A DNA stretch of 64,000 bases, taken from Leptodesmis sichuanensis A121 (lineage in GTDB: Bacteria > Cyanobacteriota > Cyanobacteriia > Leptolyngbyales > Leptolyngbyaceae). Made by a program: the position numbers and the translations under genes. Positions 1 to 64,000 of this stretch are shown piece by piece (position 1 is the stretch's first letter; each line of letters begins with the position of its first letter). The notes beneath the pieces were generated by a model. The model was given only the letters and a program-made list of their open reading frames with translations. It was not told where the DNA came from and did no database searches. The stretch is taken from assembly GCF_021379005.1 (NCBI RefSeq), contig NZ_CP075171.1, positions 2,356,001 through 2,420,000 of the forward strand. Direction: 5' to 3'.

Positions 1-668
1 TGTCTGCTTGGGGATTGTACGGTCACAACCTCCAAATCCCGGCCTACGGGACTGAAACTCCTTCGGGATAGCCACTAACAACCTGCATAGCTTGTCACAA
101 CCTCCAAATCCCGGCCTACGGGACTGAAACATACCGTTCGTGTGAAGGACTTAACGATTGAGCAAAAGTCACAACCTCCAAATCCCGGCCTACGGGACTG
201 AAACCAGATAATCCACAATTATCAAGTCCAGACTGCCCTGGTCACAACCTCCAAATCCCGGCCTACGGGACTGAAACCTGGCTTCTGCCCCGTGGAATGT
301 GATCGGGGATGTCACAACCTCCAAATCCCGGCCTACGGGACTGAAACCTGCGAACTGTATCAGAAAAGTAAGCATAACGTTAGGGTCACAACCTCCAAAT
401 CCCGGCCTACGGGACTGAAACGAAACAACCATTGGGGAGTAAAGCACCAAGTCAAATTGTCACAACCTCCAAATCCCGGCCTACGGGACTGAAACCATTA
501 CACTATCTGAATTGGGGAAAGTGCCGATCGCTCAAGTCACAACCTCCAAATCCCGGCCTACGGGACTGAAACGCATTCAATTACAGGCAGGGGCGCTAGA
601 GCAAGGTCACAACCTCCAAATCCCGGCCTACGGGACTGAAACGTGTTCTCAGGGTTTGCGTCTTCTAA

Positions 669-879
669 CCCACTTTCCGCCCTTTAAGTGTCACACTCAA
701 ACATTTAACCCTGAAAGCCTTGCTGAGCAAAGAATATGAGGCTATTAGTTCGCATGAACCATTAGAGCGCAGTTGAGAATAGATGCTGTTTATTGAGATA
801 AATCTCTGGCCAAGGCTTCTGGGAGTCCGTGGCTGCGTCGTTAATCCCTGATGTGCCAGTTGAAAGTGCGGAATGTGGG
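669..879. mobile_element. MITE-like non-coding element inside a CRISPR spacer
   Basis: The gap between the repeats ending at 642 and starting at 897 is 254 nt instead of about 36. Within it, the left end reads CCCACTTTCCGC and the reverse complement of the right end reads CCCACATTCCGC, with similarity continuing for about 30 bp. TTCTAA flanks the element at 663-668 and 880-885. Removing the element and one TTCTAA leaves 26 + 11 = 37 nt, a normal spacer. It has no plausible ORF, so it is probably moved by a transposase encoded elsewhere. I cannot name the parent IS family. Confidence 0.8.
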
Positions 880-1470
880 TTCTAAATTCTAGCTGCGTCA
901 CAACCTCCAAATCCCGGCCTACGGGACTGAAACACTTCTAATGGCAATACCTTGTACCCCACCCCAAATTGTCACAACCTCCAAATCCCGGCCTACGGGA
1001 CTGAAACCGTTCTGGTCAGCGTAGGCGACGTTGGCTCGTGTTAGTCACAACCTCCAAATCCCGGCCTACGGGACTGAAACGACTGGTTGGAAACCAGAGT
1101 CCCGGCAACAGTAGTGTCACAACCTCCAAATCCCGGCCTACGGGACTGAAACTTGTTGACACACTGAGGCACGCTCTGCACCGGAAGAGAGTCACAACCT
1201 CCAAATCCCGGCCTACGGGACTGAAACAGCGTGATTGAATCGGAGGTATTTGATACGTTGAAGGTCACAACCTCCAAATCCCGGCCTACGGGACTGAAAC
1301 CTTACAAATAAGATTGGTAGAGGGATGGCGATCGCGCGTCACAACCTCCAAATCCCGGCCTACGGGACTGAAACTGCCCAAAAATCCCAGATTGCTTGGG
1401 TAGCCAATCCTGTCACAACCTCCAAATCCCGGCCTACGGGACTGAAACACTGGATTCGTGCCAGTGACTA

Positions 1471-2596
1471 TTGCCTCGGCAATAAAATAGAATGCATTCT
1501 ACAACGCAGCATAAGCAATCAATGGATGCTTGAAATAATTTCTAATCCGAGCAGGTAGCTTCTGTAACTTCCGCAATTGAGATAACACTCGCCCTTTCAA
1601 CTGCTTCAAATTACGACTCGGTGGTTTGTCATGCACGCCCTGCTTCACATCACCATTGAAGTATTCAGTTGGATTCAATTCTGGCGAATAGGAGGGTAAG
1701 TAAAATAACTCAATCTGCTCGAGGTGTTCTCGTAACCACTGTTTCACGCTCTGTTGCCGATGCACGGGATGCCGGTCCACAATCCAAAATAGTTTCCGCT
1801 GGCGCTTGGCGATCAACCGCTGGCAAAATCGGATGAACAGTTCTGCTGCCAACGTGCAAGTGTAGAGCATAAACTGGACTCCTCCCTGGTTACTCACACT
1901 GGCAATGTAATTGACGCGCTCTCGGTTGCGCTCACTGGGACGAATCTCAGGAGACGTGCCCAGCAAGGCATACCCTCGTCCGCCATACTCAGTCGAGGAC
2001 ACGCCTGATTCATCCCCCCAAGCAATCTCTGCTCCTTCGGTTTTGGCCCGTTGCTCAATCTCCGGATACTCGTGTTCCAACCACCGTTGTACCGTCTTTG
2101 GGTCTTGCTCGTAGGCTCGCTCTACGGGTTTCTTGGGCGTGTACCCCCAGCGTTTCAAATACTCTCCCACCGTGCGAATTGGCATTTTCACCTGACACAC
2201 TTGCTCCATTAATGCCTGCACCGCTCGTCTTGTCCACAGGGCACTATCAATCTGGTAATCTTCCGGAAAATGATCTTGCATCGCCGTTTGCACGGCCTCT
2301 TCCTGCCAGCGCTCCAAGGTTCGCCCCTCCCCCACTTGTCGTCCCCGCTCTAACTGATAGAGAGCATCCTCTCCATAATGTTCATACTCCCACCACCATT
2401 CCCATACCGTGTTGCGGTGAACGCCCAAATACTCACTAATGTCTTTAACCCGTTTGCCCTGCTCTCGGAGGCGAATCGCTTGCTGCCGCAGGTAGTTTTG
2501 GGTTTCTATCGAGAGGTGCCTGGCATCTGGTTTATCCATCACAAACCTCCTTGTGCCTGTATATTCATTATGTCTTGTGTTTAGTTGCCGGAGCAA
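1471..2596 (-). mobile_element. IS630-family insertion sequence inside a CRISPR spacer
   Basis: The element is 1126 bp, flanked by TA at 1469-1470 and 2597-2598, as expected for the IS630/Tc1/mariner superfamily. The ends are imperfect inverted repeats: the left reads TTGCCTCGGCAAT and the reverse complement of the right reads TTGCTCCGGCAAC. Removing the element and one TA joins 1449-1470 to 2599-2612 and restores a 36-nt spacer. It carries one intact transposase gene on the minus strand, opposite to the inferred direction of array transcription. Confidence 0.95.
1499..2539 (-). CDS. IS630-family transposase, intact
   Basis: This 346-residue protein catalyses cut-and-paste transposition of the surrounding IS. 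An N-terminal helix-turn-helix (about residues 30-50, VKDISEYLGVHRNTVWEWW) would bind the element ends. The DDE catalytic triad is visible as D176 (WGDESG), D255 (WIVDRHPVH) and E292 (ELNPTEYF), with the last two spaced as in the IS630 family. The open frame extends upstream to 2668, but that part is only CRISPR repeat sequence read through. The start at 2539 is chosen because GGAGG lies just upstream and the ATG falls inside the IS. No frameshift or internal stop is seen, so the element could still be active. Confidence 0.95.
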   Translation of the reverse strand: MDKPDARHLSIETQNYLRQQAIRLREQGKRVKDISEYLGVHRNTVWEWWWEYEHYGEDALYQLERGRQVGEGRTLERWQEEAVQTAMQDHFPEDYQIDSALWTRRAVQALMEQVCQVKMPIRTVGEYLKRWGYTPKKPVERAYEQDPKTVQRWLEHEYPEIEQRAKTEGAEIAWGDESGVSSTEYGGRGYALLGTSPEIRPSERNRERVNYIASVSNQGGVQFMLYTCTLAAELFIRFCQRLIAKRQRKLFWIVDRHPVHRQQSVKQWLREHLEQIELFYLPSYSPELNPTEYFNGDVKQGVHDKPPSRNLKQLKGRVLSQLRKLQKLPARIRNYFKHPLIAYAAL

Positions 2597-3415
2597 TAAC
2601 TGGCCCCCTCCCGTCACAACCTCCAAATCCCGGCCTACGGGACTGAAACTGCTGAGAGTGTCAACCATTTTGTGTCACCCTATGGTCACAACCTCCAAAT
2701 CCCGGCCTACGGGACTGAAACATGGAGCCGTCACCCATTCCTGACCTGATGACTGAAAGTCACAACCTCCAAATCCCGGCCTACGGGACTGAAACTGTCT
2801 GCCGTGTCTGTGGCCACTCCTGTACAGAAGGTCACAACCTCCAAATCCCGGCCTACGGGACTGAAACTCAAATCGCGTGGCAAGTCCCCCCATTCGTGCT
2901 GCGGGTCACAACCTCCAAATCCCGGCCTACGGGACTGAAACTTGAAAAGGCGGGCACACCTAAGCAATAATTAGGAGTCACAACCTCCAAATCCCGGCCT
3001 ACGGGACTGAAACGCCAGTGCTCAACAGCCAGAAACCCAAACGGGCAACGTCACAACCTCCAAATCCCGGCCTACGGGACTGAAACGTTTTTAAGCCGTC
3101 GGGATGGTACGCCCAACTGATTGTCACAACCTCCAAATCCCGGCCTACGGGACTGAAACGCGAGTTATAGATGGTAACAGGAATGGCTGAAATGCGTCAC
3201 AACCTCCAAATCCCGGCCTACGGGACTGAAACCGTTGCCTAACCGATTCCGCAGGACAGGGAAGGTAAGTCACAACCTCCAAATCCCGGCCTACGGGACT
3301 GAAACCGGTTTTCTCTTTCTGCCCAATCTCTACCCGCTTCAGTCACAACCTCCAAATCCCGGCCTACGGGACTGAAACTTGTACTGGAAGTCCTTACGAC
3401 TCCTAGCTATCTGCT

Positions 3416-3452
3416 GTCACAACCTCCAAATCCCGGCCTACGGAACTGAAAC
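3416..3452 (+). repeat. Variant CRISPR repeat copy (G29A)
   Basis: This copy reads CGGAACTGAAAC where the others read CGGGACTGAAAC. The change is at 3444 (repeat position 29) and would turn a C-G pair of the TCCCG/CGGGA stem into an A-C mismatch. The copies on both sides are normal. Confidence 0.95.
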
Positions 3453-6400
3453 TTCTAATTCCTGCTGAAAAGAAACGGGGGGATCACTAGTCACAACCTC
3501 CAAATCCCGGCCTACGGGACTGAAACCTGTGGTTGTTCGTGCTGTCAGAGGGCGGCTGCGGCTGGGTCACAACCTCCAAATCCCGGCCTACGGGACTGAA
3601 ACCCCAGGCCAGCAGTAGCAGCAGTCCTTTGGCCCGCGTCACAACCTCCAAATCCCGGCCTACGGGACTGAAACTGCTGACTCGGCACGATCAGGAGATT
3701 GCAGGCATCCGGGTCACAACCTCCAAATCCCGGCCTACGGGACTGAAACAGTAGAAATCTCGACCCATGAGTAGGCCAGGATCTTGAGTCACAACCTCCA
3801 AATCCCGGCCTACGGGACTGAAACGAGGCAGACTCCAGGTAAAACGGGGCAAGTTCTGCTTGCCGTCACAACCTCCAAATCCCGGCCTACGGGACTGAAA
3901 CATTGTCGAACCACAGCCAGAAACTGAAGGAACAGAATCAACTGAGTCACAACCTCCAAATCCCGGCCTACGGGACTGAAACAGGGTTTCATGACGACTA
4001 AAGTCGATTTGATTCGTCGTCACAACCTCCAAATCCCGGCCTACGGGACTGAAACAAAGCCCTTCTACAGTTGCAAAGTGGGAGGCTAGGGACGGTCACA
4101 ACCTCCAAATCCCGGCCTACGGGACTGAAACTTGAAAACCCAGCTAAAAACAGCCGTTGCACTGAAAGTCACAACCTCCAAATCCCGGCCTACGGGACTG
4201 AAACCATTGCCATTTCCAGGCCCATTTCCAGAACCCCCGTGTCACAACCTCCAAATCCCGGCCTACGGGACTGAAACGCACCGGATATAGTACAGGCCCC
4301 CACCTGCACTTTGGTCACAACCTCCAAATCCCGGCCTACGGGACTGAAACATCGAATATCAGCGGTTGCAACGCCAGATGATAGGTCACAACCTCCAAAT
4401 CCCGGCCTACGGGACTGAAACGCTTTAGGATTTGTTGGTGAACCTAATTCAGGCAGTCACAACCTCCAAATCCCGGCCTACGGGACTGAAACTCCAGCGC
4501 AGCCTGTCGATCGCGCAGGTCGGCTTCCGTCACAACCTCCAAATCCCGGCCTACGGGACTGAAACTAATCCCCGATTGTTGTACCCAACTATTCCCGCTC
4601 CGTCACAACCTCCAAATCCCGGCCTACGGGACTGAAACTTCTCTAAAGAGTTCTGTATAAAATACGGAATCATTCGTCACAACCTCCAAATCCCGGCCTA
4701 CGGGACTGAAACGTGGAATTGCCAGTCTTACCAGTCAGTACCCATATAGTCACAACCTCCAAATCCCGGCCTACGGGACTGAAACAAAATCTCCACAGAA
4801 TTTCCCATCCAACGGCAAGGTCACAACCTCCAAATCCCGGCCTACGGGACTGAAACAAACAGCCACCGCGATCGCTAAATTCCTGGGCTTTGTCACAACC
4901 TCCAAATCCCGGCCTACGGGACTGAAACTAAAAACAAAAGTGTTTGCCCCCATAGACCCGTGGAGTCACAACCTCCAAATCCCGGCCTACGGGACTGAAA
5001 CGCTGGATTGTGCATGATGTAGGCACCATTTGCTGGGTCACAACCTCCAAATCCCGGCCTACGGGACTGAAACGATGCAGGGGCAGCCTTAGCCTTTGCC
5101 TGCTTTTTAGTGTCACAACCTCCAAATCCCGGCCTACGGGACTGAAACCACCACACCCGGAAATTGAGCGTCGAACACGCCACGTCACAACCTCCAAATC
5201 CCGGCCTACGGGACTGAAACCTCCCAACTGAGGACCTGCCTGGAGTCAGCCACTCCGTCACAACCTCCAAATCCCGGCCTACGGGACTGAAACTAACAAG
5301 TCCGTTGCCGCGTACCTATCCAAGTACGTCAGGTCACAACCTCCAAATCCCGGCCTACGGGACTGAAACACGATCGCCTACTCTAAAAGCGGAGTCCCTC
5401 AGGGGTCACAACCTCCAAATCCCGGCCTACGGGACTGAAACCTGCATAGCGCGGTCATTACTTCCGGCGGCATGGGGTGTCACAACCTCCAAATCCCGGC
5501 CTACGGGACTGAAACAAGAAATGTCGCGAACCAGGCCGCCAATTTTGCGTGGTCACAACCTCCAAATCCCGGCCTACGGGACTGAAACTTGGCTTAGGCT
5601 CTGGCAGGTAGATTTGCGGTGGTGGTCACAACCTCCAAATCCCGGCCTACGGGACTGAAACACGCCTTCTTCCCGTCTGTGCCGGGGCCGCTGAGTGGGT
5701 CACAACCTCCAAATCCCGGCCTACGGGACTGAAACTACCTACTGGACGCCTTAGCTTATTCCTTCAGATTTGTCACAACCTCCAAATCCCGGCCTACGGG
5801 ACTGAAACAAATCGCTGGGTTTGATTTTGGGCTTAAGACATTCCTGTCACAACCTCCAAATCCCGGCCTACGGGACTGAAACATCTTAATCGTTCTGATT
5901 GTTGCTGCTATCATTACCAGTCACAACCTCCAAATCCCGGCCTACGGGACTGAAACAATTAATTGAACTCACAGCATCACCTGAAGAATTCAAGTCACAA
6001 CCTCCAAATCCCGGCCTACGGGACTGAAACGGAACAAAAATCTGTGATATTTACTATTCAGATTCGTCACAACCTCCAAATCCCGGCCTACGGGACTGAA
6101 ACACATCGTTAGGATTGAGAACTGTTTTACTTGATCTTGGTCACAACCTCCAAATCCCGGCCTACGGGACTGAAACATTTGAGGTCAGTTGGTGCCCTAC
6201 GCCGGTCACTCTAAGTCACAACCTCCAAATCCCGGCCTACGGGACTGAAACATCGGCTTCCAGCCTCTGCCTCCAGTCACTGACGCTGTCACAACCTCCA
6301 AATCCCGGCCTACGGGACTGAAACACTAAGTGCAGGATCGAAGAGGCGTCTGCCACTTTTGTCACAACCTCCAAATCCCGGCCTACGGGACTGAAACACT

Positions 6401-6659
6401 TCGACTTGGTCAAGACTCTCAGTGGCATCACAAAGTCACAACCTCCAAATCCCGGCCTACGGGACTGAAACTTGGATGAAGATCGTCGAAGGTATTGAGA
6501 TTCAGGGGGAGTCACAACCTCCAAATCCCGGCCTACGGGACTGAAACCCCCATTTTTTGAGTACGCGATCGTCACGTTATATGTCACAACCTCCAAATCC
6601 CGGCCTACGGGACTGAAACCACTTCTGTTTGACAAGGAACCTCACTGCTTCTCGGTTCT

Positions 6660-6760
6660 GGGTGACAGCCCAAAAGAAAAGCGGAGCATGCGGCTTCAGC
6701 CCGTTACGTAGCATCAATTGGGAATCCCCCGTCATTCATGCGAGGGAGCAGTAAAGACCT
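6660..6760. mobile_element. Possible IS200/IS605-type right-end remnant
   Basis: Between the last CRISPR repeat and the SDR gene lies a stretch containing GGGTGACAGCCC and, at 6724-6748, an imperfect hairpin AATCCCCCG...CGAGGGAG. The pattern of a GGAATCCCC-type stem followed by GGGGAG resembles right ends of cyanobacterial IS200/IS605 elements, where tnpB-associated guide RNA ends. No tnpA or tnpB coding sequence is visible. This is pattern memory, not an alignment, and the region may be ordinary intergenic DNA. Confidence 0.3.
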
Positions 6761-6768
6761 CATGCAGA

Positions 6769-6797
6769 ATGCGAACAGTTGATTCAACTGCTCGCAT
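6769..6797. terminator. Hairpin downstream of the SDR gene
   Basis: ATGCGAACAGTTG and CAACTGCTCGCAT form a stem of about 13 bp with one mismatch and a very short loop. It lies 55 bp beyond the stop of the leftward SDR gene and about 150 bp after the last CRISPR repeat. There is no good T-tract on either strand (CCTCTTTCT follows on +), so a role in termination is only a possibility. Confidence 0.4.
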
Positions 6798-6851
6798 CCT
6801 CTTTCTGATTGGCTAAAGTCGAGTCCAAAAAACCCGATTTCTGTCACGGCA

Positions 6852-7628
6852 TCATCGTTGTGGGAGCGGAGCCGCTAGATGCACCACTCGTTCTACTAAC
6901 CAGGGCGCAAAACGGTTGCACCATACGGCAAGGTGACTTTGCCAGCCCACCAGAATTTCTGTCGCTCCTTTCTGCAATCCGACCACCAATGCTTTAGCCA
7001 CCGCTTCGGGAGTTGTCGGAACAATGCCCCGGAACCATTGCAGATTTTCCACCATATCGGTTTCCGTCAGAGAGGGAAGCAGAGCCACCACTTTCACATT
7101 ATGGGCCGCTAACTCACTGCGGAGGGCCTGGGTAAAGCCGACGATCGCAAATTTGGTCGCCGAATAGGTAGTCATGGTGGGAGCGGCAATTTTTCCCATC
7201 AGACTGGACACATTGACGATCGTGCCTTCCCGTTGGGCCACCATCCGGCGGGCGACAAGGCGGGTAATGGTATACATACCTACCAAATTGGTAGCAATTT
7301 CATCCTGCACCTGCAGCAGGCGAGACTGCAGGAAAGATGTTTGGTAGGCGACCCCAGCACAGTTCACCAGAATATGAACCGGGCCATAATGACGCAACGC
7401 TTTGACGATCGCACTGTGAACTTCAATCGGTTGGGTCAGATCCAGGGGCAGAATCACGGCCTCTGTACCCATTGCTTCTACCTCAGCCGCAATGTCCATT
7501 AAGCGATGGTGAGTACGAGCGACCAGCAGCAAGCGTTTAGCGCCCTGTTGAGCAAATTTGAGAGCGATCGCTCGTCCGATTCCCCGCGATGCTCCAGTCA
7601 CAAGGGCTGTTTTTCCTCTAATTGTCAT
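6852..7628 (-). CDS. Short-chain dehydrogenase/reductase (SDR family)
   Basis: This 258-residue cytosolic NAD(P)-dependent oxidoreductase has a classical Rossmann fold. It shows the cofactor-binding TGASRGIG near the N-terminus, NCAGV in the middle, the catalytic serine in NVSS, and YSATK with catalytic Tyr and Lys. Length is normal for classical SDRs. The frame opens at 7643 (MLEVF), but TTGGAGG sits 7-8 nt before the second ATG at 7628, so the protein probably begins MTIRGKTALVTG. Substrate cannot be predicted. It stands alone, with the CRISPR array downstream. Confidence 0.93.
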   Translation of the reverse strand: MTIRGKTALVTGASRGIGRAIALKFAQQGAKRLLLVARTHHRLMDIAAEVEAMGTEAVILPLDLTQPIEVHSAIVKALRHYGPVHILVNCAGVAYQTSFLQSRLLQVQDEIATNLVGMYTITRLVARRMVAQREGTIVNVSSLMGKIAAPTMTTYSATKFAIVGFTQALRSELAAHNVKVVALLPSLTETDMVENLQWFRGIVPTTPEAVAKALVVGLQKGATEILVGWQSHLAVWCNRFAPWLVERVVHLAAPLPQR

Positions 7629-8288
7629 AAACACCTCCAACATTGAGGTTTTACGGAACGATTTCAGGGGCTATGGCCACAGCCTATTGACTCTTATCCG
7701 TAAAATTCCGAAGACATGGATTGGGAGAGAATCTCAGGAGTTACTGAGATATCACAGACACAAAACCTGAATCATAAATCTACGTCTCCTCAATAAACTT
7801 CAGAACGATCCTGTTTACAGACGTTAACACCGGGATCAGATAGCGACAATATTTATGAGAAAAACTGGCCGTTTTTTACATTCGTTCATATTCTCTATCA
7901 GCCTGGTTTCAGCCTGCCCCAGTCCATATTCCGCTTCTAGAGAGTCGTATTTCAATGCTTTGGATTTCCTGAACCCGGATCGGATCAACCTTAAATTGTT
8001 TCCGTTGGGAAAGTTGATCCTGAAAAGCAGCCAGTTGATTGGTGAAACAAATGACAAGTAAATTTCACAGCTTTGTGACGGAGTTGCCACATCCAGATCC
8101 GGAACCTGATGAGGCTTTTCAGCGATCGCAATTCACATCCAAATTTGCCACTACTCTCAAAGCCCTCATGCTGGATGAATAGCTGATGGTGAGGCTAGAT
8201 GGCCAAATCTCTGAGTTTTTGAACTCGACTTAACTTTTTTTAACCTAGAATACAGTGGAAATTTACTTCTTACTCTAAATTCTTCTGT
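7629..8288. other. Intergenic region without a convincing gene
   Basis: This 660-bp stretch separates the leftward SDR gene from the rightward DUF6492 gene and should hold both promoters. Short open frames at 7855-8061 (+), 7836-8090 (-) and 8051-8182 (+) lack good ribosome binding sites and recognisable motifs. AT-rich sequence just before 8289 (TTAACTTTTTTTAACC) may belong to the downstream promoter. No RNA gene or repeat family was recognised. Confidence 0.6.
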
Positions 8289-9146
8289 ATGAAACAATTC
8301 GAGTTCGCAGTAGTAACTCCCAGTTACACACCCGATTTTGAGCGGTGCCAGTTGTTAGCTAGAAGCGTGCAGAAGTTTGTTCAACCTGCGACCCATTACA
8401 TCATCGTCACTCAAAAAGACTTTCCCCTATTCCAGCAATTACAGGGGCCAACCACAGAAATCCTGGTGGTAGAATCGCTAATTCCCCGATGGTTGTTTAA
8501 GGTACCTTTGTTCAAAAATGGCTGGCTTAGCCTCAAAACTCCACCTGTACGGAACTGGATCCTGCAACAGATTGTCAAGCTATCGGCAGGCTTTCAGCTT
8601 GAAAAGGATGTTTTAGTCTACGTTGATTCAGATTTATCGTTTATTCGTCCGTTTAATTTACAAACCCTGGTGCGAGGGGATCAGGTCAGGCTCTTTCACG
8701 CTGACGATCGCACTCCCATAGGCGATTGGGATCTGGCAACCGCTAAATTATTGGGATTGCCACCGCAGAAATTTGCCAATTATTTGCATGGTATTGTGAC
8801 CTGGAGGCATGACAATGTCGTGAAGCTGTTTCAGCATTTGGAAGCTGTTTCCGGACGGGAAGCCATTGAAACCCTCTGCCGCTCCTGGCACCTCTCTGAA
8901 TATCAACTGTATGGCGCATTTGTCGATCATTTTTTACAGGAACAGTCAGGTCACTTTTGGGACGCGCAAGGTCTATGCAAGGAGTACTGGAGTCCTGCTC
9001 ATCTATCCGATGCCGAGTTGGAACATTTTCTGTCCCAGATTGAGCCAGAATGTGTGGCAGTGATGATTTCAGCGAAGGCCGGAATCTCTCCCAGCCGCTA
9101 TCAGGCGTTCCTGGAAAAATATGAAACCGCGTTAAAACAGGTTTGA
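8289..9146 (+). CDS. DUF6492 family protein, glycosyltransferase-like
   Basis: This 285-residue protein resembles the DUF6492 group of GT-A-like nucleotide-sugar transferases. It starts with a beta strand and loop (FAVVTPSYTPDFERC) typical of nucleotide-sugar binding folds. It carries VYVDSDLSFIRPF near residue 115, where DSD is a candidate metal-binding DxD motif. No signal peptide or membrane segment is seen, so it probably acts in the cytosol. Neighbours give no pathway clue. The family call is fairly firm from the overall pattern; the sugar and acceptor are unknown. Confidence 0.75.
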   Translation: MKQFEFAVVTPSYTPDFERCQLLARSVQKFVQPATHYIIVTQKDFPLFQQLQGPTTEILVVESLIPRWLFKVPLFKNGWLSLKTPPVRNWILQQIVKLSAGFQLEKDVLVYVDSDLSFIRPFNLQTLVRGDQVRLFHADDRTPIGDWDLATAKLLGLPPQKFANYLHGIVTWRHDNVVKLFQHLEAVSGREAIETLCRSWHLSEYQLYGAFVDHFLQEQSGHFWDAQGLCKEYWSPAHLSDAELEHFLSQIEPECVAVMISAKAGISPSRYQAFLEKYETALKQV

Positions 9147-9219
9147 GCCTCGTTATTTCCTAGAGGTCGTCTTGCATCAAATGCTGCCTTACAGAAGTGA
9201 TGCCTTAAAGAAGGGGGGA

Positions 9220-10134
9220 TTAACTACTTGCGTCTGCAGGATAAGCCACGTTGACCGCCTCTTTCTGCCGAGGAAATCGCTCCATTAAGGCTCTCACCTG
9301 TTCCGCGTGGTAGGAACTGCGGGTGAGGGGAGAGGCCACGACTTGCAGAAACCCCAGGGATTCGCCGTAGGTTTGCCATGCATCGAATTGTTCGGGAGCG
9401 ATGAAATCCTGTACGCCTAGATGCTTTTGGGTGGGTTGCAGATACTGGCCGATCGTCAAAATGTCGCAGTTCACAGTCCGCAGGTCTTGCATCGTCTGTT
9501 TCACTTCCTCGTCGGATTCGCCCAGACCGACCATGATGCCGCTTTTAGTGTAAATCCAGGGAGCCAGTTCATGGGTTTTTTGCAGCAGTTCCAGCGATCG
9601 CCCGTAATCTCCCTGTGGCCGCACTCGTCGATAGAGGCGAGGAATCGTTTCCGTGTTGTGATTCAGGACTTCAGGATTAGCTTGCAGAATGATTTCTAAG
9701 GCATCCCAATTGCCACACAAATCTGGAATTAATACCTCGATCGTCGTTCCAGGAGAAGCGGCTCGAATCGCACGAATGCAGCGATCGAACTGTCCGGCAC
9801 CGCCATCAGACAAATCATCCCGGTTCACTGAAGTGACGACGACGTGGTTGAGACGCATTCGGTGAACGGCTTCGGCCAAGCGATCGGGTTCTGTCGGATC
9901 GAGCGGTTGGGGCTTTTTCTCAAAGTCAATATCACAGTAAGGACAGGCGCGAGTACAGGCTGGCCCCATGATCAAGAATGTGGCGGTGCCGTTGTTAAAG
10001 CACTCGCCAATATTGGGACAGGAGGCCTCTTCACAAACCGTGTTCAGCTTCAGATCCCGCAAAATGTCCTTGACTTTGCCCACGCGCTCCCACTGAGGAG
10101 CTTTAACTCGTAACCACTCTGGCTTGACGACCAC
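9220..10134 (-). CDS. lipA: Lipoyl synthase
   Basis: LipA is a radical SAM enzyme that inserts two sulfur atoms into octanoyl groups on lipoyl-dependent proteins such as the pyruvate dehydrogenase E2 and glycine cleavage H protein. The 304-residue product has the auxiliary-cluster cysteines in [12 protein letters not shown], followed by the radical SAM motif CTRACPYCD, and ends with a region containing SSYHAEQ. Length is standard. The start is a GTG at 10134 without a strong ribosome binding site. The gene is monocistronic here; no lipB is adjacent. Confidence 0.97.
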
Positions 10135-10301
10135 GTTTGCTGCTGGATAAACGACTATTGTTTAGTGTATGGGAATTGATCGAACTTCAGGGAGATTGCA
10201 GGGACAAGCAAGGGCGATTTGATTAAAAGTAATGGATCAAACTGGGTCGATTTGCGATCAAGACCTATTATTCTTCACATACCTCTATATGATCACCAGC
10301 T

Positions 10302-11150
10302 ATGAAATGGGAATTTGGTCGTCGCAGTAGCAACGTTGAAGATCGGCGGGGAATGCCCGCAGGCCCAGTGGTGGGGGGTGGGATTGGTGCGATTTTGCTG
10401 GCGATCGTCGTGACTCTATTGGGAGGCGATCCCTCCGCTATTTTGAATCAGGCTCCCCCAACGACCAGTAACCGACCGACCACCCAGGCTCCCGCTCCAC
10501 CTGCCAATGACCAGATGGCCAACTTTGTTTCAGTGGTACTGGCGGATACCGAAGATACCTGGAGCGCTCTGTTTCGACAAATGGGCCGTACTTACCGAAA
10601 TCCAAAGCTCGTACTATTCTCCGGATCCACGCAGTCGGCTTGTGGCTACGCAAAGTCAGCCATGGGGCCGTTTTATTGCCCCCTCGACCAGAAGGTGTAT
10701 ATCGATCTGTCCTTTTATCGGGATCTGAAGTACAAGCACAATGCCCCAGGAGATTTTGCCCAGGCGTATGTGATTGCTCATGAGGTCGGTCATCATGTCC
10801 AGAATCTGATGGGCATTTCGGGGAAGGTGCAATCTCTACAACGGCGGGTGAGCCAGGAACAGGCTAATCAGCTATCGGTGATGCTGGAGCTACAGGCCGA
10901 TTGTCTGGCGGGAGTTTGGGGCTATCATGCCGATCGCACTCGTCAAATCCTGGAACAAGGTGATATTGAAGAAGCGCTGAATGCAGCCAGCAGTATTGGG
11001 GACGATCGCCTACAAGCGCAAGCCAGAGGCTATGTGGTGCCAGAATCCTTTACCCACGGCAGTTCGGCGCAACGGGTACGCTGGTTTAAGCGGGGTATGC
11101 AGACGGGTGACATTAACCAGTGCAACACCTTTGAAGCCCGCAATCTCTGA
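10302..11150 (+). CDS. Neutral zinc metallopeptidase, YpfJ/KPN_02809 family
   Basis: This 282-residue membrane-anchored putative zinc peptidase has an N-terminal basic segment followed by one transmembrane helix (about residues 24-42, VGGGIGAILLAIVVTLLGG). After a Pro/Thr-rich linker, the conserved domain contains CGYAKSAMGPFYCP, the zinc-binding and catalytic HEVGHHVQ and, downstream, ELQADCLAG, whose acidic residue probably completes the zinc site. This order and length match the PF04228 family. Substrates are unknown. The gene lies just upstream of tRNA-Pro on the same strand. Confidence 0.9.
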   Translation: MKWEFGRRSSNVEDRRGMPAGPVVGGGIGAILLAIVVTLLGGDPSAILNQAPPTTSNRPTTQAPAPPANDQMANFVSVVLADTEDTWSALFRQMGRTYRNPKLVLFSGSTQSACGYAKSAMGPFYCPLDQKVYIDLSFYRDLKYKHNAPGDFAQAYVIAHEVGHHVQNLMGISGKVQSLQRRVSQEQANQLSVMLELQADCLAGVWGYHADRTRQILEQGDIEEALNAASSIGDDRLQAQARGYVVPESFTHGSSAQRVRWFKRGMQTGDINQCNTFEARNL

Positions 11151-11214
11151 TCGGCCATAATCTGAATCAGCCCTGACGGGAATGTGATACTCTGGGTTAG
11201 TATCATTGATGTGG

Positions 11215-11288
11215 CGGGATGTAGCGCAGCTTGGTAGCGCACTTCGTTCGGGACGAAGGGGCCGCTGGTTCGAATCCAGTCATCCCGA
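11215..11288 (+). tRNA. tRNA-Pro (anticodon CGG)
   Basis: The 74-nt cloverleaf has a 7-bp acceptor stem CGGGATG/CATCCCG, a D-arm with GCGC/GCGC, and an anticodon arm CTTCG-TTCGGGA-CGAAG with CGG at positions 34-36. The T-arm is GCTGG-TTCGAAT-CCAGT and the discriminator is A. The 3' CCA is not encoded. It would read the CCG codon. Confidence 0.97.
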
Positions 11289-11570
11289 TTGGACGATCGC
11301 GTAGGATTGGGCGATCGCGTAGGATAGAAAAAAATTGCTCCTCATAGCGCTCCCTGCCTGCAAACTCTTACTCTCATCATAGGCTTCCGGTTGGGTGAAC
11401 GCGATCGCCAGTATTGGGGTGGACAGTAGAATGAGGAAGCCAGAGTCCCGAATTGAGAAGAACGACAGCGAATTCTGATCGCCAATCCCCAAAACTTACC
11501 TTCCCTTAACCTCTAAGATGCACAATCTTAGGGTTAAGGTCTTTAGACGTTGGATTGGAAACACCGGCTT

Positions 11571-11951
11571 ATGTTGGAACCTGCCCATACTGTTGAAATC
11601 TTTCAAAGGCAACCAGATTTGAGAACTTTGAAGCCAGGCGAGGCAATCTACCACGAAGGAGATGCTGCCGATTATATGTACGGCATCATCGAGGGAGAGG
11701 TAGAGATGGTAAAGCAGGGCAAGGTGTATGAAACGTTAAAGGCCGGACAGGTCTTTGGCATCGGGGGCATTCTGGGTGTTGGCCCCCGCCAGTCCGATGC
11801 GATCGCCAAAACCGATTGCAAACTAGCATACCTGGAGCAAAAACATTTCCTGTTTGCTGTCCAGGAAACCCCTATGTTTGCCGTTGAGGTAATGAGGAAC
11901 TATTCCATCCGCCTCAGACGGTTAATGGATGCCTCATGCGAGGGGGAATGA
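11571..11951 (+). CDS. Small cyclic-nucleotide-binding domain protein
   Basis: This 126-residue protein consists of a single cNMP-binding beta-barrel with no DNA-binding domain. Visible features are LKPGEAIYHEGDAADYMYGIIEGEVE (barrel start), the turn GQVFGIGG and a phosphate-binding-cassette-like stretch ending in RQSDAIAKTDCKLAYL, followed by a C-terminal helix. The canonical Arg-Ala pair of a cAMP site is not obvious, so ligand binding is uncertain. The frame opens at a TTG at 11550; the ATG at 11571 fits the domain better. The stop overlaps the next gene by an ATGA, which suggests translational coupling to the pyruvate-kinase-like protein. Confidence 0.85.
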   Translation: MLEPAHTVEIFQRQPDLRTLKPGEAIYHEGDAADYMYGIIEGEVEMVKQGKVYETLKAGQVFGIGGILGVGPRQSDAIAKTDCKLAYLEQKHFLFAVQETPMFAVEVMRNYSIRLRRLMDASCEGE

Positions 11952-13534
11952 TGGTTCTATCGATTCCTGAACAAGCGGATAGTTTACCCTTTGCCCTGGA
12001 ACATCTGAGCCATACCAATCCCTATACGCTGCTGAAGGCAATGACCCTGTTGCGGCAGACGGTTCATGACCAGGGACAGGCCATGTTTGAGCAGTGGCGA
12101 TCGCGCATCCATCGACCTGACTTCCTTCCCAGTGCGCTGAACCTGGCTTATTATCTGGCTCTCCGACGCTATGATTTGCGTCCCTTGCAAACGGCTTTAA
12201 TGCCCTGGGGGTTGTCCTCTTTGGGACGAATTGAAGCCCGAGTGATGCCCAATCTGGATGCGGTAATTGCAACTCTGAGTGCGATTTGCCATCTGGATCC
12301 AGCTTCCTGTCTTCCCCGTCCTGTCCCTGCGGATTTCTTTGCAGGCGACCATCAACTGCAGCATCATACGGAAGAATTGTTTGGCAAAGCGGTGGACAAT
12401 CGGCGAGTTCGTATCATGGTCACTTTACCCACCGCCGCAGCAGAAAATTATCACCTGATCCAAGATTTGATGCAGCGGGGCACAGCCTGTGTTCGCATCA
12501 ACTGTGCTCACGATACTCCGGAGCAGTGGCTGGCTATGATCAACCATGTGCGACGAGCCAGTCGGGAAACGGGACGAGCTTGCAAGGTATTGATGGATCT
12601 GGGCGGCCCCAAACCTCGCACTGGGGAAGTCTTCCATCCGGTTGGTCAAAAGCGTGTATTCAACGGCGATCGCATCTGGCTCTCGCGGGAGGCCATTCCA
12701 CCTTCCAGCACTGAAGCGATCGCTCTCGACTCCTTACCACCCGGTTACTTTCAGACCGGATGTATGTTGCCTGGAATCATCGAGCATTTACAAGTGGGAG
12801 CCTCTGTCTGGATTGACGATGGCAAGATTGGCGCACGGGTGGTGGATACTCATTATTCCCTATCCGCTGAGAGTCAGGATGGGGTATTGCTGGAGGTGAT
12901 GCAGGTTGGCCCAAAAGGTGCCAAGTTGCGGCCTGAAAAGGGGATGAATTTTCCTGATACCCAATTGCCCCTGAATCCGTTAACGGATCAGGACTTGCAA
13001 GATCTAGACTTTGTGGTGGCTCATGCCGATATTGTGGGCTATTCCTTTGTGCAAACGGCGGCAGATATGGAACGCTTGCAAAACGAGATTGCGGCTCGAT
13101 TGCAGGGACGGCCCTCTAAGCTGGCGATCGTCGCCAAAATTGAAACTCCTACAGCCGTGCAGCATCTCCCCGAACTGATTGTGCAGGCCGCTGGTCGCTA
13201 TCCCTTTGGAGTGATGATTGCGCGAGGAGATCTGGCGATCGAGATTGGCTATCAGCGGCTGGCAGAAATGCAGGAAGAAATCCTCTGGCTCTGTGAAGCG
13301 GCTCACGTTCCGGTGATCTGGGCAACTCAGGTGCTGGAAAATCTGGTGAAAACAGGACTGCCCTCACGGGGAGAAATCACCGATGCGGCGATGGCAGAAC
13401 GGGCAGAATGCGTCATGCTCAATAAAGGCCCGTTTATTGCGGAAGCCGTTACCATTCTGGATGATGTGCTAACCCGGATGCAGGCGCATCAACTGAAAAA
13501 GACCTCCCAATTGCGGGCACTGCATTCCTGGTAA
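11948..13534 (+). CDS. Pyruvate-kinase-like protein with N-terminal extension and no C-terminal domain
   Basis: This 528-residue protein has a unique region of about 150 residues followed by a pyruvate-kinase TIM barrel. Equivalents of PK motifs are VRINCAHD, MDLGGPKPRTG, DIVGYSFVQTAADM, AKIETPTAV (catalytic Lys and metal-binding Glu kept), MIARGDLAIEIG (metal-binding Asp kept) and ATQVLENL. Departures include GG for the usual TKG turn and MLNKGPF in place of MLSGETA. The usual C-terminal allosteric domain is absent. It would convert phosphoenolpyruvate and ADP to pyruvate and ATP if active, but the changes leave this open. Its start overlaps the cNMP-binding gene (ATGA) and ackA follows 17 bp later. 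Confidence 0.85.
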   Translation: MMVLSIPEQADSLPFALEHLSHTNPYTLLKAMTLLRQTVHDQGQAMFEQWRSRIHRPDFLPSALNLAYYLALRRYDLRPLQTALMPWGLSSLGRIEARVMPNLDAVIATLSAICHLDPASCLPRPVPADFFAGDHQLQHHTEELFGKAVDNRRVRIMVTLPTAAAENYHLIQDLMQRGTACVRINCAHDTPEQWLAMINHVRRASRETGRACKVLMDLGGPKPRTGEVFHPVGQKRVFNGDRIWLSREAIPPSSTEAIALDSLPPGYFQTGCMLPGIIEHLQVGASVWIDDGKIGARVVDTHYSLSAESQDGVLLEVMQVGPKGAKLRPEKGMNFPDTQLPLNPLTDQDLQDLDFVVAHADIVGYSFVQTAADMERLQNEIAARLQGRPSKLAIVAKIETPTAVQHLPELIVQAAGRYPFGVMIARGDLAIEIGYQRLAEMQEEILWLCEAAHVPVIWATQVLENLVKTGLPSRGEITDAAMAERAECVMLNKGPFIAEAVTILDDVLTRMQAHQLKKTSQLRALHSW

Positions 13535-13551
13535 TTCCACCCCCTAAACCT

Positions 13552-14778
13552 ATGAAGATATTGGTGCTCAACGCCGGATCCAGTAGTCAGAAAAGTTGCC
13601 TCTACGATCTGCCCAACGATCGCTTACCGGAGGATCCGTTAGAGCCAGTGTGGGACGGCTTTGTAGACTGGACTCACCATCAGGGCTTTGCAGAAGTGCG
13701 GGTGAAGACAGCCGCAGGAGCGGTACTCAAAGAAGAGATTCAAACGACGGATAAGCCCGCCGTAGTCCAGCACTTGATGAATACGTTGTGGCAAGGTGAG
13801 ACGCAGGTAATCGAAAAACCTGATGAAATTGCTGCCGTAGGGCATCGAGTTGTTCATGGGGGAGACAAATACCAGGAACGGGTACGGATTACGCCAGCGG
13901 TAAAAGCTGCGATCGCCGACCTCGCAGTCTTTGCCCCGGTACATAATCCCGCCAACCTGGAAGGCATTGAAACAACCGAGCAAATTTTGGGGCCAACCGT
14001 TCCCCAGATCGCCGTTTTCGACACCGCGTTTCATACTCACCTGCCGCCGCCAGCCTATGCCTACCCCATTCCTTACCGTTATCTGGAACAGGGCATTCGT
14101 CGCTATGGATTTCATGGCATCAGTCACCAATACTGCGCCCACCGAGCCGCTCAACTCCTGGGTCGGAATCTCCAGGAGTTGCGTTTAATTACCTGCCATT
14201 TGGGTAATGGTTGCTCTCTAGCTGCGATTCAAAATGGGGTCAGCATTGATACAACGATGGGCTTCACGCCCCTGGAAGGCGTGATGATGGGTAGCCGTTC
14301 TGGTTCCATAGATCCTGGAATTTTAATTCACCTTCTGCGCCAGGAGAACTATACAGCCGATGAATTGGACAAGCTGCTGAATCGCGCTTCTGGCTTACAG
14401 GGAGTTTCTGGAGTCTCCGCCGATTTGCGGCAGGTGATGCGGGCGATCGCCGATGGCAATCAGCAGGCCAAACTGGCTTTTGATGTTTACATTCATCGCC
14501 TCCGAGCCGGGATCGGCTCCATGCTGGCCAGTCTGGGAGGGCTGGATGCTCTGGTCTTTACCGCAGGTGTAGGAGAAAACTCCGCCCCTGTGCGAGCCGC
14601 CACCTGCCAAAACCTGGCCTTCTTGGGACTGAAGCTGGATCTCGATCAGAATAATTCTCACCCCGTTGATCAAGACATTGCCACCCCAGATTCAACCATC
14701 CGAGTCCTGGTGATTCATACGCAGGAAGATTGGGCGATCGCGCAGGAATGCTGGAGGTTAGTAACCAGCGATCGCTGA
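13552..14778 (+). CDS. ackA: Acetate kinase
   Basis: AckA interconverts acetyl phosphate plus ADP and acetate plus ATP in the cytosol, supporting fermentation and acetyl-phosphate turnover. The 408-residue protein has the N-terminal VLNAGSSSQK signature, the middle motif GYRFHGISH in the form RRYGFHGISH, the phosphate-binding CHLGNG, GFTPLEGVMMGSRSG and the C-terminal FTAGVGENS. Length is normal. It follows the pyruvate-kinase-like gene by 17 bp and probably shares its transcript, which links pyruvate and acetate energy metabolism. No phosphotransacetylase or phosphoketolase gene is in the window. Confidence 0.98.
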   Translation: MKILVLNAGSSSQKSCLYDLPNDRLPEDPLEPVWDGFVDWTHHQGFAEVRVKTAAGAVLKEEIQTTDKPAVVQHLMNTLWQGETQVIEKPDEIAAVGHRVVHGGDKYQERVRITPAVKAAIADLAVFAPVHNPANLEGIETTEQILGPTVPQIAVFDTAFHTHLPPPAYAYPIPYRYLEQGIRRYGFHGISHQYCAHRAAQLLGRNLQELRLITCHLGNGCSLAAIQNGVSIDTTMGFTPLEGVMMGSRSGSIDPGILIHLLRQENYTADELDKLLNRASGLQGVSGVSADLRQVMRAIADGNQQAKLAFDVYIHRLRAGIGSMLASLGGLDALVFTAGVGENSAPVRAATCQNLAFLGLKLDLDQNNSHPVDQDIATPDSTIRVLVIHTQEDWAIAQECWRLVTSDR

Positions 14779-14852
14779 ATGATGCATAATCATTCACGGT
14801 GATTACCATTCACCATCCCTTAATTCCTCATTCCTAATCCCCAGCCCCTCAA

Positions 14853-15773
14853 ATGCTCGTCTGGTTCATGCATGGTGCTTCTGTCCGGCAACCCGCCTAT
14901 GCCGATCCGTTGCGATCGCGCCTGATTGCAGAATTTACGGCTCTGGGTTTACCCATACCAGAGTTCTATTCCGCTTACTGGGGAGACACCTTGGGGAACA
15001 CCAACGAAATTTGGGACTTTGTGCAGCAAGATCTGGAAGCCTTCAAATTTGAGCATCCCCAGATTGACGTGGATGATGTTTTTCACTATCGCCAGCGCCG
15101 AGAACAACTGATCAACGGCTTCTTCCACGACATCTTTAAATACTTGAGCGGTCAGCAGGGCAAGGAAATCCGCCACACCGTTGCCACCCAATTTCTGGAC
15201 TTCCTCACCGATAATCCTCTGGAAGAAGACCTGCATATTGTGGTGCATTCCCTCAGTAGCGTTATTTTGTGGGATCTGCTGTTTTCAGAAGCCTATAGTA
15301 CTGAGGGAGATCCGGCCTACTACGTGCGCCAGGTGATTAAAGGATTAAGTGGCCCAGGAGCAGGGCGTAAAGTCCGATTGCGGAGCATTACCACCATGGG
15401 CTGTCCACTGCTGATTTTTCGGCAATTGATGAGCGTGAATAACCAGAAACTGATTGAGTTTGCGGGGCGCTATGTGGGAAATCCTCTACGTTGGATCAAC
15501 GTCATTCATGCCTCTGATGTATTTGCCTATCCCTTGCGCTCCAGCCTTAACTTAGAAGGTTCCAACCTGTTTTTCCGTGATCATTATCTGGGGGAACGCA
15601 ACTTTTTCAAAAAGAACATTGGCGATGTGGCAATGGCACTGGGAATTGTCACCGATCACAGCCGATACTGGCGTAGTCTGCGAGTCAGTAAGCTCGTACA
15701 GGCCAATCTCCTGGGAGACTACGAAACCCTCGCTTACAACAGCCCCGTGCTGGACTTTGGCGACTTTGACTAA
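14853..15773 (+). CDS. Conserved cyanobacterial protein, alpha/beta-hydrolase-like
   Basis: The 306-residue product has features of an alpha/beta hydrolase: an early strand-turn LVWFMHGASV, a nucleophile-elbow-like IVVHSLSSVILWDLL near residue 130 (the first Gly of GxSxG is missing) and a strand TMGCPLL. A histidine-containing NVIHASDVF could complete a triad. No signal peptide is present. It lies 74 bp after ackA on the same strand and may be the last gene of that operon. Enzymatic function is not established. Confidence 0.65.
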   Translation: MLVWFMHGASVRQPAYADPLRSRLIAEFTALGLPIPEFYSAYWGDTLGNTNEIWDFVQQDLEAFKFEHPQIDVDDVFHYRQRREQLINGFFHDIFKYLSGQQGKEIRHTVATQFLDFLTDNPLEEDLHIVVHSLSSVILWDLLFSEAYSTEGDPAYYVRQVIKGLSGPGAGRKVRLRSITTMGCPLLIFRQLMSVNNQKLIEFAGRYVGNPLRWINVIHASDVFAYPLRSSLNLEGSNLFFRDHYLGERNFFKKNIGDVAMALGIVTDHSRYWRSLRVSKLVQANLLGDYETLAYNSPVLDFGDFD

Positions 15774-15820
15774 AGCTTAGCAGAGTATATTCTTGGTATG
15801 CCGCTACGTACAAACCTAAT

Positions 15821-17067
15821 GGTTCTCCCGTTAGTACTGTGATAACTTTATTTAATCAGAGAAGCAGGCTAATAGTCTTTCTCGAAAATTGTTGAAATTG
15901 ACAAAGCCATAAGCTTGCCGTTTAATCAATTTAATTCGGTTGTTGATTCCCTCCATTGCGCCACTCGTTGTGCGATTCCGAAAGTAGTTGCTAATCCCAT
16001 CTAAATGGTTACGAATCGTTGTGCTTGCTTCACTATAGACGACTCGCGCTTGATCGAGCCACCCTTGGATCTGACGCTTGCCTTCCTCAACGGTTAATGG
16101 TTGTTCATAAATCGCGCGAAACTCTTCTTTCCACTCATAGGCTTTTCCTAATCGCTTTGACCGTTTCAGAATCTCTTCTAACTTTGTCTTTTCTTCTGCT
16201 GTTAAATCCTTGCCATTCTTGAGCAAAATGAATTTGCTACCTCGGTCTGATACACCCGATTGTCTACGAATTTTATTTAACTCCTCATTGACTAATTTCA
16301 TGACATGAAAGCGGTCAATCACTACCACGGCATTGGGAAACACTTTCTTGACTACCTTTGGGAATCCTCCCCACATATCCACGCTCACCTCTTCAACTTT
16401 TGCACGCACCTCTATGGGCTGCTGCTTCAGGGTTTCAATAATGTCTTCCTGTTGGTGACTGTCAATCACTTCAATCAATTTCCCGGCCTCAACGTCGCCG
16501 ATAACGGTGGCGAAGTTTTGATGCCCTTTCCGCTTGCTGATTTCATCAATCCCAATGCGTTTGACTCCTGCCCATCCCGTGTTTTTTTCTGTGCATACTG
16601 ATGCTTGAAAATCCCTTCAATGCGCTCAAAGCTTAATCCTTCTACGCGACCCACTTGCTCCATACTTGACAGTTGTACTTGCTGGTAAATATGCTCCTCA
16701 TAGCGTCGAGTGTACTGCCGTCCTGCATCCATAAATGTCAATGACTCAGTAAAATAACGTTGGCAATCACGACAATAAAACTGACGACGAGGAATTTTCA
16801 AATAAGTGACTTGGCCAAAAATCGATAGGTCTCGAATCAAAATCGGACGGTTTTGATGCAACTCTGAACTTAATTTCTTACAGTGTGGACAGCTAGATTC
16901 TTGATTGAGCAAGCGCAACTTTAAGTACACTTCATTGTCTTTTTGAATGCAACTTTCAACCGTAACGTGAGGGAAGTTAAGCAATCTATCAAGATGTATG
17001 TCCATTGGCGCAATCCCTGACTGAAAGTATCATATTATACGATTTTCACCCCGGATCCGGAAGAGCC
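15821..17067 (-). mobile_element. ISL3-family insertion sequence with perfect 8-bp target duplication
   Basis: The element is 1247 bp. The left end reads GGTTCTCCCG and the reverse complement of the right end reads GGCTCTTCCGG, forming imperfect terminal inverted repeats. AACCTAAT is present immediately outside both ends (15813-15820 and 17068-17075), matching the 8-bp duplications made by ISL3 elements. The preserved duplication implies a recent insertion. The transposase reading frame is split by a frameshift. Confidence 0.93.
15852..17005 (-). pseudogene. ISL3-family transposase, split by a -1 frameshift at an A7 run
   Basis: Two overlapping frames together make one ISL3 transposase of about 380 residues. 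The upstream part (17005 down to about 16590) has the zinc-ribbon cysteines CPHC and CRDC and helical DNA-binding sequence. The downstream part (to 15852) carries VSVDMWGGF, VVIDRFHV and GAMEGINNRIK with DDE-type acidic residues. Continuity breaks at seven As on the coding strand (T7 at 16583-16589). Reading one base back after QKK gives NTGWAGVKRIGIDEISKRKG, the expected family sequence. This may be a 1-nt deletion or a functional slippage site; I list it as a broken gene because most ISL3 transposases are single frames. Confidence 0.85.
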
Positions 17068-17089
17068 AACCTAATTCGGACTGAAACCA

Positions 17090-17215
17090 ATGAAAATTTT
17101 GTGTGAATGTGGACACACGATATCCGATCAAACAGATTGCATTAGTTATTCATCAATGGCCGTCAACAGCGATAGAACGCAACTCAGTACAAATGGCTGG
17201 TACTTAGAGCTATGA
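17090..17215 (+). CDS. Small ORF with CxCxH motif
   Basis: A 41-residue open frame starts MKILCECGHTISDQTDCI, with closely spaced Cys and His that could bind a metal. It begins 14 bp after the right target duplication of the ISL3 element. The N-terminus resembles small cyanobacterial proteins starting MKIxCxCG as I remember them, but the rest does not continue that pattern. It may therefore be a truncated or decayed gene. No clear ribosome binding site is visible. Confidence 0.35.
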   Translation: MKILCECGHTISDQTDCISYSSMAVNSDRTQLSTNGWYLEL

Positions 17216-17277
17216 AACGCATAGATTGAAATCAAGCCAAAGATTCCCTGCAACCTATGTCCTAAGAAAAAGCTGTT

Positions 17278-17541
17278 ATGACCCTTTTTGATTTCACGAT
17301 CGCTAAACTGCAGCAACTTCCTGAACCACTTTTACAAGAAGTGAACGATTTCATTGATTACGTTATCTATAAGTACCAGGCTAGGGCGACTGATAGACAG
17401 TCTGCTGAGGAATTTGTGAGAGCATGGACGCAGTGGTTTGAAACTGTGGATCACTTGGATAGAGCAATCTTATCTGAACCGGTCACTGATTATCAGCAAC
17501 TGTTACTCGACAAATATCGACAACAAGGTCTAGACCTATGA
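17278..17541 (+). CDS. Antitoxin of a VapBC-like pair, DUF2281-like
   Basis: The 87-residue protein begins with TIAKLQQLPEPLLQEVNDFIDYVIYK, the helical segment typical of DUF2281-type antitoxins. Its C-terminal part (LSEPVTDYQQLLLDKYRQQG) is probably the toxin-binding tail. It is expected to bind and neutralise the PIN protein encoded next, and such complexes usually repress their own promoter. The stop overlaps the toxin start in an ATGA arrangement. The pair lies directly downstream of the ISL3 insertion. Confidence 0.8.
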   Translation: MTLFDFTIAKLQQLPEPLLQEVNDFIDYVIYKYQARATDRQSAEEFVRAWTQWFETVDHLDRAILSEPVTDYQQLLLDKYRQQGLDL

Positions 17542-17948
17542 TTCTGTGCGATGCAGGGGTTTTACTTTGCCTGGTCGATCGTACCCAGCCCCAGCATCAA
17601 GCCTGCAAAAATGCAGTTCTACGTTTGGCCAAGCCTCTTACCACAACTTGGTCTTGCCTGACGGAAGCCATGTATCTCGCCCTTCATCGGGGCGGTTGGC
17701 AGATGCAAAAGCAGTTGGGGAAGCTTCTTCTAGATAAACTGCTGACAGTTTACGAAATTCAGGAGAGTGACTATGGCCATTTGTTGGCACTGATGGAGCA
17801 ATATCGCGATAGACCAATGGACTTGGCAGACGCAACATTAGTTTTGGCATCTGAGAAAATGGGCTATCGGAAAATTCTTACCCTTGACTCTGACTTCTTG
17901 TTTTACCGGATTGGCGATCAGGGCACCTTTGATGTCATTCAAATTTAG
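17538..17948 (+). CDS. PIN-domain ribonuclease toxin, VapC-like
   Basis: This 136-residue PIN protein is a predicted Mg-dependent ribonuclease toxin. The acidic active-site residues are visible as D5 (ILCDAG), E43 (CLTEAMYL), D95 and D98 (MDLADATLV) and D117/D119 (LTLDSDF). Length is normal for VapC. It overlaps the upstream antitoxin gene by 4 nt, which fits co-translation and the usual antitoxin-toxin order. The target RNA is unknown. Confidence 0.88.
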   Translation: MILCDAGVLLCLVDRTQPQHQACKNAVLRLAKPLTTTWSCLTEAMYLALHRGGWQMQKQLGKLLLDKLLTVYEIQESDYGHLLALMEQYRDRPMDLADATLVLASEKMGYRKILTLDSDFLFYRIGDQGTFDVIQI

Positions 17949-18052
17949 TCCGGAATTCACCTTTCAGAAATTGATTCTCCAGGAGTAGACATATTCATAC
18001 TACATCTTGTAGTATCTAGTAATAAGTTTTATCCAATTCAGCCATTCCTGTT

Positions 18053-18316
18053 ATGAAACGTCTGTCCTGCTCACTGTTATTGAGTTCAGCCCTGCGCCAG
18101 CCCATGTCGGGGCCACTGGCGATCGCAGGCTGGCTCATGGGTGAGTGGGCGAATCATAGACCCAATCTGGCCGCACTGATCCCAGGTACGATTAATCGCT
18201 TTTTTGTCGCCCAATTTGCGATCGTCCAATTTTTGGTTGCCCAATATGGTCGGTTGATTCGAGATCAAATTATTTTGCTAATCCAGAGCGGGAGGTACAG
18301 GGAGAGCCTGTGCTGA
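18053..18316 (+). CDS. Hypothetical small protein
   Basis: This 87-residue open frame (MKRLSCSLLLSSALRQ...) contains a hydrophobic middle (FFVAQFAIVQFLVAQYG) and ends 29 bp before a good terminator. I do not recognise it. There is no strong ribosome binding site, and HIP1-containing sequence runs through it. The following terminator is the best argument that something is transcribed here. It may be a small membrane-associated protein or a non-coding transcript. Confidence 0.35.
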   Translation: MKRLSCSLLLSSALRQPMSGPLAIAGWLMGEWANHRPNLAALIPGTINRFFVAQFAIVQFLVAQYGRLIRDQIILLIQSGRYRESLC

Positions 18317-18344
18317 CCTAAGTAAGCCAATCCCTGAGACGCTT

Positions 18345-18385
18345 AAACCCCCGCTCCTGAAAACCAGAAGTGGGGGTTTATTGTT
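18345..18385 (+). terminator. Rho-independent terminator
   Basis: AAACCCCCGCTCCTG pairs with CCAGAAGTGGGGGTTT across an AAAA loop with two mismatches, followed by TATTGTTG. It closes the transcript of the preceding small ORF and lies upstream of the 18469 gene. Confidence 0.75.
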
Positions 18386-18468
18386 GTCGATTTTTTGCAG
18401 ATTAAAACCCGTTCCGCTTCTACCACTCTCTCCATAAAAATTTCCCATCTCTTAAGGAGACAGTACGC

Positions 18469-18855
18469 ATGTTGAAGCTGACCTACACCGAACATGGACT
18501 GCAGTTAGAGCGTGTTGCCATTTCCCTGGAAGACTTGATCGGCCAGCGGGTTGTTTTAGCCGTCCGTACCGGACAACGGTTGCACATTGAACCCGGACAG
18601 GCATCGTTTCTGTTGCGGGCAGATGCTCCAGGATTAACGCAGTTACAGCGTATGGTAAGAATGGAGCAAACCTTCATGGTGACTATCACTCCCCTGGATG
18701 ACGGTTTTGTGGAAGTCACGGTGCGGGGAAGCTGGATCGCTGAAACGATCGCCGCTCACGAAGGCATCTTCATCACCGCTTTGTCTGATATGTCCGAGTT
18801 CTTGCTGATGCGATTGTGGGAAGCGACCCAATCTCAGATGTCGTTTCTAGCCTGA
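18469..18855 (+). CDS. Conserved cyanobacterial hypothetical protein
   Basis: The 128-residue protein begins MLKLTYTEHGLQLERVAISLEDL. It resembles a family of small cytosolic proteins found across cyanobacteria; no function is known to me. It looks mostly beta-stranded, with a helical C-terminus (MSEFLLMRLWEATQS). A good ribosome binding site (AAGGAG) lies about 9 nt before the ATG. A GTAGAG...CTCTAC palindrome follows the stop. Confidence 0.75.
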   Translation: MLKLTYTEHGLQLERVAISLEDLIGQRVVLAVRTGQRLHIEPGQASFLLRADAPGLTQLQRMVRMEQTFMVTITPLDDGFVEVTVRGSWIAETIAAHEGIFITALSDMSEFLLMRLWEATQSQMSFLA

Positions 18856-18864
18856 AAAAATCCC

Positions 18865-18893
18865 GTAGAGGCGTTTCCCCAGAACGTCTCTAC
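18865..18893. repeat. Dispersed palindrome, GTAGAGACGTT type (copy 1)
   Basis: GTAGAGGCGTT and AACGTCTCTAC form a hairpin directly between two converging genes. Related copies occur at 39207-39235 and 47312-47340, each just after a stop codon. The family looks like a cyanobacterial intergenic repeat that may act as a terminator. Confidence 0.8.
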
Positions 18894-18903
18894 AACCGTC
18901 ATC

Positions 18904-19401
18904 CTACGCCACAGAAGTCTTCAACGGAACATCCCGATAAGACTTGGCTGCCGCATCCAGAAGGGCTTCGGCAATTTCCAGATTGTAGGGGAAGGGTTGT
19001 TTCAGAGGGCGATAGTCGCGTGGATGGGCTGGGCCATGACGCAGCACTGAATTAATGGCGATGCAGGGGGCAGCCGTAAGGTTAATGCAGCCGTGAGGAA
19101 TGCCCGGTGGGATTCGCACCACACGGGGATCGCGATCGGTCAGCAACAAATATTGATAGCGACCATTTTGCAGAATCACCAGCACCACCTGTCCTTTAAT
19201 CACCACCAACTGATCCGTCTGAAAACGGTGCACGAAGAGATCTTCTACAGTATTGGGAGCAATATAAACCAGGTTTGTTTCATGGCTGGAAGGCAGACGA
19301 AATTCCTTTGTACTGGCTAAGTCAATAGGACAAATATCAATTCCCTCGGCTGGATGAATGCAGCACAAAGGTCTGATTTCAATCTGGTTTACTAAACCCA
19401 T
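18904..19401 (-). CDS. Cupin-fold protein related to dTDP-4-dehydrorhamnose 3,5-epimerase
   Basis: This protein of 165 residues has a double-stranded beta-helix pattern with FVHRFQTDQLVVIKGQ and RIPPGIPHGCINLT, the latter resembling the active-site strand of RmlC-like epimerases. The full catalytic set of RmlC is not clear, so it is better called an RmlC-like cupin than a true sugar epimerase. The frame opens at 19410, but AAGGA lies 8 nt before the ATG at 19401. No sugar-biosynthesis neighbours are present. Confidence 0.7.
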   Translation of the reverse strand: MGLVNQIEIRPLCCIHPAEGIDICPIDLASTKEFRLPSSHETNLVYIAPNTVEDLFVHRFQTDQLVVIKGQVVLVILQNGRYQYLLLTDRDPRVVRIPPGIPHGCINLTAAPCIAINSVLRHGPAHPRDYRPLKQPFPYNLEIAEALLDAAAKSYRDVPLKTSVA

Positions 19402-19631
19402 ATCGGTCATCCTTGCTGTGAAGAAGCGGTGTTTGTTAATGCCTAAAGGCGGTTAATCGGCAAATTTTCCATTGATTCGGCAGTTTTTCTAGGGGGAATT
19501 GTGTCTATATACACTGTGTTATCACTTACGATCCCCGCTCGTCCACTATCCCCAGTAGTAGGAAACTCTGTAATGAATTGCAATAAAAGTGACATTACCT
19601 GGCTGCAACCAGACCTGACACCATTGCCGCA

Positions 19632-20480
19632 TTAAAGTATGCCCGGAATAAAAGGTTGAAGGAGTAGGGCGATCGCAATCGCTACGATCGCTCCAATCAA
19701 GGTATTTAAGACATTCACCAGCTCATTCGTCAGCCAGTCAAACTGGTTCTGGAGAGTGGCTCCAATCAAACTTTCGGCATTGGTGGCAATAAAAGCGGCG
19801 ACCACACAAATCACGACTCCCCAAATTGAGATTAGACCTACAGCCCAACCCAGGAGTGCGATCGCGATCGAGGCGACAATTCCTGCCAGAGTTCCCTCCA
19901 GGCTGACGGCTCCCTCTGTCCCACGGGGCACGGCTTGTAATGTGGTGATTAAATAAGTCCGTTGGCCATACGCCTTGCCAATTTCACTGGCACAGGTATC
20001 GGCTAATTTAGTACTGAAGCTGGCAACATATCCCAGTAACAGGAGCGCTACCCAAAGAGCAGATGGGCTGGCTTGCGGAGAGAACGTCGTCAGGGCTAGA
20101 ACTCCCACCGCACACAACGCCCCGGTTAATGCTGATCCCCAGACATTCTCCGGCCCTCGTGCGCCCGATCGCTTTTCTGCAATCCCTTCTGCCTCTTTTT
20201 GTGCCATGCCAACTTTGGTCACGGCTGATCCCACCAGGAAGTAAAACATCACCACAGCATACCCCTGCCACCCCAGACACCCCCAGACGATCACCCCCAA
20301 GGCCCAGGCATGCAGCAGTCCGGCAGAAGTCAACAGTTTTTTGGGAGCCAACCAGGCGATCGCCCCCAGAACCGTATTCAAAGCCACTGCAATCAACCAG
20401 TGATTGAGCGAGGGTGTAGGGTAGAGAATGAGGGAGGAGGGAGGAGGGAGGAGGGAGGAGGGGATCAGGTGGAACAACAT
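19632..20480 (-). CDS. DUF92/TIGR00297 integral membrane protein (VTE6-like)
   Basis: The 282-residue protein has six or more hydrophobic helices and the DUF92 signatures GSALTGALCAVGVLA, STKLADTCASEIGKAYG and AVSLEGTLAG. Plant VTE6 and its cyanobacterial relatives in this family act as phytyl-phosphate kinases that recycle chlorophyll-derived phytol into tocopherol and phylloquinone; assigning that role here is inference. The first 20 or so codons fall in a CTCCTCC-type low-complexity tract, so the true start may lie further in, near NHWLIAVALN. Confidence 0.8.
   Translation of the reverse strand: MLFHLIPSSLLPPPSSLILYPTPSLNHWLIAVALNTVLGAIAWLAPKKLLTSAGLLHAWALGVIVWGCLGWQGYAVVMFYFLVGSAVTKVGMAQKEAEGIAEKRSGARGPENVWGSALTGALCAVGVLALTTFSPQASPSALWVALLLLGYVASFSTKLADTCASEIGKAYGQRTYLITTLQAVPRGTEGAVSLEGTLAGIVASIAIALLGWAVGLISIWGVVICVVAAFIATNAESLIGATLQNQFDWLTNELVNVLNTLIGAIVAIAIALLLQPFIPGIL
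20430..20462. repeat. GGAGGAG low-complexity tract
   Basis: The + strand repeats GGAGGAG/GGGAGGA about five times. It overlaps the predicted N-terminus of the DUF92 gene and makes its start uncertain. A C-rich, pyrimidine-biased stretch follows at about 20580-20690 before the VOC gene. Confidence 0.8.
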
Positions 20481-20693
20481 AGGCTTGGGTAGAGGACAAC
20501 CCCCCTATTCTGCCAGCGATTCCTCCCCGTAGAGCAGTGAATAGTGGATGGTGGATAGTGAGCAGTTTTAAGTTTTGAGTTTTCAGTTAACTACCCATCC
20601 ATCCCCCTATCCCCCTACTCCTCCACGCCTCTACCCCTCCGCCCGCTCACTTACCTCCATTCACCTTCCCCCATTCCCCATTCCCCACGCCCT

Positions 20694-21122
20694 ATGCATC
20701 CCACTCTCTTCCATCTCGCCTTCCCCGTTGGCAATATTCCTGATACCAAAGCCTTTTACGCCGAGGGATTGGGTTGCCGGGTGGGACGAGAAAATGCCAG
20801 GTCGGTCATTTTAGACCTGTATGGTCATCAACTGGTGGCCCATGTCACAGATGAACCACTGAAACCGCAACGAGGAGTCTATCCGCGTCACTTCGGGTTA
20901 ATTTTTACAGCAGAAGCGGACTGGGAAGCATTACTGGAACGGGCAAAAGAGCAGCATCTTTGTTTCTACCAACAGCCGAAGCGCCGCTTTCCAGGAACGG
21001 AGTTAGAACATCGCACCTTCTTTCTAGAAGATCCGTTCTACAATCTCCTGGAGTTCAAGTTTTATTGCCACCCGACGGCAATTTTTGAAGAACGGGAGTT
21101 TGTTCAGATTGGCGATCGCTAA
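20694..21122 (+). CDS. VOC (glyoxalase/dioxygenase) superfamily protein
   Basis: The 142-residue protein has two beta-alpha-beta-beta-beta modules: LFHLAFPVGNIPDTKAFYAE at the start, RHFGLIFTAEADWEALLERA in the middle, and FFLEDPFYNLLEFKFY at the end. Metal-ligand candidates are the early His, the middle His and the Glu of NLLEFK. Substrate is unknown. It stands alone, preceded by low-complexity sequence. Confidence 0.85.
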   Translation: MHPTLFHLAFPVGNIPDTKAFYAEGLGCRVGRENARSVILDLYGHQLVAHVTDEPLKPQRGVYPRHFGLIFTAEADWEALLERAKEQHLCFYQQPKRRFPGTELEHRTFFLEDPFYNLLEFKFYCHPTAIFEEREFVQIGDR

Positions 21123-21148
21123 CCTCTCACTGCCTAACCAATGGCGTT

Positions 21149-21772
21149 TCATTCACAGAACAGCAACCGCTCCTGTCTCAATGGTTCTGCTAAAGCCGTT
21201 GCTACAGCCTGAATTCCCAACGGATGAGTCACCATACCCGTGTGAGTCAGAATGGGAATCTGCACATTTTTGCCAATAGGAGTATGAGAACTGTGAGCCG
21301 GAAGAATCATCAGATCCAACGGTGTCCAGATGGAGGTGAAATTCAACTGCTCCAGCACAGCCATATCCTCATTCAATTCCTGGAGAAAAGAACTATTTGG
21401 ACGCATTTGCACACTGCCGAGACGGGATGAAGTATAAGCTGACAGTGTTCCTCGATGCGGGGAGGCGACGGTAATTAAGCGCTGCACTCGCTGGATTCCT
21501 CCTAATCGTTGCACGTAGTAGCGGCCAACGATACCACCCATACTGAAACCCACAACATCAAAGAGATCATTCGCGGGAAGGTGATTCGAGACAAACTCTG
21601 CTACTTGTTCAGCCAGAGGTTCCAGTCCAAAACTGGCATTCGCGGGTTGGAAATCCAGGCTGAAGACGGTATACCCTTGTTGATCGAGATGGGCGGCCAT
21701 ACGATCGAAAATAGTCTGAGTATCACCCAAGCCATGCAGCAACAGAACAGATTTTTCCAATTGTGGCGGCAT
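21149..21772 (-). CDS. Alpha/beta-hydrolase fold lipase/esterase-like protein
   Basis: The 207-residue cytosolic protein has LLLHGLGDTQ as the oxyanion strand and DVVGFSMGGIVGRYY with the nucleophile Ser in GFSMGG. VASPHRGT follows the helix, and a late Asp and His (LDLMILPAHSS, LTHTGM) are triad candidates. The pattern fits the triacylglycerol lipase/PGAP1-like group. A related but distinct hydrolase is encoded at 47344-48045. Confidence 0.85.
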   Translation of the reverse strand: MPPQLEKSVLLLHGLGDTQTIFDRMAAHLDQQGYTVFSLDFQPANASFGLEPLAEQVAEFVSNHLPANDLFDVVGFSMGGIVGRYYVQRLGGIQRVQRLITVASPHRGTLSAYTSSRLGSVQMRPNSSFLQELNEDMAVLEQLNFTSIWTPLDLMILPAHSSHTPIGKNVQIPILTHTGMVTHPLGIQAVATALAEPLRQERLLFCE

Positions 21773-22132
21773 TGTGCAGACGGACTGAGAAATTAGAAAT
21801 AGAGCAAATAAATGTAACAGTTACTCCTCATCTAATTGCTGAATTTGTGAAGAGCTGGGAGCAAGTAACTGTCAAAGTAACATTTAGTAAAGAAATGTAG
21901 ATGATTCTTGCTTGTGTTCCCAATAAACTCTCATAATCGGTGACGGGATCGATCAAGTTGCGATCGCTGTGATCTTAGCATCGGCAGCCTCATGCCTGGT
22001 AACTTGCGGAAGTTGATAGGCTAGTTATATCAGGTATTGGCATACGAACGTTTTAGAAACTCTGAGTGAGGGTTTTCCAAACATTTTGACTTGTAACGGG
22101 GTCAGTATCAGCGAACTTCAGGAGCAGTTCTA
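21773..22132. other. Intergenic region upstream of the 22133 gene
   Basis: This 360-bp stretch lies between divergently oriented genes. It contains GTAACAGTTACTC and, 50 bp later, AAGTAACTGTCAAAGTAAC, short related inverted motifs that may be regulatory. No ORF or RNA gene could be supported. Confidence 0.5.
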
Positions 22133-22648
22133 ATGAGTGGTCTAATTAATTTCATCAAAAGTTTATTCTCTGGAATTTTTGGGTTTTTCGGTGGTCTGCT
22201 AGGCGGTAAGAAAAAAACTGAAGCCCTTTCTGGAAGCGAAGCCAAACCCACCGCTAAGAAGGGCAATTCGGGTTTCTACTTAGAGTTAGATGAGTCTAAA
22301 GCTGGTGCAGCAGCACAGGCTGACTCTCCAGCCCCTGCCCAAACTACTAATGGTGCAACGGCTGAGGCTAAAGCAACTGAGGCCCAGCCTGCAAAAACTA
22401 GCCGGAAAGAAAAGTTGGCGGCTCTGGCTGAAGGGAAGCAACCTGCTGCAGCTACCCCAGCACCTGCTCAAGCACCAACGGCAAAACCCGCAGCAGCGAC
22501 CGCACCAGCACCGAAGCCTGCTACTTTTGAACCGGAAACGGAATTTGCCACCAAGTATCTGGTGACGAATGGCAGCAACAGCCGTCGCCGTCCCGGTGCC
22601 AATATGTCTACCTATCTGGACATGGCCCGTAAGATGAAAGTCGGCTAG
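22133..22648 (+). CDS. Conserved hypothetical protein with amphipathic N-terminus and Ala/Pro-rich linker
   Basis: This 171-residue protein starts with a Phe/Gly-rich hydrophobic helix (LINFIKSLFSGIFGFFGGLLGG) followed by KKK, suggesting peripheral or single-pass membrane association. A charged, Ala/Pro-rich disordered middle follows. The conserved C-terminal segment FATKYLVTNGSNSRRRPGANMSTYLDMARKM looks like the functional part. The ribosome binding site AGGAG is well placed. I know similar proteins only as cyanobacterial hypotheticals. A strong terminator follows. Confidence 0.75.
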   Translation: MSGLINFIKSLFSGIFGFFGGLLGGKKKTEALSGSEAKPTAKKGNSGFYLELDESKAGAAAQADSPAPAQTTNGATAEAKATEAQPAKTSRKEKLAALAEGKQPAAATPAPAQAPTAKPAAATAPAPKPATFEPETEFATKYLVTNGSNSRRRPGANMSTYLDMARKMKVG

Positions 22649-22750
22649 AAACCGAGAATGGACATGGCGTAGGGGCACGGTATTCGACAAGTAATCTTAA
22701 CTGATACCCAAGAATTATTGTCCGAATGCTGCGCCTTTATTAATTGTGTT

Positions 22751-22782
22751 AGGAGTGTGATCTATAGCACTCCTATTTTTTT
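22751..22782 (+). terminator. Rho-independent terminator
   Basis: AGGAGTG pairs perfectly with CACTCCT across a 10-nt loop and is followed by ATTTTTTT. It ends the transcript of the 22133 gene and reaches the stop codon of the converging TPR gene. Confidence 0.88.
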
Positions 22783-23855
22783 GCGATCGCACGGGAGCGT
22801 TGCAGGAAGGCCAGACTGCTGTACAGATGAAAGGCAGTATCCAGGTAACAATCCGTTGATCGCGCCAGGTGAATGTGAGATGCGATGCGATCGAGAACAA
22901 CGGTAAAGTCTTCTGTGGTTTCAGCAAATGGGGTGAACAGGGACTGGATTGGAGTTTCAGGAAGCTGCTGATTTAGCCCTGCGCTCAACTCGTTCCAGTA
23001 TTGGCGAATCGTGTCGTGATGGACATTGGCCGATACGCCCTGATGAAAGGCGTACTGACTATCCACCAACCGCAAAATGCACTGCCGATTGATCAGATGC
23101 AGGTCGCAGACGTGAACGTAATCCTCAACGTGTTCTTTCCACTCCAGGCGATCGCGATAGCCCAAATCTACCACCTGCCCAAAAATCGGTAATAATCCCT
23201 CCACTCGCTGCCCCACCTCTGACCAGTTAAAAGATAGTAATCCAGACTGATTGGCATCATTGAAACAAACGACAGAAGCCGTCGGCACAAAGGTTTGGAA
23301 GTAATGGATGCGAAAAACTTGAATCGCTTGCAATTCGGAGAGGGATGCCCAAAAAACCGGAATTTCCGACTGCAGGAGTTCCTGGCCATACACCTGTAAC
23401 TCCCCAATAGACCCACAGCGATACAGCCGCCAGCCCCGACTGGGCAACAGTCCTCGTGCCGTATACGCATCGATTTTCATAATCTGGGCAAAGCGCTGGA
23501 CGATCGCATTCCGGTTCTCTCCCGCTACCGCTTCCAGAATCATCACTCCCGGTTCCTGGCTGGACGCATCCGCAGTCGCCTGCGCGATCGCCTGTTGTCG
23601 TCGCTCCTTCTCTGCCTCCTCCAATCGTTGTAAGCCCTGCCGTGCTTGTGCCATCAGCTTGGGATTGGCACTCTGCCGCAACAGTTGACGGTAGATATTC
23701 TCCGCCGCACTCGCCTTCCCCGATACCTCCTGCAACCGCGCCACATAAAACTGCACCCACGGATCCTGAGGCGACTGTTTGAGCAATTCTTTTAATAATT
23801 GAGCCGCTGTTCGATAATCCTGGCGATCGAAGGCCGCGATAACTGATTCCAACAT
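22773..23855 (-). CDS. Tetratricopeptide-repeat protein
   Basis: The 360-residue protein begins with TPR-like helices (residues 1-95: DRQDYRTAAQLLKELLKQSPQDPWVQFYVARL and SAAENIYRQLLRQS). A charged linker follows, then a conserved region of about 250 residues unique to cyanobacteria, containing YTARGLLPSRGWRLYRCG and FQTFVPTASVVCFND. No signal peptide is present. The C-terminal region has no function known to me. Convergent with the 22133 gene. Confidence 0.75.
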   Translation of the reverse strand: MLESVIAAFDRQDYRTAAQLLKELLKQSPQDPWVQFYVARLQEVSGKASAAENIYRQLLRQSANPKLMAQARQGLQRLEEAEKERRQQAIAQATADASSQEPGVMILEAVAGENRNAIVQRFAQIMKIDAYTARGLLPSRGWRLYRCGSIGELQVYGQELLQSEIPVFWASLSELQAIQVFRIHYFQTFVPTASVVCFNDANQSGLLSFNWSEVGQRVEGLLPIFGQVVDLGYRDRLEWKEHVEDYVHVCDLHLINRQCILRLVDSQYAFHQGVSANVHHDTIRQYWNELSAGLNQQLPETPIQSLFTPFAETTEDFTVVLDRIASHIHLARSTDCYLDTAFHLYSSLAFLQRSRAIAKK

Positions 23856-23865
23856 GGGAGTAAAG

Positions 23866-23941
23866 AGTTTTAAGTTCTCAATTTTAAGTTTTAAGTTCTG
23901 GATTGACTCGACTTAAAACTCAAAACTTAAAACTCAGAACT
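23866..23941. repeat. Short AAGTTTT-type inverted and tandem repeats
   Basis: TTTTAAGTT occurs repeatedly on the left, and ACTTAAAACTCAAAACTTAA follows on the right, forming a long imperfect hairpin of AT-rich heptamer-like units. A related TTTTAAGTTTTGAGTTTT occurs at about 20565. This is a low-complexity intergenic repeat type common in cyanobacteria. Confidence 0.7.
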
Positions 23942-23960
23942 TTCTTGATTGATACTGCTC

Positions 23961-25220
23961 TTAAATTGGAAACCCTAACGCTTTCAGGATCAGAGGCAAT
24001 AACTTACTGCAAGCTTCGACCAGTTTAGCGGTGTCGGGCAAACTGTTGAGTGTCGCGTCAAAAATCTTTTTGGCTTTTCGCACCAATTCTTCTTTCTGTG
24101 CGGGTTCTTCCGTTTGCTGGGCAACGGCCAGGTTTTTCACCTCTTCCAGCAGCTTGGCTTTGTCGGGATCGGGAAGATCAGGATCGGTGGCGATCGCGTC
24201 TTTCAACTCGGTTAACAACATCGGTGTCCGGCGGCACGCTGACCCGCACCACAACCACGCCATCGCCTTTGTTCTCAATCCTTTGAATTTCTAACGGGGT
24301 ATTTTCGTTTTCCACCTGTACCTGGTTGAAGGCAGCGACAAAGGCTTTCCAGTCCACCCCGTTGTGGAAGATTAAATCCACAGTGCTGAGGACTTCTTGA
24401 AACAGTTTCGTGAATTCGCTCGGTGCAAAATCGCCACTACTGGGACGACGTTCCTGTTGGTGGCGCAACAGATAGACATACTGGCAATCCACGTCATCTA
24501 AAACCGTGTTGCTGTCAATATTCCAGGCTTCCAGACAGGCTCCCGTCATTGTTGCCCCGGTGAAATCCGTATGTAAAACCAGGGATTCAGCCAAGTTGGC
24601 ATTTTTGAGATTGGCATGGCGTAGGGTAGCACAACTCAAATCTGCCCAGGTGAGATCGACTCCTTCCAGATTCACCCCATCCAGGTTGGCAGCCCGCAGA
24701 TTGGCATCGACATAGGATTTGCCAGAACCATTATGGGTGACCAGTAATTCCCGCACTGCCGGATTCGCCAGAATGGAATTGCCAAGTCGAGCGCGATCGA
24801 GCTTTTGAGCATTCTGCCAGTTGACCCATTCCAGGATAGTTTGGCGTTGTTTGGTGAAATGAGAGTTGGTGCGGTTGAGGAAGGCATAACCGAAATTGGC
24901 ACGGGTGAGATCGGCACCGCAAAAAGAGGTACCACCTAGCGCACCAAAAGCAACCCAATGCTGCGAATGATGGCAAACCTTTCTTCACCTTTGAGCGCAA
25001 GACAACTACAGTAAAGACCGAGGAGTAAACTCGCGACAGTGACAGCGATAGCGACAGTACCGGCGATAGCACCAGCGACAACACCACCGACAGCACCAGC
25101 GATAGCACCAGCGACAACACCAGCAACAAGACTGGCGAAAGCGAAGGCGAAAGCACCAGCGAAAGCAAAAGCAAAAGCGCTAGCGAAAGCGACACCGAAA
25201 GCGATAGCTATCTTCTTCAC
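23961..25220 (-). pseudogene. Pentapeptide-repeat membrane protein, broken by frameshifts
   Basis: Three consecutive pieces in different frames match one cyanobacterial architecture. From 25220 comes a low-complexity Ala/Gly/Val/Phe transmembrane region ending ALKGEERFAIIRSIG. Then, in another frame, VAFGALGGTSFCGADLTRANF leads into LDRARLGNS, VRELLVTHNGSGKSYVDANLRAANLDGVNL and more pentapeptide repeats (to about 24215). In a third frame, LLTELKDAIATDPDLPDPDKAKLLEEV runs to the C-terminus at 23961. The first break is explained by one missing G in the run CCC at 24954-24956. The usual N-terminal pentapeptide block is also missing, since rsmE starts just upstream. Confidence 0.75.
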
Positions 25221-25235
25221 AGTGTTGCCTTAGTG

Positions 25236-26000
25236 TCAGCCCGCCTCCTCGTTCAAGGAACTTTCCAACACCGCAGCAATTAACGAAAGGGCGACAACTG
25301 GGGCGGTAACGGTGCGAAGAATACGATCGCCCAGTGAAACAGGTTGGTAGCCTGTGGCAATCGCTCTCTCAACCTCAACCTCAGTCCAGCCACCTTCGGG
25401 GCCGATCGCAACGGTGAGGGAGAGAAGGGGAGAGAGGGGGAGGCTGTGGAGACAATCCAAGAGATGAGGAGCAGTGTGGCGAGTGACACAGAGGTAGTGA
25501 GGAGAGACAGACAATTCAGTGGTGGGTAGAGTGTTCAAGTGTTCTTGAAAGGAAATCGGTTCCTGGATGGTGGGAACAATTTGGCGTTCCGATTGTTCGG
25601 CGGCTTCTTGAGCGATGCGTCGCCAGCGTTCCAGTTTTTGCAGACTGGGATGGAGCAGGGTGCGATCGCTGATCACCGGAGCAATGCAACTCACTCCCAG
25701 TTCCGTCACCTGCCGGACTACCTCGTCAAAGGCATTACCTTTCGGCAAGGCCATGACCAGAGTGATCGCGATCGGAAGTTCGGTTTGGCATGCGATCGCC
25801 TCCAGAATTTCGGCTTGCAGGTCTGCATGGGAAGGATGAACCAGTTGCACAAGCCAGGAATAACCCTGACCATCCATCACAATCACGCGATCGCCCTCCT
25901 GCAAGCGCAAAACCCGGCTCAAATAATGCCGTTGTTCAGCGGTGAAATAAACCACGGGCGGCACAATTTGAGTCGGATTGACAACAATCCGTTGCAACAT
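25236..26000 (-). CDS. rsmE: 16S rRNA m3U1498 methyltransferase
   Basis: RsmE is a SPOUT-class methyltransferase that methylates N3 of U1498 in helix 44 of 16S rRNA using SAM. The 254-residue protein has the N-terminal PUA-like region (HYLSRVLRLQEGDRVIVMDGQG) and the C-terminal knot motifs VAIGPEGGWTEVEVE and LGDRILRTVTAPVVALS, which form the SAM pocket. Length is standard. GGAGAGGTG precedes the ATG. The broken pentapeptide gene follows 15 bp downstream. Confidence 0.96.
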   Translation of the reverse strand: MLQRIVVNPTQIVPPVVYFTAEQRHYLSRVLRLQEGDRVIVMDGQGYSWLVQLVHPSHADLQAEILEAIACQTELPIAITLVMALPKGNAFDEVVRQVTELGVSCIAPVISDRTLLHPSLQKLERWRRIAQEAAEQSERQIVPTIQEPISFQEHLNTLPTTELSVSPHYLCVTRHTAPHLLDCLHSLPLSPLLSLTVAIGPEGGWTEVEVERAIATGYQPVSLGDRILRTVTAPVVALSLIAAVLESSLNEEAG

Positions 26001-26064
26001 GGCTCACCTCTCCTGGCGAGCTTGTAGTGGATATGCATCTTTAGCTTCGTTGATTGGTCTGACC

Positions 26065-26273
26065 GGGGGACTTCCCCCCGGCCCCCCGCTTTGTGGGATC
26101 CTAGCTCCCCCACACCCCCCGCAAGGTGCTGATTGTTCCATTTAGAGTCTCTCGTAAGTCACTCCAATTTTGGTGTACCACAGACTTTTACTCCCACAAT
26201 TAGTCCCTTCTGGAGGGGGTTCGGGGGACGCAGCAGTCCCCTGAATTCGGGGTTTGGGGGCTGTCCCCCAAGG
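26065..26273. repeat. G/C-tract inverted-repeat intergenic element
   Basis: About 210 bp bounded by GGGGGACTTCCCCCC on the left and TTTGGGGGCTGTCCCCCAA on the right. The right end in reverse complement (TGGGGGACAGCCCCC) resembles the left end, and both sides continue with further G/C-tract similarity. Perfect hairpins include TTGGGGG/CCCCCAA at 26255-26272 and GGGGAC/GTCCCC at 26224-26240. No ORF is present. It looks like a non-autonomous repeat, and its hairpins may also terminate the leftward gltB transcript. Confidence 0.6.
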
Positions 26274-26317
26274 ATTGAATTTGGCAAAACTAACCGTACA
26301 CAGTAGTACCCATCAGA

Positions 26318-29300
26318 CTAAATCGCTGGACTCAAGACCCGGTCTGCTGCAGTTTCTGGATTGACCTCAGGCGAATCTTTCTCAGAAGCGGGAACCAGTT
26401 GCCAGAATTTGGGCAGATATTCTGACCAGTTCTCCAGAATCTGTTTCGCTTTGGGACTGCAGGTGCGATCGTAATGGGTCTGAATCAGATCCTTCAACTG
26501 CTGTTCTCCAACGGGAGACACAATCCGTTGCGGTTTAGCATTCTCTGGGTTGACCTTAATTTGGAAACTGCCATCTTCATCCAGGAAGTAAGCCAGTCCC
26601 CCGGTCATCCCAGCACCCACATTGCGGCCTGTTTTACCCAGAACCACAATCACGCCACCCGTCATGTATTCGCAGCAGTGGTCGCCTGCACCTTCAATGA
26701 CAGCCTGGGCTTGAGAGTTGCGAACCCCAAACCGTTCTCCCGCCTGTCCCGCCGCATACAGCGTACCACCCGTTGCCCCATAGAGACAGGTGTTGCCGAG
26801 AATGACATTTTCCGAAGGTTGATAGGTTGCAGCAGCAGGAGGCACGATGACAATTTCGCCACCATGCATTCCTTTACCCACGTAGTCGTTGGCTTCCCCT
26901 TCCAATCTGAGGGTCAGACCGGGCAGGTTAAAGGCCCCAAAGCTCTGACCAACGGCTCCGGTGCAGTTGAGCGTAATTTGCCCACTGAATCCGTTGTTGC
27001 CGTATTGCTTGGCGATCGCCCCGGCTAACCGGGCACCGATCGTGCGATCGGTATTGACGACCTTCACAGCTTTGGTGACAGTTCCCTGCTGGGCGATCGC
27101 GGCTTGAATGTCGGGATCGGCTAATAGTTCATCATCCAGCACAGGACCATTGCTATGCACCTCTTCATGGATCAACCAGGAGCGATCGCTGCGAGTATCC
27201 GGTAGCTTGGTCAAACAATCCAGATTCAGGCTTTGGGTCTTAGCGAGTTTGACCCCTTTCCGCATTTTTAACAGGTCAGCCCGCCCAATCACCTCGTTCA
27301 GGGTACGATAGCCCAATCGGGCCAGCAGCGATCGCACTTCTTCCGCCACAAACAGGAAGAAATTCACCACATATTCGGGAATGCCCGTAAAACGTTTCCG
27401 CAGTTCCTCCTTCTGGCTGGCCACTCCGACCGGACAGTTGTTGGTGTGGCAGATGCGGGCCATGATACAACCCTCCGCGATCATGGCGATCGAGCCAAAG
27501 CCAAACTCTTCGCCACCCATCAGGGCTGCCATCATCACATCCCATCCGGTTCTTAAACCACCGTCTACCCGGAGGATGACCCGATCGCGCAGTTGATTTT
27601 GCATCAGCACCCGATGAACTTCGGTTAATCCCAATTCCCAGGGGCTACCCGCGTGTTTGATGGAACTCAAGGGAGAAGCCCCCGTGCCGCCTTCATGTCC
27701 CGAAATTTGAATAATATCGGCATTGGCTTTGGCAACTCCAGCGGCGATCGTTCCAATCCCCACTTCCGCTACCAGTTTCACGGATACTTGAGCCTGGGGA
27801 TTGATCTGGTGCAGGTCGAAGATCAGTTGGGCCAGATCTTCGATCGAATAAATATCGTGATGGGGAGGGGGGGAAATCAGGGTTACTCCCGGTTTGGAGC
27901 GCCGCAGCATGGCAATGTAAGGACTCACCTTGGTGCCAGGAAGTTGTCCCCCTTCGCCGGGTTTCGCGCCCTGAGCCAGTTTGATCTCCAGTTGTTGGGC
28001 ATTCATTAAGTATTCTGGAGTGACACCAAATCGACCGGAGGCAATTTGCTTAATCGCAGAACTAGCAGTGTCCCCATTTTTCAGTCCTTTCAAATGGGGC
28101 AAGGTAGGAGACAGTCCAGCACTATCCACATCGGTCAGGGGCTTAAACCGAATTGGATCCTCACCGCCTTCACCAGAGTTGGATCTGCCGCCCAATCGGT
28201 TCATCGCGATCGCCAGCGTTTCGTGAGCCTCACGGGAAAGGGCACCCAGAGACATACCCCCGGTACAAAAACGCTTGACAATCTCCGTGGCGGGTTCTAC
28301 TTCTTCCAGGGGAATGGAGGGACGATCGCTCTTGAAGTCTAATAAGTCCCGGAGAGCGGTTAGGGGCCGATTTTCCATGTACCGCTTATACAGTTCGTAA
28401 TGATCGTAGGACTTTTCCTCTACGGCCTTATGCAGGTACTTGGACATTTCCGGGCTGTTGATGTGATATTCCCCGCCGGGACGATAGTTAACAAAGCCAA
28501 AGTTTTCCAGTTTCTTGATCGTCAGTTCTGGGAAGGCGCGGCTGTGGATGGCAAGAATTTCATGGGCCAGGTCAGCCACAGTCAGTCCACCCAGACGGGA
28601 TGCAGTGCCTATAAAGCCAAGCGACAGAAGATCGGAACCAATCCCGATCGCTTCAAAAATTTGCGCTCCCTGATAGCTGGACAGCAGAGATATCCCCATC
28701 TTGGACAGAATCTTCAGCAGGCCATCTTCGATCGACTTGCGGTAGTTAATCTCGGCCATCTCCAGGGAAATGGCTTTCAGCTTGCCTCGCTCCATGAAGC
28801 TCTGAGTCTTGGGATCCGCCCACCACTGACGCACGGTTTCCAGGGCCAAGTAGGGACACACGGCACTAGCTCCGAAGCCAGTCAGACAGGCAAAATGGTG
28901 GGTACTCCAGCACTGAGCCGTGTCCACCACTAGCGAAGCTTTCATCCGCAATCCCTGACGAATCAGGTGATGGTGCACGGCTCCCACGGCCAGCAGTGGT
29001 GGAATGTAGCTGTATTCAGCACTGACGAAAGCCGGACTACCATCAGAGGCAACCCGATCGCTGAGAATCAGAATCTTTTCCCCGTCTCGTACGGCGGCGG
29101 CGGCCTTTTGGCACAGTTCTTTGACGGCCTGGTGTAATCCATCCGGGCCGCTGGCAATCGCAAACAGAGTTGATAAATCAGCGGTGGCAAATCCTGACTG
29201 CCGGATCTGCTCCAGGTCTGCGTCATTCAGAACTGGGGATTCCAGCTTCAATAAGTGAGCGAATTCTGGTTTTTCTTCCAGAATGTTGCCCCGCTCTCCC

Positions 29301-30979
29301 AGTTGGGTGGAGAGGGACATCACCAGCCGTTCCCGGTAAGGGTCGATCGCCGGATTCGTCACCTGAGCAAAGCGCTGTTTGAAATAGTCGTACAGCAGGT
29401 GAGGTTTTTCGGACAGTACGGCCAGAGGAATGTCATCCCCCATACAGAAGGTTGGCTCTTTCCCCTGAGCCGCCATCTCCTGAATGATCATTTCCACATC
29501 TTCTGCTGTGTAACCAAAAGCGGTTTGACAGCGCAATAGAGCCTCCCCAGCCATCTTCGGTGCGACTTCTGCTGTCGTTTGGGGCTGCAATTCATAGCGA
29601 TACTGTTTCAACCATTGCCCATAGGGTTTAGCACTGGCAACCCGCTGTTTAATGTCCCAATTCTTCAGCAGTTCATGGGTTTCCAGATCGACGGAAATCA
29701 TCTGACCTGGGCCTAAGCGCCCCTTTTCCACAATTTCGGTTTCGGGAATATCGACGACTCCCGCTTCGGAGGCGACCACAATATAGCCATCACGGGTGAT
29801 GACATAGCGGGCCGGACGCAGCCCATTGCGATCGAGTGTCGCCCCCACCACTTTGCCATCACTGAACACCAGCAACGCAGGGCCATCCCAGGGTTCCTGC
29901 AGACCGCTGTAGTATTCGTAGAAGTCGATAATTTCAGGATGATCTGCCAGGTCGGGCTGATTCTTGTATGCCTCTGGCACCATGATCATCAGCGATTCCT
30001 GCGGACTGCGGCCCGATCGCACCAGCAGTTCAAACACATTGTCCAGGTTTGCGGAATCGCTGTTTTCGGCACGGACGGTGGGCATTAAATCCGGTAAGCG
30101 ATCGCCCCAGCAGGGATGAGCCAGATCCGCTTGCCGTGCCATCATCCAGTTGATATTGCCCAGCAGTGTATTAATTTCGCCGTTGTGTCCCAGAAGCCGC
30201 ATCGGTTGAGCCAGCGGCCACTTCGGCATGGTGTTGGTACTGAAGCGGCGGTGGTAGACAGCAAAAGAACTCTTGTAGTCAGGATGGCGTAAATCGGTGT
30301 AAAACTCGCCCAAAACGGCCGATCGCACCATGCCTTTGTAAACGATCGTACGGCAGGAGAAGGAGCAAATGTAGAAATTTTCAAAGGCTTGGGGATTGCC
30401 CACCGCTTTGGCTTCTACGGCCTGCAGCACTCGCTTCCGCACAAGATACAGTTGCCGCTCGATCTCATCTCCTGGCTTCTCGGAACGCACAAAGATCTGC
30501 TCAATCTGGGGCTGGTTTTCCCGCGCCTGCACTCCCAATACTTCTGGACGCACCGGAACCGTTCGCCAACCCAGTACCGTGGCTCCTTCTTCAACGATCG
30601 TTTGTTCCAGAAGCTGACGGGCGATCGCAGCCATTTCACTTTCCTGCGGCAAAAATACCATGCCTACCGCAATCTGCTCTGGATTCGTCAACGGCATATT
30701 GTTCGCCTTAAACCACTGGCTAAACAAGTCCCAGGGAATCGCCGTCATAATTCCTGCACCATCGCCAGAATCCTGGTCGGCACTACAGCCGCCTCGATGT
30801 TCTAAACAGGTCGCCGCCGCCAGCGCTTTTTCTACCAGATCATGACTGGCATTCGCTTTGGGTGTTGCAATAAATCCCACCCCACAGGCATCTCGCTCTT
30901 CGACCAGCCAGCGTTGCCCTTGAAACCCTCCGTTTACTTGAAATTGATGACTGTCCTGGTGTGCCGTTGTGTTACCCAT
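26318..30979 (-). CDS. gltB: Glutamate synthase large subunit, probably ferredoxin-dependent
   Basis: GOGAT makes two glutamates from glutamine and 2-oxoglutarate and works with glutamine synthetase in ammonium assimilation. The 1553-residue protein starts with a short propeptide followed by ERDACGVGF, where Cys32 is the likely N-terminal nucleophile of the glutaminase domain after cleavage. The central and FMN-binding (beta/alpha)8 domains follow, with GEGGEDP and the Fe-S cysteines in CHTNNCPVG. The C-terminal beta-helix has repeated G-x-x-G stretches. No small subunit gene (gltD) is adjacent, and length fits the plant-type ferredoxin enzyme (also called glsF). A strong SD is lacking before the ATG. 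Confidence 0.96.
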
Positions 30980-31360
30980 GAGATGATGTACTTCGCTGAT
31001 TAGGTTAGGTCAAAAATTTTTCTGAGACGATGGCGCGTTTCCTCACGCTACCGCTTGACAGCCTGAAGATCGGATTCTTCTTGAAGCAACAGTATTCTTT
31101 AAAAAAGAAAAATTGTTGCTGGGTTCAATGCTTTGCAGCCGAGAGACGCTTCACACAGATCACTATAAAGGGGATCTGGTGCTAAAAAAAGGATTCGCCA
31201 CAAACTGGGGCCTTTAAACATACCCGTAAAGGGGATCTGTGCAGAGTCCACCAGGAACCAAATCGTTGCACGAATGTCGAGTAATTCCTGTAGTGCTGGC
31301 ACCACCAACGAGTAGACTACTCACCGTGACAGGCCACACGTTTAAGCCTTCGGAATCATT
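30980..31360. other. Divergent intergenic region between gltB and the 31361 gene
   Basis: This 381-bp stretch should contain both promoters. TAAAGGGGATCTG is present twice (31166-31178 and 31227-31239), 61 bp apart, and could be a binding site for a regulator. No NtcA-type GTA-N8-TAC site and no coding sequence were found. Confidence 0.55.
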
Positions 31361-33235
31361 ATGCTCTTGTTCGATTTGTCCTACAGGTTGCTCCCTCGAC
31401 CCAGGCTACTGCTCCTTTGTGGAGTAGCATTTGGGGCTGCCCTGGTTAGCATTGTCGATGGCGGCCAACTGCATGTGGGAATGACCGAACCAGCGATCGC
31501 CCAACCGCTGCCAACTTCCCCATCGCCCACTCCTTCTATCCTATCTCCCACTCAAATGCCTGTGGGGGCAGCAACAGTCCAACAGGGAGCGCAGATTACC
31601 TTAAATGGTCGATCGATCGCGGTTCCCTGGATGCAGTGGCGATCACCCACAGGTGATCTCCGGACTGGAATCACCGATGCGGGGTTACAGAGCATCATGG
31701 GTATCCAATTCCTGAATACCGACAACGTAGCTCAACAGCCGTTTCAGTGGTTTGCCAGTACGGCCAGCTTGCCAACTCGCCTTACGTCCTCTCTCCGTTA
31801 CCTGGATATCACCGATCTGGCACAGCAGGCCGGATGGCAAATTCAGGCCAACTCCACTACTCTGGGAATTGCTACACCTGCCGCTCAAGTAACTGGAATT
31901 CGCCAGTCCAAACAGTCCTGGGGCGATCGCTGGGTAATTGAGGTCGATCGTCCCCTTCCCTGGCAGACGGATCTCCAGGGACAGGAACTAGTGCTGACTC
32001 TAGAAGCTCAGATCGATCCCGCCCTGGTGCAACCGTTAAAACCGCATTCCGGTACCGATCAACAATCCCTGAAACTGGAGTCAATTTCTACCCATCAGAA
32101 CCGCTTACGCCTGACCCTGCCCCCTGGCTTGCGGCCCCGCGTTTGGAGTACATCAGCCCCCGATCGCATCGTTATCGATATTCGCCCAGATAGCCTTGTA
32201 GAACAAAATATTTTATGGGCACCGGGGTTGCGCTGGCGACAGCAGATTGTCACCGTGGAAAATCGTCCCATGCCGGTGCAGTGGCTGGAAGTCAATCCCC
32301 GGCAGCCCGGACTCACTATGAAGCCGATCGTCCCTAATCCCACTTCCATGCTGGGAACGGCTCCCCTGGCCCAAACGGCTACCCAAAATCAGGTTGCGGC
32401 TGCCATCAATAGCGGATTTTTTAACCGGAATCGCCAACTGCCACTGGGTGCGATTCGTCAGGATGGGCAATGGTTATCTGGTCCAATTCTGAATCGGGGA
32501 GCGATCGCCTGGGATGGATCCGGTCATGCTCTGTTCGATCGGCTGACCCTCCAGGAAACTTTAATGACGAGCAATGGTCAACGATTACCCCTGACTCATT
32601 TGAACAGTGGCTATTTACAAGCAGGGATTGCTCGCTATACGAATCATTGGGGATCGACCTACACGCCTCTGTCAGACAATGAAATTGTGGTGACGGTGCA
32701 GACCAACCAGGTTTCTCAGCAACAGGCGATCGCCAAGGCAGGCACATCCCCTGTCCCCATTCCTACTGATGGTTATCTTTTGGTACTCCGCTCTAACCAG
32801 ACGGCAGCATCCCTTTTGCCCCCTGGTACTCCCCTGCAACTTGAATCTGCCACCAACCCGCCCACCTTCAACCAATTTCCCCACATCATCGGGGCTGGCC
32901 CGCTCTTGATACAAAACAGTCAAATCGTTCTCAATCCCCAGGCCGAGGGGTTTAGTCAGGCGTTCATTACAGAGATGGCTCCTCGTAGCGCGATCGGGCA
33001 AACCGCTAATGGGACATTTCTCCTGGTCACAGCCTACAGCCGTCTGGATGGCACGGAGTTATCCCTGATGGATATGGCGCAATTAATGCAGCAATTAGGG
33101 GCGATCGCGGCCTTAAATCTGGATGGGGGAAGTTCCAGTACGCTCTTTTTAGGAGGAGAGGTGCGCGATCGTCCCCCTCGCACCGCCGCTCGAGTTCACA
33201 ACGGTATTGGTATCTTTCTAGCTCCAAATCCTTGA
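31361..33235 (+). CDS. Exported phosphodiester glycosidase family protein (NAGPA/DUF2233-like)
   Basis: This 624-residue exported protein has a basic N-terminus and hydrophobic segment (LLLLCGVAFGAALVSIV) acting as signal or anchor. A Pro/Ser-rich linker follows, then a region of about 300 residues with beta-rich AMIN-like character. The C-terminal domain matches phosphodiester glycosidases: AAAINSGFFNRNRQLPLGAI, HIIGAGPLLI, MAPRSAIG and ALNLDGGSSSTLFLGG. The family includes the enzyme that uncovers mannose-6-phosphate in animals; bacterial substrates are unclear, and a role in envelope glycans is inference. Confidence 0.85.
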   Translation: MLLFDLSYRLLPRPRLLLLCGVAFGAALVSIVDGGQLHVGMTEPAIAQPLPTSPSPTPSILSPTQMPVGAATVQQGAQITLNGRSIAVPWMQWRSPTGDLRTGITDAGLQSIMGIQFLNTDNVAQQPFQWFASTASLPTRLTSSLRYLDITDLAQQAGWQIQANSTTLGIATPAAQVTGIRQSKQSWGDRWVIEVDRPLPWQTDLQGQELVLTLEAQIDPALVQPLKPHSGTDQQSLKLESISTHQNRLRLTLPPGLRPRVWSTSAPDRIVIDIRPDSLVEQNILWAPGLRWRQQIVTVENRPMPVQWLEVNPRQPGLTMKPIVPNPTSMLGTAPLAQTATQNQVAAAINSGFFNRNRQLPLGAIRQDGQWLSGPILNRGAIAWDGSGHALFDRLTLQETLMTSNGQRLPLTHLNSGYLQAGIARYTNHWGSTYTPLSDNEIVVTVQTNQVSQQQAIAKAGTSPVPIPTDGYLLVLRSNQTAASLLPPGTPLQLESATNPPTFNQFPHIIGAGPLLIQNSQIVLNPQAEGFSQAFITEMAPRSAIGQTANGTFLLVTAYSRLDGTELSLMDMAQLMQQLGAIAALNLDGGSSSTLFLGGEVRDRPPRTAARVHNGIGIFLAPNP

Positions 33236-33514
33236 GAAAAGGGGGAAGATCCACGTATTGAATACTCACGATCCATCATCCACTATTCACGCCATCAATA
33301 CTAAAATCCAAAATCTAAAATGCTACCCAGACGAATCATGAAATTTCCATCAATTTGAGTCTTCAGAGGCTGACATACCTGGGGGAAAGTTTGTTAATGT
33401 TACTGACGGATAAATTACTTTAATCTTTGCGTGTTGCTGATTGCGTTTCAATTCTCATATTTCGTCTACCCATTTCGAGTCTTTGGTGCTTTGAAAATTT
33501 AAATAACAGGACAT
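33236..33514. other. Intergenic region upstream of the cupin gene
   Basis: An AT-rich stretch with short repeated phrases (ATCCACTATTCACG, AAAATCCAAAATCTAAAATG) and GTTTGTTAATGTTACTG, which weakly resembles an RpaB-type site. No ORF is supported. The 66-nt structured repeat follows at 33515. Confidence 0.45.
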
Positions 33515-33580
33515 AAACCAAGTCCAGCTAGAGAACGGGCGTTTTCCGATCAGCGAAACTCTGACTCTGGACTTGGACAA
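33515..33580 (+). promoter_or_regulatory. 66-nt structured repeat, copy 1, 5' of the cupin gene
   Basis: The segment starts AAACCAAGTCCAG and ends CTGGACTTGGACAA; CCAAGTCCAG pairs perfectly with CTGGACTTGG. Inside, CGG and CCG can form a small hairpin with a 7-nt loop. A second copy of identical length lies at 34064-34129. It ends about 35 nt before the ribosome binding site of the cupin gene, which suggests a cis-acting RNA leader, or a small RNA gene. I could not match it to a known Rfam family. Confidence 0.6.
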
Positions 33581-33628
33581 GGTGTATTTTCAGAATTTCA
33601 ATTTTGTCAGTGCAAAGGAGAAAATATT

Positions 33629-34048
33629 GTGTCTTCAGCCCAAGAAGTTCAAGCCATGTCCGCAGTAGCTCTGGTCAGTCCTGCTGTTTCAAAAGGAGTA
33701 GCAGCAACGGAACTACGTCCCTGGGGATCATTTACAGTCCTGGAAGAAGGACGAGGATACAAAATCAAGCGGATCGAGGTAAAGCCCGGTCATCGGCTGA
33801 GTTTACAAATGCACCATCATCGGAGCGAACACTGGATTGTTGTTTCCGGCACGGCTAAGGTAATTTGTGGCGACAAGGAAGAAATTCTTCATAGCAATCA
33901 GTCAACTTATGTGCCTCAGTGTACAGCCCACCGTCTGGAAAATCCTGGTGTAATTCCCCTAGTGCTGATCGAAGTGCAAAACGGAGAGTACCTGGGGGAA
34001 GATGACATTATTCGTTTCCAAGATGACTATTCTCGGACACCCGCTTAG
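33629..34048 (+). CDS. Cupin protein, phosphomannose isomerase type II C-terminal-like
   Basis: The 139-residue protein has a single cupin resembling the C-terminal domain of bifunctional mannose-1-phosphate guanylyltransferase/phosphomannose isomerase. The features are RPWGSFTVLEEGRGYKIKRIEVKPGHRLSLQMHHHRSEHWIVVSG, with HHHRSEHW as the metal site, then VPQCTAHRLENPG. It would interconvert mannose-6-phosphate and fructose-6-phosphate if active. The start is GTG, supported by AAGGAG 8 nt upstream. It is flanked on both sides by copies of the 66-nt structured repeat. Confidence 0.88.
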   Translation: MSSAQEVQAMSAVALVSPAVSKGVAATELRPWGSFTVLEEGRGYKIKRIEVKPGHRLSLQMHHHRSEHWIVVSGTAKVICGDKEEILHSNQSTYVPQCTAHRLENPGVIPLVLIEVQNGEYLGEDDIIRFQDDYSRTPA

Positions 34049-34063
34049 GCCAAATTGGGATCT

Positions 34064-34129
34064 AAACCAAGTCCAGCTAGAGAACGGTTATTTGCCGACA
34101 AGAGAAACTGCGATTCTGAACTTGGACAA
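34064..34129 (+). promoter_or_regulatory. 66-nt structured repeat, copy 2, 5' of the Fe-S carrier gene
   Basis: It is the same length as copy 1 and identical over the first 24 nt (AAACCAAGTCCAGCTAGAGA and four more). The outer stem is kept with one C-A mismatch (CCAAGTCCAG with CTGAACTTGG), and CGG-loop-CCG is kept although the loop sequence changed. It lies 15 nt after the cupin stop and 111 nt before the next gene. Confidence 0.6.
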
Positions 34130-34240
34130 ATTTAAATATTTGTTACGAGAAAAGATGGGGAAGAGAAATACAAGCTCTCTTCCCTTGATGCTTTCTATGC
34201 ATTGATTGCGAGGAGTAGCTGATTCTGAGAGAATTGAGCC

Positions 34241-34567
34241 ATGATTCAGCTAAGTCCAACGGCCACGATCGAAATTCTCAGATTACGCGCCAAAAGTCAG
34301 GAACCCGATCCAAAGTTACGGATCGCAGTCGTCAGCGGTGGGTGTCTGTCGCTATCCTATTCGCTCTCCTTCGATAGTGGAGAACAGCCGGGAGATCAAA
34401 CCTATCGCTGTAACGAGATCACGGTATTGATTAACTCCAAAGCTTTGCCCTATGTGGATGGGCTTGTCATTGATTACTCAGAAGACTTGATGGGGGGTGG
34501 ATTTCGCTTCCACAATCCCAATGCACTGCAAACCTGCAGTTGCGGCAACTCTTTTGCCATTGGCTAG
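34241..34567 (+). CDS. HesB/IscA/SufA-type iron-sulfur carrier
   Basis: A-type carriers bind and deliver Fe-S clusters during assembly. The 108-residue protein has the three conserved cysteines: one in SGGCLSLSYSL and two in the C-terminal TCSCGNSF motif, with YVDGLVIDYSEDLMGGGF between them. Length is normal. It could be called SufA or IscA; the sequence alone does not decide. It is preceded by copy 2 of the 66-nt repeat and followed by the str operon. Confidence 0.93.
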   Translation: MIQLSPTATIEILRLRAKSQEPDPKLRIAVVSGGCLSLSYSLSFDSGEQPGDQTYRCNEITVLINSKALPYVDGLVIDYSEDLMGGGFRFHNPNALQTCSCGNSFAIG

Positions 34568-34630
34568 TGGAGAAGCTAAAAACGACCTGTCCCCTTTCTT
34601 CTATGGAACAGTTAAAAATTTAGATTGACA

Positions 34631-34660
34631 TTGACTCGTTAGGGTTGGTACCCTGGTAAT
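34631..34660 (+). promoter_or_regulatory. Possible promoter of the str operon
   Basis: TTGACT at 34631-34636 lies 18 nt upstream of GGTAAT (34655-34660, with TG before it). An overlapping TTGACA at 34625 has no matching -10. The site is 42 nt before rpsL. Prediction is from consensus only. Confidence 0.35.
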
Positions 34661-34701
34661 TTGGAAAAAGTTAGAAGGGATACCGCCGCGTATAGTCAGA
34701 C

Positions 34702-35073
34702 ATGCCCACTATCCAGCAACTTATTCGTAGTGAACGCGAAAAATTAATCAAGAAGACAAAATCTCCAGCTCTCAAGAGCTGCCCCCAGCGCCGTGGAGTT
34801 TGCACCCGGGTCTACACCACAACGCCCAAGAAGCCCAACTCCGCTCTACGTAAAGTGGCACGGGTTCGGCTAACATCCGGGTTTGAAGTAACAGCTTATA
34901 TTCCTGGGATTGGGCATAACCTGCAAGAGCACTCAGTCGTTATGATCCGAGGCGGTCGGGTAAAAGATTTGCCCGGTGTTCGATACCATATTATTCGTGG
35001 AACGCTGGATACGGCTGGTGTGAAGGATCGTAAACAGGGCCGTTCTAAGTACGGGGCCAAGCGTCCTAAGTAA
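34702..35073 (+). CDS. rpsL: 30S ribosomal protein S12
   Basis: S12 lies at the decoding centre and helps control translational accuracy. The 123-residue protein has the typical start [33 protein letters not shown] (the streptomycin-region lysine is present), and [20 protein letters not shown]. First gene of the str operon rpsL-rpsG-fusA-tuf-rpsJ. Confidence 0.99.
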
Positions 35074-35248
35074 GCCGTGATGGTGCTGTAATCCCTCCTA
35101 ATTCTGGTATATCAATCAGGTTTTACCTCTATTGCCCAAGTTTGGGTTGATGTCAGACCTGGATTTTAGAATGAGTGATGGGAGTTGTCTTCTAGTTTGT
35201 TGGTTTGTTGTAGTTCTTCAACACAGTCTCTGTTGCTAAAGGTTACCT

Positions 35249-35719
35249 ATGTCCCGTCGTACTGTTATTCAAAAGCGCCCAATTCCGTCTGATCCGGTCT
35301 ACAACTCCCGGCTGGTAACAATGATGGCACGGCGGATTATGAGAAGCGGCAAGAAGTCTCTGGCCACCCGAATTGTTTACGATGCCTTTAAAACCATTGA
35401 GCAACGCACTGGCTCTGACCCGATCGAGGTGTTTGAGCAAGCCGTTAAAAATGCGACTCCATTGGTTGAGGTGAAAGCTCGTCGGGTTGGTGGAGCCACC
35501 TATCAGGTTCCCGTTGAGGTGCGTTCCGATCGGGGAACTGCTTTAGCGCTTCGCTGGTTGATCCAATTTGCGCGTCAGCGCACTGGTAAGTCAATGGCCA
35601 GTAAGCTGGCAAATGAGTTGATGGATGCGGCTAATCAAACAGGCAGTGCCATCCGGAAGCGTGAAGAAACGCATAGAATGGCAGAGGCGAATAAGGCGTT
35701 TGCTCACTATCGCTACTAA
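35249..35719 (+). CDS. rpsG: 30S ribosomal protein S7
   Basis: S7 organises the head of the 30S subunit around the 3' domain of 16S rRNA. The 156-residue protein shows [55 protein letters not shown] and a C-terminal [20 protein letters not shown]. Second gene of the str operon; the 175-bp gap after rpsL is longer than usual but holds no ORF. Confidence 0.99.
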
Positions 35720-35819
35720 GTGCCCACCACCAGTTGCAAGCTCACACTTGTAAGCAAAAAGTATAAAATCTTAACAGAAGCAGTAAGGAATTTCTGCGGC
35801 AGAGACTAAGGAGGTAGCT

Positions 35820-37940
35820 GTGCCACGTACTGTCCCGCTCGATAGAGTCCGAAATATTGGTATTGCTGCGCATATTGATGCGGGTAAGACCACCACAACT
35901 GAGCGTATTTTGTTTTATTCTGGCGTGGTTCACAAAATGGGTGAAGTCCACGAGGGAACTGCCGTAACGGATTGGATGGAGCAGGAGCGGGAGCGTGGAA
36001 TCACGATTACGGCTGCTGCGATCAGTACATCCTGGACTCGGCGCGATCCCGAAAATCCCACTCAGCCTCTAGCTGGGGAACCGGAATACAAGATCAATAT
36101 TATTGATACCCCTGGACACGTAGACTTCACGATCGAAGTTGAGCGTTCCATGCGGGTACTGGATGGAGTGATCACGGTACTTTGTTCCGTTGGTGGTGTC
36201 CAACCCCAGACTGAAACGGTGTGGCGGCAAGCCGATCGCTATAAAGTTCCCCGAATCGTCTTCGTCAACAAGATGGATCGGACGGGCGCGAACTTCTTTA
36301 AGGTATACGAGCAAGTGCGCGATCGCTTGCGTGCCAATGCTGTGCCTATCCAGCTTCCGATTGGTAGCGAAGATAATCTGGAGGGGATTGTCGATCTGGT
36401 ACGGATGCGGGCCTACCTGTATACCAATGATTTGGGAACTGATATTAAAGAGGCTCCTATTCCAGATGGCATCAAACATCTGGCGGATGAGTATCGGCTC
36501 AAGTTAGTCGAGTCGGTGGCCGAAACCGATGATGAGTTGACTGAGAAATACCTTGAAGGCGAAGAGTTAACCGAAGCGGAAATCAAGGCTGCTCTACGGA
36601 AAGGAACGCTGGAAGGCACGATCGTTCCCATGCTCTGTGGGTCTGCCTTCAAAAACAAAGGGGTGCAATTGCTGCTAGATGCGGTGATTGACTATCTTCC
36701 CGCACCGATCGATGTTCCTCCCATTCAAGGCACCACTCCTAACGGAGAAACGGTTGAGCGCACCGCAGATGACAATCAACCCCTGTCAGCTCTGGCCTTC
36801 AAGATCATGGCGGATCCTTACGGTCGGCTGACCTTCATTCGGGTATACTCCGGTGTGTTGCAGAAGGGCAGTTATGTGCTCAACTCCGCCAAGAACAAGA
36901 AAGAGCGGATCTCTCGCTTGATTGTTTTGAAGGCAGACGATCGCATTGAAGTGGATGAATTGCGGGCAGGAGATTTGGGAGCCGCTCTCGGTCTGAAAGA
37001 TACCTTTACTGGGGACACTCTCTGCGATGACAGTGCTCCAGTCATTCTGGAATCCCTATTCATTCCCGAACCTGTGATTTCTGTAGCGGTCGAACCTAAG
37101 ACCAAACAGGATATGGAGAAGCTATCCAAGGCTCTGCAATCTCTGTCTGAAGAAGATCCAACCTTCCGCGTCAGTGTGGATCAGGAAACCAATCAGACGG
37201 TAATTTCAGGCATGGGTGAATTGCACCTGGATATTCTGGTCGATCGGATGCGCCGGGAATTTAAGGTCGAGGCTAATGTTGGCGCGCCTCAGGTAGCCTA
37301 CCGTGAAACAATCCGCAAACCTGTTCGGGCTGAGGGCAAGTTTGTGCGTCAAAGTGGCGGTAAAGGACAGTACGGCCACGTGGTGATTGAACTGGAACCT
37401 GGGGAACCCGGTAGCGGATTTGAGTTCGTCTCGAAAATTGTTGGTGGCGTGGTTCCGAAGGAATACATTGCCCCAGCGGAACAAGGGATGCGAGAGGCTT
37501 GCGAGTCTGGAATCCTTGCTGGTTATCCAGTGATCGACCTCAAAGCAACCCTCGTGGATGGGTCTTATCACGATGTGGACTCTTCTGAAATGGCTTTCAA
37601 AATTGCTGGTTCTATGGCAATTAAGGAAGCTGTAATGAAGGCTGCTCCCGTGTTACTGGAACCCATGATGAAAGTTGAAGTGGAAGTCCCTGACGATTTT
37701 GTTGGTAACGTCATTGGTGACCTCAATTCCCGCAGAGGGCAGATTGAAGGCCAGGACAACGTCAACGGAATTGCCAAAGTAGCCGCAAAGGTTCCATTGG
37801 CGAATATGTTTGGATATGCTACTGATATCCGAACTAAGACTCAGGGACGGGGTGTCTTCACGATGGAATTCAGCAACTATGATGAAGTCCCCCGAAATGA
37901 AGCTGAGACGATCATCGCAAAGAGCAAAGGGAACGCATAA
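35820..37940 (+). CDS. fusA: Elongation factor G
   Basis: EF-G drives GTP-dependent translocation of the ribosome. The 706-residue protein has G1 [14 protein letters not shown]3 [10 protein letters not shown]4 NKMDRTG and the C-terminal domains containing [25 protein letters not shown] and [10 protein letters not shown]. It starts with GTG at 35820 after a near-perfect AAGGAGGT. The stop codon lies in the first copy of a 14-bp direct repeat shared with the tuf leader. Confidence 0.99.
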
Positions 37941-37963
37941 TCAGGAAAAGGAACGCATAATCA
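37930..37963 (+). repeat. Tandem 14-bp repeat at the fusA-tuf junction
   Basis: GGAACGCATAATCA occurs at 37930-37943 and 37950-37963. The first copy contains the fusA stop (TAA). The second supplies the GGAA just before the tuf start. Confidence 0.9.
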
Positions 37964-39193
37964 ATGGCACGCGCAAAGTTTGAACGGACAAAACCCCACG
38001 TCAACATCGGTACGATCGGTCACGTTGACCACGGCAAAACCACGCTGACAGCAGCAATTACGATGACCCTGGCCGCCAATGGTCAGGCGGCAGCGAAGAA
38101 GTATGATGAAATCGATGCTGCCCCTGAAGAAAAAGCACGGGGGATTACGATCAATACCGCTCACGTAGAGTATGAGACGGACGCTCGGCACTATGCCCAC
38201 GTTGACTGCCCCGGACACGCAGACTATGTGAAGAACATGATCACGGGTGCGGCTCAAATGGACGGAGCCATTCTCGTGGTTTCCGCAGCCGATGGCCCCA
38301 TGCCTCAAACTCGTGAACACATTCTGTTGGCGCGTCAGGTCGGTGTCCCTCGTCTGGTCGTGTTCCTGAACAAGAAGGACATGGTGGATGATGAAGAACT
38401 GCTGGAACTGGTTGAACTCGAAGTCCGCGAATTGTTAAGCTCCTACGACTTCCCTGGGGATGAAATTCCAATCATTGCTGGTTCGGCTCTCCAGGCTCTG
38501 GAAGCGATGACGGCTAACCCCAAAACCCAGAAGGGTGAAAACGAGTGGGTCGATGCCATCTACCAGTTGATGGATGCTGTAGATGAATACATTCCCACTC
38601 CTGAGCGGGATGTTGATAAGCCCTTCTTGATGGCTGTTGAAGACGTATTCTCGATTACTGGTCGGGGTACAGTTGCAACTGGTCGGATCGAACGGGGTAA
38701 AGTCAAGATTTCGGATGAGGTGGAAATCGTTGGCATTCGACCCACCCGTAAGTCAGTTGTGACCGGGATTGAAATGTTCAAGAAAAGCCTGGAAGAAGGG
38801 ATGGCTGGCGATAACGCTGGGATCCTACTCCGGGGGATTCAGAAGACTGATATTGAGCGTGGTATGGTGCTGGCAAAACCCGGTTCCATTACCCCTCATA
38901 CCAAGTTTGAGTCTGAAGTCTACATTCTCAAGAAAGAAGAAGGTGGTCGTCACACTCCTTTCTTCCCTGGTTACAAGCCCCAGTTCTATGTACGGACGAC
39001 TGATGTAACTGGCACCATCAGCGACTTCACCACGGATGAAGGCGGCGAAGCTGAAATGGTGATGCCCGGTGACCGCATCAAGATGACTGTGGAACTGATC
39101 AACCCGATCGCGATCGAGCAAGGGATGCGCTTTGCTATTCGCGAAGGTGGCCGGACTGTGGGTGCAGGTGTAGTATCCAAGATCCTCAAGTAA
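37964..39193 (+). CDS. tuf: Elongation factor Tu
   Basis: EF-Tu delivers aminoacyl-tRNA to the ribosome in the GTP form. The 409-residue protein has [13 protein letters not shown] (G1), [22 protein letters not shown] (G3) and [23 protein letters not shown] (G4 region). The beta-barrel domains end in [18 protein letters not shown]. Length is normal for cyanobacterial EF-Tu. It lies 23 bp after fusA and is followed by a GTAGAGACGTT palindrome. Confidence 0.99.
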
Positions 39194-39206
39194 CCCACCA
39201 AATTGT

Positions 39207-39235
39207 GTAGAGACGTTCCTCCGGAGCGTCTCTAC
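39207..39235. repeat. Dispersed palindrome, GTAGAGACGTT type (copy 2)
   Basis: GTAGAGACGTTCC and GGAGCGTCTCTAC form a near-perfect hairpin 14 bp after the tuf stop. Same family as the copies at 18865-18893 and 47312-47340. Here it may attenuate transcription between tuf and rpsJ. Confidence 0.85.
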
Positions 39236-39386
39236 GCCTCTCCTACAGGCATTTCTGCATTAAATTTGTGACATTTCTTGAGTATTGACTTTAGCCAGTG
39301 AGACAGCATTGCTCAAGTGCTTGTAACTCACTCGCTACAATCAATTCTCGTGTTCAGAACCTTGACAATTCATTTGGTGAACATTG

Positions 39387-39704
39387 ATGGCAACTATTCA
39401 ACAGCAAAAGATTCGTATTCGCCTGAAAGCATTTGATCGTCGGCTTTTAGATACCTCATGCGAAAAGATTGTAGACACGGCAAACCGCACCAACGCCACC
39501 GCGATCGGACCCATTCCCCTACCCACCAAACGCCGGATCTATTGCGTTCTGCGTTCTCCCCACGTGGATAAAGACTCACGAGAGCACTTTGAAACCCGTA
39601 CCCATCATCGCATTATTGATATTTACCAGCCCTCTTCTAAGACGATCGATGCTCTGATGAAACTTGACCTTCCGGCTGGGGTAGACATCGAAGTTAAACT
39701 CTAA
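39387..39704 (+). CDS. rpsJ: 30S ribosomal protein S10
   Basis: S10 is part of the 30S head and, as NusE, also binds NusB in antitermination complexes. The 105-residue protein starts [22 protein letters not shown] and contains [37 protein letters not shown] three bases upstream is in frame but the ATG at 39387 is the conventional start. Last gene of the str operon in cyanobacterial order. Confidence 0.99.
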
Positions 39705-39724
39705 GTATCCCAGAAAGTATCTCA

Positions 39725-39755
39725 GAACCCCGAAATCTAAAAAGTTTCGGGGTTC
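39725..39755. terminator. Bidirectional terminator between rpsJ and the SPOR-domain gene
   Basis: GAACCCCGAAA pairs perfectly with TTTCGGGGTTC across a 9-nt loop, followed by TTGG on + . It separates the rightward str operon from the converging gene at 39770. Confidence 0.8.
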
Positions 39756-39769
39756 TTGGCCTAACGCCT

Positions 39770-41704
39770 TTAGTTCATCTCTTCAACACTCGCGGTCAAC
39801 CCCTGGCTTATTAAGGTACTGGCAAGTTGATCCGCCCTGGAGCGATCGCTAAATGCTCCAGCCTGCATCATAGATTTTCCCTTATAAGAAATTGGAAACG
39901 CTTCTGGTACGATCGATCGCACCTGAGTCTGTTGCGTATCGTCGGTTGCGGCAACCACAACCCGGTAACGCACGATCGTACCGGTAGAGGCTGCAGGTGC
40001 GGCAGCTAAGGATTTAGTGGAAACGGAAGCCGCACTGCCTGTTGTGTAAACCTTTGGCATCCCACTGATATTTCCCAAAGGAATATCAGAACTGGGAACT
40101 GGCAGGATGCTGACTGCTTGCACGGGCGGACGGGGAGTCGTGGGCGTGCTTGGGGTAGGATTTACCATCCTGGCGGGGGCAGGCGTGACGGTGCCGCTTT
40201 CTGGCGGGGGAACTGGAATCGGAATTGCCGCTGCTTGCTCTGAAGGATTGGCAAGTGGGCCTCCTGTTGGGAAAGTAGATTCAGACCCGGTTGCCGTGGC
40301 TGGAACGGGAATGCGAATAGAACGACGAGAGGTCACCGCCTGGGTTGGCAAGGTTGAAACTGTAGCCGCCGTTGGTAAAGGAGCAGGAACGGGAGATCGC
40401 GACTTAGCCTGCTTAACAACTACCGTGGTTTCTGGAATTTCTCCTGAACTGGACGGTATAGGAGACTCAGCACTGGCTGGTTGGGAGAAATTATTGAGAC
40501 GTACCACTTGCATGGAGCGCGGTACTGAATTAGAAGCTGTGGGTTGTCCTGCGTTTCCTGGAATTGGGAAGGAGGCGGCTGTAATGCCGTTAGCAGGGGC
40601 GCTCGCCGTTTTAGCAGGCACAGGCGCGTTGGCTGACCGGGAGGGTTGAGCAGGTGCAGGAGTTGGGGGTTCAGAGCGAGAAACGGATGGCGGCTGTATA
40701 GGAGTTTCAGCTTTAGCTACTGGGGCGGTGGGTGTAGCCGTTGCTCCGGGTAGCTGAGTCCCAAAGGGAATGGTGGAAGTTGCCGTAGTTGAAGACGGCA
40801 TTACAGTAGAAGCAGGGTTTGTCAACTCATTCTGCTCGTTATTTTCAATGGAGTTGTTCCCCAGTGTTGGGCGAGCCTGACCCTGCAGGACAATAGCCAT
40901 TTTGTTGCGAGTAATCCGATTGCCGATGATTTCAGGGATGGCGCGATCGCGCACTAGAATTGCAGTGCCTGTTTGTTCAAAGATGTTGTCCTGTACAGAG
41001 GGTCGGGCCGTATTCTGAACCCGAATTCCAACATCATCGTTCTGATAGAAGAAATTATTACGAATCACAGGGGCGCTATTCCCCGTTACCACAATGCCAC
41101 CCTCTTTGCTTCCCTGAAAGGTGTTGTTGGTCAGGGTTGGGTTGCTGAATTCAACCTGGATACCATACCCTGTGGGATTGGTAATCGTGACCCCAGACAG
41201 AGTAGAGTAATTGGCACCTCCCAAAATGGTGATACTACGACGGGCAGAACTGGGGCCAGAGAACCAGCCACCTCCCCGAATCACCACATCCTGTCCCCGA
41301 TTTTCAGGATTTCCCTGAATCGTCATCCGAGGTCGTAGCGTAATCGGAAACACTTCTCCGGTTTCCACGCTGTAAGTACCCGGTGCGAGTTGAATCATAC
41401 TGTTGGGCTGGGCAACCTGGAGAGCCTGGGTAATCGTTTTGAAGGGAGCACGATCGCTGCCGTCTCCAGTACTGTCATTGCCAGTCACCGGATTGACATA
41501 TAACACAGGATGGGCGGTTGCATTTTCGGTAGACTGAGCCAGCCGGAACGGTACTTGAGACGGTAGGATGATTTGGGCAATAGCTCCAGAGCTACCACAA
41601 CTGACAGCAATGCTAGTGATCAGTCCGATCCTGAGCCAAACCGATAATTGGGATAAGGGATGATTGCAAGCAGGTTGAATCCGATGCTGGATCAGTTGAT
41701 ACAT
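39770..41704 (-). CDS. Exported parallel beta-helix (DUF1565) protein with C-terminal SPOR domain
   Basis: This protein of about 644 residues has a signal-type N-terminus (LSVWLRIGLITSIAVSCGSSGAIAQ). A DUF1565/right-handed beta-helix region follows (YVNPVTGNDSTGDGSDRAPFKTITQAL, then repeated NTF/NNFF/DNIF/GNRI coils). After that come a disordered Pro/Ala/Ser/Thr linker of about 250 residues and a C-terminal SPOR-like repeat (YKGKSMMQAGAFSDRSRADQLASTLISQG). SPOR domains bind denuded peptidoglycan, so it is probably periplasmic and wall-associated. The frame also offers starts at 41764 and 41773; 41704 gives the best signal peptide and leaves room for a promoter. Confidence 0.82.
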   Translation of the reverse strand: MYQLIQHRIQPACNHPLSQLSVWLRIGLITSIAVSCGSSGAIAQIILPSQVPFRLAQSTENATAHPVLYVNPVTGNDSTGDGSDRAPFKTITQALQVAQPNSMIQLAPGTYSVETGEVFPITLRPRMTIQGNPENRGQDVVIRGGGWFSGPSSARRSITILGGANYSTLSGVTITNPTGYGIQVEFSNPTLTNNTFQGSKEGGIVVTGNSAPVIRNNFFYQNDDVGIRVQNTARPSVQDNIFEQTGTAILVRDRAIPEIIGNRITRNKMAIVLQGQARPTLGNNSIENNEQNELTNPASTVMPSSTTATSTIPFGTQLPGATATPTAPVAKAETPIQPPSVSRSEPPTPAPAQPSRSANAPVPAKTASAPANGITAASFPIPGNAGQPTASNSVPRSMQVVRLNNFSQPASAESPIPSSSGEIPETTVVVKQAKSRSPVPAPLPTAATVSTLPTQAVTSRRSIRIPVPATATGSESTFPTGGPLANPSEQAAAIPIPVPPPESGTVTPAPARMVNPTPSTPTTPRPPVQAVSILPVPSSDIPLGNISGMPKVYTTGSAASVSTKSLAAAPAASTGTIVRYRVVVAATDDTQQTQVRSIVPEAFPISYKGKSMMQAGAFSDRSRADQLASTLISQGLTASVEEMN

Positions 41705-41762
41705 TGGTGCTGCCCTTAAACTCAATGTTTTTCTCGTTCGCAGGAACGTTGCTGGAATTTTC

Positions 41763-42917
41763 ATGGAAAGCACGTCCAGGAGCGATTCCGTTGTACTCCA
41801 TTTAGCAGAAGTTGAAGCACTAATTTTTCCTGTGGATAAGGTTGTTGAAATGCCCGATCGCCCGAATCATCGATTTGTTCAACCCGCGCTGTATCGCATT
41901 CTGGATGCCAATTTAGATCGCGCCCGTGAAGGCTTGCGGGTGATTGAAGAATGGTGCCGTTTTGCGCTGGACGATGCAACCCTGGTGGAAGCGTGTAAAG
42001 CCCTGCGACAGGAGATAGCCCACTGGCACACCTCAGAATTACGAGCCGCCAGAGACACGCCCGATGATGTGGGTACGGATTTAACCCATCCGGATGAAGC
42101 CACGCGATCGGATGTGCAGCAGGTGCTTCAGGCCAATCTCTGTCGCATCCAGGAAGCTTTAAGGGTGCTGGAAGAATACGGCAAGGTATATCACCCGGAG
42201 ATGGGCGCGGCCTGCAAACAAATGCGGTATCGAATTTACACCCTGGAAAGTACGTTGATGGTGTATGAGCGGCATCAGAAGCTGAAGGATGCTCGACTGT
42301 ATTTAGTGACTTCTCCCTCAGACACTTTATTCGCCACTGTGGAAGCTGCTTTGCAGGGTGGCCTAACTCTGGTGCAATACCGGGATAAGGAGTCAGAGGA
42401 TCTGGTACGCCTGGAACGGGCCGCCAAGTTGTGTAACCTGTGCCATCAGTATCAAGCACTGTTTATTGTCAACGATCGCGTCGATCTGGCCTTAGCTGTG
42501 AATGCGGATGGAGTCCATCTGGGCCAGCAAGACATTCCCCTTTCCTTAGCGAGACAGTTGTTAGGAAGCCAGCGAATCATTGGCCGCTCCACCAAGAACC
42601 CGGAGGAGATGCAACGAGCGATTCAAGAAGGGGCTGATTATATCGGTGTGGGGCCAGTCTATGAGACTCCAACAAAAGCAGGACGGGCGGCGGCGGGTCT
42701 GGACTATGTTCGATACGCCGTGGATCACGCGACGATTCCCTGGTTTGCGATCGGCGGTATTGACCTGACCAATCTAGCTGAAGTGCTGGCCGCCGGAGCG
42801 GAACGGGTTGCCGTTGTCCGAGCTATCATGCAGGCGGAATCTCCTACCTCGGCAACACAATCCTTTTTAGACAGGCTCACCCTTAAATTGGGCCGCAGAT
42901 CGCCTTTGCTGCAGTAG
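41763..42917 (+). CDS. thiE: Thiamine phosphate synthase with N-terminal extension
   Basis: ThiE joins the pyrimidine and thiazole phosphates to make thiamine monophosphate. The 384-residue protein has a helical N-terminal domain of about 175 residues (ILDANLDRAREGLRVIEEWCRF, QANLCRIQEALRVLEEYGK) typical of cyanobacteria. The ThiE barrel follows with LTLVQYRDKE, NDRVDLALAVNADGVHLGQ, GRSTKNPEEM, GADYIGVGPVYETPTKAG and WFAIGGI. A second in-frame ATG at 41850 (MPDRPNH) is a plausible start. Divergent from the SPOR-domain gene; no thiamine riboswitch was seen upstream. Confidence 0.97.
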   Translation: MESTSRSDSVVLHLAEVEALIFPVDKVVEMPDRPNHRFVQPALYRILDANLDRAREGLRVIEEWCRFALDDATLVEACKALRQEIAHWHTSELRAARDTPDDVGTDLTHPDEATRSDVQQVLQANLCRIQEALRVLEEYGKVYHPEMGAACKQMRYRIYTLESTLMVYERHQKLKDARLYLVTSPSDTLFATVEAALQGGLTLVQYRDKESEDLVRLERAAKLCNLCHQYQALFIVNDRVDLALAVNADGVHLGQQDIPLSLARQLLGSQRIIGRSTKNPEEMQRAIQEGADYIGVGPVYETPTKAGRAAAGLDYVRYAVDHATIPWFAIGGIDLTNLAEVLAAGAERVAVVRAIMQAESPTSATQSFLDRLTLKLGRRSPLLQ

Positions 42918-43059
42918 CGTCGTCCTGTCTCATTTTTTTTGAAGGCAGATATTATGGCGTAGTCATCACCTAAACTGAGTATAAAAGCCTTTATCACTAT
43001 GCCTGACTGTACAGGAAGGGCGGAAAACCAAGGGCGATGCGACACTAATCAGGAGTAGT

Positions 43060-44139
43060 ATGACGAACCTAACTTCCAGAGTGATTCACCGAGCAATGTC
43101 TGGCATACTGGCCACGACCCTGCTTGGGGTTGTCCTGCTGCAACCTGCTGCGAATGCTTGTACCCGTATTCTCTGGAATAACAATAAGCTTGCCGTCGTG
43201 GTCGGGCGAACGATGGACTGGCCTGAATCGACTCAGCCGATCCTGACTGTTTTTCCGCGAGGGATGAAACGAGACGGCGGACTACTGGCATCTGAGGTAG
43301 TGGTGAAGGAGAACCCGGCTCGCTGGACTTCTAAGTACGGTAGCGTTGTTACGACTGCCTATGGAGTGGGCACGGTCGATGGGTTGAATGAAAAAGGCTT
43401 GGGAGTCCATCTGCTTTACTTAAAAGCGACTGATTTTGGGCCACGGGATGTCAGTAAGGCAGGACTTCAGGCCGGACTCTGGGGACAGTATCTGTTGGAC
43501 AACGCCGCTACGGTGAAAGAAGCCCTGGAACTCATGCAAAAGATTCAACCTGTGATGGTCACTTATCAGGGAATTAAAGCAACGTTGCATCTGTCGATTG
43601 AGGATGCCAGTGGAGATTCAGCCATCATCGAATATGTCAATGGGAAACCCCAGGTACACCACGGGCGTGAGTTCCTCGTCATGACCAACGACCCCCCTTA
43701 TGAGGAGCAGTTAGCCCTGCTGAAGAAATGGGAGTTAGACTTTGCGAATGCCACTCGCCAAACCATGCTACCGGGCAACGTTGACCCCAGTCATCGCTTT
43801 GTTCGAGCCACGTATTTCGAGCGCTTTTTACCTGAACCGAAAAACCAGCAGGAAGCGATCGCGGGTATTCTGGCGATCGCCCGGAATGTCTCTGTTCCCT
43901 TCGGTGCGCCTAACAACGCTCCCGGCACTCTCTACAATACCGAGTATCGAACGGCGATCGACCTCACTAACAAGCGTTATTTCTTCGAGTTGTCCACCAG
44001 TCCCAACGTGGTTTGGCTCGATCTGGCCCAGTTCAATCTCAACCCTGGTGCCCCTGTCATGGTGCTTAACCCAGACAACATTGCCCTATCAGGAAACGTG
44101 ACAACAAAGTTCCAGAAGGCTCTAAAAGCCCCATTCTGA
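43060..44139 (+). CDS. Exported Ntn hydrolase, choloylglycine hydrolase/penicillin V acylase family
   Basis: The 359-residue protein has a clear signal peptide (MSGILATTLLGVVLLQPAANA) directly followed by CTRILWNNN, so cleavage before Cys34 would expose the N-terminal nucleophile characteristic of this family. Further family motifs are VVVGRTMDWP, VDGLNEKGLGVHLLYL, and late FVRATYFERF and GTLYNTEYRTAIDLTNKRYFF with a conserved Asn/Arg. It cleaves linear amide bonds. In bacteria these enzymes act on bile salts, penicillin V or acyl-homoserine lactones; the substrate here is unknown, but location is periplasmic or extracellular. Confidence 0.9.
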   Translation: MTNLTSRVIHRAMSGILATTLLGVVLLQPAANACTRILWNNNKLAVVVGRTMDWPESTQPILTVFPRGMKRDGGLLASEVVVKENPARWTSKYGSVVTTAYGVGTVDGLNEKGLGVHLLYLKATDFGPRDVSKAGLQAGLWGQYLLDNAATVKEALELMQKIQPVMVTYQGIKATLHLSIEDASGDSAIIEYVNGKPQVHHGREFLVMTNDPPYEEQLALLKKWELDFANATRQTMLPGNVDPSHRFVRATYFERFLPEPKNQQEAIAGILAIARNVSVPFGAPNNAPGTLYNTEYRTAIDLTNKRYFFELSTSPNVVWLDLAQFNLNPGAPVMVLNPDNIALSGNVTTKFQKALKAPF

Positions 44140-44182
44140 GGGAATTCAAAATTCAAAAGGAATGGCTCCTGGCAATAGTTCC

Positions 44183-44299
44183 ATGCCACAATCAACTTAT
44201 TCAGTCGCAATTTTTTCTGCGATTTTAATAAGCTCTGGACTGGTTATGGTTCTCACCCTCTACAAGTGGACACTGGATCGGTTCCAGATGTGGTGGTAG
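44183..44299 (+). CDS. Possible small single-pass membrane protein
   Basis: A 38-residue ORF reads as a short polar start, one hydrophobic helix (VAIFSAILISSGLVMVLTL) and an aromatic tail YKWTLDRFQMWW. The layout resembles small membrane proteins of photosynthetic complexes, but I recognise no named family. The ribosome binding site is weak. It lies 43 bp after the Ntn hydrolase gene on the same strand. Confidence 0.4.
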   Translation: MPQSTYSVAIFSAILISSGLVMVLTLYKWTLDRFQMWW

Positions 44300-44363
44300 A
44301 CGTGCGACGGTTATTTAGCTAGCCGCTCTTGAAGTAGGAAACTTTTTCTAATACGCCCACTTT

Positions 44364-44819
44364 CTAATACGCCCACTCGGCAAACCAGGAAATGGCGACT
44401 CCCAGAACAGAACCGGCAATCACTTGAAAGGGAGTGTGGCCCAGGAGTTCCTTTAGGCGGGCTTCTGAGAGTTGGTGATCGCCTTCAAAAAATTCGTCGA
44501 TGATCTGGTTGAGCACACGAGCCTGTTTACCTGCGGCCTGCCGCACGCCTGCTGCATCGTACATGACGATCGCCGCAAACACCACCGCGATCGCAAATTC
44601 AGGACTGGCCCAGCCAAGGGTTTGACCGACTCCAGCCGCGAGGGCAGTCACAAACGCAGAATGAGCACTGGGCATTCCGCCTGTTTCGACTAGGGCGCGG
44701 ATGTTGAGTTTGCCATTTTTGGCCAGGTCAACGGCAATTTTGAGTGCTTGAGCTATTAAACAGGCTGCAATTGCAACCAGCAGCACCTGGTTGTGAAGAA
44801 TGTCGCCAAAGTCCTGCAT
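44364..44819 (-). CDS. Divergent PAP2 family membrane protein
   Basis: This protein of about 151 residues belongs to the divergent PAP2 (DUF212) group, putative lipid-phosphate phosphatases. It has hydrophobic helices (VLLVAIAACLIAQALKIAV and two more) and the conserved VETGGMPSAHSAFVTALA plus YDAAGVRQAAGKQA motifs. The frame extends to 44888, but the ATG at 44819 (MQDFGDILHN) gives the standard N-terminus. It lies downstream of folD and crtE on the same strand, a common cyanobacterial arrangement. Confidence 0.9.
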   Translation of the reverse strand: MQDFGDILHNQVLLVAIAACLIAQALKIAVDLAKNGKLNIRALVETGGMPSAHSAFVTALAAGVGQTLGWASPEFAIAVVFAAIVMYDAAGVRQAAGKQARVLNQIIDEFFEGDHQLSEARLKELLGHTPFQVIAGSVLGVAISWFAEWAY

Positions 44820-44929
44820 GGTTTTTGAGGGGGATAAGAAAGTCAGTTTGAGCAAAAATAAAAAGTTTGGTGGGCCAGCGGAGGGCAAGATGAGCGATCA
44901 GGAGCAGTGCTGGAATCCAGCTTACAGGT

Positions 44930-45856
44930 TTAATGGGTACGGGATGTAATAAATTCAGCCAGGGCAATCAGGGGAGTAGCTTTGTCACCGAACTCAGCTA
45001 ATTCTGCTTTGGCCCCCGCAATTAAATGCTCAGCCTGCCGACGGGATTCCTCCAGGCCCCAAATACTGGGATAAGTTGCCTTTTGAGCTTGCAAATCCTT
45101 ACCTGCCGTTTTACCCAACTCTTCTTGAGTGGCGGTGATATCGAGAATGTCATCCACAATTTGGAAGGCCAGCCCAATGTTTTGAGCATATCGGGATAAG
45201 CGTTGCAAATCGGCTTCAGGCGCACCCGCCAGCACGGCCCCGGAGGTGACGGAGGCTTCCAGCAGAGCGGCTGTTTTGTGGTTATGAATGAAGTTGAGCG
45301 TTTCGAGGGAGACATTCGGCTTGCCCTCGCAGTCCAGATCCACGATTTGGCCACCCACCAATCCGGCGGCACCTACGGCTCGGCCCAGCATAGCCACCAC
45401 CTTGAGCAGGCGATCGGCGGGAACATGTTGGGTTTCAACGGCAACATGCTCAAAGGCATAAGCCAGCAGACCATCGCCAGCGAGAATTGCCACATCTTCA
45501 CCAAAAACCTTATGGTTTGTGAGTTTGCCCCGTCGGTAGTCATCGTTATCCATCGCGGGCAAATCATCGTGAATCAGAGACATGGTGTGGATCATTTCCA
45601 GGGCACAGGCCGTTGGCAGGGCCATTTCCACAGTGCCTCCAGTCAGTTCGCAGGTAGCCAGACACAGGATAGGACGCAGTCGTTTCCCACCAGCCATCAG
45701 GGAGTAGCGCATGGCTTCGTAGATTTTTTCGGGATACACCACAGGCAGGGAGCGATCGAGGGCTGCTTCCACGATCGCTTGCCGTTCCGCTAAATAGGTC
45801 GCCAGGTCGAAACTGATTCCTGTTTGAGCCGTCGGTTTGTTATCTATGACTACCAT
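44930..45856 (-). CDS. crtE: Geranylgeranyl diphosphate synthase
   Basis: CrtE condenses isopentenyl diphosphate with allylic diphosphates to make GGPP for carotenoids, phytol and quinone side chains. The 308-residue protein has GGKRLRP, the first Asp-rich motif DDLPAMDND, the lysine region NHKVFGE and the second Asp-rich motif QIVDDILD. The start at 45856 (MVVIDNK) follows GGGAGG and AGGA; an upstream in-frame Met at 45874 is less likely. Neighbours folD and PAP2 support the assignment. Confidence 0.97.
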
Positions 45857-45948
45857 TCCTGTTTGCCTCCCCACGAACAGTACCTATTCCTCATCATTTT
45901 AAGGAGCTTTCTGCACACATCGAACATGAAAATCGAACATGAAGTTCG

Positions 45949-46824
45949 TTACGAACGTCGTTGGTGATAGCTCTGAACGGTGTTACTTAGCAGCATGGCA
46001 ACGGTCATGGGGCCGATTCCACCAGGAACTGGGGTAATAAACTCAGCCACCTGTCGCACTGCCTCAAATTCCACATCACCCACTAAATAGGATTTCCCTT
46101 CGTAGTCAGTAATGCGGTTGATGCCAACGTCAATCACTGTAGCCCCTGGTTTCACCATATCCGCCGTGATCAAGCCGGGCCGTCCAATGGCAGCAATCAG
46201 AATATCGGCGCTACTGGCGATCGCAGCCAGATTCTGAGTTTTGGAATGAGCGATCGTCACGGTTGCATCCGCTTCCAGCAGTAATAATGCCTGGGGTTTG
46301 CCCACCAAAATACTGCGGCCAATTACCACCGCATGCTTCCCTTTGGGATCGATTTGATACTCCTGCAACAGCCGCATCACTCCAGCGGGTGTGCAACTGC
46401 GCAGACCCGGTTCTCCTCGCACCAGGCGACCCATGTTCACCGGATGTAAGCCGTCCACATCTTTACTGGGATCAATCTGATTCAGCAACGCTACAGAATC
46501 CAAATGATCCGGGAGCGGCAGTTGCACGAGAATGCCATCCACGCGATCGTCCTGGTTGAGAGCCTGAATCGCTTGTTCCACCTCAGCCTGCGTCGTTTCA
46601 GTGGGAAACTGTCGCCCAAAGGAGGCAATCCCCACCTTCTGACAGGCCCGCTCTTTATTGCGAACATAGGCGGCACTGGCCGGATTATCTCCCACCATCA
46701 GCACGGCTAAACCGGGAAGCCTCTGATTTTGCGCCTGGAGAGTTTGAATCTGCTGGGCCAATTCTTCCTGGATCCTTTGGGCCAGGGCTTTGCCATCAAG
46801 GAGTTGGGCAGTTTGAGAAGACAT
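45949..46824 (-). CDS. folD: Bifunctional methylenetetrahydrofolate dehydrogenase/cyclohydrolase
   Basis: FolD interconverts 5,10-methylene-, methenyl- and 10-formyl-tetrahydrofolate in one-carbon metabolism. The 291-residue protein has [23 protein letters not shown] with the catalytic Lys, [10 protein letters not shown], the dinucleotide-binding [12 protein letters not shown] and the C-terminal [15 protein letters not shown]. Length is standard. It is the first gene of the leftward folD-crtE-PAP2 group. Confidence 0.98.
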
Positions 46825-46922
46825 GAATTCACAACGAAGATGAAATGTTTTCCAGATCGTGTCGTCTTTGCCAACACAGCGTTAAGCTGTCCATAAGTTT
46901 CGCAGATTCGCTGACGCTTGTG

Positions 46923-47315
46923 ATGCTGATTTTGAGACTTCCTGTTCCTAAACCTCTGGCGACCCTGCTCAAGCTTCAGTTGGTCGGATGGTTGTTGCTG
47001 CTACCGGTTGCGGGCTGTGGTCGTCCTGCAATTTCAGAATCGGGTGCCAGTCCTGCGGTTGAGGCGATCGCCATCCAGGATGCTTCATCCAAAGGAAAAG
47101 ATGCGATCGTCACCCTGAAAGGAACTGTTGGCGATCACGCTCCCCTACTGGGAGGAACCGTTTACGAACTGCAAGACTCAACTGGGAAAATCTGGGTACT
47201 CACCACAGGACAGGCTCCCGAAAAAGGCCAGGAAATTGTTGTGACAGGCACCCTGCGCTACAAAAGCATTCCGATCGCGGGTCAGGAGCAGGGATCGGTG
47301 TATATCGAACAGTAA
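46923..47315 (+). CDS. Lipoprotein with a small OB-like beta-barrel domain
   Basis: This protein of about 130 residues begins with a signal peptide and lipobox ending LPVAGC, so it is probably lipid-anchored in the plasma membrane. The mature part (AIVTLKGTVGDHAPLLGGTVYELQDSTGKIWVLTTGQAPEKGQEIVVTGTLRY) is a short beta-barrel resembling OB folds found in bacterial envelope proteins. The open frame begins at 46845, but the ATG at 46923 positions the signal peptide correctly. A GTAGAGACGTT palindrome begins just before the stop. Function is unknown. Confidence 0.78.
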   Translation: MLILRLPVPKPLATLLKLQLVGWLLLLPVAGCGRPAISESGASPAVEAIAIQDASSKGKDAIVTLKGTVGDHAPLLGGTVYELQDSTGKIWVLTTGQAPEKGQEIVVTGTLRYKSIPIAGQEQGSVYIEQ

Positions 47316-47340
47316 AGACGTTTCGCCGAAACGTCTCTAC
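47312..47340. repeat. Dispersed palindrome, GTAGAGACGTT type (copy 3)
   Basis: GTAAAGACGTTTC and GAAACGTCTCTAC form a hairpin between the converging lipoprotein and lipase genes. One base differs from the consensus arm. Same family as the copies at 18865 and 39207. Confidence 0.85.
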
Positions 47341-47343
47341 CCA

Positions 47344-48045
47344 TCACCCCTGCAACTCCTTCGCCCACTGTTCCAACAACCCCGGAGAGCCATACCAGAT
47401 GCGTCCGGCTTTAGGAGAATGGGTTGCACCTTCCACGATCCTGTTATCTGCCCCTTCTAAATGGGCCGCTGGGATGGGAGTAATGCCGTCTCCCCAACAG
47501 TCTCCCTGGCCACAGGTGAGTTTGTAGCTGCTGTAAGCTAACCAACTTCCCGGACGACGTTGCCCAAAAATCGCTTTCCCAGCCACGCAGACATACCGAA
47601 CATCGGAATAGAAGGCACCGGGATAGGTCTGGTTAACAAAATCCAGGTTTCGGCGAGTCCAGCGTTCCAGACTGGTATGAGGCGTTCCTAAAGTCACCAA
47701 TGTATTGACCAGGGAACGGGCGTTCCAGACACAGGCTTCCGTATCCGTGGGATGAATGCAGTAGGGTTTTTCCCCCAGATAGATGCGGGCCAGCCATCCT
47801 CCGGCGGAATGCCCTACCAGATTCACCTGAGCAGCACCGCTCTGCTGTAAAACCTGCTGCACGGTAGCATCGATCGCCCGCAGAATTGGAGTCACTGATC
47901 GCCCACCGAGCGTCGGAATCCAATCCTGCCAGCGCAGGGGCACGATCGTCGTGTCAATGCCCAGCTTTTGCAGGCTAGTTTGCAGGTTCTGATATGCGAT
48001 CGCCCCCGCCATATAACCCGGCAGAATAATGGTGGGTAATGCCAT
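47344..48045 (-). CDS. Alpha/beta-hydrolase fold lipase-like protein
   Basis: The protein has about 233 residues, with PTIILPGYMAGA as first strand, the nucleophile motif VNLVGHSAGGWLARIYLG, TLVTLGTPHTSLE, and a late GDGITPIPAAHLEGADNRIVEGATHSPK carrying Asp and His for the triad. No signal peptide is seen. The frame begins at 48051, but the second Met (MALPT) is equally likely. Substrates are unknown; some plant chloroplast lipases have a similar layout. Confidence 0.83.
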   Translation of the reverse strand: MALPTIILPGYMAGAIAYQNLQTSLQKLGIDTTIVPLRWQDWIPTLGGRSVTPILRAIDATVQQVLQQSGAAQVNLVGHSAGGWLARIYLGEKPYCIHPTDTEACVWNARSLVNTLVTLGTPHTSLERWTRRNLDFVNQTYPGAFYSDVRYVCVAGKAIFGQRRPGSWLAYSSYKLTCGQGDCWGDGITPIPAAHLEGADNRIVEGATHSPKAGRIWYGSPGLLEQWAKELQG

Positions 48046-48083
48046 AAGCAATCTGTTAAGAAATTTGAAGGTCTTCTTTCACT

Positions 48084-48121
48084 CTACTGGACTTTAGACT
48101 GAGAGGTTTAAAGTCCAGTAG
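48084..48121 (+). promoter_or_regulatory. Perfect 13-bp inverted repeat upstream of cobI
   Basis: CTACTGGACTTTA and TAAAGTCCAGTAG flank a 12-nt loop. The hairpin ends just before the cobI ribosome binding site (AGGAGG at about 48125). It could be an operator for a dimeric regulator or an RNA hairpin in the leader. It lacks the conserved parts of a cobalamin riboswitch. Confidence 0.7.
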
Positions 48122-48134
48122 AACAGGAGGATAG

Positions 48135-48860
48135 ATGATGGCTGGCAGGTTGTATGGAATTAGTGTGGGGCCAGGAGATCCGGAGTTGCTGACGGTGAAG
48201 GCGGTGCGGTTACTGCAGCGATCGCCCGTTGTCGCCTATCCTGCGGGAGTGCGAGGGAAAGCTGGATTTGCCGAGCAAATTATCCAATCCTGGTTACACC
48301 CCGATCAGGTTCAATTACCTCTTACTTTCCCCTATGTCCAGGACACGGAGGTTTTACTGGAAGCGTGGAAACTGGCGGCTGAACAAGTCTGGCTTTATCT
48401 CAAAACCGGGCAGGATGTGGTATTTGCCTGCGAAGGAGATGTCAGTTTTTACAGCACGTTTACTTACCTGGCGCAAACCTTACAAGCCTCCCATCCCGAT
48501 GTGGTTGTAGAAGCCGTACCGGGGGTGTGTTCTCCCTTAGCTGCCGCTGCCAGTTTAGGACTGCCCCTGACCATTCGCCAACAGCGATTAATGGTGCTGC
48601 CTGCTCTCTACAATCTGACCGAGTTAGAAACGGCCTTAAAGTGGGCGGATGTGGTGGTGGTGATGAAGGTGAGTTCGGTCTATCCCCAGGTTTGGCAAGT
48701 ATTAGAGCGGTTCAATCTGTTAGGTCAGAGCTATGTGGTGGAATGGGCCACCTTACCGCAGCAGCGCATTTACAAGGGGCTACAAGGCCTGCCTGACTTA
48801 CAACTCCACTACTTCTCGTTGCTGATTGTGCAAGTGGCGTTAGATCCGGATCCTGCCTAG
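48135..48860 (+). CDS. cobI: Precorrin-2 C20-methyltransferase
   Basis: CobI (CbiL) methylates precorrin-2 at C20 using SAM, an early step of corrin ring synthesis toward pseudocobalamin. The 241-residue protein has the SAM-binding GISVGPGDPELLTVKAVRLL, FACEGDVSFYSTFTYLAQ, and VEAVPGVCSPLAAAASLGLPL typical of tetrapyrrole methylases. Length is normal. A strong AGGAGG precedes ATG-ATG. No other cob gene is nearby. Confidence 0.93.
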   Translation: MMAGRLYGISVGPGDPELLTVKAVRLLQRSPVVAYPAGVRGKAGFAEQIIQSWLHPDQVQLPLTFPYVQDTEVLLEAWKLAAEQVWLYLKTGQDVVFACEGDVSFYSTFTYLAQTLQASHPDVVVEAVPGVCSPLAAAASLGLPLTIRQQRLMVLPALYNLTELETALKWADVVVVMKVSSVYPQVWQVLERFNLLGQSYVVEWATLPQQRIYKGLQGLPDLQLHYFSLLIVQVALDPDPA

Positions 48861-49013
48861 AAGAGACGGAAAGGAAAGGTGACAGGTTGCTTGGCTTCAG
48901 ACAGAAAATTGTCTGCCTGCGATCGCCCCCACAACACCTCACGGTTGACTAAGATGGGCTAGAGTAGCTCCTAGATTTCGGCTTCATCATCTTCACAAGG
49001 CAGTGGTTCTGCT

Positions 49014-50081
49014 ATGGTTAACTTCTCCTCCCTGAAAAGTGTTCCAGACCTGTTTCAGTCCCAGAATTTGGAAAAGGCAGGTCAGTTTCTCCGTCAACCT
49101 CTGGCCCTGGCTGTATTGGCCTCTCTCGGTGCTCATGCCTTGCTGGCTGTGACCTTGCCGATGTGGTCGGCTTCAGGGGAAAAGCAACCGGATACGAAAT
49201 CGGTTTCTGTGGTGGAACTTAGCCCGTTAGAGCAAGCCCGTCTGCCCCAACTGGATCTCTCCAAGCCCCTGTCGCCCCTCCCTAAAACGACTGGTAAATC
49301 CCGCAAAACAGAATCCCCTGATGCTTTAGGAACAATTGGCAACTTGGACGTGCCTGCAAACTCGCCACCATCGGATGCAACCCCTTTGTACTCCATTCCC
49401 CTTACACCTCCTGCTATTCCGTTCAGTGGTCTGAGTGCCACTTCATCGTTACCAAAGCGCTCCTCTGCCAGAAAAGCAGAACCAACTAACGCAGCGGAGG
49501 AAAAATCAGCCTCTGATAAGCAAGAGGCTGAAGCCAAGCAAGCCACAAACCCAGGCACCTCAAAAGATGAGGCTACCAGTAATGCTCCTTCCAAACAGGC
49601 TAGTGATTTAAAGTCTCCTGAGGAGTCTGCAACAGGCCAGGAAACAGAGGCTCAGAAGTTGGCTAATCTCTTCGCATTCAATTCAGAAAATACATCTGAG
49701 GAAGATTTTCAGAAAAACGCTGTTAACTTTAGCAATTACGCGATCGACCTGTCTCAAGGCGATCTGCAACAAGACTGGAAAAAATTAGATGCCGTCAAAG
49801 CTCCTTATCCGAAGCAGGCTTGTCAATTCAAGCATGACGACAAAGCAGTACAAGGAGAACCCTGGTTTGGGGTAATTGTGAAGCCGGATGGCACGATCGC
49901 CGCTAAACCCATGCTATTAAAGTCCTCTGGCTTTAAGGGACTGGATGAGGCCGCTGCTGAGTTTGTGACGAAACAGAAATTTGAACCGGGTAAAAAGTAT
50001 CAAGGACTCTACTTCCCCGTAAAATTAGTTCCTTCTGCAACAGACTGTACCGCCACCACTTCCGACAAGCCAGCGTCTTAA
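49014..50081 (+). CDS. TonB-like energy transducer protein
   Basis: The 355-residue protein has one transmembrane helix near residues 28-50 (LRQPLALAVLASLGAHALLAVTLPMW) with a SLGAHALL pattern typical of TonB N-termini. A long Pro/Ser/Lys/Glu-rich periplasmic spacer follows. The C-terminal domain (VKAPYPKQACQF, WFGVIVKPDGTIAAKPMLLKSSGFKGLDEAAAEFV) matches the TonB fold. It would couple inner-membrane energy to outer-membrane transport; no ExbB/D or receptor gene is in the window. Confidence 0.82.
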   Translation: MVNFSSLKSVPDLFQSQNLEKAGQFLRQPLALAVLASLGAHALLAVTLPMWSASGEKQPDTKSVSVVELSPLEQARLPQLDLSKPLSPLPKTTGKSRKTESPDALGTIGNLDVPANSPPSDATPLYSIPLTPPAIPFSGLSATSSLPKRSSARKAEPTNAAEEKSASDKQEAEAKQATNPGTSKDEATSNAPSKQASDLKSPEESATGQETEAQKLANLFAFNSENTSEEDFQKNAVNFSNYAIDLSQGDLQQDWKKLDAVKAPYPKQACQFKHDDKAVQGEPWFGVIVKPDGTIAAKPMLLKSSGFKGLDEAAAEFVTKQKFEPGKKYQGLYFPVKLVPSATDCTATTSDKPAS

Positions 50082-50237
50082 AGGCTTGGATCGACAGGTA
50101 GAAGCGACATCGAAGACCAGAGTTGACGGGCGATCGCGTTGAATTTTCTCCAGGTTTGGGCAAACTGACTGCTGAAAGCCATTACGGATTGGCTCAGTAT
50201 TCATAGCACCGTCCACTCCCCTGACTGGGAAAAATTC

Positions 50238-53200
50238 ATGACAATCAGGCACAGGCAACCAGGGAATCAACTACCTCTGTCAGTAAAAGCAGGATTCATT
50301 TTAATTGTGGATCATCAGCCAACTAGCCTGTCCGTGCTTTCGGCGGCATTGGATATGGCTGGGTTGTGCTATCGGAGCATGACAAATGGGGAAAGTGCCC
50401 TGGCCTTGGTAGAGCAGCATCAACCCGAACTCATTCTGCTGGATGTAGAAATGCCTGGGATGGATGGCTTTGAAATCTGTCGTCGGCTCAAAGCCAATCC
50501 TGTCACCCAGGCCATTCCAGTCATTTTGACCATGCCCCTGACCGACACAGCCAGTAAAGTCAAAGGCTTTTCTCTGGGGGCGATCGATTACCTGCCCAAA
50601 CCATTCGAGCCAACTGAGGTCATAGCCCGATTGCGAGTCCATTTGCAGCTGCAGCAACTGACCCAATCCCTGGAAGACCAGATTCGTGAGTGTACCCTTA
50701 CTCGGCAACAAACCTTGAGCGAGCACCAGCGATTAGCAGCCGAACGCCAGTCTGTCGAAACTGCCTGCCAGCAAACAGAGCTCAAGCTGCAACAATTAGC
50801 CACCCATTTGCCGGGAATGCTGTATCAGTTCAAGCTGAGTGCCGACGGCTCAATTTCGTTCCCTTATGTCAGTTCCGGTTGTCAGACGTTGTATGGCCTG
50901 GATCCAGTGCAGTTACAAAGAGATGCAAATCTGGCAATTGCCATAATCCATCCAGAGGATCAAGAAAGCTTCCAGCAGTCCGTTACCGTTTCTGCCCAAA
51001 CCCTGCAACCCTGGCGATGGACAGGACGAGTCATCACCGCTTCTGGCCAACAAAAGTGGATTCAGGGAATGTCCAGCCCTGAACGCTTAGAGAATGGAGA
51101 TACGCTCTGGCACGGGTTTTTGCTGGATGCCAGTGATCGCAAGCAGCTAGAAGACGATCGCAACGCCGCCCTCGCTGAACTGCAACAAAAGCTACAGATG
51201 CTGGATGCCTGCAACGATGCGATTATGATTCGCGGGTTGGATGGCGTAATTAGCTACTGGAACCAGGGCGCACAACGGTTGTACGGCTGGACAGCGGAAG
51301 ACGCGATCGGTAAAGTGAGCCATACCCTGTGCCAAACCCAGTTCCCGCAACCCCTGAACACCATCATGGCGGAACTGGAACAGCATCAGCATTGGGAAGG
51401 GGAACTAACCCATGTAACGCGAGATGGACGGGAACTGATTGTGTTCAGTCGCTGGGCGTTGCAGCGGGATGACCAGGGCACCCCGATCGCGATCGTGGAA
51501 ACCAATAATGACATCACAACCCGCCAACAGGCAGAAGCCGCCTTACGCATTAGTGAACAACGCTTTCGGGATGTCACCGAAGCAGCGGGAGAATATATCT
51601 GGGAAATGAATGCCGATGGCGTTTATACCTTTGTCACCGATCGTGCCAAAGATGTCAAAGGCTACAGCCCTACTGAATTGTTGGGACATACTCCATTTGA
51701 GTTCATGCCACCAGAAGATATTGCAGATGTGATGGCGACCATCCAGGCAGCGGCAGTTCGCAAAAGTCCCTTCACCCTGGAGCATCAAAATTGTCTGCCC
51801 AATGGTGAAGTGGTTTGGGAAGCAGTCAGTGGTGTGCCGCTCTTCAATGAACAGGACGAAGTCATCGGCTTTCGGGGCACTGGCCTGAGTATTACGGAGC
51901 GCAAACAAGCAGAAGCAGAATTGCAGGCCCAGGAGCAATTGCTGCGGAGTATGTACGAAGGGGTAGAACACAGCATCATCATTGTGGATGTGTTGGAGGA
52001 CGGCGAGTTCCGCTTGGTGAAATGGAATCGCGCTACCGAGAAGCTCACGGGTATTTCCAGTGCCGCGATCGCTGGGAAAACGCCAGAGGAGGTGTGGGGA
52101 GAAACTCAGGGGGCAATCACGCGGCAAAATTACCAGCGCTGTGTGCAGGCAGGCACGACGATTACCTATGAGGAATGTGTCACGTTTCAGGCACAGACCA
52201 TTTGGTGGTTAACCACACTCAATCCCCTGAAAGACGATCGCGGCCATATTTACCGGATCGTGATTACCACTTTTGACATTAGCGATCGCAAAGCATCTGA
52301 ACAGTCCCAGGCAAGGCTTACGGCCATCCTGGAAGCAACCTCAGACCTGGTTGGCATCGCTGATATGCAGGGCCATACTCTTTACATGAACCAGGCCGGA
52401 AAACAATTATTAGAAATTCCGCTAGAGGAAGACGTTGTGGGGTTGCCCATCAGTACCACGATGCCAGAATGGACAAAACCGATCGTTTTGGGCCAGGGTA
52501 TCCCTACGGCTCTGCAAACAGGCGTCTGGAAGGGAGAGGTGGCGATCGTCTCTCGTAGCGGCCAGGAAATTCCAGTGTCTCAGGTGATCATTGCTCATAA
52601 AGCGGCAGATGGTACTCCAGAGTATTTATCCACCATCATTCGGGATATCACGGAACAAAAACAGGCAGAAATATGCCTCAAACAACAGGCCCAGCGCGAA
52701 CAACTGCTCAACCGCATCACCACCCAGATTCGCAGTTCTCTCGATTTCAACGTGATTCTCACCACTGCCCTGGACGAGATCCGCCAATTCTTGCAGATCG
52801 ATGCCTGTGTCTTCGCATGGTGTCATCTGGATGCTGAAAAACCCTACTGGCATGCCATCAGCGAGTCTCGTGCGGCTGATATGCCCAGTTATTTGGGACG
52901 GTACCCCCTCTCTCGCTTCAGTACCCTGGGAGACAAAATTCTTGATTTAGAAATTGTTCAGGTTGATGATGCCAGTGCCACAGATGATCCTCTGATCGGA
53001 GCAACTCTTCAGTCCTTGGGGATACAGGCCGCGCTGATATTGCCCGTGCAGTTCAGCCCTACTTTGTTACAGATCATTTCCTGTAGCCATCGTCAGGTGC
53101 GTGATTGGACGGCTGATGAGATTGACATTGTGCAGGCTGTGATGGAGCAGTTGGCGATCGCCCTTAACCAGGCCAACCTGTATGAGCAGAGTCAGGCGAG

Positions 53201-54092
53201 GACAACCGAACTGGCCACCACCCTGCAGGAATTACAACGCACCCAGGCCCAACTGGTGCAGAGCGAGAAGATGTCCAGTCTGGGGCAGCTAGTGGCAGGG
53301 ATTGCGCATGAAATCAACAATCCGGTGAACTTCATTCACGGCAACCTGAACCACCTGGAAACTTACAGTCAGGATTTAATCAGTCTGATTCACCTGTATC
53401 AGCGGGAGTACCCCCAGTTCAACCCGGTGATTGCCACTCGAATCGAGGAAATCGATCTGGAATTCCTCAGCGAGGATCTTCCCAAAATACTGGATTCGAT
53501 GAAAATAGGCACTGATCGTATCCGAGGAATCGTTCGATCGCTGCGAGTTTTCTCTCGCCTGGATGAAGCCGAAGTCAAAGCTGTGGATATCCATGAAGGC
53601 ATCGACAGTACGTTGATGATTCTGCAAAGTCGCCTGAAAGCCAACTTACACCGTCCCGCCATTCAGGTAATTAAAAATTATGGTTCGCTGCCTCAGATCG
53701 AATGCTTTGCGGGTCAATTAAACCAGGTGTTTATGAATATTCTGGCTAACGCGATCGATGCTGTGGAAGAACGGAACCAGCACCAGAATCCAGAAGCCAC
53801 CCAACAAACCCCCAGTACGATTACGATCACCACCGCTTTAGACCCAGAGCACCAGGCAATTATTAAAATTGCCGATAATGGCATCGGCATACCAGAGTCA
53901 GTGCAGCGGCGCTTGTTTAATCCCTTTTTCACGACTAAACCTGTGGGCCAGGGGACGGGCATGGGACTCTCAATTAGCTATCAGATTATCACCGAGAAAC
54001 ATCAGGGGACTTTAACCTATACTTCCCAGCCTGGCCAGGGCACCGAATTTGTAATTCGCATTCCCCTGAAGCAAACATCCTGCAAATCCTAG
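50238..54092 (+). CDS. Hybrid sensor histidine kinase: REC, five PAS, GAF, HisKA, HATPase
   Basis: This 1284-residue soluble signalling protein has an N-terminal receiver domain (residues about 20-137) with phospho-acceptor D69 in LILLDVEMPG. A helical linker follows, then five PAS domains (about 190-815), one GAF domain (about 825-985) and a kinase core with H1024 in GIAHEINNPVNF. The ATPase domain shows NAIDAVEE, DNGIGIP and TKPVGQGTGMGLSIS. No transmembrane helix is present. The receiver-first layout and INNPV H-box are frequent in cyanobacteria. The signal is unknown, and no response regulator gene is adjacent. Confidence 0.95.
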   Translation: MTIRHRQPGNQLPLSVKAGFILIVDHQPTSLSVLSAALDMAGLCYRSMTNGESALALVEQHQPELILLDVEMPGMDGFEICRRLKANPVTQAIPVILTMPLTDTASKVKGFSLGAIDYLPKPFEPTEVIARLRVHLQLQQLTQSLEDQIRECTLTRQQTLSEHQRLAAERQSVETACQQTELKLQQLATHLPGMLYQFKLSADGSISFPYVSSGCQTLYGLDPVQLQRDANLAIAIIHPEDQESFQQSVTVSAQTLQPWRWTGRVITASGQQKWIQGMSSPERLENGDTLWHGFLLDASDRKQLEDDRNAALAELQQKLQMLDACNDAIMIRGLDGVISYWNQGAQRLYGWTAEDAIGKVSHTLCQTQFPQPLNTIMAELEQHQHWEGELTHVTRDGRELIVFSRWALQRDDQGTPIAIVETNNDITTRQQAEAALRISEQRFRDVTEAAGEYIWEMNADGVYTFVTDRAKDVKGYSPTELLGHTPFEFMPPEDIADVMATIQAAAVRKSPFTLEHQNCLPNGEVVWEAVSGVPLFNEQDEVIGFRGTGLSITERKQAEAELQAQEQLLRSMYEGVEHSIIIVDVLEDGEFRLVKWNRATEKLTGISSAAIAGKTPEEVWGETQGAITRQNYQRCVQAGTTITYEECVTFQAQTIWWLTTLNPLKDDRGHIYRIVITTFDISDRKASEQSQARLTAILEATSDLVGIADMQGHTLYMNQAGKQLLEIPLEEDVVGLPISTTMPEWTKPIVLGQGIPTALQTGVWKGEVAIVSRSGQEIPVSQVIIAHKAADGTPEYLSTIIRDITEQKQAEICLKQQAQREQLLNRITTQIRSSLDFNVILTTALDEIRQFLQIDACVFAWCHLDAEKPYWHAISESRAADMPSYLGRYPLSRFSTLGDKILDLEIVQVDDASATDDPLIGATLQSLGIQAALILPVQFSPTLLQIISCSHRQVRDWTADEIDIVQAVMEQLAIALNQANLYEQSQARTTELATTLQELQRTQAQLVQSEKMSSLGQLVAGIAHEINNPVNFIHGNLNHLETYSQDLISLIHLYQREYPQFNPVIATRIEEIDLEFLSEDLPKILDSMKIGTDRIRGIVRSLRVFSRLDEAEVKAVDIHEGIDSTLMILQSRLKANLHRPAIQVIKNYGSLPQIECFAGQLNQVFMNILANAIDAVEERNQHQNPEATQQTPSTITITTALDPEHQAIIKIADNGIGIPESVQRRLFNPFFTTKPVGQGTGMGLSISYQIITEKHQGTLTYTSQPGQGTEFVIRIPLKQTSCKS

Positions 54093-54126
54093 GGGCTGCT
54101 TTAAAACTCTCAAATTCTGGTTAGAC

Positions 54127-54165
54127 AAGTGCTGAGGATTCGCCTTTTCTCAGTCCTCAGCACTT
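54127..54165. terminator. Hairpin between converging genes
   Basis: AAGTGCTGAGGA pairs perfectly with TCCTCAGCACTT (12 bp) across a 15-nt loop. It lies between the kinase gene and the converging proline-rich gene. The T-tract is poor, so termination strength is uncertain. Confidence 0.6.
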
Positions 54166-54175
54166 AAAACACACC

Positions 54176-56353
54176 CTAGTCTGGACTGTTAGGAGCTACA
54201 GGCTCTGGAGGAGCGGGGGCTGTTAGGGTGGCAGGAGTTTTAATTTCTGCAGGAACATCTGGGGCAGGAACGGTTGTAGTTTCTGGCGCAGAGAGTTTCG
54301 GCGCAGGTTGGGTAACTTCAGATGGTGCTGGACGGCGGAGGCGATCGCGCAGTTTCTTGAACTGGGACGTAAACTCTGACCTTAATTCCGCTGCCTTTTC
54401 CGTCACTTTTCCTTGGATTTCCGTGAGTGCCTTACTGCCTTCAGGTTTTGCTTGCTCCTGTATATCAGAACTGAAAGCAGGAGCAGGCTGACTAGATGTC
54501 ACCTTCTCAACCTCTTGAGCAGATTTTGGTGAACTCAAATCCGGTTTAACAGGTGATTTAACTGGACTGGGTGAGATGGTTTTGGCAGAGAAGGGAGAGG
54601 GTGATGGAACCGGAGTTGGTTTCACACTTGGTTGAGGAGGTGCGATCGGCGTTGAGCTTTCTCTATCCCGCTCAGTAGCCACAGATTTGGAGACTCCTGG
54701 TGCCGGAGATTCAGCTTTAGGAGCCACGATCGGGCTGCGAGTCACTTCCGGTTTCGGGGTGACAGTTGGCTGAGGTCTCTCTATAACCTTCGGTGTGACC
54801 GTTGGTTGTGGAGCCGCGATTGGTTGCGGGGTAACTCGAACTGGTGCAGGGGTTTCAGACTTTTCAGGTTCTGGAACTGACTCCGGCCCTTTAATCGCTT
54901 CTGGAGTAGTAGTAGGTAGCGGCGATGGGCTGACAGAAGGGACAGACGAGGGTGGGGGTGCGGCTGGTTTGGTCGATCGCGCTTGAGGTCGGAACCGATT
55001 CAGGAAGTTGGTAATAGTTTCCTGAGGGGACGGCTTGGGAGGTTCAGCTTTTGCCGCAAGCTCCTCTGCTGCTGGGGATGGCACTGGCTCCGGTTGTTCA
55101 GTTTCCAGTTTCGGGCGATCGCGGGGAGTTTCCTTCACGGCAGGAGTAGCAGTGGGTCGTACCTCTGGAGTTTTGGCAGGGGCAGGAGTGGAAACAGGAC
55201 TGGCTTCAATCTGAGGTACTTTCATCTCCGGTTTGGCAGGGGCGATCGGTACTGGGGCAATCACTGGACTTGGGCTGACGCTGGGTTCAGGGCCAGGAGT
55301 TGCTTTAACGGTTGGAGGAGGAGAAACAGGTGAAGGAATGGGGACAGGAGAAGGTTTGACAATAGGAGTTTCAATCGGTTCCGGCGAAGGAGTGGGGAGA
55401 GGTTTGGGAGCGGGCTTGTAATTCGGATCTACAATGCTGCGAGCTTCCTCAAGAGACAATTCACCACGCACCAACTTCGCCAGGGAGTCCTGTCCACCCG
55501 GTTCGTAAGTAATGATCCGAGCTGTGTTATTGAACACATTAGGCACCAGCTTGCCGTCTTCATCCAGAAACTCAAGCTGTACCCAGTTCTTACCCGGTTT
55601 GAAGCCTTTCAGGTAAACGGGCTGCCACTGATCTAGTAGAAAGCTTTTGCCGTTGACCGTACAGCGGATTCGCCAGTCGGTTATATCATCTTTCTTGTCT
55701 TCTCTGGCAACGAGATGCAGGGGAGCATTCGTCAGATAAAAATCCAGCAAAATGGGTTCTGCCCCATAACTCCCCTGGGGACGGCTGTACGTCAAGAGCG
55801 GCAATTTGGGATCCGGACTATTCTCTTGCGTTTTAGTCAAAATATGAAAGGTAGTCTGGGCATAAGCTCCCTCATTCTTAAAGCTTTCGTGCCAGGGCCG
55901 GGAGGCAAAAGCACGCAGGGTATGAGTACCCGGTTCCAGGTTTTCAAAAACTAACGGTTGGCTAATATCGTAGACAGCCTGATAAGTGCGGTTATCGAGC
56001 AGAACATGCAGATGTGGCCCCAATCCCAATGTTTTATCTTTAAAGATCGGCAGGTCTGTAACCTGAAATTGCACAGCGACTCTGGTGTCTGTTAAAACCT
56101 CCTGCGATCGCGGACTGACGATCTTGACCTGGGGCTGGTACTTTTCTAGATACTGCCGTAGTGCTTGCAAAATTTCTGGCGGAGCCGTTTCAGCGAGTTT
56201 ACCAGACGCTTGAGCAGTGGCTTGGCTGGACTCTGGCGCAGCCGCACGACCTTTACGAATGGCCAGAGACGGTTGAGTAGTGATTGGGCTAAAGGTTAGC
56301 AGCAATACCAATAGTCCCGCAGTTAACACTCTGATCAGTTTTTGCCAATCCAT
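54176..56353 (-). CDS. Exported protein with conserved N-terminal domain and Pro/Thr/Glu-rich tail
   Basis: This protein of about 725 residues has a signal peptide (MDWQKLIRVLTAGLLVLLLTFSPITTQPSLA) and a conserved region of about 250 residues with immunoglobulin-like strands. Examples are VKIVSPRSQEVLTDTRVAVQFQVTDLPIF, LGPHLHVLLDNRTYQAVYD and GTHTLRAFASRPWHESFKN. After about residue 320 a Pro/Thr/Ser/Glu-rich disordered tail with repeated PTVTPK and APxP units runs to the end. The frame opens at 56392, but the Met at 56353 gives the signal peptide. It is probably an envelope protein; function unknown. Confidence 0.75.
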   Translation of the reverse strand: MDWQKLIRVLTAGLLVLLLTFSPITTQPSLAIRKGRAAAPESSQATAQASGKLAETAPPEILQALRQYLEKYQPQVKIVSPRSQEVLTDTRVAVQFQVTDLPIFKDKTLGLGPHLHVLLDNRTYQAVYDISQPLVFENLEPGTHTLRAFASRPWHESFKNEGAYAQTTFHILTKTQENSPDPKLPLLTYSRPQGSYGAEPILLDFYLTNAPLHLVAREDKKDDITDWRIRCTVNGKSFLLDQWQPVYLKGFKPGKNWVQLEFLDEDGKLVPNVFNNTARIITYEPGGQDSLAKLVRGELSLEEARSIVDPNYKPAPKPLPTPSPEPIETPIVKPSPVPIPSPVSPPPTVKATPGPEPSVSPSPVIAPVPIAPAKPEMKVPQIEASPVSTPAPAKTPEVRPTATPAVKETPRDRPKLETEQPEPVPSPAAEELAAKAEPPKPSPQETITNFLNRFRPQARSTKPAAPPPSSVPSVSPSPLPTTTPEAIKGPESVPEPEKSETPAPVRVTPQPIAAPQPTVTPKVIERPQPTVTPKPEVTRSPIVAPKAESPAPGVSKSVATERDRESSTPIAPPQPSVKPTPVPSPSPFSAKTISPSPVKSPVKPDLSSPKSAQEVEKVTSSQPAPAFSSDIQEQAKPEGSKALTEIQGKVTEKAAELRSEFTSQFKKLRDRLRRPAPSEVTQPAPKLSAPETTTVPAPDVPAEIKTPATLTAPAPPEPVAPNSPD

Positions 56354-57105
56354 CATTCCGGGCACCGAAACACACTCCTTATGGCTGTCCATAGGGAACT
56401 ATAGCGGAATCTCTGACCCTCCAATATTTGTTTTTGTTTGCAGCAAAGCAGGTGCATAAATCTAGTGAGGGTCTGGAAGAGTTGCCAAAGTGAGCCTTCA
56501 CCCTGAACCGCAATCTCTCAGGTTGTTAATATTTCTTAACTAAATTGGATGAAAACTCCCTTCCGTCAAATCTTTTGTATAGAAATATTGCAACGAGTGG
56601 ATTGCGATCGCTCTATAGAAAGTCCCTTTATAATCACCGTTACAGGCAATTGCAACGTAAATAACAGACCAATCATTCAGAACTTAAATAAGAAATTCAA
56701 CAGGTTTTAATAAAAAAATATCTATATATTGCTGGGCCAGCCTTGAAAGTGGGATTATGGGCAGGCCAAAGTTTACTTAACTCAACAATTTCTCGACGCA
56801 TCTTCGTGCTGTGCGCGCACAGGCTGAGGACAAACAGCCTGTGTAAGCAGGATTACCATCTACTGCCACAAGCGAAGGCATATAACTCCATAAATGTAAA
56901 TAACGCTTAGTGACATCAATGATTAAAGTGTCAAATCCGCAACATTTGATGATTTTGTGTTGTTTTATATTGTTTCATTTTTTTAACTTAGATAAATTAG
57001 GGCTTGACTTTTGTCGGTTTCCTCGGATTCGCAACCCAGACACCATCCGCCATTCGGGGGTTTTTAATTATTGTTAACCGTCTCCATTCGGGGGGGTTGC
57101 GATCC
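56354..57105. other. Long intergenic region upstream of psaA
   Basis: An AT-rich stretch, largely non-coding, between a leftward gene and psaA. Just before the psaA promoter, CCATTCGGGGG is repeated at 57050 and 57084. Between them, TTTAATTATTGTTAACCG weakly resembles an HLR1 (RpaB) site of psa promoters. Nothing else could be identified. Confidence 0.6.
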
Positions 57106-57111
57106 TATAAT
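57084..57111 (+). promoter_or_regulatory. Predicted psaA promoter
   Basis: A perfect TATAAT lies at 57106-57111 with no recognisable -35 at the usual spacing, a pattern known for activator-dependent photosystem gene promoters. The repeated CCATTCGGGG motif and the AT-rich HLR1-like stretch lie just upstream. Transcription would begin near 57118. Confidence 0.55.
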
Positions 57112-57117
57112 GTCACG

Positions 57118-57363
57118 ATGAGAACCCCAATCGGTTCCAAGTCGTTATCCACTGGACTTTTCAAAGTTCAAGCGATGATGTCTCTGTTACAAGCCACCTG
57201 TATCTGGTCTGAACCGTTTTCCCTGTGGGCCTAGCCCTCTCAGGAATTATGTTTATCCTCGTTCGGGCCATCCTGTGCCAGCGGGTCAGGGAGGTTTGCA
57301 AGTAGCAGAGTGGAGATGAAAGGGGAATTCCCTCGTTCCTTGTACAGAGAGAGGAGAGTCTCA
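57118..57363 (+). promoter_or_regulatory. Long psaA 5' leader
   Basis: About 245 nt separate the predicted transcription start from the psaA ATG. The leader contains several short inverted segments, for example around CCTCGTTCGGGCC. Known psaA RNA-motif leaders occur in this position in cyanobacteria, but I could not fit this sequence to that model by eye. Confidence 0.4.
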
Positions 57364-59616
57364 ATGACAACTACCCCACAGCGGGAAGCAAAAGTGAGGG
57401 TTGTCGTCGATAAGGATCCGGTTCCTACTTCCTTTGAGAAGTGGTCACAACCCGGACACTTTGACCGCAGCCTTGCTAGAGGACCCAAAACCACAACCTG
57501 GATTTGGAATCTTCATGCTCTCGCCCATGACTTTGATAGCCATACTTCTGACTTAGAAGACGTATCTCGTAAAATCTTCAGCGCCCACTTTGGCCACTTG
57601 GCCGTGATTTTCATCTGGCTCAGTGGTATGTATTTCCACGGCGCTAAATTTTCAAATTTTGAAGCTTGGATGGCCAATCCCACTGGAGTTAAACCCAGTG
57701 CTCAGGTCGTCTGGCCAATTGTTGGTCAAGAAATTTTGAATGCAGACGTTGGTGGTGGCTTCCACGGCATCCAGATTACTTCTGGATTGTTCTATATGTG
57801 GAGAGGTGAAGGCTTCACCAATAGCTATCAGCTTTATTGCACTGCTATTGGCGCACTGGTCATGGCAGCCCTGATGCTGTTTGCTGGTTGGTTCCACTAC
57901 CACAAGCGGGCACCGAAACTGGAATGGTTCCAGAACGCTGAATCCATGCTGAACCACCACCTGGCTGGATTGTTGGGTTGCGGTTCTTTAGGTTGGGCTG
58001 GACATATCATCCATGTGGCTATGCCAACTAACAAACTGCTGGATTCTGGCGTTGCGCCCAAGGATATCCCGCTGCCTCATGAGTTCATTCTGAACAAACA
58101 GTTGATGGTAGATCTGTACCCCAGCTTTGCGAAAGGGTTGACTCCGTTCTTCACCCTGAACTGGGGCGCATATTCTGATTTCCTCACCTTCAAAGGTGGT
58201 CTGAACCCAGTAACGGGTAGCCTCTGGTTGACAGATAACGCGCATCACCACCTGGCGATCGCCGTCCTGTTCATCATTGCAGGCCATATGTACCGAACCA
58301 ACTGGGGCATTGGCCACAGCATGAAGGAAATCTATGAAGCTCATAAGGGTCCCTTTACTGGCGCAGGCCACAAGGGAATCTACGAGACCTTCACCACCTC
58401 CTGGCATATCGAACTGGCATGGAACCTGGCTGGTCTGGGATCTCTGAGCATCATTGTGGCTCAGCATATGTATGCCATGCCTCCCTATCCATACCTGGCT
58501 ACGGACTATGCCACCCAGTTGTCCATCTTTACCCACCATATGTGGATTGGTGGCTTCCTGATTGTCGGTGCGGCAGCCCACGCGGCCATTTACATGGTGC
58601 GTGACTACGATCCCGTAATTAATCAGGACAACGTCCTCGATCGGTTTATCCGTCACCGGGATGCCATTATTTCCCACCTGAACTGGGTTTGTATTTTCCT
58701 CGGCTTCCATAGCTTCGGTCTGTACGTCCACAACGACACCATGCGTGCGTTTGGTCGTCCTCAAGATATGTTCTCGGACACCGGGATCCAACTGCAGCCC
58801 ATCTTTGCTCAGTGGGTGCAAAATCTGCATACCTTAGCTCCCGGCAATACCGCTCCCAATGCACTGGCTCCTGTTAGCTATGCCTTTGGTGGTGATGTTG
58901 TAGCTGTGGGCGGCAAGGTGGCGATGATGCCCATTGCGCTTGGCACCGCAGACTTCCTGGTGCACCACATTCATGCCTTCACGATTCACGTCACCTTGTT
59001 GATTCTGTTGAAGGGTGTCTTGTTTGCTCGTAGCTCTCGTCTGATTCCAGACAAGGCCAATCTTGGCTTCCGCTTCCCCTGTGATGGTCCAGGCCGGGGT
59101 GGCACCTGCCAGGTTTCTGGTTGGGATCATGTATTCCTGGGTCTGTTCTGGATGTACAACTGCATTTCCGTGGTGATTTTCCACTTCAGTTGGAAGATGC
59201 AGTCGGATGTCTGGGGTACAGTCAACGCAGATGGTTCGATCGCCCACATCGCAGGTGGCAACTTTGCTCAAAGCGCTATCACGATTAACGGTTGGCTGCG
59301 TGACTTCCTGTGGGCACAAGCAACTCAGGTGATTACTTCCTACGGTTCGGCTCTGTCGGCTTATGGATTAATGTTCCTGGGTGCTCACTTTGTTTGGGCC
59401 TTCAGCCTCATGTTCCTTTTCAGTGGTCGCGGCTACTGGCAGGAGTTGATTGAGTCGATCGTTTGGGCTCACAATAAGCTGAAGGTTGCTCCATCTATTC
59501 AGCCCCGTGCACTGAGCATTATTCAGGGTCGGGCTGTTGGAGTGGCTCACTATCTCTTAGGAGGAATTGCTACAACCTGGGCATTCTTCCTGGCTCGAAC
59601 ACTTGCACTTGGCTAA
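57364..59616 (+). CDS. psaA: Photosystem I P700 apoprotein A1
   Basis: PsaA with PsaB forms the membrane core of photosystem I, binding P700, antenna chlorophylls, phylloquinone and the Fx cluster. The 750-residue protein starts [20 protein letters not shown], has eleven expected hydrophobic helices with many His ligands (HAHHH-type runs such as [13 protein letters not shown]), and the Fx loop [18 protein letters not shown] with both cysteines. The frame extends upstream to 57310, but the ATG at 57364 follows a GAGGAGAG site and is the family start. psaB follows after 24 bp. Confidence 0.99.
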
Positions 59617-59640
59617 AGCGCGAGGAGAACAACTTAAGTT

Positions 59641-61866
59641 ATGGCAACTAAATTCCCAAAATTTAGCCAGGACCTCGCACAAGATCCAACAACTCGTCGG
59701 ATCTGGTACGGGATTGCCACAGCCCACGATTTTGAAAGCCATGACGGCATGACGGAAGAGAATCTTTATCAAAAGATTTTTGCTTCCCACTTTGGTCACA
59801 TTGCCATCATCTTTCTGTGGACTTCTGGCCTTCTGTTCCACGTAGCGTGGCAGGGCAACTTTGAAGCGTGGACGAAAGATCCACTCAATACCCGTCCCAT
59901 CGCCCACGCGATTTGGGATCCTCAATTCGGTAAAGCGGCGGTAGAAGCGTTCACCCAGGCGGGTGCTTCTTACCCTGTGGATATCTCCTACTCCGGTGTT
60001 TACCACTGGTGGTACACCCAGGGAATGCGGACTGCTGGTGATCTCTACAGTGGAGCCATCTTCCTGTTGATCCTGTCTGCTCTCTTCCTGTTTGCTGGTT
60101 GGTTACACTTGCAACCCAAGTTCCGTCCCAGCCTTGCCTGGTTCAAGAATGCTGAGTCTCGTCTCAATCACCACCTGGCTGGTCTGTTTGGGGTTAGCTC
60201 TCTGGCTTGGGCTGGACACCTGATCCATGTGGCAATTCCTGAGTCTCGGGGTCAGCATGTCGGCTGGGATAATTTCCTGACCACGCCTCCTCACCCTGCT
60301 GGTTTAGCTCCCTTCTTTACGGGTAACTGGGGGGTCTATGCCCAAAATCCCGACACGGCTCAGCATGTGTTTGGGACTTCTCAAGGCGCTGGTACTGCAA
60401 TCCTGACGTTCCTTGGTGGCTTCCATCCGCAAACCCAGTCTCTCTGGTTGACGGATATGGCCCACCACCACCTGGCGATCGCCGTCCTGTTCATTGTGGC
60501 TGGTCATATGTACCGCACGAACTTCGGGATCGGTCACAGCATCAAGGAAATGATGGATGCCAAGACCTTCTTTGGGAAGCCTGTTGAAGGGCCATTCAAT
60601 ATGCCCCACCAAGGCATTTACGAAACCTACAACAACTCCCTTCACTTCCAGCTTGGCTGGCACCTGGCTTGCCTGGGTGTGATCACCTCGCTGGTCGCTC
60701 AACACATGTACTCGCTGCCTCCTTACGCTTTCATGGCGCAGGACTATACAACTCAGGCGGCGTTGTACACCCATCACCAGTACATTGCTGGATTCTTGAT
60801 GGTTGGTGCCTTTGCTCACGGCGCTATTTTCTGGGTTCGTGACTACGATCCAGAGCAAAACAAGGGCAATGTGCTGGCCCGGATGCTGGAGCACAAGGAA
60901 GCACTGATCTCTCACTTGAGCTGGGTTTCCTTATTCCTCGGCTTCCATACTCTGGGTCTGTATGTTCACAACGATGTTGTGGTTGCCTTCGGTACTCCTG
61001 AAAAGCAAATCCTGGTTGAGCCAGTCTTTGCTCAGTTCATCCAGGCTGCTCATGGAAAGCTGCTCTATGGCATGGACACCCTGTTGTCTAACCCTGACAG
61101 CATTGCTACCACCGCTTGGCCTAACTATGGCAACGTCTGGCTACCCGGTTGGTTGGATGCCATCAACAGCGGTACCAACTCTCTGTTCTTGACCATTGGC
61201 CCTGGCGACTTCCTGGTTCACCACGCGATCGCGCTCGGCCTCCACGTCACCACCTTGATTCTCGTCAAAGGTGCTCTGGATGCTCGTGGTTCCAAGCTGA
61301 TGCCCGATAAGAAGGACTTTGGCTATGCCTTCCCTTGCGATGGCCCCGGTCGTGGCGGTACTTGCGACATCTCCGCTTGGGATGCTGCTTACCTGTCTAT
61401 CTTCTGGATGCTGAATACGATTGCCTGGGTTACCTTCTACTGGCACTGGAAGCACCTGGCTCTTTGGTCTGGTAATGTCGCTCAGTTCAACGAAAGTTCG
61501 ACCTACCTGATGGGCTGGTTCCGTGATTATCTGTGGCTGTACTCCGGTCCATTAATCAACGGCTACAACCCCTATGGTGTGAACAACTTGTCAATCTGGG
61601 CATGGATCTTCCTGTTCGCTCACTTCGTCTGGGCACTGAGCTTCATGTTCCTGATCTCCTGGAGAGGATACTGGCAAGAACTGATCGAAACCCTGGTTTG
61701 GGCGCACGAACGTACTCCTCTGGCTAACCTGGTTCGCTGGAAGGACAAGCCCGTTGCTCTCTCCATCGTTCAGGCGCGCTTGGTCGGTGTGGCTCACTTC
61801 GCAGTTGGCTTCATCTTTACCTACGCCGCCTTTGTGATTGCCTCAACAGCCGCGAAATTTGGCTAG
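59641..61866 (+). CDS. psaB: Photosystem I P700 apoprotein A2
   Basis: PsaB is the partner of PsaA in the thylakoid photosystem I core. The 741-residue protein starts [24 protein letters not shown], carries eleven membrane helices with histidine ligands, and the Fx loop [18 protein letters not shown]. Length is standard. It is co-transcribed with psaA (24-bp gap, GCGAGGAG before the start) and followed by a strong hairpin terminator. Confidence 0.99.
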
Positions 61867-61893
61867 CGCTGAATTCGTGCCTGTAGGCGAATA

Positions 61894-61934
61894 AATCAAA
61901 AATCCCCCACTTTTTAAGTGGGGGATTTTTGATT
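61894..61934. terminator. Strong terminator after psaAB
   Basis: AATCAAAAATCCCCCACTT pairs perfectly with its complement (19 bp) across a TTT loop. The 3' arm contains ATTTTTGATT and is followed by more T residues. It can act in both directions and ends the psaAB transcript. Confidence 0.92.
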
Positions 61935-62141
61935 GAGGTTTTTTTGAGTGATTTCTCAACAGGTGCCTACGAGATCGACAAAGACCTGATTGTGGATTGC
62001 GATCGCTTAAAAGGCCAAGCCTCCCAACGCAGTTATTTGGGTAGCACGGGCCGGTTATGATGCTGTCTACGCAATCGGTGGAACGCTGGTCAGAACGGCA
62101 TCGTGATCAACGGCACAGTTTGAAAAGCGCTCGCGCTGACC

Positions 62142-63722
62142 TCAGCGAACTGTGCAGGCTTTGCGATCGCGATCGGAACCCGGCTCCTGCCAGGAATAGG
62201 CAAAATGACTCACAGACGTAATATTGGGAGCCAGATCCCGCAACACACTCATTTGGGCTTCCAGGGGGGGACGATTGCCGATCGATTGTTGCCAGATACC
62301 CGCCAGTACAGGTTTCACCTCTGTTCCAGGAGGAGCCTTGCTGAGTACCTTCTGAATTTGCTGCATGATGCAACTGGTATTCCCACACACGCCATAAGCC
62401 ATTGGATGCCATTCCGCAGAAGTGGGAAACCGATCCCACAATTGCAACCGCGAATCATAGCCCTGGCCCACCACGGCGTTACCCTCTGGGAAAAAGACTA
62501 GCCCGATGGATGGACTCTGACTCCGCGCTGTATTCACAGCATGGTTGACAAAATCGATCACTCCTTGAGCGGCATGAGCAACGGCCAGTCGCCATAATTC
62601 TGATTGCAAAAGCGTCGCCTGTTTAGCTGCTGGCAGTGTAGCAGGTAGGCTAGAGGTATCGACTCCCTGCCATTGGGGCATTTGGGCCTTAAGGCTATTT
62701 GTTTGCTGCAGATCGTCCGCCTTTAAAGAACCTTGCTGGAGAAAGCGGCGCAATAGTTCTACCGCATTGATGGAACGTGCCCGTTGAAACAACGTCTGCT
62801 GTGAGGCATCTCCATAAATCCATAAGTCCTGTACTCTAGTGGCCACTGAGGCGGCTCCATTACCCCGTGGGTAGCGAATGTAGTCGAACAATACGCCATC
62901 CGGTTTCCGTTGTAATACCGCCCCAATCAGATCACTGTAGTCCTGGCGTACCTGGGGACTGTAGGGATCCACAAACGCCTCATCTGGATTTCTCAAACCC
63001 CAGTCTGTACTGAGGCCAGCGACGATGTTAGCCGTCAGACTCGTTTGTCCCCAACCATTGCGGGCCAGAGTTTGCTGGCGATCGTACCGTCGCGCATAGT
63101 TGGCACCAAAATTCATGCCAAATAGCCAGGAATAGACTTTTAAGCCCCGCTCACGACCTTTCCGAATGGCAAGCGCTAGCAGGTCAACGTTATCCGCACC
63201 GGAGCCTGCCAACATAGACAACCAGGGAGTTGGATTTTGATTGGCTGGGAGCATCACCCGACTGTTGTAAAACGTTTCCACGTAAACCTGGTTATAGCCC
63301 CGGTCAACAATGCGATCGAGCACACTTTCTAAAACACCCGGTCGGGTATCGCAGGGGTAGAGGCGAATCCAGATGGCTTGATTTTGAGGCCAGGTGGTGC
63401 GGCGGCAGCGTTGCAGGCGTTCTCCATGCTGGGCAATCATGGTGTTGTATTTCTTTTGAGCCTCCTGGTTCCCTTTCAGGGCCTCTTGCCGCATTTTTTC
63501 TTTCTGGGCGATCGCTTCAGGAAACTGCTGACAGTAAGAGGTGAAATCAGACTGAGCCGCGTAACTCGGTACAGATTGAAGTAGCCAAACCGGACTGGCC
63601 GCGGTAATGGTCAATAAGCTGCCCAGGATGGAGGAAAAAAAACTGGACAACCTGTGAGAGTTTTCGCAAGTAGAAGGGGATGTGGGAATTGGCTCAGAGT
63701 AAATAGGACTGTCGAAGGTCAT
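62142..63722 (-). CDS. Exported glycosyl hydrolase-like family 10 (GHL10) protein
   Basis: The 526-residue exported protein has an N-terminal hydrophobic segment (SILGSLLTITAASPVWLLQ) then a TIM-barrel with AIWIRLYP, YNQVYVETFYNSR, LKVYSWLFGMNFG, GLSTDWGLRNPDEAFVDPYSPQVRQDYSDLIGAVL and DGVLFDYIRYPRG. The Asp/Glu residues on strand ends (VYVETF, LFDYIRYP) are candidate catalytic acids of the GHL10/DUF187 type. Polysaccharide target is unknown. Leftward, with 275 bp of mostly empty sequence before the psaAB terminator. Confidence 0.85.
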   Translation of the reverse strand: MTFDSPIYSEPIPTSPSTCENSHRLSSFFSSILGSLLTITAASPVWLLQSVPSYAAQSDFTSYCQQFPEAIAQKEKMRQEALKGNQEAQKKYNTMIAQHGERLQRCRRTTWPQNQAIWIRLYPCDTRPGVLESVLDRIVDRGYNQVYVETFYNSRVMLPANQNPTPWLSMLAGSGADNVDLLALAIRKGRERGLKVYSWLFGMNFGANYARRYDRQQTLARNGWGQTSLTANIVAGLSTDWGLRNPDEAFVDPYSPQVRQDYSDLIGAVLQRKPDGVLFDYIRYPRGNGAASVATRVQDLWIYGDASQQTLFQRARSINAVELLRRFLQQGSLKADDLQQTNSLKAQMPQWQGVDTSSLPATLPAAKQATLLQSELWRLAVAHAAQGVIDFVNHAVNTARSQSPSIGLVFFPEGNAVVGQGYDSRLQLWDRFPTSAEWHPMAYGVCGNTSCIMQQIQKVLSKAPPGTEVKPVLAGIWQQSIGNRPPLEAQMSVLRDLAPNITSVSHFAYSWQEPGSDRDRKACTVR

Positions 63723-63805
63723 TAGACAGAAGAATAAAAAGAGATGCTAGCTGCCCTAATAAACTAATGCAGGATCGAAAATTTGAAACAAAAATTTGAT
63801 CCTGT

Positions 63806-64000
63806 TTAGCCCAACCAGCCTCTTAAGCGTTCGGCAATCTGGGGCCGACGCAGTTTCCGCATGGCCTTACTTTGAATCTGTCTGACTCGTTCGCGGGAGA
63901 GATTAAATAATCCTCCAACCTCTTCCAGAGTGCAGGGTTTGTTGGAACTGAGGCCGTAGCGCAAGCTGATGATGTCCTTCTCCCGCTCGGTCAACACATC
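63806..64000 (-). CDS. RNA polymerase sigma-70 family factor, C-terminal part (runs off the edge)
   Basis: The last 64 codons are visible: DVLTEREKDIISLRYGL, then LEEVGGLFNLSRERVRQIQSKAMRKLRRPQ, the region 4.2 helix-turn-helix that binds the -35 element. The ending ERLRGWLG resembles cyanobacterial group 2 sigma factors rather than the principal SigA, but the rest of the gene lies outside the window, so the subclass is not assigned. Confidence 0.93.
   Translation of the reverse strand, partial: DVLTEREKDIISLRYGLSSNKPCTLEEVGGLFNLSRERVRQIQSKAMRKLRRPQIAERLRGWLG

What the first reader, a model, noticed from the sequence alone, without database searches (positions are those of the whole stretch)
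11571..15773. Coupled cNMP-binding, pyruvate-kinase-like and acetate kinase genes
A stand-alone cNMP-binding barrel overlaps (ATGA) a pyruvate kinase homologue that lacks the allosteric C-terminal domain but has a unique 150-residue N-terminal region. Acetate kinase and a hydrolase-like protein follow. The small barrel may replace the lost regulatory domain in trans, forming a nucleotide-sensing switch on pyruvate/acetate energy metabolism. I know of no described system of this kind.
Basis: partly seen in the sequence, partly recalled or inferred. Interest (0 to 1): 0.68.

Follow-up and report, generated by a model that had tools for sequence, protein, structure and literature searches.

The report
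Small sensor-fold gene beside fermentation genes
A cyanobacterium carries a small gene for a cyclic-nucleotide-binding-type protein in front of a short pyruvate kinase and acetate kinase; the pairing with that pyruvate kinase is local, but the same small gene sits beside glycogen-breakdown and acetate genes in many cyanobacteria, which points to an undescribed control protein of fermentation.

Summary
The genes are real: a 126-aa cNMP-binding-fold (CNB) protein (11571-11951), a 532-aa pyruvate kinase (PK) without its C-terminal domain (ATGA overlap), acetate kinase (AckA) and a hydrolase-like protein. The specific idea, that the CNB protein replaces the PK's lost domain in trans, is not supported. 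The PK is close to an existing family (NF011314/PRK14725); its cyanobacterial orthologues share the N-terminal region and lack the C-domain. None of 40 other loci has the CNB gene beside it, and 21 of 40 genomes with this PK lack the CNB gene. What is conserved is different: the CNB gene lies within 2 kb of ackA in 7 of 41 genera (expected 0.05), and elsewhere in XFP-GlgP-CNB-AckA, XFP-CNB-AckA or GlgP-CNB-Pyk arrays, including beside a PK that keeps its C-domain. So the broader guess, a small sensor tied to glycogen/acetate fermentation, gains support. The phosphate-binding Arg is invariant (141/141), but the ribose-binding Glu is kept in only 24% and is Ile here, so cyclic-nucleotide sensing by this copy is doubtful. 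Partner enzyme and ligand are unknown. I found no published description in the library searched.

The parts
11571..11951 (+). Stand-alone CNB (cNMP-binding-fold) protein, 126 aa: N-helix, beta-roll with phosphate-binding cassette (FGIGGILGVGPRQSDAIA), then B/C helices carrying the family signature LFAVQETPMFAVEVMRNYSIRLRRL; no DNA-binding domain
   Evidence: PF00027; AF2 model pLDDT 89.5; family alignment
11948..11951 (+). ATGA stop/start overlap of the CNB and PK genes
   Evidence: Sequence. The same PK type has 4-bp overlaps with unrelated genes in other genomes
11948..13534 (+). Pyruvate kinase of the PRK14725/NF011314 type: ~150-aa conserved, uncharacterised N-terminal region + PK barrel, no PK_C domain; longest frame starts at 11936
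13552..14778 (+). Acetate kinase AckA, 408 aa
   Evidence: TIGR00016 481.7 bits; the only AckA match of the genome at E<=1e-40
14853..15773 (+). Hydrolase-like protein, 306 aa, no Pfam match; a 65% identical copy follows CNB-AckA in genome G411

Best explanation
The locus is a fermentation-type operon, CNB > PK > AckA > hydrolase. Its conserved core is the CNB gene with ackA; the PK is a mobile member of the pathway that lies between them in this lineage only. The CNB protein is most likely a small ligand-sensing regulatory protein for glycogen-to-acetate catabolism (glycogen phosphorylase, phosphoketolase, pyruvate kinase, acetate kinase), acting by protein contact rather than by binding DNA, since it consists of one CNB fold and nothing else. 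Proposed working: a phosphate-bearing ligand enters the beta-roll and is held by the invariant Arg; this moves the B/C helices with the conserved QETPxFA..R face and alters a partner enzyme when the cell turns to stored glycogen in darkness or anoxia. Shown: the fold (predicted model), the gene order, the recurrent linkage, the invariant Arg and the variable Glu. Inferred: that it regulates, that it acts post-translationally, the ligand class and the condition. Unknown: which enzyme is the partner. The PK itself is probably an active, K+-independent-type isozyme whose lack of a C-domain is a trait of its family.
For: CNB within 2 kb of ackA in 7 of 41 genera of the phylum sample, expected 0.05, Poisson p ~2e-13 with genera taken as independent (from coordinates). 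Gaps are about 18-44 bp in eight genomes. Arrays XFP>GlgP>CNB>AckA (L232), XFP>CNB>CNB>AckA (L233), XFP..CNB>AckA (L109), AckA..CNB>XFP (L126), GpmB>CNB>AckA..HYD (L066), GlgP>CNB>Pyk in Fischerella muscicola SAG 1427-1 (L207), with a truncated or contig-cut pyk in F. muscicola PCC 7414 and Pelatocladus (L211, L213). On the CNB family tree the linked label needs 12 changes, at least 6 forced by well-supported branches, so the association is scattered rather than confined to one clade. R73, A79, P101 and R114 are invariant in 141 distinct sequences. In other genomes the PK type lies beside LDH-GpmA, a D-2-hydroxyacid dehydrogenase, PEP synthase or within a HoxU-PK-HoxY array, all pyruvate or fermentation contexts.
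Against: Most CNB genes (for example nearly all those in Nostocales) are not next to these genes, so linkage is not required. No CNB-enzyme fusion was seen in the matches of 386 genomes (frame lengths). There is no direct evidence of binding, ligand or effect. In the nearest CNB relative (86%, G423) the gene carries an internal stop and has neither PK nor ackA directly downstream. Gene clustering can reflect shared expression alone.
Confidence: 0.5

Rival explanations
1. Trans-acting domain: the CNB protein binds this C-domain-less PK and supplies nucleotide-dependent allosteric control.
For: ATGA overlap and shared operon in this genome; CNB also precedes a canonical pyk in Fischerella.
Against: No CNB neighbour at any of the 40 other loci with this PK type; 21 of 40 genomes with this PK lack the CNB gene; the C-domain is missing family-wide; the Fischerella Pyk keeps PK_C; 4-bp overlaps with other genes occur; PBC Glu is missing in this CNB copy.
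Confidence: 0.08
2. Shared expression only: the CNB protein works elsewhere (for example pairing with CRP-type regulators through its C helix, or as a general second-messenger receptor) and is carried in fermentation operons because it is needed at the same time.
For: Most CNB genes lie in unrelated neighbourhoods; the genome has nine class III nucleotide cyclase domains; CRP dimerises through the C helix (established knowledge).
Against: The neighbours that recur are repeatedly of one pathway (glgP, xfp, pyk, ackA), across several family-level groups.
Confidence: 0.3
3. Degenerate passenger: in this lineage the CNB protein has lost its ligand pocket and function.
For: Unusual PBC (FGIGGI.., Glu lost, D76 where T is usual) and a long branch in the tree; the nearest relative has an internal stop.
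Against: The ORF is intact with all invariant family residues (R73, A79, P101, R114); Glu is absent from 76% of family members too.
Confidence: 0.12

Closest known systems
Stand-alone CNB-domain proteins / CRP-FNR receptor domains (PF00027)
   Same: Full CNB fold with phosphate-binding cassette and invariant Arg; best PDB matches are HCN and CRP cAMP domains
   Different: No HTH, channel or kinase attached; ribose-contacting Glu kept in only 24% of the family; linked to glycogen/acetate enzymes
Small metabolic regulators of cyanobacteria (PirC on phosphoglycerate mutase, CP12, SbtB; reviewed in PMC11257934)
   Same: Small stand-alone proteins that adjust carbon metabolism; pirC lies upstream of glgA1, a comparable genomic hint
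   Different: Different proteins (fold relation not tested); here no partner has been shown
Phosphoketolase-acetate kinase module of cyanobacteria (co-occurrence module 272, PMC5862535; ATP-sensitive XPK, PMC10365998)
   Same: Same enzymes, same pathway to acetate
   Different: PMC5862535 does not contain the words cyclic or cNMP, and no paper held all the terms searched
PRK14725/NF011314 pyruvate kinase
   Same: Same N-terminal region and C-domain-less barrel
   Different: Scores 591.7 against the 642 cut-off; shorter (532 vs 614 aa), lacking insertions seen in L076/L077
Synechocystis Pyk2 (PMC11101554)
   Same: Cyanobacterial PK, the ATP-yielding PEP-to-pyruvate step
   Different: Responds to glucose-6-phosphate and ribose-5-phosphate (its title); this genome has its own two canonical PKs besides

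Membership tests
CNB domain (PF00027) | Profile match above gathering score and CNB fold | tested here: met
   67.9 vs 27.5 bits; AF2 fold and PDB matches
Functional cAMP/cGMP receptor | PBC Glu (ribose 2'-OH) and Arg (phosphate) | tested here: not met
   Arg73 present, Glu64 replaced by Ile; binding itself not testable here
CRP/FNR transcription regulator | C-terminal helix-turn-helix | tested here: not met
   Protein ends after the C helix, 126 aa
Pyruvate kinase | PK barrel with catalytic Arg, Lys, Glu, Asp, Thr | tested here: met
   PF00224 158.7 bits; RIN, AKIE, ARGDL, ATQ motifs aligned with own Pyk1/Pyk2
Pyruvate kinase | Catalytic activity | not testable with these tools
   Needs assay
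Pyruvate kinase (canonical) | C-terminal PK_C domain | tested here: not met
   No PK_C match; the alignment ends after the barrel in the orthologues
NF011314/PRK14725 | Curated score cut-off 642 bits | tested here: not met
   591.7 bits, two stretches; close relative rather than formal member
Acetate kinase (TIGR00016) | Curated score cut-off | tested here: met
   481.7 vs 293.4 bits

The most novel reading that the evidence does not exclude
The CNB protein is a dedicated allosteric subunit of the ATP-yielding or glycogen-mobilising enzymes of cyanobacterial fermentation (acetate kinase, phosphoketolase, glycogen phosphorylase, pyruvate kinase), with a pocket that has moved from cyclic nucleotides to another phosphorylated metabolite, giving a direct metabolite switch between glycogen storage and acetate fermentation.
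Probability: 0.2. Interest if true: 0.75.

Novelty: new variant of a known kind. Interest (0 to 1): 0.5.

Why it matters
How cyanobacteria switch between storing carbon and fermenting glycogen to acetate is only partly understood, and acetate and glycogen flux are targets of engineering. A small, widespread, apparently undescribed CNB protein linked to exactly those enzymes is a concrete candidate control point that can be tested by deletion and pull-down. The result also corrects the first idea: the PK partnership is local, the acetate/glycogen partnership is general.

Tried and rejected
(1) Conserved CNB-PK pairing: rejected after 40 PK loci. (2) Unique N-terminal PK domain: rejected; family-wide, but Pfam at E<=1 and PDB profile searches name no known domain. 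(3) Rosetta-stone fusions of the CNB protein with an enzyme: none in 386 genomes; the one long frame looked at (G414) had an unrelated repeat-like sequence. (4) AlphaFold2 of the PK from a single sequence: pLDDT 39, useless; genome-search loci are not on the tool's list of allowed alignment rows, so none were sent. (5) Promoter/terminator scan of 11150-15900: no more sites than shuffles. (6) Named genome scan: its 80 kept loci were all cyanobacterial and none had ackA within the flanks held, so the ackA linkage comes from the whole-genome sample. (7) Literature: no paper with phosphoketolase, acetate kinase and cyclic nucleotide-binding in cyanobacteria, none naming PRK14725.

Full report
OBSERVATION. 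The window lies in a one-contig 5.35-Mb genome of the cyanobacterial phylum. Downstream of a tRNA-Pro (11215-11288) four + strand genes follow closely: a 126-aa CNB protein (11571-11951), a 532-aa PK (longest frame 11936-13534, ATG at 11948 overlapping the CNB stop as ATGA), AckA (13552-14778, gap 17 bp) and a 306-aa hydrolase-like protein (14853-15773). Pfam and NCBIfam confirm the first three; the fourth has no Pfam match. The genome has two other, canonical PKs; the second lies in an XFP-GlgP-Pyk array (L262).

THE PK. Its best family is NF011314 (PRK14725 pyruvate kinase), 591.7 bits against a cut-off of 642. Near-full-length copies (56-66% identity in the others) occur in 40 of 386 sampled genomes of the phylum, own genome included. 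Alignment shows that the orthologues lack the C-domain and share the N-terminal region, and that the catalytic motifs (RIN, AKIE, ARGDL, ATQ) are kept. The motif GPKPRTG carries the Lys that, from my own knowledge of the family, marks K+-independent pyruvate kinases. No other locus examined (29, 11, a few cut by contig ends) has a CNB gene beside the PK. The neighbours are instead lactate dehydrogenase with a phosphoglycerate-mutase-type histidine phosphatase, a D-2-hydroxyacid dehydrogenase, PEP synthase, or hydrogenase-type subunits on both sides (HoxU-PK-HoxY by my reading of the sequences, with a 4-bp overlap to HoxY). In another genome the PK overlaps a P-type ATPase gene by 4 bp. The overlap seen in the window is therefore ordinary tight packing. 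21 of 40 genomes with this PK have no CNB orthologue at about E<=1e-23. A distant PRK14725-type locus (L077) has a weak CNB homologue (36%) about 5 kb away on the other strand.

THE CNB PROTEIN. It belongs to a cyanobacterial family of single-domain proteins mostly of 122-129 aa. AlphaFold2 gives a complete CNB fold: N-helix, beta-roll, short PBC helix, B helix and a long C helix to residue 123, closest to HCN and CRP cAMP domains. Among 141 distinct sequences the PBC Arg (R73) is invariant; the Glu position is E in 34, otherwise mainly T, A, V, I or M; it is I in the window. There is no DNA-binding domain. The genome has nine class III nucleotide cyclase domains, so cyclic nucleotides are probably made, but this copy's pocket is not canonical.

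WHAT THE CNB GENE IS LINKED TO. From coordinates and from fetched loci: CNB>AckA at about 18-44 bp in G027, G111, G109, G119, G145, G187, G056 and, after a tandem CNB pair, G123; at about 150-275 bp in G411 and G387; AckA..CNB>XFP in G091; XFP upstream on the same strand in G027, G111 and G123; GlgP between XFP and CNB in G111; GpmB>CNB>AckA and a downstream HYD homologue in G411. In Fischerella muscicola SAG 1427-1 the order is GlgP>CNB>Pyk, the Pyk having PK_C. F. muscicola PCC 7414 has a truncated pyk there, Pelatocladus has a pyk cut by the contig end, Westiellopsis has GlgP>CNB only, and Okeania has a GlgP fragment directly upstream of CNB. Per genus, ackA lies within 2 kb in 7 of 41 genera against 0.05 expected (p ~2e-13, genera treated as independent; one of the seven is the window's own). 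On a 155-row tree the linked label needs 12 changes, at least 6 forced by supported branches; the tree is short on columns and many forks are open. Most CNB loci, above all in Nostocales, are not linked.

INTERPRETATION. The conserved partner set is glycogen phosphorylase, phosphoketolase, pyruvate kinase and acetate kinase, that is, the glycogen-to-acetate route with its ATP-yielding steps. A protein that is only a ligand-binding fold and recurs in that company is most simply a regulatory subunit or adaptor for one or more of these enzymes. That step is inference; linkage is shown and the fold is a confident prediction. Shared expression without contact is the main rival.

KNOWN OR NEW. The XFP-AckA functional pairing is known (PMC5862535), as are ATP-sensing by a cyanobacterial phosphoketolase (PMC10365998) and small regulators such as PirC and CP12 (PMC11257934). 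The full-text searches run found no mention of a CNB protein with these enzymes; subscription papers and preprints were not covered. I rate it a new variant of a known kind: a known fold in an undescribed, recurrent metabolic gene context.

Noticed in passing
window 897-6654 or so: Long CRISPR-type array with a 37-bp repeat GTCACAACCTCCAAATCCCGGCCTACGGGACTGAAAC and ~35-bp spacers, dozens of units.
   Followed up: partly
window 15852-17005 (-): ISL3-family transposase split in two frames directly downstream of the operon.
   Followed up: partly
window 17278-17948 (+): DUF2281 small protein overlapping a PIN-domain protein, toxin-antitoxin-like pair.
   Followed up: partly
L134:6004-8924: The same PK type sits inside a bidirectional-hydrogenase-type array, HoxU-PK-HoxY, overlapping HoxY by 4 bp.
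   Followed up: partly
L058/L059 (G423): In the nearest relative the CNB gene (86% identical) has an in-frame TAG near residue 75 and lies across two contigs that share 99 bp; pseudogene or MAG error.
   Followed up: partly
L184:7780-7983, L191:7781-7984: A ~68-residue glycogen phosphorylase fragment lies 17 bp upstream of the CNB gene in Okeania: apparent remnant of a GlgP-CNB array.
   Followed up: no
L211:8432-8962: Truncated pyk (176 aa) behind GlgP-CNB in Fischerella muscicola PCC 7414, whereas SAG 1427-1 has the full gene.
   Followed up: no
L245, L233: Tandem duplicated CNB genes in two genomes.
   Followed up: no
L271:1804-6324: XFP-GpmB-AckA array with a 4-bp GpmB/AckA overlap in genome G412, so other glycolytic-type genes also join the ackA operon.
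   Followed up: partly
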